Positions 1 through 64,000 of a stretch of 64,000 nt of DNA are shown here, piece after piece. Origin of the DNA: Mytilus galloprovincialis. Lineage: Eukaryota; Mollusca; Bivalvia; Mytilida; Mytilidae. The DNA lies in contig NC_134846.1 of assembly GCF_965363235.1 (NCBI RefSeq), positions 33,862,218 to 33,926,217 on the forward strand. The letters run 5' to 3'. Under the pieces are notes generated by a model that worked only from the letters and a program-made list of their open reading frames with translations, searched no databases and was not told the origin of the DNA. The position numbers were made by a program, and so were the translations under genes. How positions within the stretch are numbered: position 1 is the stretch's first letter; each line of letters begins with the position of its first letter.

Positions 1-175
1 TCCCTTCGTAAGTTTTACGGACGCCATCACGAGTTGACTGACCGTTATGGAATATCCGATTCACACATGATAACGTATATATTCCTTAGTCGTAACTACA
101 ATCCCGTCCTCTTTTCCCGAATGTGACCTACCGAATGAGACTTATTACTGGGTGTGTACTAACATGAGCAACAAG

Positions 176-408
176 ACGGATGACACGTGTGGAGCAGGAT
201 CTGCTTACCCTTTCGGAGCACGTGATATAACCCTCAGTTTTTGGTGGGATTTGTGTTGCTCAGTCTTTGGTTTTCTATGTTGTCTTTTGTGTACTGTTGA
301 TTATCTGTTGGGCTTTTTCTTTTTTAGCCATGGGGTTGTCGGTTTATTTTCGACTTATGAGTTTGAATGTCCCTCTGGTATCTTTCACCTCTCCACTTTT
401 ATAGGATG
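176..408 (+). repeat. Dispersed repeat, family R-a, copy 1
   Basis: This stretch shares a long stretch with 2,236-2,400 and, inverted, with 34,795-34,960. The shared text includes a CTCAGTCTTT..TTTTCTATG block and a TAGCCATG..GTTGTC block. A 114-residue reading frame covers it, but the other copies do not keep that frame, so I do not call a gene. The family resembles a common mussel repeat from memory; its class is unknown. Confidence 0.6.
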
Positions 409-2235
409 TCCACTTCAAAGGTTTGTGATTTTAGTCAAAGTTCGATCAGCTTACATGGCGCATTGTTTTCTACTAACAGAACATAGGAGTCTTTAACTAC
501 AGTTTGGTTGATATTTCTATAACTAGATATAAAAAAAATCAGCAAATATGCTCACCTGTTTTGGATTAATTTCCCCTGAAAAAACATTTTTTTGGATGAG
601 ACCTTAGCTCCAATTCATGTGTAAAATGACAGGTTTAGATTAAATATGCCAATTTTAATATGTTTATAACCTCTCAGTGATATCTCAACTACCCTTTGTG
701 TTTATATCACTATAAAACTATTGCCGAATTTTAAGAGATCGATCGAAGAACTCCACTTTTCATGAGATATTTCAGTGGCCATATAATAGCATATATCATG
801 TCTCTTGTAACCTCTTCACATGTTAATACGTTGGCGGGTCGGGTAATATGAAGTAAAACCCTTCATAAATCAAAGTTTTAAAATCATTGAATCAATAAAC
901 AAAAAAAATAATCAACCATTCGGAGAAAGTTTAAATTGGCTGAGCATTCGATACATCATATTACTTTCCTCGCTTGAATGAAAAGTCTGTTAGAAAAATG
1001 CATTTCTACATTACAAGTTCGGAATGAAAACTTTATATTTACCAATGAAAATGAGGTCAAGATCTGATGAACCCTTCCACACAGACATGTACACCTTACA
1101 ATCATTCCAATTTTTCACGATCAATGATTTTGAATGGGGACATATAGTTGGACCCCCATCCTTTTTTTCAAATGGCTTGATCAGCCCATGACAAGTCAGC
1201 GGTTGTCGATGTTTTCCATTTGAAAATAACGATGAACACGATAGCACAATTTAATTCGATGACTTCTACACATTATTTGAAAATCTGATACTAATGATAA
1301 ACACGTTTGAGTTTGTTTCTGAAATGCTGAGGACTGCTACGCACCGTGATCCTAAGCAAAATTTAAAACATGTCAAATGTAAAACAATATGATAAAATAT
1401 ACTGAATGCGTATAGAAACATAAATCATTATATTTCAAATCCGGTTGGTGCCTTTTTGTATAACAATACTAAAATGTTCTCTATAAACAATTCCTCAAAC
1501 ATTTGGCTAAATTTTACTTTGGAGAGTATGGTCTCGCATTAACGATTTCAGTTCAATAACTTGCTATCAATCTCATTGTTATCAATCACTAATCGTAAAA
1601 CTCGCAAATATTCACCCAAATAGTATAACACTGGGTCAAATTCAAAGGAGAATTAATTCTAATTTGCAATACATTTTGATAAAGTTTGCAATTGAGTTCG
1701 TTATATTTTCTATACGTGCCCCTCTTTTGACTCTAATTTATTCATATTTTTTTTGGTTAAAATGTGGAATTTGTAAAAGTGAAAATCGAAAACTCTAAAA
1801 ATGTTCTATTCTCATATAAAAAGTCTTCAAAGCCAAGAACTATATTAGTTGATCGACTTCAAAAGAAGATCCAACCTTCTGATTTTTTATTAGTCAGCTC
1901 ATGCTCTTCGCGACGTTTCATTTGATTGTTTTAGACGTGAACTGAAATCAGGAACGCCGCGCAAATAAAGAGAATTGCCATAAGAAGAATCGGCTTGTAA
2001 AAAAAATATATCATATTAATTTTGTTATAAACGTTTTGGGAAATATTTTTTTAGACTAACTTTTTTATTCGATTCTTTCGAACGTTTTAATGAGTTATTA
2101 GACCCTTTTCGCCGTTGGGGACGCTGGTAAACCCACGAAGAATAAAAAAAAAGAAATGGATAATGCCTTAACTGAAATTAAGTTTTTATCAAATTTCGGG
2201 TACAAACGACAGTAAACTATATACATGTGCCAAAC
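409..2235. other. No gene seen
   Basis: AT-rich sequence without a convincing reading frame. A short piece near 1,135-1,190 (GGGACATATAGTTGGACCCC) resembles the interior of the small GGCGGATCC-ended elements found at 13,466 and 50,639. Nothing else is recognisable. Confidence 0.4.
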
Positions 2236-2400
2236 CCTTCCGGAGCACCTGAAATCACTCCAGATTTTGGTCGGTTTCGTGTAGCTCAGTCTTTAGTTTT
2301 CTATGTTGTGTTTTTGGGTACTATTGTTTGTCTGCCGGTCTTTTCCTTTTTTTAGCCATGACGTTGTCAGTATGAGTTTGAATGTCCCTTTGATATCATT
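2236..2400 (+). repeat. Dispersed repeat, family R-a, copy 2
   Basis: Second copy of the family at 176-408. It carries the CGGAGCACCTGA start, the GCTCAGTCTTTAGTTTTCTA core and the TTTTAGCCATGACGTTGTCA segment. It is diverged and partly deleted relative to copy 1. Confidence 0.6.
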
Positions 2401-2572
2401 CTCTTCTGTTTTAGTCCCAAAAAAATCCAAAATTTAAAAAGACGTGAGACGAGAGTCCAGTCAGCTTTTCACTATTGTGCTTCGTTTGACGTGCGGTGAT
2501 GTTTGAAAATACTGTAAATGACATTGTTTTAAACATCAAAGGCCATTTAGTTAATTGTAGTCTCCGACACAG

Positions 2573-2830
2573 GGATTCGTTTGAAAAAAAAAACTATAAA
2601 ACCAGATTCGTTTAGAAGAAAACTATAAAACCAGATTCGTTTAGAAAAAACTATGAAACCAGGTTCAATCCACCATTTTCTACATTTGAAAATGCCGGTA
2701 CCAAGTCAGGAATATGACAGTTGTCCATTCGTTTGATGTGTTTTATCATTTGATTTTGCCATTTGATTAGGGACTTTCCGTTTTGAATTTTCCTCGGAGT
2801 TCAGTATTTTTGTGATTGTACTTTTTTTTA
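2573..2830 (+). repeat. Short tandem repeat joined to a dispersed repeat
   Basis: 2,573-2,662 holds about three units of a roughly 31 bp repeat (CCAGATTCGTTTAGAA..ACTATAAAA). It runs into a dispersed repeat with the landmarks CAAGTCAGGAATATGACAGT and GATTAGGGACTTTCCG, which I recall as widespread in bivalve DNA. The antisense 86-residue frame here is not supported as a gene. Confidence 0.5.
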
Positions 2831-3992
2831 GCAGATTAGAAAAGATAATCGATGTTTTTATTTCATATTTCCTGTCTATTTGTATTACATTAGTAACGTA
2901 TTCAACGTTGGCACCAACATTTCTTTTATATTTACTTTCCATATCCTGAAAATTAGAAAAAAGCAATATTGATACAAACGTTTATTTCGTTAATTGTGTA
3001 AAATATTAATAAACAGGAAATACCGAAATATATATATAAAAAAACATTGATTTTTTAATGTACTTATCTAGTCTCTTTTGGCTCCTGGTCGATTTCGGCA
3101 TAGTGTGTTTATTCGCTTAGAAAAGTTCAAGTGTAAGAGAAATAACATTAAAATAAATATATAAAATAAAGTGTATCTTCCCATTATTAAATTTCTGAAC
3201 TTCTATCGGTTTAAAAATTATTCTGTTGGAAGATCAAGCGAATTGGAACATAGCTGTATTACTGGAAATTACAACGACAACGAAATGCTATTCAGTGTTG
3301 GATTGTTATTTTTTTTCTAGTAAAATTGCATTCGGTGAGTCTTGTTAACATTTAAAACACACGATATACCAAATATATGTTTGAATCCATAGCTGTTAAA
3401 AAGGCCATAGCTTCCAATGAAAAAGAGAGAAAACGAAAGATGTCAATTTCGGTTTGGGTTACACCTTCAGTTAGAGTATTTAGGGGTTACATCCTCAGTT
3501 TGAGTTTTTCCAGAAAACTAAAAATCAAAAGGTGTCGTTGAATTATTCCACCCGAACTACTAACTACCGTTAAAATGTACTAGCTATTACCTATTTCAAA
3601 TTTTTATCAGAGCTCTAAATGTTAATCAGAGCTCTGAATGTTAATAAAACAAGTTGCTTTCTTTAAATCTTTAAAATAAGAAAAAGAAAAACAACACGTG
3701 GACCCAAGATCGCTGACTGTGAAAAGAATTAGATAATGATGATTTACCTTTATTGAAAAAATGTAATTGTGTAGATTCTTGCACAAGTCAATCGTAAGCA
3801 ATGCTGGACAGTTGTGAATTAAAAATTGTATAATACAGCTAATATTTGATTTTACATTTTAAGGCTTGACTGTTATATTTATCACTTGGCATCATTTTTC
3901 CTAATCTAATTGCAAATCCCGGTTTTGCTGTTTTATGCAAATTGCAAACAACAAGCAAATGTTATCAATGTAAACAATGCATGGTATCGCAT
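2831..3992. other. No gene seen; 5' flank of the Methyltransf_FA gene
   Basis: AT-rich and unremarkable. It should contain the promoter and any 5' untranslated sequence of the gene starting at 3,993, but I cannot point to a specific core promoter element. Confidence 0.3.
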
Positions 3993-6900
3993 ATGCGGCT
4001 GTTTTTATATCTGTACATGATTTCTGTTTTTCTTAAAGGGTCAGAGATCAAAGTTTGTACTGGATCGGCCTGGTTCGGTGACATACTTAACTACGAGCCC
4101 ATAACAGATTTCATTCAATCACAACTTATATTTTCTGTGAGGGCATGTAAAAATGCAAGACTACTATTTTATGAAAGAAATTTTCGACCATCGTACGAGT
4201 TGATTATTGGACGTAGTCAAAATACCCAATCTCGAATTAGAATTTGCATCTTTGATGAGTGTTCTAAGATTTGCCCAGACAATACTGATGACAATTGTCA
4301 CACTTATGATAATACTGATGCAGATACTACAGGTATACTTGACTGCAATGAATTTCGTTGGTTTTGGGTTTCATGGAATTCTAACTTTTGTTTTGGGAGT
4401 GGTAAGGAAATAGGAAAAGAGGAGATAAATTCGGCAAACTTGGTGGATATAGTAATTAACTACATTGCATTAACCGTTCGTCATAATGTATCTTGGGACA
4501 CAAATGAATGGATATTTGACTCAGGTAATTTATTGATAATGTATTTTGAAACAACATTAAATATATTGTTTTGATTAAAAAAATAAAAAAGAAAGATCTA
4601 AGCACGTAGTTTTAATGACATTTGGTATGTTTACGATTATGTATATGCTTTTCGGTAATAGGTACGTAAAAGGATAATCTCATTTATAGTAAGTTATGCC
4701 ATTTTGAATGATGCTCGATGAACTTCATACATGTATAAATATCAAAAATAAGATCTGTAACTGCATTCGGTGTCGAAATTTCATTGTTCGATTATTTAAA
4801 TATGACCAATAAAAAACGAAAGATGACATCATTATAAAAAGGCAAATAATGGTTTACTTTTATAAATTGTGACTTAGATGGAGGGTTGTCTCATTGGCAC
4901 TCATACCACATCATCCTATGTCTAAATACACATTCGTCATAACTCGGCCGATTCCGTACCATCATCTAATAGGAGAGAATGGGATTCACCCGAGGATTGC
5001 CGATTGGACAAATACAGTGCTATATATTTTAATGAAACGGAAAATACAGTAGCGAAACTATCTGATTTTTGAAAGAGAATGCATAGAAAAGGTTTTTTTT
5101 TCTGGTCAACTTAAACTAAAAAATAAAACGACTTTTGGCGATATTTGAGAGAGATTCAACACATTAAGACTACTATCTCTGGGAACAGTATATATCAATA
5201 TACATGTATATGTTCCTGGTTACCTCCAGGAAATGTGTATGCTTTATCTCGGGAAGAATAAGTTCCATAATTATAAAAAAAACGTCCGATATCCATATTC
5301 ATCAATAACATGTTTGCCCAACTGTTTGAACATTCAAAACATGAAAAAGAAAAAACATTTGAGCATAAAACAAACTCGAGATGACCTTAATAATAAAGAT
5401 ATTGACCTTTAAGGTGTATTTTTGCATTTGCCTGATGAAGCTGCACGAAGGCATTATACGACGCAAATGATTGATTGATTGATAAATCGATGTTTAGCGC
5501 CAGTTTCTATTAAGAAAGTTCGGCATGAAAGCTGAACATCCTAGTCAATTAAGATTAATTTGGAGTCAGGTGCTGCCATGGGATTTGAACTTACAACCTT
5601 CGGCTTAGTGCTGACAGGCTAGTGTGATACACTAGTTGGACTATAGCTTAGACTACTCAGACCAGTCGTCCACCGAAACTATAAAATAACACTTTAATAA
5701 TTTCGTACGTTCGAATCGTTTTTCTGGATTTCTTTTCACCAGGAACGCCCAAAGCCGAATATTTGAAAGTCAATGATGGATGTATGTATAAAGCCAAAAC
5801 AGGTGAAGAGCTATTTGAAAGGACCTAAAAGTAATCGTCAAATGTTTAACTTTACCTAGGGAGTTTGAATTTTAGCTTCTTAAAATTTCATAAACTTTTT
5901 TTTACCATTGGAGAAATCTACAATTAAAATAAGTCGTTTGATTAATACCAGTACCGTTTTTACCATTGGAGAAATCTACAATTAAAATAAGTCGTTTGAT
6001 TAATACCAGTACCGAAGCACTAACAAAGTGGCGTACTAATGAGCCTCCTCGTGGGTTTTTTGATTATGTGATTATTTTGCCGTTTTTACAGACAAGACAA
6101 GACACTTGTTAAATATAAAATATACAGGTTTTTTTATAAACACAAGTTAACAATAAGAGCCACTCTATGAAGAGTTATGAGAGACTACAAAACTATTTTT
6201 CTTAAATTATAATACAAATACAAGTCAGCTATCATTAGTGTAAAATACATTTTCGCTTTATTAAAATTTCATAGCAGATTTTGGCAGTATAAAATACCAT
6301 ATTATCATTTGTAAAAAGAAATATAAATTTTTCATTATCAGACATATGTATAAAAATTCTCATCGACAATACTAGCAAAAATAACATTATGAATATATAT
6401 GAATATACAGGACAGTTTACCAAAAGATGTTTTTCATCTTCAACGTCATCAGTACAGTTAAAACATAGTCTATTTTCAATATCAATATTTTCATACGACC
6501 AGTTTCAATTCTGATGGGTGCTACACCACATCTAAATTTGGCTAAAGCAAGTTGCTGTATCTACCTGGTATATAAAAAAATAATAATTTTCTACACCATA
6601 TACATTTTTGGATATTCTATATGTACGTAATTTATTTTTATCATCTGACATATTACCATTTTTCCTTAAATTTTTTTAAAACATACGTTTTCATAATTCT
6701 TAATTAAATCCTGTTCAAAATAGCATTGCACAACTATTCCATATCAAGTTCTTTAAACTTGTTTTTTACTCTAAAATGCCAATATTTTACTTTTTTACAT
6801 GTGTTACCCCATATATACACTTTTTTATTTACTCTATCATCATTCATTTGATTAAATCGTGTCCAGCTTCTAAAAACACTAGTCCACTGTTTTGGCTCTA

Positions 6901-8928
6901 TTTTTAATACTATTTATACATGAAAAATCACGTGTTCCCCATATAGAGGCACCATAACCTATTACAGACCATACAAGTGTATCAAATAATTTTGTAAATG
7001 TACAGTATTGAAAACCACTGTTAGCTTTACATTTAGATATCAACAGATCCAACGATCTACTAGCGGTTTTAGCAACTGATTTTGCCATAATATCATAGCT
7101 TAAAGGCTCAGTAAACAATCAATCTAAATATGTGTATTGGGAAACAATATCAATATTGTTATCATTAAACAAAAATGAAAAATTTGATCTAGATACAGAC
7201 GGTGTTCTAAAATGTACTATTTTAGATTCATTAGTACAACACCATATATTCAAAACATATATATAATATTTTTTGTAAATCACCCTCATTCTCAGTGATA
7301 AAAACCAGATCATCTGCATATGACAAAACGCTATAGTGACTGTGATTATTTGATTACCAGCCCAATTATTCAATGATTATATGATTGTTTGATAATCTAG
7401 GACTGTATTTTTGATTATTTGATTATCTTGTTTAAAAAAAATAATTAATGATTATGTGATTATATTAGCCAATAATTTGTGATTATGTGATTACTTGGAC
7501 ACCATTACGAGTGGCCTCACTAATAACCAACCACAAGCGGTACCGACTTAATTGAGGCAAAACAAATTTGATATTCGAGAGCAATTATAATAAAGATTAA
7601 AGCAAATATTATTGGTAGACAAAGGATATTGGAATATGAGCTATTTTTTTTAAAGCGCTCGCCCTTCCTCAATCATAGGAAAGCAGTTTAAATTATTGAT
7701 TTAAGAATTGAATGCTTCTTTTTGTAACTTCATTGGGGTGTAAAAGCGTTGACCGAAGTACATTTTGTATGAAGCGCGGAAGCAAATTCTTCTACAGTAA
7801 GAGACTTTTGCATTGAATTGTATAAGCTGAATAATTTTCTCTAAAAAGTCCATCTCATAAATAATCAAGTATTTAGAATATTTGTTAAGGAAAAGTCATG
7901 ACTTTGTTTGTAATCAATTGCACTTTGTTATACACATGATACATGTGCATGAACATTGTACATGTATGTCCCATAAAGCCAAAGTTAATGTTTTTTAGCA
8001 CTTGCAGAGTTGATATAAATATACATGTATCCCTTTTTAAGTGATTACATCCAACACTAACCATACCTTCTTGTACATGTTGTTTTATTTGCTTTGACAC
8101 TATCCCGTACTTCTAAATTCGCCATTATAAACTAGAGTTTATTCTGAAAAATAAAAGAAATATTTGAAGAAACATATTTATTTATTGATGATAAAGACCC
8201 AGAAACGGATCCATGATTTCCAAAAACCACTTGGATCCTGTCAAGCCACGTATGAAGTGATACTAAAGTTAAGGGTACCCGGGTCCCTTGACCATCCCCC
8301 TAAATCCGCTTTAGCAAGTTTCCATACTGGTCTCATTACAAGTACATGTACTACTCAAACTAAATAGCTAAACTTTAATCTTACAGAGAACCTATTATTC
8401 ACCATCAACGAAGATCTTCTTTGCAACAAAAGCAGTAATTCAACACCAAATTTCACTGGAACAACAAAAACAAGTGGAAGTAACTCTGAATATACAACAA
8501 CCGATTTGTCATCGGAGAATTTTACCGCGGGTTTAACATATAGTACAACAACATATGGGAAAATAACAACAGGAAGTAACACAGAAGACGACATACTCAA
8601 AACAACAACTTTACAGACAACGAATAACCAATCTAGTAGTTCAATAATTCACTACAACTGCGTGTGTCCATGTTCAAAAGTAAACAATCAAAATCTCACT
8701 GATGATGAACTATTGCAATTTTTAACTGAGAATCTTGATGAACTTAAACAAGCTTTGCAAATCGATCCAAAAACTACAAAAGCTGCTCAAGCTAAGAAAA
8801 CGTGTGCACCGGATGATAGAAATTCTTCACAAATAATGGGATGGTTGGGGAGTATTGTTATCGGAATTGGGGTTGGGTTTTTAGTGTTATCAGATATCAC
8901 TCGGTTTGTTCATTACCTTGCGAAATAA
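3993..8928 (+). CDS. Methyltransf_FA-domain membrane-anchored protein, two exons
   Basis: Exons 3,993-4,524 and 8,387-8,928 are joined at a GT/AG intron (phase 1) and give 357 residues. Residues 1 to about 18 (MRLFLYLYMISVFLKG) look like a signal peptide, which is why I start at the internal ATG at 3,993 rather than the in-frame ATG at 3,942. Residues about 25-176 match the farnesoic acid O-methyltransferase-like domain (PF12248 type): QLIFSVRACKNARLLF, YELIIGRSQNTQSRIR, LDCNEFRWFWVSW and a final NEWIFDSG. Exon 2 is Ser/Thr-rich. It then has a CVCPCS knot, a helical stretch (LTDDELLQFLTENLDELKQA) and a membrane segment near residues 328-346 (WLGSIVIGIGVGFLVLS) followed by a short tail. Many molluscan proteins share this tail. 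Enzymatic activity is unproven for the domain; a sugar-binding or surface role is equally possible. The 3.86 kb intron holds repeats and a LINE fragment. Confidence 0.82.
5540..5665 (-). repeat. Possible decayed tRNA-like SINE head
   Basis: On the minus strand the sequence has a B-box-like GTTCAAATCC preceded by a possible A-box region, resembling an old tRNA-derived SINE. It does not fold as a full tRNA by eye. It lies in the intron of the Methyltransf_FA gene. Confidence 0.3.
5899..6014 (+). repeat. 58 bp direct tandem duplication
   Basis: The segment beginning TTTTTACCATTGGAGAAATC and ending AATACCAGTACCG occurs twice back to back with almost no difference, so the duplication is recent. 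It is intronic. Confidence 0.85.
6230..7375 (-). mobile_element. Decayed LINE: reverse transcriptase end plus C-terminal domain
   Basis: The minus strand encodes pieces of one non-LTR retrotransposon protein. Upstream comes a region like the part after the YADD box (KIVHFRTPSVSRSN, a near-YLG 'SQYTYLD', then VAKTASRSLDLLISK and VWSVIGYGASIWG). Next is AKFRCGVAPIRIETGR, and finally a zinc-knuckle-like ending (RLCFNC, VEDEKHLLVNCPVY). The pieces fall in several frames with stops, so the copy is dead and 5'-truncated. It lies antisense in the intron of the Methyltransf_FA gene. A LINE tail with a similar C-terminal motif is at 11,835-12,770. The clade is not assigned. Confidence 0.75.
7376..7512 (-). 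repeat. Dispersed repeat with GATTATGTGATTA motifs
   Basis: A dense run of GATTATNTGATTA words ends in TGTGATTACTTGGACACC. The reverse complement, beginning GGTGTCCAAGTAATCACATA, recurs at 14,410-14,510 and 39,723-39,775. The sharp shared edge GGTGTCC suggests one terminus of a small element. The remaining intron up to 8,386 shows nothing recognisable. Confidence 0.55.
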
Positions 8929-8993
8929 TAGTGGCAGTCAGTATTTTTAGTACATAAGTGATATAAAGTTTTCAAATGTATGTTTCTCTAAGA

Positions 8994-10510
8994 CAGGGCC
9001 GTAACTACATTGAGGCAAATGAGGCAAATGCCTCATGTTTTAAATTTAAAAAAAAAAAAAAAAAAACTAAAACAAAAGATTGTCTTCATATAAAATTGTT
9101 TTCACTGAAAGTGTCTTGCAAGAAGCAAGTTCTCTTCACACTCTGATGTCGCCCCTGCATATTTTTCGTAATCCATGTTTCTATTTTACTTTTGGTTTTC
9201 AGAGTTGATGGTCTATTGTTTGTACTTCTGTGTCCCGGGTTTGTCTTTTGGTCATTTATTGTCCTACTTAATGACTAGTCTGAGTGTTGATTTTCATTTG
9301 TAAACGTGTCACACTGTGTAATGTTGCATGTCCACCGATGTCCAGGCATTATGCGAGAAAATATTTTAAGAATATACGATGCTACATTGTACTGGACACA
9401 GAAAAAAAGTGGTCGTTTCTGCATGGAGAATTGAACTTGATATCAAAGAATACGAAACTGTCTTTCTTGTATATTATTAGTTACATAGTGTGCTAGTGAC
9501 CTAATACGGTATATATGGGGTCAGTAAATTCCATATTGGGATTCGAGTGAGGTAAGATAAAAAACCATACTCAATTTTTCTTAGTATGGATTGCAAAATT
9601 AGGTATTTTCTATTGGTGAGATATGCACAGAAGTGATAGATATGTATTATAAATATAGAAAATTGTATATCTTAATCAACAACAAAATTAAAAAAAAAAT
9701 AACTGTATCATATATCCAAGCGCCTGTGGATAAAACTAGATACCCGACATGGTTTAAATTAAAGTAAGACCACCAATTTCCCGGTATCAAATCATTTGTT
9801 GAAAAAAACATCAATGTATTGCCATATGACCTTTTACATTCAAGGGTTAAATTTGCATTAAGTCGTGTTCAGACCCTTTAACAGAAAATAAAGGAATATG
9901 AAGTACACGTGCACGGGAGCTAATTTCGCACAATGTCAATGTATAGAAAAAAATACAAATGATCAATGGTCAAAGTTTTTATTCCTGTTCTTCATCTTGA
10001 TAGTTGCTGGAGAATCATAAATACCGTAAAACAAGGTCAATATGGTCCCTAGTGTCGACTTGAGCAGTACTAGTATTTAACGTATATTACTGCACTAATG
10101 ACTGTCACTTTATTTAAATCTAGTCATAAAAAATCTCAAGTCAGCACAATACAAGACAAGAACAGACAGACAGATCCGGTATTAATGATTATGAGAATTA
10201 CGATTTTTGCTTTATCCTACATATCGGTCTTTTAATGTTTTGAATTTCCCTAAAACGTTAAAGTCTTAAATAACAATGAATCTATGTTTTTGCTTTGAGA
10301 CCAGAATATTCGAAAAAATAGCTAAAAATGATTTAAGTTTCTATGTAAGAAAGAGTCCAGGAAACGGTCAGAATGCACGATTTTGCGTTATTTTTCTCAG
10401 AGCTTCTGGGGGCCTAGCGGCCCCTAGACCCCTTGCCAATATTTTTTCGCCTCGCTACGCTCGGCGAATATATTTTGCCTCAGTATTAAAAGGGGCTAGT
10501 TACGGCCCTG
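8994..10510 (+). mobile_element. TIR DNA transposon, non-autonomous, family CAGGGCCGTAACTA, copy 1
   Basis: It begins CAGGGCCGTAACTAC and ends with the inverted form (..CTAGTTACGGCCCTG), giving 14 bp terminal inverted repeats. A TAAGA direct repeat lies immediately outside each end (8,989-8,993 and 10,511-10,515), consistent with a 5 bp target duplication. A second copy at 51,175-53,375 shares sequence throughout, including the subterminal CTCGCTACGCTCGGCGAATA near the right end. There is no transposase frame, so it presumably relies on a partner. The 70-residue and 81-residue frames inside are not conserved. Confidence 0.8.
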
Positions 10511-11834
10511 TAAGAATTTAATGATTGGATAATCAAAACAAACTGATCGTAACGTCTTCAAAACATTTCAATTGTCGATACTGTACATGAAGCTCATTAT
10601 CGTCCAAAGTCTAAACTAGCTGTAAATCAATTTTTTTAAAAGTAAACCACATTTTTTAACAGACAAAAAAAGCTTAAAGATATTAAACACTCTCTTTTTT
10701 ACGTTTACACCTGTAAACATATTGTTTACGTAATTGCTATCAACCATGTATGGGCCATTTAAATTCTAATGAATTATATATCCCAGAAAGCCTCGCCAAT
10801 TCTCTTTGAGTTATTATCTCTAACAGTGGAGTGAATGTGGCACGATCTGAGCCATATAGATGATGACACCCTTTTTTGAATTTTCACCTGTCTAAAACTG
10901 ACCCAGAACACAGGGGCTTGTTTAGTGGGTCAGTTGAGATTTAACTGTCAATGGCGGGCGCCATCCTACTTTACAAAACCTCATCTGACCCATTAAATAA
11001 GCCCCTGTGCCCAAAACCTACATACAGAGTCAACTGAAGCACTTTCATTAAAATACTCAGAAATAAATAAGAATATGTATGATGATCGTTTATGTTTTCT
11101 GCTATCTTTGTAAACCAATTTGAAAGACCATTAGTGCTTTTTTGTCTTTTACCATGCAGTGAAAAAATCCGAAACAATTAGTTTTTGCATGTATTTAAAT
11201 TATTCATTTTTTTTTCTCTAAACCTGCTTCATCTCTCAGCTTGGGAAAATATGTTCAGTAGATGCCGTATTTTTTGTCCAATCACAGTGTTTAAATACAC
11301 TGACCTAAGTACGGTATAAAAAAGAGCAACCTAATTCCCAGAAATGATATGCTACTGTGCCAACTGAAGGAACGTACGTTAAAATAAGTTCGAAATAACT
11401 TGAAGCACGCTTTATAAATATCAGTTAGCAGACGACAAAAAAAAAAACACGGTGCAAGTAGAACAATACTTAATAATACCGTATACAAAATTAGAAGCAG
11501 ATATGAAGGAGGCAATCTAAATATCAAGTCTAAGACATTACCACATGACAAAGAGGAAAACATAAAAGACAAACAACAGTTCACACAGAATACACAGAAA
11601 AATTGAGATTTGACAACAAAGATGAAATCTGTATATAGCGCCGGAATGGTTGACCGGTCCTGCCTCACAAGTTTGAAACTGAAACTGCGAATCCTTTTTC
11701 ATCGTGTATGACTTACTATAGACGAAGCTATGACCAATAAACACTTAGAATTGAAGTGACGTGAAAACAAAATATTTCAACAGCAATGGACGTGATATAC
11801 TTGCAAATTCATTGAAAAAATCGAAAGGTTACAA
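10511..11834. other. No gene seen; one short inverted repeat
   Basis: At 10,898-11,014 two inverted segments of about 30 bp (CACAGGGGCTTGTTTAGTGG and its near complement) flank a short unique stretch. The antisense frames at 11,291-11,744 are low-complexity and match no family I know. Confidence 0.4.
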
Positions 11835-12770
11835 AATTACCTCAGTCTTTATTTTTCTGTCATTATATCTATCATAATGGTAAAATGTTTACACAGGCTT
11901 AACAAATTGGATGATGGATTACTTTATGATGCTTATGTTTGTGATAAAATTTTAGATGCAGGAAACATTAATTGTTGGTATTCATCTATGAGATATGTAC
12001 TTCAATCACTTGATATACAAAATTTGAACACAAAGCTCAATACATTAATTAAATTTGTAAAATGTAAACTTTGTAACAGTTTTAAAACATTTTGGTTGGT
12101 CAACAGATCTGATACCTTATCACAAGGTAATAGTAAAATAGAAAATTATTTCAACATCAAGACTGACTTCGTAAAGGAGGCTTATTTATCAATTAAAGAT
12201 TTTAATATAAGAAGAGCTATATGTAAAATGAGAACAAGTTATCATGATCTTAGAATTGGGAAAGATAGATATAGTAAAAAACACATGAAGAGAGCTCAGC
12301 GTCTATGTCATCACTGCTTATCACATGGATCAAATTCTATTGAAGATGAGACCCATTTTACAGTAAGTTGTCCTTTATATAATGAATAGAGAAAATTAGT
12401 ATTGGATAACGTAAACAGTTTTTGTACTAATTTTAAAGAATTACCTAAGGATAAAAAAAAATATTTCTGGCTGTTCTCAAATGAGCATTTACCAACTCTC
12501 ATGTGCCTAGGAAATTATATTATTCAGTGTTTAGAAATAAGATCCAGGTGGAAACAAAATATATAAAAAAATATTTGATTATTTATATGAGATATGTTGT
12601 AATAGTTATATAAGACACATGATGTGTTAGGCTCTGATCTTGTCCATGATGGAATTATGTTAGGTTCTTGTTTTTCTTTTTTCCAATCATATTGTGTTTT
12701 TTTCTTTTTTCCAATCATATTGTGTTTTTTCTTTTTTCCAATCATATTGCATATCATTGTTGTAAAATGA
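11835..12770 (+). mobile_element. LINE 3' fragment (C-terminal protein end and tail)
   Basis: A 170-residue frame at 11,877-12,389 looks like the C-terminus of a non-LTR retrotransposon ORF2: KCLHRLNKLDDGLLY, a spacer, KEAYLSIKDFNIRRAICKMR, SYHDLRIGKDRYSKK, then CHHCLSHGSNSIEDETHFTV and CPLY. The frame resumes after a TAG at 12,387 (likely TGG originally) through FKELPKDKKKYFWLF to a stop near 12,563. It is 5'-truncated, as is usual for LINE insertions. The tail carries a roughly 27 bp tandem repeat at 12,668-12,750. The C-x2-C..EDE.HF..CP.Y ending is shared with the LINE at 6,230-7,375. Confidence 0.75.
12668..12750 (+). repeat. About 27 bp tandem repeat, three units
   Basis: TTTTCCAATCATATTGTGTT is repeated with TTTTTCTT spacers. 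It sits at the 3' end of the LINE fragment, where some LINE families carry short tail repeats. Confidence 0.7.
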
Positions 12771-13164
12771 TGCCCTTTATAGGTTCTTAGTAGATTGATA
12801 AAAGTCTTCTTATTCTTTCACCCAATGGTCCGACTATTCAAATATTTGGTTACATCCCAAAAATATTATGATCTATTATCGACTTTAATTAAATTTTAAA
12901 AGGAGACTTCATGAAACCTGGTATAGGAGTGGTGTGTCTGGTTTGTGTTTTGTTTCTTGAACGGCTGTATCTATCCAATACCAGTTACTACATTAGCTAG
13001 CTATATAGTTTTCTGTAGTATCGAGCCCAATCATTTTGGTCCTGATCTCCGATCTATGTGCTATTTCCTAATCTTGTATCCTTGTATAACTTAGTGGTCA
13101 TCCTGTCCAACTGTAGCTTCGAATTGCAGGCCTGCGTTTCACTAAAAATCTTACTGAACTAGTA

Positions 13165-13325
13165 CACATTTTTGTTTTGGGACCAGATGAAGCACGTGCA
13201 CGCCTTCGGGTGCGGGATTTTCTCGGTGTGTTGAAGACCCTTTGGTGGCCTTCGGTTGTGTTTTGCTCTTTGATCGGGTTGTTGTCTCTTCGACATATTC
13301 CCTATTTCCATTCTCAATTCTCAAC
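13165..13325 (+). repeat. Dispersed repeat fragment
   Basis: Landmarks are GGGACCAGATGAAG, GGTGCGGGATTTTCTCG, TTGAAGACCCTTTGGTGGCC and GGGTTGTTGTCTCTT. I recall a very similar sequence as a common bivalve repeat. It contains a 60-residue frame that I do not accept as a gene. Confidence 0.45.
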
Positions 13326-13465
13326 TACAATTGATCGAAAGTATACTGAATTGTCATGACATACGATCAATTTTCTTAGTGCATTTTCTTTTTGAAACGC
13401 AGGTCATCCTTTGTTTTGTCTTGTGTATTTCAGTCGTACGACACATGGTCTATATAAACAAAAGC

Positions 13466-13633
13466 CAGAGGCGGATTTTTGGGGGGAGGGGGGTGCAGGG
13501 GGCCCGGCCCCCCTTCTTGGGAAAAAAATTGGTTGCTTATATAGGGAATCACTTAAGCGTGACTGGAGTGGGCCCCCGGCTCTTAGGTCAGTCAGTGGGC
13601 CCCCACTTATGAACATTTCTGGATCCGCCACTG
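13466..13633 (+). mobile_element. Small TIR element (MITE), GGCGGATCC family, copy 1
   Basis: The ends are CAGAGGCGGATTTT and, inverted, CTGGATCCGCCACTG, a roughly 15 bp imperfect terminal inverted repeat. The interior is very G- then C-rich with runs of GGGCCCCC. A relative lies at 50,639-50,762. The overlapping reading frames on both strands are by-products of the base composition. Confidence 0.65.
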
Positions 13634-14680
13634 AAGATGTTTGTTAGCACGCAAAACTGTTGAAATCCACCATATGTATTGCGTGTACCAAGCATGTGAC
13701 GTCTATCTGGACCATGTGTTATTCGTCGTTGTTTGTCACTGTTTTGTTTGTCAGTCTGGTTTTTGTTTTGGAAGAGTCGGGTATTAGTGGTTAATGTAGT
13801 CTGTTTTACTGCGCGGTACCTTATTTTAGGCAATATAGGGCCAGTATACCTATGTGTCATAGTAGAACGAATATTTTTTATCATCTTATATTGTAAAACA
13901 GCCGAAACAATCGTTCTAGATGCTCATCTTATTAAATATGCAAATTATGAGGGATGTATGGAATTCGTTTATTAATAAAGGAAATTGTGTGTTGATCTTC
14001 TTGTCATGACTGCTTTACAAATGCAGAATATGTTTTGTTTTTCCAACTTACCCATTTAAGGGAAAATAATTTTCTCAAATAATTTACTTTTATAACGGAA
14101 CGTACATCGATCTATTTTGTTTTGTAATCAGTAAACGAGTTTCGTCACCCCATTTCAATTTTTCTTTACGTATTTAATACGAGCTACCTTTTGACACCTT
14201 ATATAAAAAATTTATCGTTTCAAGGTTTTTTTCTATGCACACTATGTTTTTCCCTATGCATAATCTCTGCAAAATCTGACAATCTTGCAAACCTGTAGCT
14301 TGAAAAGAAATCTCCGTGATCCATAATGTTAAAGGTCCTACGATTACCTATAACAGCTTAAACGTTTTTAAGAATCTTTTTGGAAAAATGTCTCATTGTT
14401 GAGGCCTTTCATGAGGGTGTCCAAGTAATCACATAATCACAATTTGTTGGCCAATATAATCACGTAATCATTAATTATATTTGTAGACAAGATAATTAAA
14501 TAATCAAGAAACCAAATGACGTAGAATTTAACAACTACAGGTCACCGTACGGCCATGAGCAAATCCCATACCGCATAGTAAGCTTAGACAAGGCTCGAAA
14601 TGACAAATATACTAAATGAATAAAAAAAAAAAAAAAAAAAAGATGTCGGCCTGATTATGAACAAAACAATAAACGAAAAA

Positions 14681-15266
14681 CAAAGGAGCAGGTCCGGTAA
14701 GGACCAATTTTGGCCTCAAATTTCAGGTTTACCTGAAGAAAGATTTCGACCACTTTTTAAGCACTTAAGTGTCTATTTCATTTGAATCAATTAGTTAATG
14801 TGAAAGATTTTAACCGATTTAGTCATTAAAAACGATCCGATTTAAGCTCAAATATGAAAAATCTACCAAATATGCCGAAAAATGTCACTTTTCAGATAGT
14901 TATTGTCAAAAATGAAAGTGGCCGCATCCGTGTTCATCCTAAACCTTTATATATGTTATGTATTATCATAAAATACAACTTACATTTCAATATGAAGGAT
15001 GAACACGAATGCGGCCACTTTCGTTTTACACGAAAACCGTCTAAAATTTAACTAAAATGATAGAATTGTGAAGATTTCAGTAATTTAGCATGACTTAATG
15101 GTGCTAGTACCCGATATATGTGCATTGTATTGTCAAAAACAGCCCATATTTATGTAGCAGAAGTATTCTACCGTCCAATAAACAACTAAAAGTTTACATT
15201 TTAACAATTTTGTAAAACTGCTATATTTTGGGGCCAAAAAGGGGTCTTACTGGCCCTACTCCTTTG
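14681..15266. mobile_element. TIR element specific to duplication copy A
   Basis: Imperfect terminal inverted repeats of about 30 bp begin CAAAGGAGCAGGTCCGGTAA on the left and CAAAGGAGTAGGGCCAGTAA read inward from the right. Copy B has GAAAACAATTTGATATAC where A has the insertion, so B preserves an approximate empty site. Inside is a second hairpin: GAAAGTGGCCGCATCCGTG (from about 14,914) pairs with GAATGCGGCCACTTTC (to about 15,023). No coding capacity. Confidence 0.7.
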
Positions 15267-16570
15267 ATATACAGCGACAAACGACAAACGACAACCACAG
15301 AGTTACCGATTTAATATCTGCCAGACTTGCTCGTCACTATAAGAATTCACAGCAGATTTATGTGTTATTCCTTTTTTCTTAATCATGAAGACTTTAGTTT
15401 TATTCGCAATGCGTTGTACACTTGTTCTTTTTCTCTTTGGTCTTGTCAGATATTATCTGATTTTCTTTTGACTTACGGCTTTTCATTGTACCCATGGTAA
15501 TTTCCGCCTCTTTTAAAATAAATACATAGTGTTTGACAAACCAGAAAATGTTCCACTCGCACCCAGCAATTGTAAAAGGAAACCTATACCATACTGGAGT
15601 AAGCGATGTGAAAAGCTGCCTTATATCTGATGGTTAAAGTCGCGTAAATCTGGAACGACACAACAGGAAATATCAAAAATGGAATGTTTTCATGAGAATT
15701 TGATTAAGGAAATTTGACTCATTCTACGAATTAAAGACCTACGGATGGACGGCCTACAGGGTAAGTTACAGTATAACGTAATAGGCAACATCTTCGCCTG
15801 GACGTATAAGAAATGAAAGAATTCAAATGGTCATTTAATTCAAAATTTAAAAAATTACTAAAATGGTATTTTGACGGCAACCATTTTTTTCTCGGCTACT
15901 TCGACTTGTCTCTCAATATTTCTAACATGCTAAAGGATAGGGGCAATTTACCCCAATTTTCGTCTGGACAGTTGGACGAAGTTGCATTTGTGCGGATATG
16001 TCAGCGGCTTGCATGCAGATTGTATCATTGTCTCTGGCTACTGATCAATTTATCAACCCTCGTCCTAACTTGATTGTTTATCAAAAAATTTGCTTTGAAA
16101 TGTTTAGCTCACAACAATAAAAGAACTGATATAAGTACCAAAAGCGGAGTAATATATGCAAATGTCATAAGTTACACCAAAAATAAAACTAACGTGCAAT
16201 GATGCGTTACATATCAAGTTTTCTACCGTGTTGTGAGGATAGTGACATATCGACTCTCCTCCCCAAAATGTCATCTTTATCGTTTGATTGTGTTAATACG
16301 ATTTAAAAAAAAACGTTTTACATTTTTAGTAAGCCTTAAATTTACAATTTTCCCTCTAATAACTGTAAACCACCGTCTAGTGAATTTCTAATAATTCAAA
16401 CAAACTTTTGGAACACATGAAATTAAAAAACAATGTCACACATCAAACATTTTGTTATATCATTCATTCGAATTTTCACAGTTTCATAATATATATTTCA
16501 ATCCATTAATTGTGATTTAATATCGGTCATATATATGCATGCACTTTCATATAACTTTCCTTATATCAGC

Positions 16571-17599
<1,029 letters not shown>

Positions 17600-17600
17600 T

Positions 17601-19384
17601 TACAAAAATGACTTCTCGCTTTCTTTATTAATAAAATATCAATAAAAGAACAGCGTTCCAATGTCCGACGCCGCGCAGCACATATCTTCTCTGTCCAAAG
17701 GCAATTACTCTAATAATTTTCCATTTTATCCAAAGATCGTTCAGTTTTCAAAGTCAACGATATTGCTCTTAGAAATAAATTTACATTTCAGGGGGCATAT
17801 TTTCCATAGAAATATAGTTAATTTTCTATCCTATCCGAGACATTTCTGAAATAAACCTTTAGTATACATTTTAGGGGGGGGGGGGGGAATGAAGTAGGCG
17901 TGAAAGTCATTACATTGCTATATTCCAAATTTACATTTCTATGGGAAAAGGTCTTTAAGAGAATTTTGTCTTGTTGAACATTAAGACTGAAACTGTTTAG
18001 AATTACATTTAATATTCACCGAGATTTTGAGGTCTTTAAATAAGCAATTTTTCTAAAACATATGACAAAAATTGCATATTTTTAAATATTTGTGATTGAT
18101 AAAAATAGTAGACTATTGCAAATGCCACAAAAAATAACATTAGTTCCTTAACGTAAAAAGGCGTGGTGTTGTTCATAACGCAGTGGTAAATTGTTTGGTT
18201 GTTACTTGCAAAATGCGCAGACGGTACTTTTCCATGACGACACATGTACATATTTTGTGACATCATAGATCATAAACTACCGGATTTTTGTTTTGTATCT
18301 GGCTCAACTTCAGAATGGATATACATTACATTAAAACTTCATATTTCACTGAAAAATTAGGCCAAATCAGACCTTTATCGCACCGTGTCCTTTGTAGCAG
18401 TTAAAGAGCATACACACCTCATGGTTTTATATAATTTTTCCTTGGTGCATAACTCCCCTAAGAATAGTTGTTTGGCACTGATTTTCGAATTACTCCGAGA
18501 CTGCTGATATAAACCCTTTGTCATTTCATATTTTGTAAACCAACTTATTTTCGCGTTTATCCCTTTCAAGCCAACTTCGCGGCGATTTAATTTCGCTTTT
18601 TTTCTAATTTCTTGAAGTAGTTTAATAAGGAAAGATCCAAGTTATATATATTCGCGTTATTTTTCTACTCGCGAATTTCGCGAAAATAAGTTGGTTTATT
18701 TTTGCAAAATTTTGCCAAAATCTGACAAGAAATCTTACCCTACTAAAATGAAGATTAGCACTGATATAACGGGATGCTGATTTTTTTGGTCTGTAGTAGC
18801 CCTGTAGAGGCTGTAGTCTATTAGAATTAACTGAAATTTGTTAATTGTATAACTGCTGCCTATTATCAAAAGGAAGATATACTCAGCTAATCAATTTTGC
18901 ACGAGATGGCTTATTCGGGAATATGGACAATCTGTAATCCTGGGGTTAAGGATAAACAGACAACTGCTCTGTTCTAAAATCATTGAGCCACTCGTGGTAA
19001 TGTTCAGTTCAGAAGTCATGAAGTAAAGAAAGAGCCACCGTCCTAATCAGAATGATAACCACTTTGAGCTAGCTTTCAATAACTGTAAGCATTATTTACG
19101 ATGGATCGGGTATTTTCCATCATCTCATACCGTATAGCGTGTTATGTTCGCGGGGTGTACATTTTCGCTTATTTTCGCGGACAGAACAAAATCGCCAAAA
19201 TGAATCACATGTAAAGGTATTGATAACAGTTTGGAATCCACCAAAATAATAAACGACAAAATATTTCGTATACTAGTACCTTATTCAAGGAAAATCTATA
19301 CGGCAATGTAAAACAGATACACATTAAATCAAATACATGTATGCAAATTTTGAGAGAGAGATGTAATTCATTCGTAAATTGTAT
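17601..19384. other. No gene seen between duplication copies
   Basis: AT-rich spacer. A G-run lies at 17,874-17,887, and several TTTTCGC/GCGAA-rich patches occur near 18,540-18,700 and 19,140-19,200. There is no actin exon 1 here: I looked on the minus strand for codons like those at 42,404-42,526 and saw none. Confidence 0.5.
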
Positions 19385-19933
19385 TATGACTGCTTTGCAA
19401 ACGCAGAATATGTTTTGTTTAATATTTTTCCCCAACTTAGCAATAGAAGGGGAGATGATTATCTCAAATAATTTACTTTTATAACAGGACGTACATTTTA
19501 AAATTTAGCGTTTCAAGTTTTTTTTCTATGCAAACATTATTTTTTTCTTTATGAAAATCTGACAAATTTGCAAAACCTGTAGTTTGAAAAAAATCTGAGT
19601 GATACAAATTGTTCAGTGAAGGTCGTATGAAGACCTATATAAGCTTAAACTTCATTTTCAATTTGTTGGAAAGATGTCTCAATAGCAATGACAATCATAC
19701 CACATCCCTTTATTTCATGTTGTATTTTATTTTGAAAAGAGCATGTAGGCATAAAAGTCAGAAGATTGGATCACCACAAGAGATCAAATGACGTAGAAGT
19801 TAACAACTATAGGTCACCGTACAGCCATGAGCAGATCCCATACCTTTTAGCAAGATATAAAAGTCCCGAAATGACAAATGTTAAACAATTCAAACGAGAA
19901 AATGAACGATTATGTACAAAACAATAAGAGAAA

Positions 19934-21555
19934 ACAATTTGATATACAACAAACGAAAACCACAGCGAAAACAATTTGATATACAACAAGCGAAAACAAT
20001 TTGATATACAACAAACGAAAACCACAGCGAAAACAATTTGATATACAACAAGCGAAAACAATTTGATATACAACAAACGAAAACCACAGCAAAAACAATT
20101 TGATATACAACAAACGAAAACCACAACGAAAACAATTTGATATACAACAAACGAAAACCACAACGAAAACAATTTGATATACAACAAGCGAAAACCACAG
20201 CGAAAACAATTTGATATACAACAAGCGAAAACAATTTGATATACAACAAGCGAAAACAATTTGATATACAACAAACGAAAACCACAGCGAAAACAATTTG
20301 ATATACAACAAACGAAAACCACAGCGAAAACAATTTGATATACATCAAACGAAAACCACAACGAAAACAATTTGATATACAACAAGCGAAAACCACAGCG
20401 AAAACAATTTGATATACATCAAACGAAAACCACAACGAAAACAATTTGATATACAACAAGCGAAAACCACAGCGAAAACAATTTGATATACAACAAGCGA
20501 AAACAATTTGATATACAACAAACGAAAACCACAGCGAAAACAATTTGATATACAACAAACGAAAACCACAGCGAAAACAATTTGATATACAACAAACGAA
20601 AACCACAACGAAAACAATTTGATATACAACAAGCGAAAACCACAGCGAAAACAATTTGATATACAACAAGCGAAAACAATTTGATATACAACAAACGAAA
20701 ACCACAGCGAAAACAATTTGATATACAACAAACGAAAACAATAACGAAAACAATTTGATATACAACAAACGAAAACCACAACGAAAACAATTTGATATAC
20801 AACAAACGAAAACCATAACGAAAACAATTTGATATACAACAAACGAAAACCACAACGAAAACAATTTGATATACAACAAGCGAAAACCACAGCAAAAACA
20901 ATTTGATATACAACAAGCGAAAACAATTTGATATATCAACAAACGAAAACCACAGCGAAAACAATTTGATATACAACAAACGAAAACCACAGCGAAAACA
21001 ATTTGATATATAACCAACTAAAACCACAACGAAAACAATTTGATATACAACAAGCGAAAACCACAGCGAAAACAATTTGATATGCAACAAACGAAAACTA
21101 TAGTGAAAACAATTTGATATACAATAAAGGAAACCCCCACCGAAAACAATTTGATATTCAACAAACGAAAACCACAGCGAAAACAATTTGATATACAACA
21201 AGCGAAAACAATTTGATATACAACAAACGAAAACCACAGGGAAAACAATTTGATATACAACAAGCGAAAACAATTTAATATACAACAAACGAAAACCACA
21301 GCGAAAACAATTTGATATACAACAAGCGAAAACCACAACGAAAACAATTTGATATACAACAAACGAAAACCATAACGAAAACAATTTGATATACAACAAA
21401 CGAAACCCACAGCGAAAACAATTTGATATACAACAAACGAAAACCACAGCGAAAACAATTTGATATACAACAAACGAAACCCACAGCGAAAACAATTTGA
21501 TATACAACAAACGAAAACCACAGCGAAAACAATTTGATATACAACAAACGAAAAA
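19934..21555. repeat. 37 bp minisatellite with 25 bp short variants
   Basis: The array consists of CGAAAACAATTTGATATACA followed by ACAAACGAAAACCACAG (37 bp), mixed with a short form lacking the CGAAAACCACAG part (about 25 bp); there are roughly 45-50 units. Units differ mainly by A/G in ACAARCGAAA and by CAGCG or CAACG joints. The unit has no stop on the minus strand, and its length is not a multiple of three, so long overlapping frames appear in all three minus frames. These are artefacts, not genes. Duplication copy A has essentially one unit at the matching place (GATATACAGCGACAAACG). Confidence 0.95.
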
Positions 21556-23675
21556 CACAGAATTACAGATTTGTTATCTGCCAGATATGATTGTCCTCAC
21601 TGGAGCACATGAATCCACAGCCGATTTTTGCTGTGTTCGTTTTTTCTCAGTTTTAAGGACTTTTATTCGCCGACAGTGTGTTGTAGACTGCTGTTTTTCT
21701 TTTTGATCATGTCAGATATTCTTGATTTTCGTTGACTTACAGCTTTTTATTGTACCCATGGTAACTTCTGCCTCTTTTAGCAATACAAAATATTTTGTAA
21801 GACAAACTGGAAAATTTTCAAAATCGGAAGTGAGCTCCTTTTTATCTCTCCCAACAACAGTACTAGTATAAAGCTTTGAGGAAATTAGCACACGCATACT
21901 GGAGTGCGCGATGGGAAAAGTTGACGTTAATCGGACGGTATAAGTCATGCACGCTACTCTGGAACGACACAACAGAAAATATCCAAAATGTAATTGAAGC
22001 TTTTCCCAGTCATTGTACTGACTTCATGAGAATTGGGTTTCGGAAATTTGACTTATTGTATGAAGTGAGGACATACGGACGGATGGACTACAGTATAAGG
22101 AACGACTTCAAAAGTTCAATGTAGGATAAAAAACTTAATTCATATAGTTTTTTCACTGACCCCCCTACCCCCTCTTAACTTAATCTGGGAAAAATTGATT
22201 GACCAATAAGGATATATCGATGGGTTATTGCCACAACCAAGTAACATAAAATTTGTTAAATTTGGATTTTGGGTTATTAATGTGTTTTAAAGTCAATGCT
22301 TTAATCGCACCAAATTATAGAGCAAAAGGTATACTAAAGTATTTTTAATTGATAAAACATCAATCAATTATCTATTAATAATTGAATTGTTGGATGCATC
22401 AATCATCTATTTATAGATAAGTTACTTGGTCATTATAGTAAAATATTTTATATATTAAAACAATATACCTAAATCAAATATCTGGAGATAAATTGTTTGG
22501 CAAAACCAAATTTCAAATTATTTTCACAATTTCTTTATGCCTCAACATTGTGAATAAGGTTAACTGTTTGTTGCTGTCATGTTTACAATACTTAAATCTA
22601 TTTTTAGCATGCATCATCCACTGTGTCTAAAGATAACCTGTTGCAGCTTTTAAATATAATCAGCAGATGAAAGGTCAACAAACTAATAAATCCTGATAAT
22701 CTTTTGGGTCATTAAGACTTGTGTAAATATAATGTTGATTCGAGGTTAAAACCAAGTATCTTATTTCGTGTTTTTGTTTCATTTACACTATTACACATCT
22801 TGTAAATACTAATTTTCTCAGGGAAGGAATGCACATTGCTATTGTTAAAAATGATCATCTTTAAACAATCCAAAAGCAGTTATAGGTATGTATGACATTG
22901 TAAATTATATTATGAAAAACATTTATCTAAATATTTTTGATTTTATACTATGATAACAAAATAAGTATTAGCGTTGATGAATAATAATTAATTTTACTCT
23001 GAGAAAGATATTATAATTCAGATTTAATATGGATAATAATTAATTCTGTTAAAATGAATCAAATAAATACACAAAACATGGTCTAACTGCATGTTGCTTG
23101 AACTATTTTTTTTTATGTATAATTAAATGTTTTATGTGTCTCATAGTTCACACTGTTTTATTTATCTATTTTTTCTTCAGATTTTAGTCACAGAAATAAT
23201 AAAGAAAAAAAACAGAGATCATAAAAAAATAGCACCAAGGTAAGATTTTTAAGTATTATATATCTATTTGTTATGTTACATTAGTATTTACAATAGCTCT
23301 AATTTTCAAATTATCTATCGATTCATAAAGATAAATGGTCAATCAAGAAGTATCAATATCAAGCTTATAAAAGACATCTCGATCATGGACAAGAAAAACA
23401 AGAGATAACTAACAGGGAACAACTTTAACAATGAGAGAAACAGAGGACCCTTTAAAATGGGCAAATCATATAGTAAAACAACAAAACTATCAAATTCAAA
23501 GTAGAATTAAAATCGTTATGTCCCTTATCAAACAGCACAATAAAAAGCTTAAACTCATTACACGAATGAAAAACAACTGTCGCATAGGAAATATCAAAAT
23601 TTAAAGACTATAACGTCCAAATGTCATTAACAGAAAATATTTCCGAAGGCTAAACATAGACAATAATTTAAATAC

Positions 23676-26600
23676 ATGTTTTACAGGATGGAATGCACAG
23701 AATGGTCATCCGATGATGAATGGATGAATGCAATTGCAGTAGAAGAAAATAGTCATTCAATTGAAAACACAACTACCGAGAACAACCTGTCAGTGACAGG
23801 AGATAGTCAACGACAGCCAGTCAACACAACGCCTGAAAATATTGGACAAGAGGTTGTTGACACACCACATGAAGATATACAACAAGAATTAAATGACACA
23901 AGGCCCGTACAGAATGAACAAGAGGGCGATGATACACCACATGAAGATATACAACAAAAATTAAATGACACAAGGCCCGTACAGAATGAACAAGAAGGCG
24001 ATGATACACCACATGAAGATATACAACAAGAATTAAATGACACAAGGCCCGTACAGAATGAACAAGAGAGCGGTGATACACCACATGAAGGTATACAACA
24101 AGAATTAAATGACACTAGGCCCGTACAGAATGAACAAGAGGGCGATGATACACCACATGAAGATATACAACAAGAATTAAATGACACAAGGCCCGTATAG
24201 AATGAACAAGAGGGCGATGATACACCACATGAAGATATACAACAAGAATTAAATGACACAAGGCCCGTACAGAATGAACAAGAGAGCGGTGATACACCAC
24301 ATGAAGATATACAACAAGAATTAAATGACACAAGGCCCGTACAGAATGAACAAGAGAGCGGTGATACACCACATGAAGATATACAACAAGAATTAAATGA
24401 CACAAGGCCCGTACAGAATGAGCAAGAGAGCGGTGATACACCACATGAAGATATACAACAAGAATTAAATGACACAAGGCCCGTACAGAATGAACAAGAG
24501 GGCGATGATACACCACATGAAGATATACAACAAGAATTAAATGACACAAGGCCCGTACAGAATGAACAAGAGAGCGGTGATACACCACATGAAGATATAC
24601 AACAAGAATTAAATGACACAAGACCCGTACAGAATGAACAAGAGAGCGGTGATACACCACATGAAGATATACAACCAGAATTAAATGACACAAGGCCCGT
24701 ACAGAATGAACAAGAGAGCGGTGATACACCACATGAAAATATACAACAAGAATTAAATGACACAAAGCCCGTACAGAATGAACAAGAGAGCGGTGATACA
24801 CCACATGAAGATATACAACAAGAATTAAATGACACAACACCTGAAAATATACAACAAGGGGAAATAGTATCCATTGATGAAGAAAGTAGTGACGATAATA
24901 TTCCTCTATCTCGACTGAAACATAGGACAACCTTCGTAGAAGATGAGGATATTGAGTCTATAATAGATAGTGAAGATTCATACAAAGTAACTAAGGCAGA
25001 TATCAACTCATCTGATTCTAACTTATCAGCACCGTCTTCAGAAGGAATTTCAAACACAGACTCTGAATATGAAACCTTGACTCTTCATAAAAGACGGAGA
25101 AAACTTTCGAAAAAAAGAAACACTAAAGAAAACAAGATTAATAGAAAGACAGAAAAAAAATCCAAAGTTGTACAAGTTATTTCAAAAAATAAAACTGCAA
25201 AAACAATCAATGCAGACAGAAGTACAAATGGTAATGTTCAGAACACACCACTTTCCTGTAAAGAAACTTACACAAGTCTCCAGCACCAAACTAATATTTC
25301 AAAAGGTCAGTCAACCAAACAGATGGAAGAGTATAGCATAATACAGTCAATTAAAGAAGTTAGTGCACAGGAGTCAGAATATTTTGAAAAAGAACGAAAT
25401 CAGTGTGAACAAAAACTGGATACATTACTTGCTGCTAATGGTCTTGTCAGGAAGGAAGTATCTCCAGATGGAAATTGCTTTTTTAGGGCATCGCTGCTGC
25501 ACGTGCCGTATGTTAGAGATGAGAATGAATTAAGAGGAATGTTATGTGGACATATTATAGACAACGCTAATGAATATGTTGTTTTTTTTCTCAAATAACG
25601 AAACAAATGAATCATTTGAAGAAGATATGATTTGGATCGATTTTCGCACAGAAGTTGAAGAGCTCAAATGTAGTGGGAAATGGACAAATCGAGCAGCTGA
25701 CCTTTTGCCACTTGCACTTTCTAATTGGAGTAGGAAGCCAATCAAAATCTTCACAAGTCTTTCCCAGAAACCAGTGATAGATATAACACCAACTTTATGT
25801 GAGTCTGACCAATCAAGTTTCATTTTTCTTTCCTACATAACATCAGAAGATCACTCAATTCCATCTCATTATGATGGATGTGTCAAGAATAGTTCACAGG
25901 CAAGCCAGGAGCAGCCATGCAACAAACATGCAGAGAAAGACCAAAATGACGTACAGAATGATGCAATTGAAAATATAACAGACCAACAACCAATTACTCC
26001 TTCAAAGACTAGGAAAAAGGTTGGGCGGCCAAGAGGAACTCCTATACGAAAATCGCATACGTTTATGACACCTCCTAAAAAGAAACTCTATAGAAAAAGA
26101 AAAGCTACTCCAGATGAATGGAAAAAAAACATACGAAAGAAGTTGCGAATGTCTGGGAAAGAATATGTGTCACAAAGAGGAAAGCCTGTACATCAAAAGG
26201 TGGTTAAATCTGTAGATTGCAGCAAGTGTAAATTCAAATGTAGCCAGAAAATTACTGAAGAAAACAGACAGAAAATATTTGATTTATTTTGGTCCCTGGG
26301 ATCGTACGAAAGGAAAAAGGATTTCATCATATCAAGAGTAGAAGAAAAACAAACAAGAAAGTACATCGACCCAAACAATGATATCACACAAAAGAGAAAA
26401 AGAAATATTCATCGATCATATTTCTTTGATATTGGAGGTACGAAGACAGTAGTTTGCAAAATGTACTTTAAGAAAACATTAGATGTTGGCGATGCTTACA
26501 TTGACAATGCCATGCAAAATGAGTCAGGTGGAGTATTTTTTGGCGCTGACAAACGAGGTAAACACACACCCCACAATAAAACCAAATCAGAATATTTACA

Positions 26601-27907
26601 GAAGGTGAGAAGTCATATTGAGTCTTTTCCTGCTGTCGAAGGGCACTACACTAGGAAGTCTTCCAACAGAAGATATCTAGGAGCAGAGTTGAACGTACCC
26701 AGGATGTATCAGCTTTATCTTGATTACTACAAAGAGTCAACTCCACAAAACCAATTAGTTAGTTTAACAATATACAGAAAAACATTCAACGAAGAGTACA
26801 ATTTCTCATTTCATGTTCCCAAAAAGGACCAATGTAATATTTGTGTTACTTATGACAGAGGTATTGCAGATGCATCTATTTCAGAAAACGAAAAGAAGAA
26901 GTATTATGAGCACCAACAGATGAAGATGAGAGCGAGAGAGGAAAAGAAGAAAGACAAAGATAAATCTAAAACAACTAATGATACCTTTGTAGCAACTTTT
27001 GACTTACAGGCTGTATTACAAACACCTTGTTCCTTAGTCAGCCAAATCTACTACATGAGGAAACTGAATTGTTATAATCTGTCAGTTTATAACTTAGGTA
27101 CCAAAAATGCAACTTGCTACTTATGGTCAGAGGTAGAGGGTAAACGTGGAGCCTGTGAAATCACAACCTGTTTATATCTGCAACTGTTGTCTCTCACAGC
27201 CAATATCAAGAATGTAATTCTCTACTCAGATGCATGTGCAGGGCAAAATAGAAATCAGTTTACTGCAACTGGCTTAATGCATGCTGTCATCAATCTTCCA
27301 AACATAGATATAATTGACCACAAGTTCCTAGAAAGCGGACACACCCAGATGGAATGCGACAGCATGCATTCAGCAATCGAGTTTGCGAAGAAAAAAAACT
27401 GAGATTTACATCCCAAGCCAGTGGGCAACAGTTGTCAGGATGGCGAGGAGGACTAATCCGTACTCGGTTGTACCTATACAACATGAGGATATCTACGATT
27501 TCAAAAAGCTCCAAAAGACAACACTTACCTACAGCAAGGTGGATGCCAACGGTGAAAAGGTCAACTGGCTGAAAATCAAATGGCTACGATATTCCAAACA
27601 GGAACCTCAACATATATTATTTAAGCATACATTTGACGAAGACTTCAGAAGATTGAGGATCATCGAGCTTGACAAAAATGGAGTTCCTGTAACAAGTATT
27701 AAAGGACACGAATTGCCAAGAAAATACAAAGGAAAGCAACCAATTACATTGGCAAAGAAGAAGGATCTTCTTAACCTTTGCAAAACCAAGGTTATTCCCG
27801 CTGAGTATCACAAATTTTACAAAGATCTTCCTGCCAATGGAGAGGTTCCTGATAATCTACCGGACCCGGATGTAGAGGAAGAAGAACAGGACTCAGAACA
27901 AGAGTGA
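23676..27907 (+). pseudogene. OTU protease-transposase fusion protein of the 6.5 kb element
   Basis: In order: an N-terminus (the ATG at 23,688 directly follows a good acceptor TTTTACAG, with a possible donor AAG/GTAAGA at 23,239); an acidic 24-residue repeat tract (23,860-24,840); Lys-rich linkers; an OTU domain with DGNCFFRA (Cys codon 25,476) and HYDGC (His codon 25,867); a CSKCKFKC zinc motif; and an RNase-H-like transposase core with FDLQAVLQTP (Asp 27,001), YSDACAGQNRN (Asp 27,229) and GHTQMECDSMH (Asp 27,358). A C-terminal acidic tail follows. One TAG interrupts a repeat unit (24,198). Two single-base homopolymer gains shift the frame: a T-run near 25,580 and an A-run near 27,395. All three could be real decay or assembly error, since the rest is well kept. 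The core resembles a widespread animal transposase family; 'Sola-like' is only a guess. Confidence 0.8.
23860..24840 (+). repeat. 72 bp (24-residue) in-frame coding repeat, about 13.5 units
   Basis: Each unit encodes DDTPHEDIQQELNDTRPV plus QNEQEG, with alternation between EGDD and ESGD. Units are almost identical at the DNA level, showing recent expansion or homogenisation. The period is a multiple of three, so length changes keep the frame. The antisense 416-residue frame is a shadow. Confidence 0.95.
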
Positions 27908-29407
27908 TAGATTGCATATATGCTTCAAGCTTTAACATTTTAAAAATTCTGATCAATATAGTCAATTCAGTAATTCTTACAAAAATATCTTACAAATTTA
28001 CATATTGTTTAACGATATTTCTATCAATATATCAATAATGATGTTTGTTTCAATTCATTAATTGATTATCTTATATTGGATATTGCGTTGTGGTCTTTAT
28101 TTTTAAGATAAAATAATGATAAATTTTAATTGCCAACATAAGTTATTTCTTTATAACAGGTTATGGCATATTTTGTAAAAAATAAACAAATTTATTTGTA
28201 ATGCCAAAAAAACATAATGCCTGTTATTGTATTCTGTCATACAAATTACTGTTTGATAAGATAAATTTTGATATGTCAAAAACAATTATCTTCTGTTAAA
28301 TGATTAAGGCACTACTACCAGCATTTTTTTCATATTTAACGTAACAGCCAAAAGGTCATAATGGTACTTACCGTGTTATGGTACTATCATACCATATTTT
28401 TAAACATGGATATTTGATTGCATCAATACTGTATCACCCGTAACTTGGTTTTGGCAATTGTGTTTTCAATGTTATACTATGTTTTATTATGTCTCAAACA
28501 ATTTGAAGCAATAAATCAATTGTCTTACTTATTTTGTTCTTATGTATTTGATAATTTGTTAGCAAACATTGAAACTGAAATACAAAATCATTTATTTACA
28601 TGTAATAACTTTTAAAGTACCCATAAAACTTAAAAACATGCCGTCTGAAAAATGCTATATTTTCAGTTATTTGGTTGTGGCATTAACCCAACGATATATA
28701 TATAAAATCGATGTCAATTAAACAAATCTTGCAGCAAGTTTGACCCCCCCCCCCCCACAACTATTTGAATCGTGATCATTTAATTCAAAATTTATATAAT
28801 TTGCTAAAATGGTATTTCGACGACAAACATTGGTTTTTTTTACTCCACCACTTCGACTTGTCTTTCAATATTTTTAACATGTTAAGGGATAGGGGCAATT
28901 TTACCCCAATGTTCGTTTACACAGTTAGATGAAGTTACATTTGTGCGGTTTGCAGATTGTAATATTCTCTTTGGCTACTGATTAATTTTTCAACCCTCGT
29001 CGTCCTATTTATTCATTAAAAATTTTGCCTAGGAAAATTTTTGCCTAGGAAGTTCAGCTCATGATGCTTTACATATCAAGTTTTCTATCGTGTTCTCACA
29101 GTTAATTATCTCTCGACTCCCCTCCCCAAAATGCAGTCTTTATATTTTGATTGTTTGTTAACACGATTAGAAAAAAACGTCCCTCCAATAACTGCAAACC
29201 ACCGTCTAGTGAATTTCTAATAATTCGAACTTCTGGAACACATAAAATTAAAAAAAAACGATGTCACACATCAAACATTTTGTTTTATCATTCATTCGAA
29301 TTTTTACAATTACATAATATATATTTAATTCCATTAACAGTTCTGTTGTGATTTAATATCGGTCATATATACATGTACTTTCATTTAGCTTCTATCCTTA
29401 TAACAGC

Positions 29408-30469
<1,062 letters not shown>

Positions 30470-30672
30470 TTAACAAGACCAAAAACTTGGTCCAGACCTT
30501 CGTCGCTGCATGCAATTAATTGAGGTATTATGTATACTGGAGCATAACTGAATGTTAACTTTCACTTCTGAAATATTGCGTCAAATCAAAGCAGCGTTTT
30601 AAAAAATGTTCATTATTTTTTTAAAGTCTTGCAGATATTGCTTTCATAACCTTTATTATATTTATAAAAAAA

Positions 30673-30960
30673 AAGATGTGGTATGATTGCCAATGAGACA
30701 ACTCTCCACAAGAGACCAAAAATGACACAGAAATTAACAACTATAGGTCACCGTACGGCCTTCAACAATGAGCAAAGCCTATACCGCATAGTCAGCTATA
30801 ATAATAAAAGGCCCCGAAATGACAATGTAAAACAATTCAAATGAGAAAACCAATGGCCTTATTTATATAAAAAAAAAACAAAAAATGAATTAAAAACAAA
30901 TATGTAACACATAAACAAACGACAACCACTGACCAATTTGGGCAATTTTCGAAAACATAC
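30673..30960 (+). repeat. Dispersed repeat, family R-b (GGTCACCGTACGGCC)
   Basis: The best-preserved copy here of a family marked by GATGTGGTATGATTGCCAAT, GAGACAACTCTCC, AACTATAGGTCACCGTACGG, CAATGAGCAAAGCC and AACAAACGACAACCAC. Other copies or pieces: 4,875-4,915, 14,526-14,620, 19,680-19,934, 35,517-35,555, 38,925-39,150, 41,628-41,788 (-), 43,553-43,930, 54,005-54,130 and 56,638-56,720 (-). It has no coding capacity, and I do not know its class. Confidence 0.7.
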
Positions 30961-31355
30961 ATGTTAATGTCAATGGTTGTTGTCTGTAATACTTTTTTTT
31001 TATTAATCAGACATTCGTCTTATCTCCCGTCGGAATGGTTGTTTGACACTAATTTTCGTAATCCAACGAGACTACTGGCATAAATCGTATAAAAATACCA
31101 GAGATATTCAAACTCACAAAACCCGAGAGCCGTGGTGTAGTGGTTAGTGCATCGGACTACTAACACAAAGGTTCCTGGTTCGATTCCCGTTCCGGAATGA
31201 AAATTTCAGGGACTGAATTTTCGGCCCTCCCTTGACACCATTTGCGAGGATGATAGTCCGTCGGAAGGGGACGATAAATGGCTGACCCGTGTTAAGAGAG
31301 AGCCATATCTCTTGCACGTAAAAGACACCCTTGTAGATTTGGGCCATTTCAAAAA

Positions 31356-34300
31356 CAATGAGGTTTTTTACTTTTTGTGGTATATTTTTATATTAGTTAA
31401 GTTTAGAATTATAACACAGGTGTTATAAAATGCAGGATAGTCAGGGCTAGCTTGCTGCTAAGTTTCATGAAGATATCTCAAACCACTTCAAAGAAATGTT
31501 TTAAAAACAGGCCATTTTTGTCAGGAGTGTGACGCTTTTAGCGTGACATTTAAAAAATTAGAAATTTTCAAAGTAGTATTGAAAAAAGTGGATCGTTTTT
31601 ATGCTAAACTGAAATATTTCTGGTAGTTGCTACATTATTAGTCTTAAATATTTTTGTAATTTTGTCCAATAAAATTTTATAATAAGTAAACACTGACCTT
31701 TATTGTGAAGGTATGTACAAAAAATAAAGTCTTTCAAAAAATGACACTTTTAAAATTAAAGCTTCCTTGTAACCATGTTTTAAAGTCCAATAATGTCAGT
31801 ATGTGAAATAAGTTTGTATTGGTATATTAGCACTATAATTAAGGGTATGTTGGTGCTCTAAATCACATATTTTATTGTTTTAATGGACACCAAAGAGAGG
31901 CACCCAAAAATGTCAGGAGTGTGACAACTGTCTTTAAACATCTACCAAAGAATACATAGGACTTAAATATTTTCTTCTTCTTTATTTTTCAGAAGTGGCT
32001 GTTTCAAAGAGAAGAAAAAAATTTATTACAACTGTGATATGTTTATATCATAGATGTGGGAGTGCATTATATATGTCAGGAGTGTGACGCTTTTTTTAAG
32101 GCATTTTCTGCCAATTCATAATTTCACAAGGACAAGTTCCACAAGTTTCTTTGTGTTAGAAATGTTGAAACCAAGTTATATTCCTATCATTTACCTCTTA
32201 AATGTGTTATTTATCATGATTGTTTTGGCACAATAAGTTTTAATTAGTCATTTTTCTATTTTTTGTGCACAGTAATGCAAATTTATCAAAGGAAATAAGT
32301 GTGTACAACTATAATATCATATAGGAAAGTGAGGAAATGAATTTTGTACAAATTAGAACAATTATTTGATTTAAAATGGTATATTTAAAGATGTTTCAAG
32401 GATTAACCATTCAGATGTAATTCGTCACACTCCTGACATGAATTTAACAATTTAAGAAAAATATGAAAATTAGCTTTATTTTTAGGACAGATAATTGAAA
32501 GACAGCTAGTAAAATGAAGAAACTTTTGGTAAAACTTCCATTCCTTAAAACATCTACTAGATTTGCTGAAATAAGCAGGGCAAAATTCTCTAGAAGAAAG
32601 CAATCAAAGAAAGAGACTTCGAAAGAGAGAACCCGCAAATACTGGCTGAATCTGAAATTAAAAGATGATCAGAGGAAGTTGGACCATCTTTAACAAAATA
32701 AAAACCTATAAAACCAAGCTAACAAAAAAAGGCTTAAAGAAAGAAGAACTTTGAATTCCAAATTTGATAAACAATATAAAGAAAAACAAAGGCAGTGGCA
32801 GAGAAACAGTAGAAAAAAGGAAGAAAGATGAAAAAGAAGTTGGGTTGAATAAGGACTTAGAATCGAACAAAAACAGCTCAAAAATTCAAATGAGAACAGA
32901 TCTGTGACTGTGTCAGATTCCAGATCTACAGTGAGAAAACCTCCACAACACACAAGAAAACAACTGCTTATGAATGATCTCGTCTAGAAGGCCCTTTCTT
33001 CTTGGTGTAGCATTTTTTATGATGTGTTTCAAAGTACTTGTCCAAGCATTTGGGTTTTGTGGCAGTTGTTTTCTTGTGTGTTGTGCAGTTTTCTACTGTT
33101 TCTCTGCCACTGCCTTTGTTTTTCTTTATATTGTTTATCAAATTTGGAATTCAAAGTTCTTCTTTCTTTAAGCCTTTTTTTGTTAGCTTGGTTTTATAGG
33201 TTTTTATTTTGTTAAAGATGGTCCAACTTCCTCTGATCATCTTTTAATTTCAGATTCAGCCAGTATTTGCGGGTTCTCTCTTTCGAAGTCTCTTTCTTTG
33301 ATTGCTTTCTTCTAGAGAATTTTGCCCTGCTTATTTCAGCAAATCTAGTAGATGTTTTATGGAATGGAAGTTTTACCAAAAGTTTCTTCATTTTACTAGC
33401 TGTCTTTCAATTATCTGTCCTAAAAATAAAGCTAATTTTCATATTTTTCGTAAATTGTTAAATTCATGTCAGGAGTGTGACGAATTACATCTGAATGGTT
33501 AATCCTTGAAACATCTTTAAATATACCATTTTAAATCAAAATAATTGTTCTATTTTGTACAAAATTCATTTCCTCACTTTCCTATATGATATTATAGTTG
33601 TACACACTTATTTCCTTTGATAAATTTGCATTACTGTGCACAAAAAATAGAAAAATAACTAATTAAAACTCATTGTGCCAAAACAATTATGATAAATAAC
33701 ACATTTAAGGGGTAAATGATAGGAATATAACTTGGTTTCAACATTTCTAACACAAAAAAACTTGTGGGACTTGTCCTTGTGAAATTATGAATTGACAGAA
33801 AATGTCTTAAAAAAAGCGTCACACTCCTGACATATATAATGCACTCCCACATCTATGATATAAACATATCACAGTTGTAATAATTTTTTTTCTTCTCTTT
33901 GGAATAGCCACTTCTGAAAAATAAAGAAGAAGAAAACATTTAAGTCCTATCTATTCTTTGGTAGATGTTTAAAGACAGTTGTCACACTCCTGACATTTTT
34001 GGGTGCCTCTCTTTGTATTTTTTTTTAAATGGCCCTAAAAAGAAAGTCCTGTTCTATGGCAAAAGATATCAGTAATTGAAATCAATGATATAGCAATGTG
34101 TTAAGTGATTTTTTGTGAAAGTTTAAAGCATTTTTCAATCTTTGTAACATATGTCAGGAGTGTGACAAAATACTGAAAAATAGAAGGCTTTTTCTATATA
34201 CAATTACATAAAAACGGTACAATGAAATGACATTTTTTTTTTGCAAATGATCACAAAAACTCAGGGCTTTCAAAGTTTACTATTTTAACTGAAATATATT

Positions 34301-34709
34301 AAGATTCTTTTTATTGGCAAAAACTTCAATCACTAGTTATTATTATTTTTTTCAAATTAAGCTATTCAATTTGATTGTTATTATATGATTTAGCAGAAAA
34401 GATGGAAATTTTGGTTTTAAAATTTTTCTTTTTCTATTGACTTTCATTTGGAAAAGGTTTGAGCAATGTTTTTTTAACTGTTTTATTACCAAACTTGTTT
34501 ATAAGTAGTATGGTTTCTGTTCAAATTTTTTGAGATGTATGTTATTAAAATTTAAGATTATTCAATGTGTCTGTTTCATTCTGCCTGAAACTTTGGAATT
34601 ATAAAATTTAAAGTATCGGTAATAGGGTAAGACAAAAAGAAATACAAAGTATTGAGTTTGAAATTGGACCCCCCATGTCACACTTTTGCCTCATTTTTTT
34701 TTAAATAGC
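31356..34709. mobile_element. Non-autonomous DNA element with internal inverted duplication
   Basis: It is inserted in the SINE with up to 12 bp of flanking duplication. The ends show only a short possible inverted match (AATGAGG). The interior has eight exact copies of TGTCAGGAGTGTGAC (31,519+, 31,911+, 32,074+, 32,424-, 33,467+, 33,818-, 33,981-, 34,152+), the layout expected of transposase binding sites. Lysine- and arginine-rich protein-like remnants (RTRKYWLNLKLKDDQRKLDH at 32,620-32,690; WTSTLKHII..TPRRKGLLDE antisense across the centre) suggest it derives from the N-terminal part of a transposase gene. No intact gene. Confidence 0.65.
31891..34015. repeat. Long imperfect inverted repeat, about 1 kb arms
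   Basis: The left arm, 31,891-32,967, pairs with the right arm, 33,062-34,015, around a 94 bp loop. The right arm lacks about 125 bp present in the left (about 32,817-32,940), so the duplication preceded that deletion. Apart from this the arms differ by scattered single-base changes. Mirror-image reading frames in the two arms (for example 32,054-32,236 and 33,670-33,852) are a consequence and not genes. Confidence 0.9.
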
Positions 34710-34794
34710 CCATTTCAAAAAAGAGCAGGCTAATGCCGCTACAAGGCAGCACTCGCACCCACAAAGTGGCCGGATTAATATAAGTTGCAAAACT

Positions 34795-34960
34795 TGTTTC
34801 CCGATCCACTATAAATAAATATGTTTAAATAACTCACAAAACCGACAAAAAAACGAAAAACTACCAAAAGACCAACAGTACACAAAATGCAATATAGAAA
34901 AAAACATAGACCGAGAAACATGAACCCCACCAAAACCTTGCTTGATCTCGGGTGCTCCGG
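34795..34960 (-). repeat. Dispersed repeat, family R-a, copy 3
   Basis: The reverse complement of the repeat at 176-408, bounded by CCGGAGCACCCGAGATCAAG (antisense start) and the ACAAAACCGACAAAAA end. It abuts the SINE tail. Confidence 0.6.
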
Positions 34961-35055
34961 AATGTAAAGCAGATGTTGCTTCACATGTGGCAGGTACCCT
35001 TCGTGTTAAAATGTTAAAATTTCGCACGCTTTCATTGGCAGTCATACCACATCCC

Positions 35056-35166
35056 AATCTTATTAAAATAAGTTCTCATCACTTGCTCCTCGATTTTTTA
35101 TATGTCACACGGCGACATATAAAACATCGAGGAGCAAGTGATGAGAACTTATTTTAATAAGATTGA
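35056..35166. mobile_element. Palindromic MITE with 9 bp target duplication
   Basis: The arms AATCTTATTAAAATAAGTTC through GCTCCTCGAT and their near-perfect complement enclose a loop of about 15-20 bp. CCACATCCC lies directly on both sides (35,047-35,055 and 35,167-35,175) in a copy of the R-b repeat, giving a clean 9 bp target duplication. Confidence 0.85.
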
Positions 35167-35395
35167 CCACATCCCTTAATTATATATTTTTTTGAATAAC
35201 AAGATACGACACTTTTGGCAAAGCACTATCATATCATATCGGTTTTAATTGAGACCCCCGCCCCTAAAAAAAATATACCTTAATACTGTTTGTTTTGATT
35301 TCTGCAGAACCTGCGGATTCTTCCGCGAGGCACATGAACCTAAAGACTTTGTGAGCAGCTTTTAGGGCTTGTTAACTTGTTCTTTTTACTTATCG

Positions 35396-36860
35396 TAAAG
35401 AGCCTGTGTCGCTCACCTGTCTATTTGCATATTAAACAAAGGACACTCTCCAACATTGTAGACGAGAATAGACTTCATGACAAAAATCTCTATTTTGTTG
35501 ATCTTGTAGATATAGGAAGATGTGGTATGAGTGTCAATGAGACAACTCTCCAGCTTGTAGTCTGGTAAGCTTCTCTGTATCTTCTTTAGATTTTGCTCAA
35601 AACACAAGATGGTAAAAAAATCCTCATTTATAGGACGGAGTCGAATAATCTCCATGGAAATGAGATATGACAATGCTTATACTAGTATGCAACTGCATAC
35701 CAAATATCATTGACCTTCATCTAGTGGTTCCCCATCAACTGACCTAATCACAAACTAATACATGTAAACTAAGCAAGTGTTGCAACGTCAATAGACCATG
35801 GCTGAGAGGGCAGGGCCAAATAATCTCCATGGAAATGAGATGAGCCAATGCTTATACAACTGTATACCAAATAGCATATAACTACCACTAATTCTGTGGT
35901 TCACCACCAAACTAGTACAGTGTTGACAACGCCGCCGCCACTTCAAAAATCAGCACACCTAAACTATGTCTCGCTTTTTGACTCTGTCAAGATGTTAGAC
36001 ATTAACTATAAAGTGAAATTACTCTTTAAGGGATCAATTGACCAGTTAAATAATGTTGACCTTAAGTTCTTTCACTTTGTAGACCTTACTTTGTTCAATC
36101 TAATTAAAAACCGATCTCTCATCGCTCCTGTTTCTGATATGTCGCGTGGGAGATCTAACGAAACCGGCTTTGAGGTCACATGTGAGTGAACTAAGTCATG
36201 AATTTATAAAGATATGCAAATGAGTTGACGACCTATTAATAAGCCAATCAAAAAAGTTTATGAATTATTATGACTGACGATTTCGTCGTAAATAAAATGA
36301 GTTACATCCCTTTGCCTTACGTTAAACTTCCAAGATCGTGGAAGACTCAATTTCATTGGTCGAAAAAGACACACCTACGAGGTCACTCACATGTGACCTC
36401 AAAGTGGGTTTCGTTAGATCTCCCATGCGACATATCAGAAACAGGAGCGATGAGAGATCGGTTTTTAATTAGATTGTACTTTGTTGTACATAATGGCTGT
36501 TAACAGTTTTCTCTATGTATAATAATATTGAAGAGAATACCAAAATACTAGTACTGCAAAATTTTCTTAAAATTACTAATTCAGGGGCAGCAACCTAAAA
36601 AACAGGGTTGTCAGATAATTTCAGGCCAAATTGATCTGGACCCGATGAACAATTTTCCCGAAAATGCTTTGGTTTCGGAGATAAAAATCAAAACATGTTA
36701 ACCCTTATGTTCTATTTTAGACAAGGCGGCCATCTTGGTTGACGGGCCAATTCATCGGACATATGTTTTTAAACCAGAAACTCCAATGATGATTTTTGCA
36801 AAAGTTAACGACGGACGCCAACTTATAACATACTCCACTCATTGTCATTGGGCAATCAAA
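35396..36860 (+). repeat. Dispersed repeat, family R-c, copy 1
   Basis: It starts GAGCCTGTGTCGCTCACCTG and ends in a GTTAACGACGGACGCCAA segment. The interior holds GCAAAATTTTCTTAAAATTA, CAATTCAGGGGCAGCAACC and GGCGGCCATCTTGGTTG. Relatives are at 44,272-45,484 (+) and 54,398-55,956 (-). It is interrupted by the MITE at 36,096-36,476. No coding capacity. Confidence 0.65.
36096..36476. mobile_element. Palindromic foldback MITE with 9 bp target duplication
   Basis: Arms of about 95 bp begin CAATCTAATTAAAAACCGAT and include CATCGCTCCTGTTTCTGATA and TGAGGTCACATGTGAGTGA. They are nearly identical and flank a centre of about 190 bp. TACTTTGTT flanks both ends (36,087-36,095 and 36,477-36,485). The target size and the CAATCTnATTAAAA end match the MITE at 35,056-35,166. 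Confidence 0.88.
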
Positions 36861-37870
36861 ATCTCAGATTCCTAAGTTAAAAGACTCATCCGTCTTCAAA
36901 ACTTAACCGATAAAAAAATCTTGTGGATATGTGCATCTACATATTATGTCCTTATTATCAACAAAGTTTCATAAAATTATGTTGTTCGATTTCAGAGGAG
37001 CTATGATGACAAACTGGCATGTAGTATATTTAGGCCAAAATTGTAAGTTAAAGGGGCATAACTCCTAAGAAAAATCAGTCATATATGTCCAGTAGCTATG
37101 CTTAGACTTGTTACTATATAATTTCCTTATTTAATATCTAGTCATGAAATTCTGTTCTTTGGTTTCAGAGGAGTTGTGATGACAAAAACAGGACTGATGG
37201 GTTAAAAACATTATACATATACTTTTAAGCATATCATAGTTCGCGAAAAGTGGTGGTCCTAAGGTTTGACTGCCAGATGTTTTAAAGAATCTACACAATT
37301 TTGCAATAGAAATAAGAGGACCAGCAGATTTTCTTCAAGGACCTCCAGGGAAAAAAGATTTTGCGAACTCTGGCATATGAAGAATGATGTTTAGCTTGTT
37401 CATACTATAATATCGGTGAACATGAAGTCAACCTCCGCCTTGCTTTTCAGTTTGTTTAGTTTTCATCATACATTTTTTTTATCAATTTTCCAGAATTCAA
37501 GATTCTTACAATTCCTTATTTTACGGATAATATTCTTTCGACTCCCCTCCAAAAAAAATGAAATCATCGTTCGTTTATACAATTGAATTAGCTACCCCTT
37601 TTTCTTTGTTTTTAATTGAGCCTTTAAAGTTAACTAGTCAATATTTCTGTACAACAACTGAAAACAAGGTCAAGTGAATTTCTAATATTTCAATGTACAC
37701 ACAAAATTAAAAAAAAACAAAAAAACAATGTCAATACAATTTGTTATATAATTCATTCTAATGTTTTACAGTTTGACGATATATATTACATTTCTTTATC
37801 TATTTTAAAATTCTTCTGTTACATAATATTAGTCATGCGCAAAGCTATTTCTGTCCCTTAAAATATCGTC
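36861..37870. other. No gene seen; repeat remnants and actin 3' flank
   Basis: 36,861-37,400 contains decayed pieces related to family R-c (TTTCAGAGGAG, AAGGGGCATAACTCC). 37,480-37,870 is the 3' flank of the complete actin gene; it keeps short blocks of similarity to the 3' flanks of copies A and B, such as GTGAATTTCTAAT and AATTTTGTTATAT-like words. Confidence 0.45.
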
Positions 37871-42589
<4,719 letters not shown>

Positions 42590-42598
42590 TTAATATTA

Positions 42599-42608
42599 CC
42601 AAATATGG
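42599..42608. promoter_or_regulatory. CArG box upstream of actin exon 1
   Basis: CCAAATATGG, a perfect CC(A/T)6GG site, lies 72 bases upstream of the actin ATG. CArG boxes bind serum response factor and drive many animal actin promoters. One 10-base match is weak evidence alone, but its position next to an actin start makes it credible. The transcription start is unknown, so the site could also fall in the 5' untranslated region. Confidence 0.55.
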
Positions 42609-42691
42609 TCGCAACTAAGATTCTGCACTTTCATTGGACAAAGTAAAAATCTTTTCCAGGAAATGTGCATGGGGCTCTATATGGAAAATTT

Positions 42692-42789
42692 CAATCTAAT
42701 TAAAATTATTTAACCCCTAAATTGCTCACCTTGATGTGCGACATATCAGAACGGGAGCAATTTAAGGATTAAAAATGTTAATTAGATTG
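42692..42789. mobile_element. Small CAATCTAATTAA-ended MITE
   Basis: 98 bp with inverted ends CAATCTAATTAAAATT / AATGTTAATTAGATTG and an interior GCGACATATCAGAACGGGAG that matches the arm of the MITE at 36,096-36,476 (GCGACATATCAGAAACAGGA). Target duplications are not clean. It lies about 165 bp upstream of the actin ATG. Confidence 0.65.
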
Positions 42790-43233
42790 AAAAAAATGTA
42801 ATCATCATTTGTAATCTATTCATCTTGGAATAAAGAGAAAAAAGAAATTGAACATGTTTTAAATTTTCAGTTGTTCATATCGCCTGTTACTTTTTGCATT
42901 CCTTATTTTCACGGAGGGTCTGGGACTGTGACACAAACTGTTATCTACTGTGCCACGGTTATTGACTGTTTAGTTGGAGGTGGGATGATAGAACTTTATT
43001 TCGATAAACATATAATTGTCTTTATATAAAGACTTGAAGAACACGTACTTGTATTTTATGTCAATAAGTATATATATGTTCCTGCTTGGCGACATTTTTT
43101 TTGGCCCTTTCCTTTTTTTCCAATATCCGATATTTTTTCGTTTACTATAAATTTCTATTATTTTCGCGTTTTTCTGTATTATAATGAAGAACACATGATA
43201 CATATACTACAAATAACTTGTATTTTCTATTTA

Positions 43234-43348
43234 CTATCAATTCCAAGTTGACTATCCACAGCGGTCTGATATACTATCATGACTCTCTATTCTGAGATCT
43301 CTATAATATATCAGTGACCGCTGTAGATATTAAACTTGGAATTGATAG
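43234..43348. mobile_element. Palindromic MITE, CTATCAATTCCAAGTT ends
   Basis: 115 bp hairpin. The arms (CTATCAATTCCAAGTTGACT.. CACAGCGGTC) pair with the right half, with a few mismatches, around a loop of about 35 bp. No related copy was seen in the window. Confidence 0.75.
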
Positions 43349-43552
43349 TTGATCATAGCAAAATAAAGTTATTTCTAGTATATATGTATGTTCACATTCT
43401 GTGTTCACATTAAATAGTAAAACGCAGTTATGTTCATATTAAACTGTAAAACGCAAAACTAATTGAAATTAATGGAAAACAAAAAATAACGGAAAGGGTA
43501 AGGCTAAACAAATTGTCCTGTCCGCAATTACTTATGATAAGCCCAATTTAAA

Positions 43553-43930
43553 ATGACAGTCAAGACATTAACAACTATAGGTGACCGTACGGCCTTCAAC
43601 AATGAGCAAAGCCAATACCGCATAGTCATGCAGCTCAAAAGGCCCCGTAATGGCAAAATGGAATACAATTCAAACGAGAAAACCATGTACCAAAACGGAA
43701 AAAAATATATAACTCAACAACAAACGACAACCACCGAATTACACCGAGGTTCCTGACTTGGGACAGACAAATACATACATAATTTGGCGGGGTTAAACCT
43801 CAGTGATAGCGAGATTGACAACCCTCCCCCGAACCTGTAACAGTATATACTAGTAACATATAAGAACGAACTATAACACTCAGTTAAAAAAAGTCTTAAC
43901 TCATAAGATTGATACAAATAGAAAAACGAA
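43553..43930 (+). repeat. R-b dispersed repeat, extended copy
   Basis: It contains AACTATAGGTGACCGTACGG, AACAATGAGCAAAGCC and CAACAAACGACAACCACC. It extends further 3' than the other copies: GACTTGGGACAGAC, TTTGGCGGGGTTAAACC and AACCCTCCCCCGAACCTG. Confidence 0.7.
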
Positions 43931-44271
43931 AACACAAATTAAAGTGGACGTGAACGAGTACTTCTTGTACATACCAACAACAAAAAGTCACTTAGTACAG
44001 ATTTGAGCGTACATGTAATTACTGACAGTTATTCCAAAGCAAATAACAACTGATAAAAAAAATCATGCATCTAAGACTAAAGTATCATTCAGGACAGTAC
44101 ACATCCAACATCCAACGTTTTTAGTATAAAGACATAATTAACAGTCGGAGAAAAACATGACCTTGTGCAATGCCATGATACATGAATCGACAGATACTAG
44201 TAGCAGAGCCATGAATGTGCATTTGTGTATAACATTAATATTAATACCAAAACTGGAGACTCTAAAGAGCC

Positions 44272-45484
44272 TTGTCGCTCACCTTGGTATACGTACATAT
44301 TAAACAGGACACAGGTGGATTCATGACAAAATTGTGTTTTGGTGATGGTGATGTGTTTGTAGATCTTACTTTACTGAACATTCTTGCTGCTTACAATTAT
44401 CTCTATCTATAATGAACTTGGTCCAGTAGTTACAGTTGAAAATATTTTGTAAAAATTTACCAAAATTTATGAAAATTGTTAAAAATTGACTATAAAGGGC
44501 AATAACTCCTTAAGGGGTCTATTGACCATTTTGGTCATGTTGACTTATTTTTAGGTCTTACTTTGCTACATACATTATTGCTGTTTACAGTTTATCTCTA
44601 TCTATAATAATATTCAAGATAATAACCATAAGCAGCAAAATTTTCTTAAAATTACCAATTCAGGGGCAGCAACCCAACAACGGGTTGCCTGAATGGTCTG
44701 AAAATTTCAGGGCAGATAGATCTTGACCAATGATATCCTGTCAGATTTGCTCTAAATGCTTTTGGCAGCCAAAAACTGCATTTAACCCTATGTACTATTT
44801 TTAGCAATATCGGCCATCTTGGTTCGCAGGCGGGGTCATCGGACACGATACCCTAATGATGATTGTGGACAAGTTTGATTAAACTTGTCTTTGTAGTTTC
44901 AGAGGAGAAGATGTTTGTAAAAGTTTACAAAAATTTACGAAAAATTGTTAAACTATAACGGGCTATAACTCCATTTTGGTCATGTTGACTTATTTGTAGA
45001 TCTTACTTTGCTGAACATTATTGCTGTTTACAGTTTATCTCTTATCAATAATAATATTCAAGATAATAACCAAAAACGGCAAAACTTCCTTAAAATTACC
45101 AATTCAGGGGCAGCAACATAACAACGGGTTGTTTGATTCATCTGAAAATTTTAAAGCAGATAGAAGCTGACCTGATAAACAATTTTACCCCACGTCAGAT
45201 ATGTTCTAAATGCTTTGGTTTCAGAGATGTAAGCCAAAATCTACATTTTACCCCTATGTTCTATGTTTAGCCATGGCGGCCATCTTGGTTGGTTGGCCGG
45301 GTCACCGGACACGTTTGTTAAATTAGATATCCCAATGATGATTGTGGCCAAGTTTGGTTAAATTTGGCCCAGTAGTTTCAGAGGAGAAGATTTTTGTAAA
45401 AGTTAACGACTACGGCCGTCGACGACGCCGGACGCCAAGTGATGAGAAAATCTCACTTGGCCCTTTGGGCCAGGTGAGCTAAAA
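44272..45484 (+). repeat. Dispersed repeat, family R-c, copy 2, internally duplicated
   Basis: It starts AGAGCCTTGTCGCTCACCTT and ends TTGGGCCAGGTGAGCT, so the outer GCTCACCT/AGGTGAGC are inverted. A segment of about 450 bp (from CATGTTGACTTATTT through GGGGCAGCAAC) occurs twice in tandem near 44,535 and 44,979. GGCCATCTTGGTT occurs near 44,812 and 45,270. Confidence 0.7.
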
Positions 45485-46234
45485 AAAAAACAATATTCAA
45501 AGATCTAATCACAGTGTTGAATTGGTAACCTTTTCGAATAAGTTTATTTTAAAGATCGCTAAAATTACCCACATCATTTCAAAATTTCTGTTCTCTCCGT
45601 AAAAATGACCAGGCGAAACATGACATCAAATTAATAATACATATAATAAAATCATGACGTAGTGGCGATTGACTTATAGTATCTGTAAACAATTGTCACT
45701 TACAACCTTATACTAAAGTTGCAATTAGTTGATTCACTAGCAATCATACCACATCTCTTAAATTTTATTCTTATTCTTATCACGAAACTAAACTTGACTT
45801 ACAAAACATTAAATTGCGGTAGATGACTTGGACTTAAAGTTGACCCAATCATGGCTTATATCATCAATATGAGAATGGAACTAATCACGAAAACTTAAAA
45901 AAGAGAACTTAAGAATGCGAAACTTTGTTAATGTCAAAGTCAAACTTTTTATTGATATAAAATCCAAAATCTGGATTGTCATCAACACATAAATAAACAA
46001 ACAATAATCATTACAATATTTGTTATGAGTGCTCAGTATTGCTTTTTCAGAACGTTTTCTTGTGAAAAGCGTCCTTACAGAGATCATTCCAATATGTTAG
46101 AAAATTTATATTCACAAGTTATGAAAATTTAGTTTTTTAAGTAAACACCAAAACAAAATTTAGAACAGATTTATTTGAACGATCTTAGTAGTTCTTATCT
46201 TCTTTTTCTCCAAAAGAAAACAAATTCACTGCTT

Positions 46235-48257
46235 TTAAAAGCATTTTCTATGTACAATACTTTTACCGCATTCCACATATTCCCTTTTACCAATCCACAT
46301 GTCCTCAAATGTGGACAAAGATGCTAAAATAGATCCCCCAATCCATACCGAATATTTTCTCTCTGATGGAGCAATGACATTTACAGCCATGTTTTGAGGG
46401 GCTAAATGTCCAATGTCTGATTTAAGTCTCCCTGACATCCCGTCATAGAGTGTCGTTCCCCCAGATAATACTATATTGGAGAAGAGGTCTTTCCGAACAT
46501 CAACGTCACACTTTACAATTGAATTATACACAGATTCGTGAATTCCGAATGCCTCCATTCCTATAAAAGATGGTTGGAAAAGGCACTCGGTTGCACGGAA
46601 TCTTTCGTTGCCAACGGATATGACTTCCCCGTCTGGTAGTTCGTAATGCGTCTCTAAATCCGTGGTTGTAACGGACCGAAGCATGTCCGCGTCATAATCT
46701 TCTGTAACAAAGCATAATTTTTCCTTGATGTCTCTAACAATTTCTCTTTCGGCCGAAGTTGTAAAGGAATAACCTCTTTCCGTTAAAATTTTGAGGAGGT
46801 AGTCGGTAATATCTCTTCCTGCTAAATCAAGTCTAAGCGTCGCGTGAGGTAGTGCGTATCCTTCATATATCGGTACAGCGTGCGTTACTCCATCACCAGA
46901 ATCCAGTACTATCCCCGTTGTGCGCCCTGAGGAATACAATGAAAGCACGGCCTGGATAGCAACATAGCTTGCAGGAACACTAAAGGTTTCAAATAAAATT
47001 TCCATCATTTTTTCTCGGTTTACTTTCGGACTGAGAGGTGCTTCCGTCATCAAAACAGGGTGTTCATCCGGATATACACGGAGCTCGTGATAAAATGTAT
47101 GGTTCCATATTTTTTCCATGTCGTCCCAGTTCGTCACTATTCCATGCTCTATTGGATATGTTAAAGAAAGAACACCACGGTAGGTTTGAGCCTCGTCTCC
47201 GACATAATAGTCTCGAATGTTCGCTCCTATCATTATTCCCTGAAAAATAACGCAAATTAAAGTTTTCACTATAGGAATTGGGCGATTGTTGTAATATAGC
47301 ATCTTTTAAAGTATATATATGATAAGGAAAACCTTTCTTCATAACCTTAATAAATTCGATTTGAAAAAATGTTTTGGTTATGATATTACAAATAAGTTCT
47401 TCTGCGGACTTTAGTTGTCAATAATTACAGTACTTGTATTTTTGATTATAATACGTTATTTTGATTGACTTACATCAATCTTTCGTCATTCTGAAAGAAA
47501 CCTTCATTTCATAATGAAATGTTCATATTCATGATATCGAGCTTCCACAATAAGGTACACAGGTATATAAATATTAGAAAAAAATGAAAGAAATCGCGGG
47601 TTTTCGTGGTTTTTACAACAACAAAATCACGGTACGTGCGCACATTTTAGAATGAAGCGCGCTCGCGCTATATACAAAATGTAATTCAGTCAACGCTTTT
47701 ACAATTCAATAAATAAAGAAAAAGAAGAATTCAATTATTAAATGAATAAAATTATGAAACTAGCAGTCATGATTTTAGGAACTTGAATAAAAACGTTTGC
47801 TTATAAATATTATTTAGTATTTTTAGCTAGAGGGACAAATTGTGTATATTAAAAAAACTAAGGTTTCAACTCCCTCAAGCAAAGCTGACTTTAGGTGAAT
47901 TTGGCTATTTATTTTACGTATTTTTTGTCATATAGCTCTTCAACGGTTTCGGTACTTATACATCCTTGGATTTCAAATGTTTGACTTTGAGCGTTCCTGA
48001 TGGAGGTACATTCATAAAAGCGCTTCGTTCGCATGAAATTATTAAACGTGTTGTTTTCAATTTTTTATAACGGTAGATTTTTACATATCTCAGAACTAAT
48101 TAGATTTAGAGAGTTTAATATTTAATGAATGACAAACCTGATGTTTCGGCCTTCCAACAATTGACGGAAAAACGGTGGTGGGGGCATCATCACCTCCATA
48201 GCCAGCTTTACACATACCCGACCCATTGTCTATAACCAGTGATGCTATATCATCCAT
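46235..48257 (-). CDS. Divergent actin, complete two-exon gene (copy D)
   Basis: Exon 1 at 48,138-48,257 (40 codons, [20 protein letters not shown]) and exon 2 at 46,235-47,239 (334 codons plus TAA) give 374 residues. The intron (898 bp) is at the same phase 0 site as in copy C. The nucleotide loops ([18 protein letters not shown]), His73 region (PIEHG), [10 protein letters not shown] and SIVHRKCF are intact. The protein departs widely elsewhere: APTTVF for APRAVF, D-loop [44 protein letters not shown] in subdomain 4, and [14 protein letters not shown] near the C-terminus. It is still an actin rather than a named actin-related protein. It is probably a molluscan orphan actin with a specialised tissue or filament role; expression cannot be judged. 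Confidence 0.9.
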
Positions 48258-48816
48258 TTTAACTAATGTAGAACCACACCCCAGTAATTGCAGGAAATCC
48301 TAAGACTCCTAATATCGATTATTGTGGATGTCAACTATAGTTTATATGATGTTGTCTTTTTCTTAATCACGCATTGATGAGCTGAATAAATGTTGATATC
48401 ATGATCTGTCACACCTGAGAATCAATTCTATATCTATAGATCGAAATCGGAGATATATATCAATTTTATAGCAGACTTTGTAGATTTGCTTCTTATATTT
48501 GTCCAGAATTTATATGTTTGTCTATTTTGAAATCAGAGACAAACAAATGTATATAAAAGCAAGCAACATTTATAAAATATCACTTACATGCATAAGGATC
48601 ATATTGATGTCGGTGTTTTTCCGTGTTTCAGATTTAACACGTTAAAATTACTAACACTTGAAAAGATAATTTAAACAAACAAAGAAATAAGGGATTTTAT
48701 CCCCTTTTTCCAAACATATATATAAGCAGAATATTGAAAAATATTTCATTATAAGTGGTCATTTTGTTTTAATTTTGTCTTTCCTCGTTATATCTGACTT
48801 AATGTTCTACAAATCT

Positions 48817-49335
48817 TTACATAATAATTTTGTTATAAGCATCAACAAAATCACGGAATGAACTCAGGCGATCCGGAGGGGTAAGCAGTTCCTCCACAAC
48901 TGGTATCATACACTTTGATGCGTCATACAAAATCAGTAGGTTACATTTGGGGGTAGGACGCGACAGGACTGTAGTAACCACAATTTGGAATATATCCGTC
49001 GTCATCTGTGAAATAGATATTCCAAAAGTCATGATTTCATCAGGTATTCTGGAATGTTGGTACATAGAAATCACAGATGGGAAGCTCAAATCATCTCTTT
49101 TGTCGAAAAGTTTTGTTTTCAACCAATCCTCATTGCCAATTTCTAGATGCAAGTCAAGATATGAGGCAGACTTAAATGTATGTTATCTCAAGTTCGATGG
49201 GAAAGTTGCGTTCAACAAGTCGCCTACTTTTGAATTATTTAGTCAAAGAGCACCATCTATAAAGCGGAGAGAGCAGAAAAAGGAAAGTGGTTACTTTTTT
49301 TCTTTCTTCCCAAGTTCCTATTAAGATAAGGCCAT
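48817..49335 (-). mobile_element. Retroelement fossil (reverse transcriptase-region fragment)
   Basis: The minus strand encodes DLHLEIGNEDWLKTKLFDKR and a downstream piece GISISQMTTDIF that resemble the thumb or C-terminal part of reverse transcriptases I recall from mussel DNA. It is a short, broken remnant without ends. The class (non-LTR, Penelope-like or other) cannot be decided from this piece. Confidence 0.5.
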
Positions 49336-50638
49336 CCGCATATGAATAAAAGAACAAGTCGAGAAGTAAATGAAAACAGTTTGTTCTCGTGCAAAAACAC
49401 ATCTTCCAAACGTAACAAATCCAAACGTAACAAATATTGTGTCAATCAATAAATCAAGCATCTTATGTTTGGTTCAATTTTGTCAAAATAAGCTAAGAAA
49501 CATAGGTGATGTATTATTCACATGCAATTCGACCTCCTTGAGTCCGTATTCATGCATCCTTCAATTTCATCCCCGAGTTAGAGACAGATTACGCACTAAT
49601 ATTCACTGGGGTAAAGCTGATGACCGTAACTGCATTCACGGTCATCCCAAGATGTCGGATGAAAAATTAGGTCAGTATCTGTATTGTCTGTTACAGTGTT
49701 TCTATATCATTTTCTTTACAAAGTATACATTGATACGATGTAAATTTATAAAAGATTCACACAGAAATTACAAATTATTACCGAAAAATGTTCAGGAAAC
49801 GCGAAATTCAATTTGAAAAAATCGCTAAGATGTCCGTAAATCATTATCAAAATATTTTCAAGATGACCGTAACATAAAACAAGGATGACCGTGATTGGTA
49901 AACAGATGACCGTAACTTGTAAAAGATGACCGCAATTTGTAAAGATTGACTGTAATTTATAAAGGATGATTGTAACTTTTAAATGATGTCCCTCAATTCT
50001 AAGAATATCCGTATTTGTATTCATAGCTTTTTGTTGTGTTTGTCTCAATAGGGGCTTAGTTAGCGGATATAAACATGTTTCAACAATTTATTTTTAACTA
50101 TTTGCCGTATTTTGAGTTCATGACAAATTTCTCGTAAACAATGAAATATTTATTGATAACGACTTTAAAATTTTAATACAAATTGACAGAGATACGACGA
50201 AAAGTTGAAGAAACAAGAATGCGTCCCTCTGATGTGTCTATAGTACATGCCTCATCTACACTATAATTTTCTATGTTCATTGGACCGTTAAAATCGGAAA
50301 AAACTGTTATTTGGCATTATGATTAGAAAGATCATATCATAGAAAATATGTGTACTAAGTTTCAAGTTGATTGTCATCAAAAACCTCCTCGACCAAAAAC
50401 TTTAACCTGAGGTGGGACAGACGGACGAAAGATCAGACGAACGGACGAACAAACGAACGGACGCACAGACCAGAAAACATAATGCCCATGAATGGAGCAT
50501 ACAAAACACTAATCACACATATGAATATCCAGTAATCGAGCCTGTGTGTATGGTTCCAGAGGAAGCAGATTAAAATCTTAGTTTGTCTTTATGTATATGA
50601 ATAACATTGCTGTATATACAAATTGACAAGGTTACCCT

Positions 50639-50762
50639 CAGTGGTGGATCCAAAAGGGGGAGGGGTGGTCCGGGGGTTGGAACCCCCTTTTTATTTACCG
50701 ATCAGTGCATTTACCCTGGGTTGGGGACCCCCCTTTTTTGGCAATGGCTTAATCCGCCCCTG
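50639..50762. mobile_element. Small TIR element (MITE), GGCGGATCC family, copy 2
   Basis: It runs from CAGTGGTGGATCCA to TTAATCCGCCCCTG; the ends are inverted. The interior (GGTCCGGGGGTTGGAACCCC and GGGTTGGGGACCCC) is GC-rich, as in the copy at 13,466-13,633. Confidence 0.65.
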
Positions 50763-51174
50763 CCACTTTTAGCACACAAGACTATTTTAAGGATCTATTT
50801 TGCTTGAGCTCGCCTTCACCAGTTTGGTCGTAGTATTTTAAAAACAGGCTCTGTTATTTTACTTGACAAAATAGAAGACAAATCACATGTCAAAGACGAT
50901 ATAATATCAATGGGTGTACATCCATTGGCATTTTTAAAAAAGTGCATTTATTATATGTCATTACAAGGAATTCCAGAAATAAAAAAAAAATCTTTTGGCT
51001 TTTAGATGGAGGCTGTGCATGCAGCACACTTTTTTTTATTATACTTGTAAGGTGTCATTTAATTGCGCTTTTGTTGCATGTTTTCCCCACTTTTTTATGT
51101 GCATGTCTTGTTGTATGTTTATTTTAAAAATTATACCCTCTACCGTAAAAAAAGTTATATATGGTGAACTTTGT

Positions 51175-53375
51175 CAGGGCCGTAACTACATTGAGGCAAA
51201 TGAGGCAAATGCCTCATGTTTGAAATTTCCAAAAAAAAAAAAAAAACTGAAACAAAAAGATTGTCAAATTGTTTTGACGGAAAGTGTCTTGCAAGAAGCC
51301 AGTTCTCTTCACTCTCTGGTGTAGCTCCTTCATGTTTTTCGTGATCCATGTTTCTATTTTACTTTTAGTTATCAGAGTTGATGGTCTATTGTTTGTACTT
51401 CTATGTCCTGGGTTTATCTTTTGTTAATTTATTGTCCTACTTAATGACTATAGTCTGAGTGTTGATTTTCATTTGTAAACGTGTGGTTTTGCAATGTTGC
51501 ATGCCAACCGATGTCCAGACAATGTGCGAGAAAATATTTTAAGAATATTCAATATACGATGCTACAAGACACAGAAATGAATCGTCGTTTCTGCATGGAG
51601 AATTGAACTTGATATTAAAGAGAACAAAACTGGCTTTTTTCGTAGATAAAACTAGAAGGCTGACATGGTTTAAATTGAAATATGGTCACCAATTCCACGG
51701 TATAAAAAAAAAAAAACTGAAAAAAACAACAACAATGTATTGCCATATGACCTTTTACATTGAAGGGTTACCCTTGTATTAAGTCATGTTCAGACTCTTT
51801 TAACAGAAAAAAAGGAATATTGAATACACGTGTACGGAACCTAATCGCACACAAAGTCAATGTATAGAAAAATACGAATGATCAATTGTTAAAGTTTAAT
51901 TCCTGTTTTTCATCTTGATAGTCTCCAACAATAAAAGAATCATTAATATCGTAAAACAAGGTCAAGATGGTCCCTAGTGTCGACTTTAACAGTACTAGTA
52001 CTTAAAGTATAATACTGCAATGTCACTATATTTAAATCTAGTCATAAAAAAATCACCAAAGTCTAAGTACAATACAAGACAAGAACAGACAGACAGATTC
52101 GGTATTAAGGATTATGAGAATTACGATTTTTGCTTTATCCATCATATATATATCGATCTTTTTTTAATGTTATCCCTCAAACCTAAAAGTCTTAAAATAC
52201 AATGAATTTTTATACGACCCCAAAAAAATTTTGGGATCGTATAAGGGTATGATGTCGTCGTCTGCGTCGTAGTCGTCCGAAGACACATTGGTTTCCGGAT
52301 AATAACTTTAGTTTAAGTGAATAGATCTTCTTGAAATTGTTTCAGAAGTTTCAATACCACAAAAGGAAGGTTGGGATTTATTTTGGGGATGATGGTCCTA
52401 ACCGATTAGGAATTAGGGGGCCAAAAGGGCCCAAAAGAAGCATTTTTCTAGTTTCAGGATAATAACTTGCGTAGAAGTATTTCAATTGCTCTGAAATCAT
52501 ACCGCAATGTTTAAAACACAAGTAGAAGGTTTGGATTCATTGTAGGGGTTATGGGGCCAAAGTTTAGGGATTAAGGGCCAAAAAGGGGTCAAAACAAGCA
52601 TTTTTCTAGTTTCAAGACAATAACTTATGTGTAATTGTATGGATCTCTCTGAATGTACCACAATGTACCATATAACAAAGGGGAGGCTGGGATTAAGTTT
52701 TGGGTTAATTGCCCAAAATATGTAGGAATTAGGGGCCAAAAAGAAGCATGTTTCTAGTTTCCAAACAATCATGACAATAACTTGTGTTTAAGTGTATGGA
52801 TCTCTCTGAAATTGTACTACAAGGTTCAATACTGCAATGGAAAGCATGGGATTGAGTTTAAGGGTTATTGCTCCAAGGGGGTTTCAAAAAACTGGGGGGG
52901 GGGGATTTTTTGTTTACCATTTTTTGAAGAGCTTCCTTTTTTTCAATTTTTTTTAAATTTCGAATTTTGAAAAGTTTCAAGAAGAAATCTTCAGTTGCAC
53001 AGTATTGTGCAATAGATTTGTTAAATCTTTGACCACATTAATTTTGTGACAAAAACCTATATTATGTCAAAAATTTGATCACAATCCAAATTCAGACAGA
53101 ATCAAGCTTGAATATTGTGACCAAATTTGCCCCAACTGTTCAGGGTTCAACCACTGGGGTCGTATAAAGCTGCGCCCTGCGGAGCACCTGGTTGTTATTG
53201 CTATGAGACCAGAATATTGTTGAAAAAATAGCTCAGAATGCACGATTTTGCATTATTTTTCTCAGAGCGTCTGGGGGCCTTCAGCGCGCCCCCGACCCCT
53301 CGCCAAAATTGTTTTGCCTCGCTACGCTCGGCGAATATTTTGCCTCACTTTTAAAAGAGGCTAGTTACGGTCCTG
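51175..53375 (+). mobile_element. TIR DNA transposon, family CAGGGCCGTAACTA, copy 2 (with nested insert)
   Basis: It begins CAGGGCCGTAACTACATTGA and ends CTAGTTACGGTCCTG. It matches 8,994-10,510 along its length except for an extra 1 kb element at 52,208-53,193 and some small deletions. The outer flanks read ACTTTGT and AATTTGT, an imperfect candidate target duplication. No coding capacity. Confidence 0.8.
52208..53193 (+). mobile_element. TATACGACC hairpin-ended element, copy 1
   Basis: The left end is a hairpin, TATACGACCCC..GGGATCGTATA. The right end is GCTGCGCCCTGCGGAGCACC then TGGTT. The interior is made of diverged tandem units with TTTCTAGTTTCAGGATAATA and GGGGCCAAAAGGG. The same family is at 59,043-61,088 (-) and 63,837-64,000 (-). 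It lies inside transposon copy 2, so it is younger than that insertion. Confidence 0.75.
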
Positions 53376-54004
53376 AATTTGTATTTAAAGCACGTCTTAT
53401 TTTCTCCTTCCTATAGGATTATACTCTCATATAAATACGTTTTATATAATCACCATTAATCATTTGATACAAAAAAAGTAGTTATACAAATACGGATATT
53501 TCTTAGAATTGACGATCATTCTTTAAAAGTTACGGTCATCATTTAGAAATTACGGTGATCCTTTACAAATTACGGTCATCTTTAAACCAATTACGGTCAC
53601 CCATGTTATGAATTGCTGATTCTGTTACGGTCATCCCGATTGTGATTTACGGTCATCTTAGCGATTTTTTTTAATCGAATTTCCTGTTTCATGCACATTT
53701 ATCGGAAGTAATTTGTGATTTCCGTGTGAATCTTTTATAAATTTACATCGTATCAATGTCTCCTTTGTAAAGAAAATGATATAGAAACACTGTAACAGAC
53801 AATACAGATACTGACCTATTTTTTCATCCGACATCTTGGGATGACCGTGAATGCAGTTACGGTCATCAGCTTTACCCCAGTGAATATTGTTGTTATTAAA
53901 AGGGATGTTTCAACATTGAAAGTGAAACAAGGCTAAACCATTTCGTTGACCGATTCAATCCACAGTACCTCATTCTTTTACAGGTAAGAACGATGATTAG
54001 ATAT

Positions 54005-54130
54005 ATGAAGCTGTGGTATGAATGCCAATGAGACAACTCTCCGTCAAAGCCACAATTTATAAAAGTAAAACATTATAGGTCAAGGTACCGTTCAGCAAGC
54101 TATAAAGGGCCCCAAAAAATTACTAGTGTA
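54005..54130 (+). repeat. R-b dispersed repeat, diverged copy
   Basis: It contains GCTGTGGTATGAATGCCAAT, GAGACAACTCTCC, ATTATAGGTCAAGGTACCG and AAAGGGCCCC. It is shorter and more diverged than the copy at 30,673. Confidence 0.6.
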
Positions 54131-54397
54131 TACCATTCAAACGGGATCAACATATTTGTTTTAACCTGTCATGTGAAAATCTAGAAAATCCCACTGCACG
54201 AGTTTGCTATCTAATTATCTTTATATCGCGTTATATGAACAACAGCAGTATTAGGGATGTACCTAGTTGATTAGATGGCTATTTGAATAAAATACACACG
54301 AAAATGTCATCATTTACCGAGGCAATGCATTGCAAATTGTGTAATTTAGATGTTTTCAAGTTTTATGTACATTATAGCATGTTATTTAAATCAAATA

Positions 54398-55956
54398 GTG
54401 AGCTTTTCTCATCACTTGGCGTCCGTCGTCCGTCGTCGTCGTTAACTTTTTACATTTTGAACTTTTTCTAGAGAACCACTGAATGGAATGAAACCAAACA
54501 TGGCATGAACGTTCCTTATGAGGTGCTGACCAAGTGTTGTTACTTTGTAGACGATCCATCATCTAAGATGGCCGCCAGCGGGGGACTTAGTTTAACATAG
54601 GACCCTATGGGAAATATATACAAATGTCTTCTTTTAGAGAACCACTGAATGGAATGAAACCAAACATGGCATGAATGTTCCTTATGAGGTGCTGACCAAG
54701 TGTTGTTACTTTGTAGCCGATCCATCATCCAAGATGGCCGCCAGCGGGGGACTTAGTTTAACATAGGACCCAAGGGAAATATATACAAATGTCTTCTTTT
54801 AGAGAACCACTGAATGGAATGAAACCAAACATGGCATGAATGTTCCTTATGAGGTGCTGACCAAGTGTTGTTACTTTGTAGCCGATCAATCATCCAAGAT
54901 GGCCGCCAGCGGGGGACTTAGTTTAACATAGGACCCAAGGGAAATATATACAAATGTCTTCTTTTAGAGAACCACTGAATGGAATGAAACCAAACATGGC
55001 ATGAATGTTCCTTATGAGGTGCTGACCAAGTGTTGTTACTTTGTAGCCGATCCATCATCCAAGATGTCCGCCAGCAGGGGGCTTAGTTTAACATAGGACC
55101 CTATGGGAAATATATACAAATGTCTTCTTTTAGAGAACCACTGAATGGAATGAAACCAAACATGGCATGAATGTTACTTATGAGGTGCTGACCAAGTGTT
55201 GTTACTTTGTAGCCGATCCAACATCCAAGATGGCCACCAGCAGGGGGACTTAGTTTAACATAGGACCCTACAGGAAATACATACAAATGTCTTCTTTTAG
55301 TGAACCACTGAATGGAATGAAACCAAACATAGCATGAATGTTCCTAATGAGATACTGACCAAGTGCTGTTACTTTGTCGCCATTCCAATGTCAAAGATGG
55401 CCGCCAGTGGGGGACTTAGTTTAACATAGGACCCTATGGGAAATACATACAAGTTTCTTCTTATAGAGAACCACTGAATGGAATGAAACCAAACATAGCA
55501 TAAATGTTCCTTATGAGATGCTGACCAATTGTTGTTACTTTGTAGCTGATCCATCATCCAAGATGGCCACCAGGGTGACTTAGTTTAACATAGGACCCTA
55601 TGGGAAATACATACAATTGTCTTCTTTTAGTGAACCACTGAATGGAATGAAACCAAACATAGCATGAATGTTCCTAATGAGATGCTGACCAAGTGTTGTT
55701 ACTTTGTTGTCATTGCAACATCCAAGATGGCCGCCAGTGGGGGGACTTAGTTTAACATAGGACCCTATGGGAAATGCATACAAAAGTCTTCTTCTAAAGA
55801 ACCACTGAATTGAATGAAATCAAACATAGCATGAATGTTCCTTTCCTTATGAGGTGCTGGCCAAGTGTTGTTACTTTTAGCCAAATTTTATATTTTTTTT
55901 ATATGATTTCAAAAACCCAAGTAGAATCAGGTGAGCGATACAGGCTCTTGAGAGCC
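54398..55956 (-). repeat. Family R-c copy 3 holding a 166 bp tandem array, about nine units
   Basis: The outer ends match family R-c in reverse (GAGCTTTTCTCATCACTTGG.. and AGGTGAGCGATACAGGCTCT). From about 54,470 to 55,870 a unit of about 166 bp is repeated about nine times: GAACCACTGAATGGAATGAA, ACCAAGTGTTGTTACTTTGT, ATCCAAGATGGCCGCCAG, TTTAACATAGGACCC. The first units are almost identical and the last few more diverged, so the array is growing or homogenising from one side. Antisense frames of about 62 residues recur once per unit and are artefacts. Confidence 0.9.
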
Positions 55957-55960
55957 ACTA

Positions 55961-57269
55961 GTTGTATATCTTCTCGAATTGATACTTTTTACAGTGCAGT
56001 ATCTATCTATCTGTACTAGTTCCGAAGATATGATTGACCACAATAGAAAAACATTTTTGCTGTTGACTTTTTCTACCATAACCATCATAGTATTGATTAT
56101 TGTCTGGCACACAAAGTCTTCAAATTATCATGAGAGGCAATGTCTCTTTACATCCAATGGTTGAATCTTGTATTTTTGATAATTTTTATTATCAGTTTGT
56201 CTTTTAAATTATTTCTGAAGTTAAAAAAAAAACACCTCATCTTTAACTGCTTCCAGGGGTTAATTGACAGTCATGCATTATCATGTGTATACCTTATTTT
56301 GATTCTTGGTTTCTCTTTATTTATTATAGTTACTGCATTAATTCCCAATATCACTTATATGTTGTTGTTTTTTTTACATCTGTGCCCAAAATCCATTTGA
56401 TGTGTACTGTTTGATTCGGGGAGAATATTTATTTCTTATTAACTGAGTACTCTCATATAATTCTGTGTGTTGTATGACAAGCACTTACAAACATGTTTAA
56501 CCACTCCACATTTTCTATGTGCCTGTAATTGAGTGGTTGTCATTGGTTGCTGTATGTTATATCTGTTTTTTGTTGATTGTTTGCTCATAAATTATGTTTT
56601 TTTGTTTTGTTTCTATTTTAATATCTGGTCCTTTTAAGGCTGACTATACAGAATGGGTTTTTCTTATTGTTGAAGGCTGTACAATTTACACCTATAATTG
56701 CTTAAGTCATCATTTTTGAGACTCACTCTCCATTATACAAAATCTCCTTGATTTACATTGGCCACCATTAAATATCTTTCTGAATGCATAGTTCGCATGT
56801 TTCAGAACATGTAAAATGTGACAAAATGTAGCAGTCAAAAAATTCAGAAACAAACAGATGGATCCAAAATTTTTACTGTAAGTTTTGATTAAAAAGTTTA
56901 TAATTCTCTTCCTACATTTTAAAAATTGGCTGCATCTAAATTTTATAGCATTACTAAAATGGACTACACATAATCGATAAGGTACGGGAAACTGTCCTGA
57001 AAAGTGAGAAAATATGATACTGAGCGGGATAGACGGATAAATAAATAAAAGCAAATTCATAAGCACTTTCAGAAACCATGACAACGTATTTGAGAGCAAA
57101 ATCTTCATTATTCTATATTCTAATGTCAGCACTAATTATTCCAATTAAAAAATCTTCAAGAAGTAGTCTCCCCTTGCTGTTTTCAAGATGGCTGCCGCTG
57201 ATAATGGCTGGTGTTAAAAATAATAATTAAACAGCAAGAGTTGACCTAAACGTGGTGGAATGCTGAGGT
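55961..57269. other. No gene seen; 3' flank of eIF3b
   Basis: AT-rich. The part next to 57,269 should include the eIF3b 3' untranslated region. A diverged inverted R-b piece lies at 56,638-56,720. The antisense 140-residue frame at 56,710-57,132 lies just downstream of the eIF3b stop. It is low-complexity and I recognise no domain. Confidence 0.45.
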
Positions 57270-60200
57270 CTACTCGTCAAGGACTTTCTCTTCAACTTTC
57301 AAAAGGAATTCAACAACTTCTTCATCAATCTCTTCTTCATACAAGACGTCAGTATCCACGCCTAAAAACAACAAACAAAATGGAATTATTTTTTTGATAA
57401 AATATGTCATTTTAATATAATCAGTTGATTGATGTAAGTTGTTTACCTAAGCATACCTGATCTTTAAAAGACTAAATATAAAATCACTCCCTTTGATACC
57501 AAGAAAACTTTGACAAAAACTTCCCTTGCACAATGAATGTTCGTATATTTCAAACTGTTGGCAAACAGAAACTAGGTAAATGACATGTAAATAGACATGC
57601 CAGATGCGCGTTTAGTATACATAAGGCTCATCAGTGACGCTCAGATCAAAATAGTTTTAATGTAACAATTGCTTATTCCTTACAATCCAACCCTATGAAG
57701 CTGCAGACCAAATATCAAAATATTCCCTTTCAATGAAGCCAAGACAATCTTGACAAAATGTTTGTTTTGGACAGACGAAAGGAGTCAAGTTCCACTTAAC
57801 CTACTATCCCATTTTGCAACCCATACCATAACTATACAAAGACTAAAATATAAATCATTCCAAAACCTTCTTTAAATCAATTTATCACAAAGATGACTAT
57901 TCGAAAAAGAAGAGACCCACCAGGGCAATGTGATGAGTGAGACTTGTAAAATGTCTATCCATTAACTGTATATGTGCCTCTACGATGTCTATCTGCCTCA
58001 ATCATCTATACATACCTCCTCGTAATGCTATCCTCCTGCTTTTGTAGTGCTCCAACTCCTCTTCTTTCTCCTCTCTGTATTTCTTGAACTCAGCCATGAG
58101 GGTTTTCCTCTTCTCTATTTGCTCCTGTAAAATAGATTATAAAACCTCAAATGAATGGTATTCAAGGTCAAGGACACAAGAAACTATAATATTATCTTCA
58201 TAAACCATAAGGTCAAGGACACAAGAAACTATTATATAATCTTCATAAACCATATCTAGAAGACAAAAAAATAAACAAGTCGGAAATACTAAAATAAATA
58301 CATGTCTTTAAATTAAGATGAGTGTTGCCTCCTAAATATTAAAACATTAATGCTTAAAGTCCATGTTTCGGGAAAACAAAAATTAATACCCCAATTAAAT
58401 ATCAAGAAAGGATTTAACAACTTCATATCCTGTTGGAAGATTTTGTATTGATTTATTGATGTTAAAATTTTGTCAGGTTCCCATCATTTTATCATAGTGA
58501 TCCAAAGAGAGAAAATAATCTTTTGGTTTGAGAAAAAAACATGTAAATTAACACCAAGGACATTGCCTTATAGAAAATCATAAGATACCCCTATATTCAG
58601 TACGGTCAGCAATATTCTAACTAAGGTTTACAAACTTACTGAAGAGACATTAGACTGTCTCAACCTGTCAACCGATTCAAACTGTTCAGTGTATTTCTTC
58701 ATGTTCTTCTTAAGACCCTGAATAAAACAATATAAGCTTTGAGAAACCATATGTTCATTTTATTTCATTAAAACAGAAATTAATGTATGTACAATATCTA
58801 GGTGTTTTTTTTTTTAAAACATTTATGTATTTGAAAGAGATTTGATGACAAATGTAAGACATTTTTTTTGTTTGCTAATTTTATGTGCTTTCTATACAAA
58901 TGATCACATATTTTGATAGAATTCTCACTCATATTTCACAAATAAAATAGAGAACTGCATTATTTAAGCTGTATGCTGGGAATGAAGATTTTTTTTTTTT
59001 TTTGACAGATTAACTAAAATAAAAGAAAAAAAAACTAAATAAAAACCAGATGCTCCGCAGGGCGCAGCTTTATACCACCGCAGAGGTTGAACCCTGAACG
59101 GTTGGGGCAAGTATGGACACAATATTCAAGCTGGATTCAGCTCTAAATTTGGATTGTGATTAAATAGTTGACACAGCATAGGTTTCTGACACAGAATGAA
59201 TGTGGTCTAATGAACTTAAAAAAAATTTTTTGCCTTTGAGCAATTCACTATGCTGTTGAATATTAATCCTCTCAAAAAAATGTTTGAAGAAATTTTCTTT
59301 TTATTTATGAAATCTGAAATGAAAAAAATTGACCCCCCAATTTTTTTTTCACATCCCCCTTTCCCTTATTTCAAAACTGATCTCAATTCAAATTTCTAAT
59401 GAAGTTTGCAACAATAACTACTCATTTAAATACATCATAAAATATTAAAATGTAAAAAAGTGCTTGTTATTACTGAATGGTAAAGATTGTTTTAATCTAT
59501 CAGTTGGTAGTAAAAGTGAATATACATTGTATATTGTATAAAACAATGATTTAAGTTGATTCAACTACTATTCTGGACAAAGAAAGATAACTCCAATTGA
59601 AATCCAATTGGATTTTCTTGCTATTGCACAATATTGTGCAATTAGATATTTCTTGCTATTGTGCAATACTGTGCAATTGAAAATATTTGCTATTGCACAA
59701 TACTGTGCAATTGAAGATTTCTTGCTATTGCACAATACTGTGCAATTGAAGATTTCTTGCTATTGCTGAATACTGTGCAATTGAAGATTTCTTGCTATTG
59801 CTGAATACTGTGCAATTGAAAATTTCTTGCTATTGCACAATACTTAATATAATAATTTTGGATCCTGATTTGGACCAACTTGAAAACTGGGCCCATAATC
59901 AAAAATCTAAGTACATGTTTAGATTCAGCATATCAAAGAGACCCAAGAATTCAATTTTTGTTAAAATCTAACTTAGTTTAATTTTGGACCCTTTGGACGT
60001 TAATGTAGACCAATTTTAAAACAGGACCAAAAATTAAGAATCTACATACACAGTTAGATTTGGCATATCAAAGAACCCCAATTATTCAATTTTTGATGAA
60101 ATCAAACAAAGTTTAATTTTGGACCCCGATTTGGACCAACTTGAAAACTGGGCCAATAATAAAAAATCTAAGTACATTTTTAGATTCAGCATATCAAAGA

Positions 60201-63200
60201 ACCCCAAGGATTCAATTTTTGTTAAAATCAAACTAAGTTTAATTTTGGACCCTTTGGACCTTAATGTAGACCAATTTGAAAACGGGACCAAAAATTAAGA
60301 ATCTACATACACAGTTAGATTCGGCATATCAAAGAACCCCAATTATTCAATTTTTGATGAAATCAAACAAAGTTTAATTTTGGACCCTTTGGGCCCTTTA
60401 TTCCTAAACTGTTGGGACCAAAACTCCCAAAATCAATACCAACCTTCCTTTTATGGTCATAAACCTTGTGTTTAAATTTCATAGATTTCTATTTACTTAT
60501 ACTAAAGTTATGGTGCGAAAACCAAGAAAAATGCTTATTTGGGTCCCTTTTTGGCCCCTAATTCCTAAACTGTTGTGACCAAAACTCCCAAAATCAATAC
60601 CAACCTTCCTTTTGTGGTCATAAACATTGTGTTCAAATTTCATTGATTTCTATTTACTTAAACTAAAGTTATTGTGCGAAAACCAAGAATAATGCTTATT
60701 TGGGCCCTTTTTTGGCCCCTAATTCCTAAACTGTTGGAACCAAAACTCCCAAAATCAATCCGAACCTTTATTTTGTGGTCATAAACCTTGTGTCAAAATT
60801 TCATAGATTTCTATTAACTTAAACTAAAGTTATAGTGCGAAAACCAAGAAAATGCTTATTTGGGCCCTTTTTGGCCCCTAATTCCTAAAATGTTGGGACC
60901 AAAACTCCCAAAATCAATCCCAACCTTCCTTTTGTGGTCATAAACCTTGTGTTAAAATTTCATAGATTTCTATTCACTTTTACTAAAGTTAGAGTGCGAA
61001 AACTAAAAGTATTCGGACGACGACGACGACGCCAACGTGATAGCAATATACGACGAAAAATTTTTCAAATTTTGTGGTCGTATAAAAAACAAACTGAAGC
61101 ATAACTCTAGATCAGTTGAGATACTTACAGCCAAAATTTAAACTGTCTGCCTGTTGTAGTTTTTAGCTATATATGAGTTTCATAAAATTTGGAAGAGGCA
61201 AACTAAAATTAGTGTGGAAGTGAACAAAAATTGCATTTTTTTTTTTTAAGTTTTAAAGGGGCATAACTCTAAAATGGTAAGCAACTCAATGTTCAAATTT
61301 GAACTCTGTATGGTTCTTAGCATTGTTCAGGAGTTTCGTAAAACTTTGATTATGAACTTTTTAAGTTAAAAATGAAAAAATAAAAATGGGATTGAAAGAA
61401 GGAGTCAAGGGTAACACTTCTACTCGGATGCCTTTGACGATTGCATAAATTATTCATTGATAGAGTTCATTCTAAGCAGATTTCTCCGTATAAGAAATTA
61501 CTGCAGTTGAAATACACAATTCCACCTAAGATCAATCGGAAGAAAATCTTAAATCCTAATTTGTCTCAAACAATTCATTCAACTAGTTCAGTTCCATCTC
61601 CTTAATTGTGACTAGCATATAAAATTAAATATAATGGATTGTTCCATTTCAAATTCTAGTCATGCTGTATATAAATTTTACCTTCAGCTCTTCAGCAGAT
61701 AATAAACATTGAGGTCTAGGTCTCCACTGTAGTTGACAGAACCTCTCTTGAGGCTGTTTCAGTAATAATCGGCCTTGGAATGACCAGATCCAATATGCAT
61801 TGTCAACCTAAAACAAAATATTCATTCAATATAGTAATAAATAATTAATTAGCAGACCAAAAAAGAAAATGTTTTCTACCCAGTACCCACCCACCAAAAA
61901 GCAGTCAACATTAAAGACACAAATGTTTTAAAATATTATTTTAAATTTTTTTTTGGTGCTATACCATTATTTTTGTGTCTAAAACAAGTAAATAAAGTTG
62001 TCAGCCAAAAAACTTGATGCTATAAAAAAGATGTTCTTTGATTGCCAATGAGACAATACATATAATTGAAAACATAGACAGGATTCATACGTCTCCCTTA
62101 TGTAGCAGGATTAAAATCAAACACATACTTGTATATAAGCATCTAACTAATATTATTACTGACCTTATGACCCCACCAGCTGACAGCTGAGACAACATAT
62201 CTGCCTGTAGGATCCCATTCTACGTCTGTTGCCATGAAATGTTCAGTATTAGCCATCACTGTAACATCTGAGGCATCTACAAACTCTAACACACCATTCA
62301 TACTGAAAAAAGTCAAATAGTGATAAACATTGTACAATATATGGTATTTTTAAAGAGTTTTATTTCTTATGAACTGAAAGTTGCAGTCACTCATTCAACC
62401 AGTTCAGATCATAATTTAAGGATTTTTGTTCTAATAAATTCCATATATCAAAGATAAAAAATGTCACACTTACTTTAAATTTTGTGATATATTGGCATAA
62501 AATGTGAAATTTAATATGTGCTAGCATAAAATGTGAAATTTAATATGTGCTAGCATAAAATGTGAAATTTAATATGTGCTAGCATAAAATGTGAAATTTA
62601 ATATGTGCTAGTTATCTAGTACATTTACATAGTAAAATCTTAATACAAGCTTATCTTATTAGGTGAGGAATTTATTAAAATTCACCCTTGACAAGCAATA
62701 TTGAATCTATCTATGATCTTATTACTATTGCAATTAGTATAACTTACTTTCTAAGTCCAGCTAAAACTATAAACTGTCCAGCAGGACTCCAAAACAAATG
62801 GTTAGCTTGTCTTCTTTCCAAAGTTTCTACAAATATTAATTTTTTTAAATGTGTGACTGACCTCATTACGAATTACAATAATTGCAATGCTTCTGATTTC
62901 TGAACATAAGTAGCTGATGACTGGCCTTTCTTTGCAACATTTTAAAAATACTCTCACTCTGTCAGGCCTTAATTAAAATAGTTTGTTTCCCCAGTCCGGA
63001 CCAATCCTGGACGATATTGTTCCAGCTTTTGGAAAAAATAAAATTATTTCCCTATCTACCTACCCACACCTGGCTTGGCAGGGTCAGGATTTGGAAAACA
63101 AACAATATATTAATTTAGGCCCCAAAACCATTGTTAGTTTGGTAGGTAGTTAGGGGATTTACCTGTATATTCTTTTTCACTCTATAAGTACTTGAAACAG

Positions 63201-64000
63201 AAAAAAAAACCTATATCAAGCAAGAACTTTAAATTCCTTTATTATTTACCATTGTTGCATTGTAAGCGGGTCACGTCTTAAGATTTAACCAAAAATTAAC
63301 TGTTCAGGTAGCAGTTCTTAAAAAGCTAGTATAAAATCTTCCAGTAACTATCAAGATGAAGAAAGTAATAAAACTGCAAGTCTTTTTAGATGCATTTATG
63401 CGGTAGGAAGATTGTTAATGTATCCTGTCATTCAAACCAAATCAATGCATCAAAATTGAAAATCTTGTAGCTTTTTACATCCATTTTACCAGAACTGCTG
63501 ATCTGAAAAATGCTTTTTTTTAAATTCTTAATGAAACTAAGAGGTCTTGCTTTCTAATATATTCTTGTCAAAATAAAGCTTCTGAGTATTTAACATCCCT
63601 CAACTATGTAATGCAAATTTGAATGGTGTTGAACAAAATGGTGATTTCACAATATCTACATAGCAGACTTAGCAACTTTTAAATTAATATATCACTTACT
63701 CATTAATTCTACCTTGCCAGCTCTTATACTGTAAAATGATACAGATATTCTAGGACTCTCTCCATGGATAAAGGCAAATTTATTTCCTGTTGGTTCCCAC
63801 GCAAAAGCCATGACACTTTCTGAAAGAAAAACAATTATAACCAGATGCTCCGCAGGGCGTAGCTTTATACGACCGCAGAGGTTGAACCCTGAACGGTTGG
63901 GGCAAGTATGGACACAACATTCAAGCTGGATTCAGCTCTAAATTTGGATTGTGATTAAATAGTTGACACAGCATAGGTTTCTGACACAGAATGAATGTGT
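57270..64000 (-). CDS. EIF3B: Translation initiation factor eIF3 subunit b, last seven exons
   Basis: eIF3b is a scaffold of the eIF3 complex that brings the 43S pre-initiation complex to mRNA. Exons in transcript order: 63,700-63,819, 62,748-62,826, 62,164-62,302, 61,682-61,807, 58,640-58,717, 58,016-58,124 and 57,270-57,361. All have GT/AG borders and phases that join in frame. Together they read ..[20 protein letters not shown].., [89 protein letters not shown], then a charged helix to [12 protein letters not shown]. This is the last part of the WD-type propeller and the C-terminal arm that contacts eIF3i/eIF3g in known structures. The final 23 residues ([20 protein letters not shown]..) diverge from the vertebrate tail and lack its DDWEEE motif. 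Upstream exons lie beyond the window. Confidence 0.95.
57590..57660 (+). repeat. Dispersed repeat fragment in eIF3b intron
   Basis: CATGCCAGATGCGCGTTTAG, ATAAGGCTCATCAGTGACGC and TCAGATCAAAATAG match a repeat I recall as very common in mussel DNA. It lies in the last intron. Confidence 0.5.
59610..59850. repeat. 33 bp array of the palindrome TTGCACAATACTGTGCAA
   Basis: About seven units of GAAGATTTCTTGC then TATTGCACAATACTGTGCAA; the CACAATACTGTG core is nearly self-complementary. Two units read GCTGAATACTGTGC, losing one side of the palindrome. A single related word, GCACAGTATTGTGC, is in copy 1 at about 52,996. Confidence 0.85.
60395..61010. repeat. About 160 bp tandem repeat, four units
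   Basis: Each unit holds TTCCTAAACTGTTGGGACCA, AAACTCCCAAAATCAATACC, TTTTGTGGTCATAAACCTTG, AATTTCATAGATTTCTATT and GTGCGAAAACCAAGAA. It lies inside the eIF3b-intron element. Confidence 0.85.
62493..62609. repeat. 29 bp tandem repeat, four units
   Basis: Nearly perfect repeats of CTAGCATAAAATGTGAAATT plus TAATATGTG, in the eIF3b intron between 62,302 and 62,748. The units are identical, so the expansion is recent and may be length-polymorphic. Confidence 0.92.
63837..64000 (-). repeat. TATACGACC hairpin-ended element, copy 3 (cut by window edge)
   Basis: It starts AACCAGATGCTCCGCAGGGC 18 bases upstream of an eIF3b exon's acceptor side and continues identically to 59,043-59,200 for nearly all of the visible 160 bases. 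It is therefore the most recent pair in this family here. Confidence 0.85.

Follow-up and report, generated by a model that had tools for sequence, protein, structure and literature searches.

Ginger1 transposases, known from animals including the mollusc Aplysia, have at their C-terminus an OTU or Ulp1 domain, in one instance with a PHD domain (PMC2836005). They have a Gypsy-type integrase, generate 4-bp CCGG/CCGT target duplications and have TGTNR ends (PMC2836005). Some Helitrons also bear OTU, and OTU- and VTD-carrying Helitrons have been described (PMC9741609). An F-box-containing isoform of Zisupton is mentioned in PMC12062965, and TET/JBP genes sit in fungal DNA transposons (PMC12730594).

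The locus described here lies in a window of 64,000 nucleotides from Mytilus galloprovincialis (NC_134846.1, positions 33,862,218 to 33,926,217); positions given below are those of the window. Like Ginger1, the element has terminal inverted repeats and an OTU domain within the transposase protein. Unlike Ginger1, it has a DUF7869-type core in place of the Gypsy-type integrase, the OTU precedes the transposase in the relatives L035 and L010 instead of following at the C-terminus, and TCG ends with TA/ATAT targets, or 2 bp in a sister lineage, replace TGTNR and CCGG/CCGT (PMC2836005). Integrase models are absent from the Pfam results for the window pieces and L035 (E ≤ 1) and for 10 aligned transposase rows (E ≤ 0.1). 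The OTU/VTD Helitrons share with the element a mobile-element protein with a deubiquitinase-class domain, but theirs is a rolling-circle RepHel protein without a DDE transposase (PMC9741609). The original prediction regarded OTU plus a DDE-type transposase as an undescribed combination; as a general claim this is not supported, as Ginger1 already joins the two and OTU also occurs in Helitrons (PMC2836005, PMC9741609). New here are a different transposase family, an OTU on the N-terminal side and a single slot for OTU, F-box or PHD modules.

The element as a whole is a DNA transposon of 6,478 bp on the forward strand, reading TCG...CGA from 22217 to 28694. Its ends are complementary at 36 of 41 bases (22212–22252 against 28659–28699), compared with a best 41-nt match of 26 in 40 mononucleotide shuffles of both 200-bp end regions. 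The original prediction placed an element with repeats of about 34 bp at 22212–28699. The element is real, but comparison with other copies sets both boundaries 5 bp further inside, with TCG at 22217 and CGA at 28694, and the terminal inverted repeats are 36 nt long (22217–22252, forward strand; 28659–28694, reverse strand). TA abuts the element on either side, at 22215–22216 in an ATAT context and at 28695–28696; comparison with other copies identifies these as the left and right copies of the target duplication. The matching ends, the target duplications and the empty site described below confirm a DNA transposon with terminal inverted repeats.

Inside the ends are the remnants of a single long gene (23688–27907, forward strand like all its parts), which starts MECTEWSSDDEW and ends at the stop codon 27905–27907. 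The remnants lie in three frames and follow the order of the uninterrupted frame in L035. A coding tandem repeat (23858–24837; 72 bp, 13.6 copies, 24-aa unit) is interrupted by a TAG at 24198–24200. It is followed by the OTU-like domain (25377–25893), recognized through Pfam OTU in L010 and L035, with the codons Cys 25476–25478 and His 25867–25869; it is split by a change of frame close to the T run 25582–25589. The DUF7869-type transposase (26113–27402) occupies a 610-aa frame and contains Cys motifs and the acidic codons Asp 27001–27003, Asp 27229–27231 and Glu 27379–27381. Its C-terminal part (27383–27907) continues in a third frame past a frame change at the A run 27391–27398. The window copy is a decayed cut-and-paste DNA transposon. 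In L035, at C1:131.47 Mb of the same genome, the tandem repeats, OTU and transposase share one open frame of 1,688 codons, or 1,672 codons if counting begins with the Met of the conserved N-terminus. The proposal of one gene joining OTU and transposase is thus right for L035, which encodes a single protein, while the window copy is broken across three frames.

Further copies with consistent target duplications, for which the original prediction proposed a search, are present elsewhere in the genome. The end pattern of the OTU lineage gives 44 matches in a genome search, against 1 with the reversed-pattern control; 16 of them make up 8 paired insertions, 11 are ATATCGAAGGGTTATTGCTACT and 17 are unpaired or variant ends. 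Five of the ATATCGAAGGGTTATTGCTACT matches were inspected and have common flanks, for which reason all 11 were excluded as lying within a different repeat. ATAT flanks both ends in all 8 pairs, a count that is biased because 6 of the pairs were found with a pattern starting WTA (2 mismatches allowed). The end pattern of a sister F-box lineage contained no flanking base, and there an exact 2-bp duplication (AT, TT, AG, GC, AA, CC) accompanies 6 of 6 paired insertions. For the C1 insertion the empty site is recovered, with a single ATAT spanning the junction in all 40 scored places (277 candidates). One unpaired end, at C10:13.48 Mb, reads ATTTCG, not ATATCG, and its partner was not found within the next 3.9 kb. 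Three copies of a PHD lineage have the same flanks.

The window contains the predicted motifs of the transposase (FDLQ, SDACAGQN and GHTQMECDSMHSAIE), whose D, D and E do not vary among 10 aligned transposases. All 10 match the uncharacterised family DUF7869 (Pfam PF25273) at E ≤ 0.1; L010, L015 and L019 score above its cut-off and L035, L023 and the window below it. The sole other Pfam match in these rows at E ≤ 0.1 is a weak one to TraY in one row, and the KDZ/Zisupton, CACTA, MULE, hAT, Tc1 and Harbinger models give none. The family may be distantly related to a named superfamily, or may already have a name in Repbase. A search of solved structures with the transposase profile yields no relative, only two chance-level matches to phage proteins (E 1.4 and 2.1), and an AlphaFold model computed for the 610-aa frame from its sequence alone is unusable (mean pLDDT 36.7). 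The DDE fold is therefore proposed, as likely, from motif order and the element ends, and DDE catalysis is putative. Relatives occur in 0 of 46 pattern-matching stretches from viral_contigs. Of 43 stretches from a collection of prokaryote genomes, one contains a fragment with 32% identity; it lies on a contig assigned to a Gemmataceae bin (L091) and is probably eukaryotic or chimeric in origin. The Pfam name of DUF7869 states no function, and the name is absent from the freely accessible papers searched; the domain likely represents the core of the transposase.

The predicted Asp, Cys and His signatures of the OTU (DGNC and HYDGC) are both found in the window, although in two different frames. 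Pfam finds no OTU in the window pieces taken by themselves, and the assignment therefore relies on relatives: L010 matches with E = 7.6e-7, above the curated cut-off, whereas L035 (E = 0.011) is below it yet spans the whole profile. With their Cys and His, the relatives qualify as OTU by profile; the window pieces do not. Among solved structures, the L035 OTU aligns with A20/TNFAIP3 across GDGNC at a merely suggestive E of 0.21, and the L010 OTU retrieves nothing relevant. NCBIfam returns two irrelevant weak matches for three window pieces, far under their cut-offs. In a genome search for OTU, 18 of 31 candidates match, and these are spread over 16 places.

In sister lineages that share this transposase, the stretches read contain no OTU. 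In one of them a separate F-box/LRR gene lies directly upstream of the transposase and inside the inverted ends; another has a separate PHD-finger gene at the matching place. In a tree of 15 rows, the F-box (5 rows) and PHD (3 rows) lineages are each supported at 100/100 and the OTU lineage (7 rows) at 93/98, a value that falls short of the tree tool's star and carries a long-branch warning. Because the sister elements hold an F-box/LRR or PHD gene where the OTU sits, the slot that precedes the transposase appears to be an interchangeable module for interaction with the host. As in the Zisupton isoform, an F-box is tied to a transposon; unlike in Zisupton, no KDZ/Zisupton Pfam model is matched and the F-box/LRR protein has an ORF of its own upstream, within the inverted ends (PMC12062965). 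The swapping of an accessory gene among transposon lineages resembles that of fungal TET/JBP genes, although accessory, hosts and superfamilies differ (PMC12730594). Among the freely accessible papers searched, none combines OTU, F-box and ubiquitin with a DNA transposon transposase. We tentatively suggest that DUF7869 could define an undescribed cut-and-paste superfamily, characterised in the lineages examined by TCG ends and 2-bp target duplications. Its single slot upstream of the transposase would have taken up in turn a fused OTU as deubiquitinase, a separate F-box/LRR as ubiquitin-ligase adaptor (stop and start overlapping in two copies) and a separate PHD as chromatin reader, all of them alternative tools in the same host conflict.

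The reading we favour, and consider reasonably probable, is a decayed transposon whose DUF7869-type transposase worked on TCG ends and whose fused OTU, in an exchangeable slot, aided escape from degradation or access to sites. The D-D-E transposase would act on the TCG ends and duplicate a short target (2 bp where unambiguous, in the sister lineage). One polypeptide would combine an acidic N-terminal repeat stretch, the OTU deubiquitinase-like domain and the transposase. The OTU would most likely deubiquitinate the transposase complex or chromatin proteins in its vicinity, whereby the transposase would escape degradation or the site would become accessible. The F-box/LRR protein is a likely ubiquitin-ligase adaptor, and OTU and F-box probably both act on the host ubiquitin system, stabilising the transposase or lifting restraints.

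It is less likely, though worth weighing, that the OTU of this lineage is inactive now or was never active, working instead as a binding module or being carried along as neutral baggage. The Asp of DGNC is gone in L010 and L012 (AVGNCFF) and the Cys motif is unreadable in the transposase frame of the C2 and C8 copies, so OTU activity is not universal; the OTU also evolves faster than the transposase in the window–C1 pair (pN 0.31 vs 0.20). An inactive domain fits poorly with the retention of Cys and His in the C1, C5 and C11 copies, L010 and the window (two frames), and with a pN far below pS in 6 of 6 OTU pairs. Distant OTU pairs have a pN of 0.31–0.49 and a pS of 0.73–0.84; between the OTUs of the C1 and C5 copies, dN is 0.007 and dS 0.05 (183 codons, few changes). 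The OTU is under purifying selection and common to deep branches of its lineage.

That the OTU is a protease freeing the transposase from a polyprotein, as the original prediction also proposed, seems improbable, even though the two lie in a common frame, joined by a linker that varies. OTU domains known so far act on ubiquitin as a rule, which counts against such a role. In the F-box lineage, moreover, the accessory is a separate ORF that overlaps the transposase ORF or lies near it, stop to start (two copies have an overlapping ATGA). The transposase there thus generally starts on its own, and no cutting is needed; we found no evidence for polyprotein processing. Capture of the OTU by chance in the window copy only, which the original prediction named as grounds for refutation, is rejected as having next to no probability, since the OTU adjoins the transposase in unchanged order in the C1, C5, C11, C2, C8 and C9:41.5-Mb copies, and its depth in the lineage and purifying selection argue against a one-off event. 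Countering host ubiquitin control appears the better of the two functions first suggested.

A family whose related transposases come with OTU, F-box adaptor or PHD finger constitutes a natural experiment on whether acquiring a deubiquitinase and acquiring a ligase adaptor have one purpose. The F-box gene inside transposon inverted ends is a case for which a 2025 paper reported no evidence (PMC12062965). The uncharacterised DUF7869 gains a likely identity as a transposase core, and the different helper genes at one place suggest an exchange, among such elements, of tools for handling the host's protein-tagging and chromatin systems.

The window (G000:C9:33862218-33926217 within the 1.38-Gb genome) contains a DNA transposon whose inverted ends were borne out, matching at 36 of 41 bases against a maximum of 26 in 40 mononucleotide shuffles. 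The original prediction placed the element at 22212-28699; its inverted-repeat ends stand, and comparison among copies moves the boundaries to 22217-28694, with TCG at 22217, CGA at 28694 and TA outside both. The gene starts at MECTEWSSDDEW (23688) and ends at 27907, and comprises a 72-bp tandem repeat (13.6 copies), then the OTU region, then the transposase. A TAG (24198-24200) interrupts it, as do two frame changes near homopolymer runs (25582-25589 and 27391-27398), where sequencing errors are possible. The 5' end of the element has a single further match in the genome, on another contig at C11:31263639 (95% across 238 bp of a 241-bp query), which extends at 93.4% over 2,515 aligned columns and ends within the tandem repeat. 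The genome search gave no further match to the 3' end. Matches in this genome lie on large contigs (C1-C14) and a few small ones, and a flanking repeat resembles one from Mytilus; the source may be a bivalve, perhaps a mussel. A 37-bp minisatellite of 47 copies (19930-21560) lies immediately upstream of the element. The transposon is located between the first and second of four in-row minus-strand ORFs of 332-355 aa (16571-17569, 29408-30442, 37871-38869 and 46235-47302), which are putatively actin-like. A 166-bp tandem repeat (8.5 copies) is found at 54462-55882.

The 610-aa transposase-bearing frame of the window copy matches the genome at least 76 times (72 of 88 candidates scored). The copy at C1:131473055-131480477 (L035) encodes a tandem repeat, an OTU bearing the GDGNC and EHYDGC motifs, and the transposase in one open frame of 1,688 codons (1,672 if counted from the Met in the conserved N-terminus). 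The OTU-transposase order is unchanged in copies at C11:3.03, C5:73.3, C2:44.15 and C8:58.15 Mb, all with interrupted frames, and the C9:41.5-Mb type (L010) joins OTU and transposase in a 1,067-codon frame that lacks tandem repeats. These further copies with both parts in the same order confirm the earlier proposal that the OTU belongs to the element, and we regard it as almost certain that this is an element with an OTU-transposase fusion that has a standing place in a lineage. The N-terminal coding repeats vary by lineage, with units of 24 aa in the window (23858-24837), 15 aa in the C1 copy and about 14 aa in the C8 copy (L038), whereas the flanking domains stay conserved.

The identification of the OTU domain by profile search held for relatives and not for the window pieces, which gave no Pfam OTU match. 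With a cut-off of 23.3 bits, L010 scores 30.1 bits (E=7.6e-7) and the C1 copy 16.7 bits across the full profile (E=0.011). The C1 and C5 copies and L010 all retain the OTU Cys and His. L010 and a further relative, L012, have lost the Asp that precedes the Cys (AVGNCFF), and the Cys motif is unreadable in the transposase frame of the C2 and C8 copies. Querying the genome with the OTU yielded 18 matches among 31 candidates; these fall at 16 places. Close copies differ by few changes, with dN 0.007 and dS 0.05 for the OTU (C1 and C5) and dN 0.004 and dS 0.03 for the transposase (C1 and C11). All six distant OTU pairs have pN 0.31-0.49 and pS 0.73-0.84; dS is saturated in five of them, and therefore no ratio is given. 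The window contributes the second half of its OTU to this selection comparison. On balance we predict that the OTU is an active deubiquitinase in intact copies.

An alignment of ten transposases shows no variation at three acidic residues, D478, D554 and E604 (window-frame numbering), or at five cysteines (217, 220, 224, 422 and 425). The motifs occur in an order that appears consistent with an RNase H-like DDE core, and the protein is very probably a DDE transposase. DUF7869 is matched by all ten rows at E≤0.1 and is the sole family matched by more than one; L010, L015 and L019 score above its cut-off, and L035, L023 and the window below. Across the genome the profile yields at least 150 matches (150 of its 300 candidates were scored), which include many exon-like pieces and do not represent a copy number; such abundance is expected for a mobile family. 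No mention of DUF7869 was found in the literature searched; the family may have a name in Repbase, whose superfamilies as of 2015 are listed in PMC4455052. A transposase-related fragment at 2-367 of L091, on a contig binned as Gemmataceae, is likely contamination or a chimera.

A pattern of OTU-lineage ends gave 44 matches, 16 of which fall into eight pairs on the basis of their end type, orientation and spacing. ATAT, hence TA, flanks both sides in all eight; the window and C8 pairs come from an inverted-repeat search free of flank bias, and the other six from a pattern that opens with WTA and tolerates up to two mismatches, which favours this result. TA (2 bp) and ATAT (4 bp) are indistinguishable here because the ends are palindromic. 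Four of the eight paired elements are about 3.4 kb long (C5:34.18, C5:58.43, C5:77.48 and C9:87.13 Mb), and those at C5:58.43 and C9:87.13 Mb still contain a segment that matches window-frame residues 538-609. The C1 insertion lies in a dispersed repeat, where the empty site is continuous, with one ATAT, at all 40 scored places (277 candidates). The copy at C5:58433468-58436903 occupies the same position of this repeat in the opposite orientation.

Elements with the same transposase carry other accessory genes. Six (L014, L015, L019, L021, L023 and L026) have an upstream same-strand ORF of ~250 aa with an F-box and leucine-rich repeats, in pieces in L014, L021 and L026. The F-box-like E-values are 5.7e-9 (L015), 1.8e-7 (L019), 6.6e-9 (L023) and 9e-8 (L026); L014 and L021 are assigned solely by matches of the L019 protein. 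No F-box ORF was seen in the stretch of L024 examined. The F-box stop and transposase start overlap (ATGA) in L019 and L021; counted from the first base of the stop, the transposase begins 5 nt downstream in L023 and 67 nt downstream in L015. At C7:52906662-52911732 both genes lie within inverted ends TCGTCGTGTG... The end pattern of this lineage, containing no flanking base, gave 25 matches compared with none for a reversed-pattern control. Twelve form six pairs, all with an exact 2-bp duplication (AT, TT, AG, GC, AA, CC); flanks were read for three of the 13 ends left unpaired. A further F-box/LRR ORF of 236 aa, with F-box and LRR matches, is present at 975-1682 (minus strand) of L092 (G000:C6:41666400-41669000), within whose 2.6 kb no transposase ORF was seen. 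It is one of 16 places listed by the F-box search where a frame of 236 aa shares 24-25% identity with the query, 15 of them free of internal stops; this is possibly another mobile family retaining an intact F-box gene.

In L016, L017, L018, L020 and L022 the upstream ORF instead encodes a PHD-like finger. The Pfam PHD profile matches L017 at E=2e-6 and L022 weakly, at E=0.089, and the L022 protein matches that of L017 at 2.2e-14 in a small local set. Since L016, L017, L018 and L020 are near-copies, the PHD lineage represents about two independent lines; its element ends were searched for and not found. In a tree of 15 transposases the OTU (seven rows, 93/98), F-box (five, 100/100) and PHD (three, 100/100) groups each form one side of a branch; the tree is unrooted, includes near-copies and carries a long-branch warning, and the OTU branch falls short of the tool's star.

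Related associations are described in several papers. In Ginger1 a Gypsy-type integrase is fused to an OTU or Ulp1 domain at the C-terminus (PMC2836005), and OTU is present in some Helitrons (PMC9741609). An F-box is noted in a Zisupton isoform by PMC12062965, which reports finding no evidence that transposons capture F-box domains. In fungi, according to PMC12730594, TET/JBP genes travel between transposon superfamilies, which provides a parallel for exchangeable accessories.
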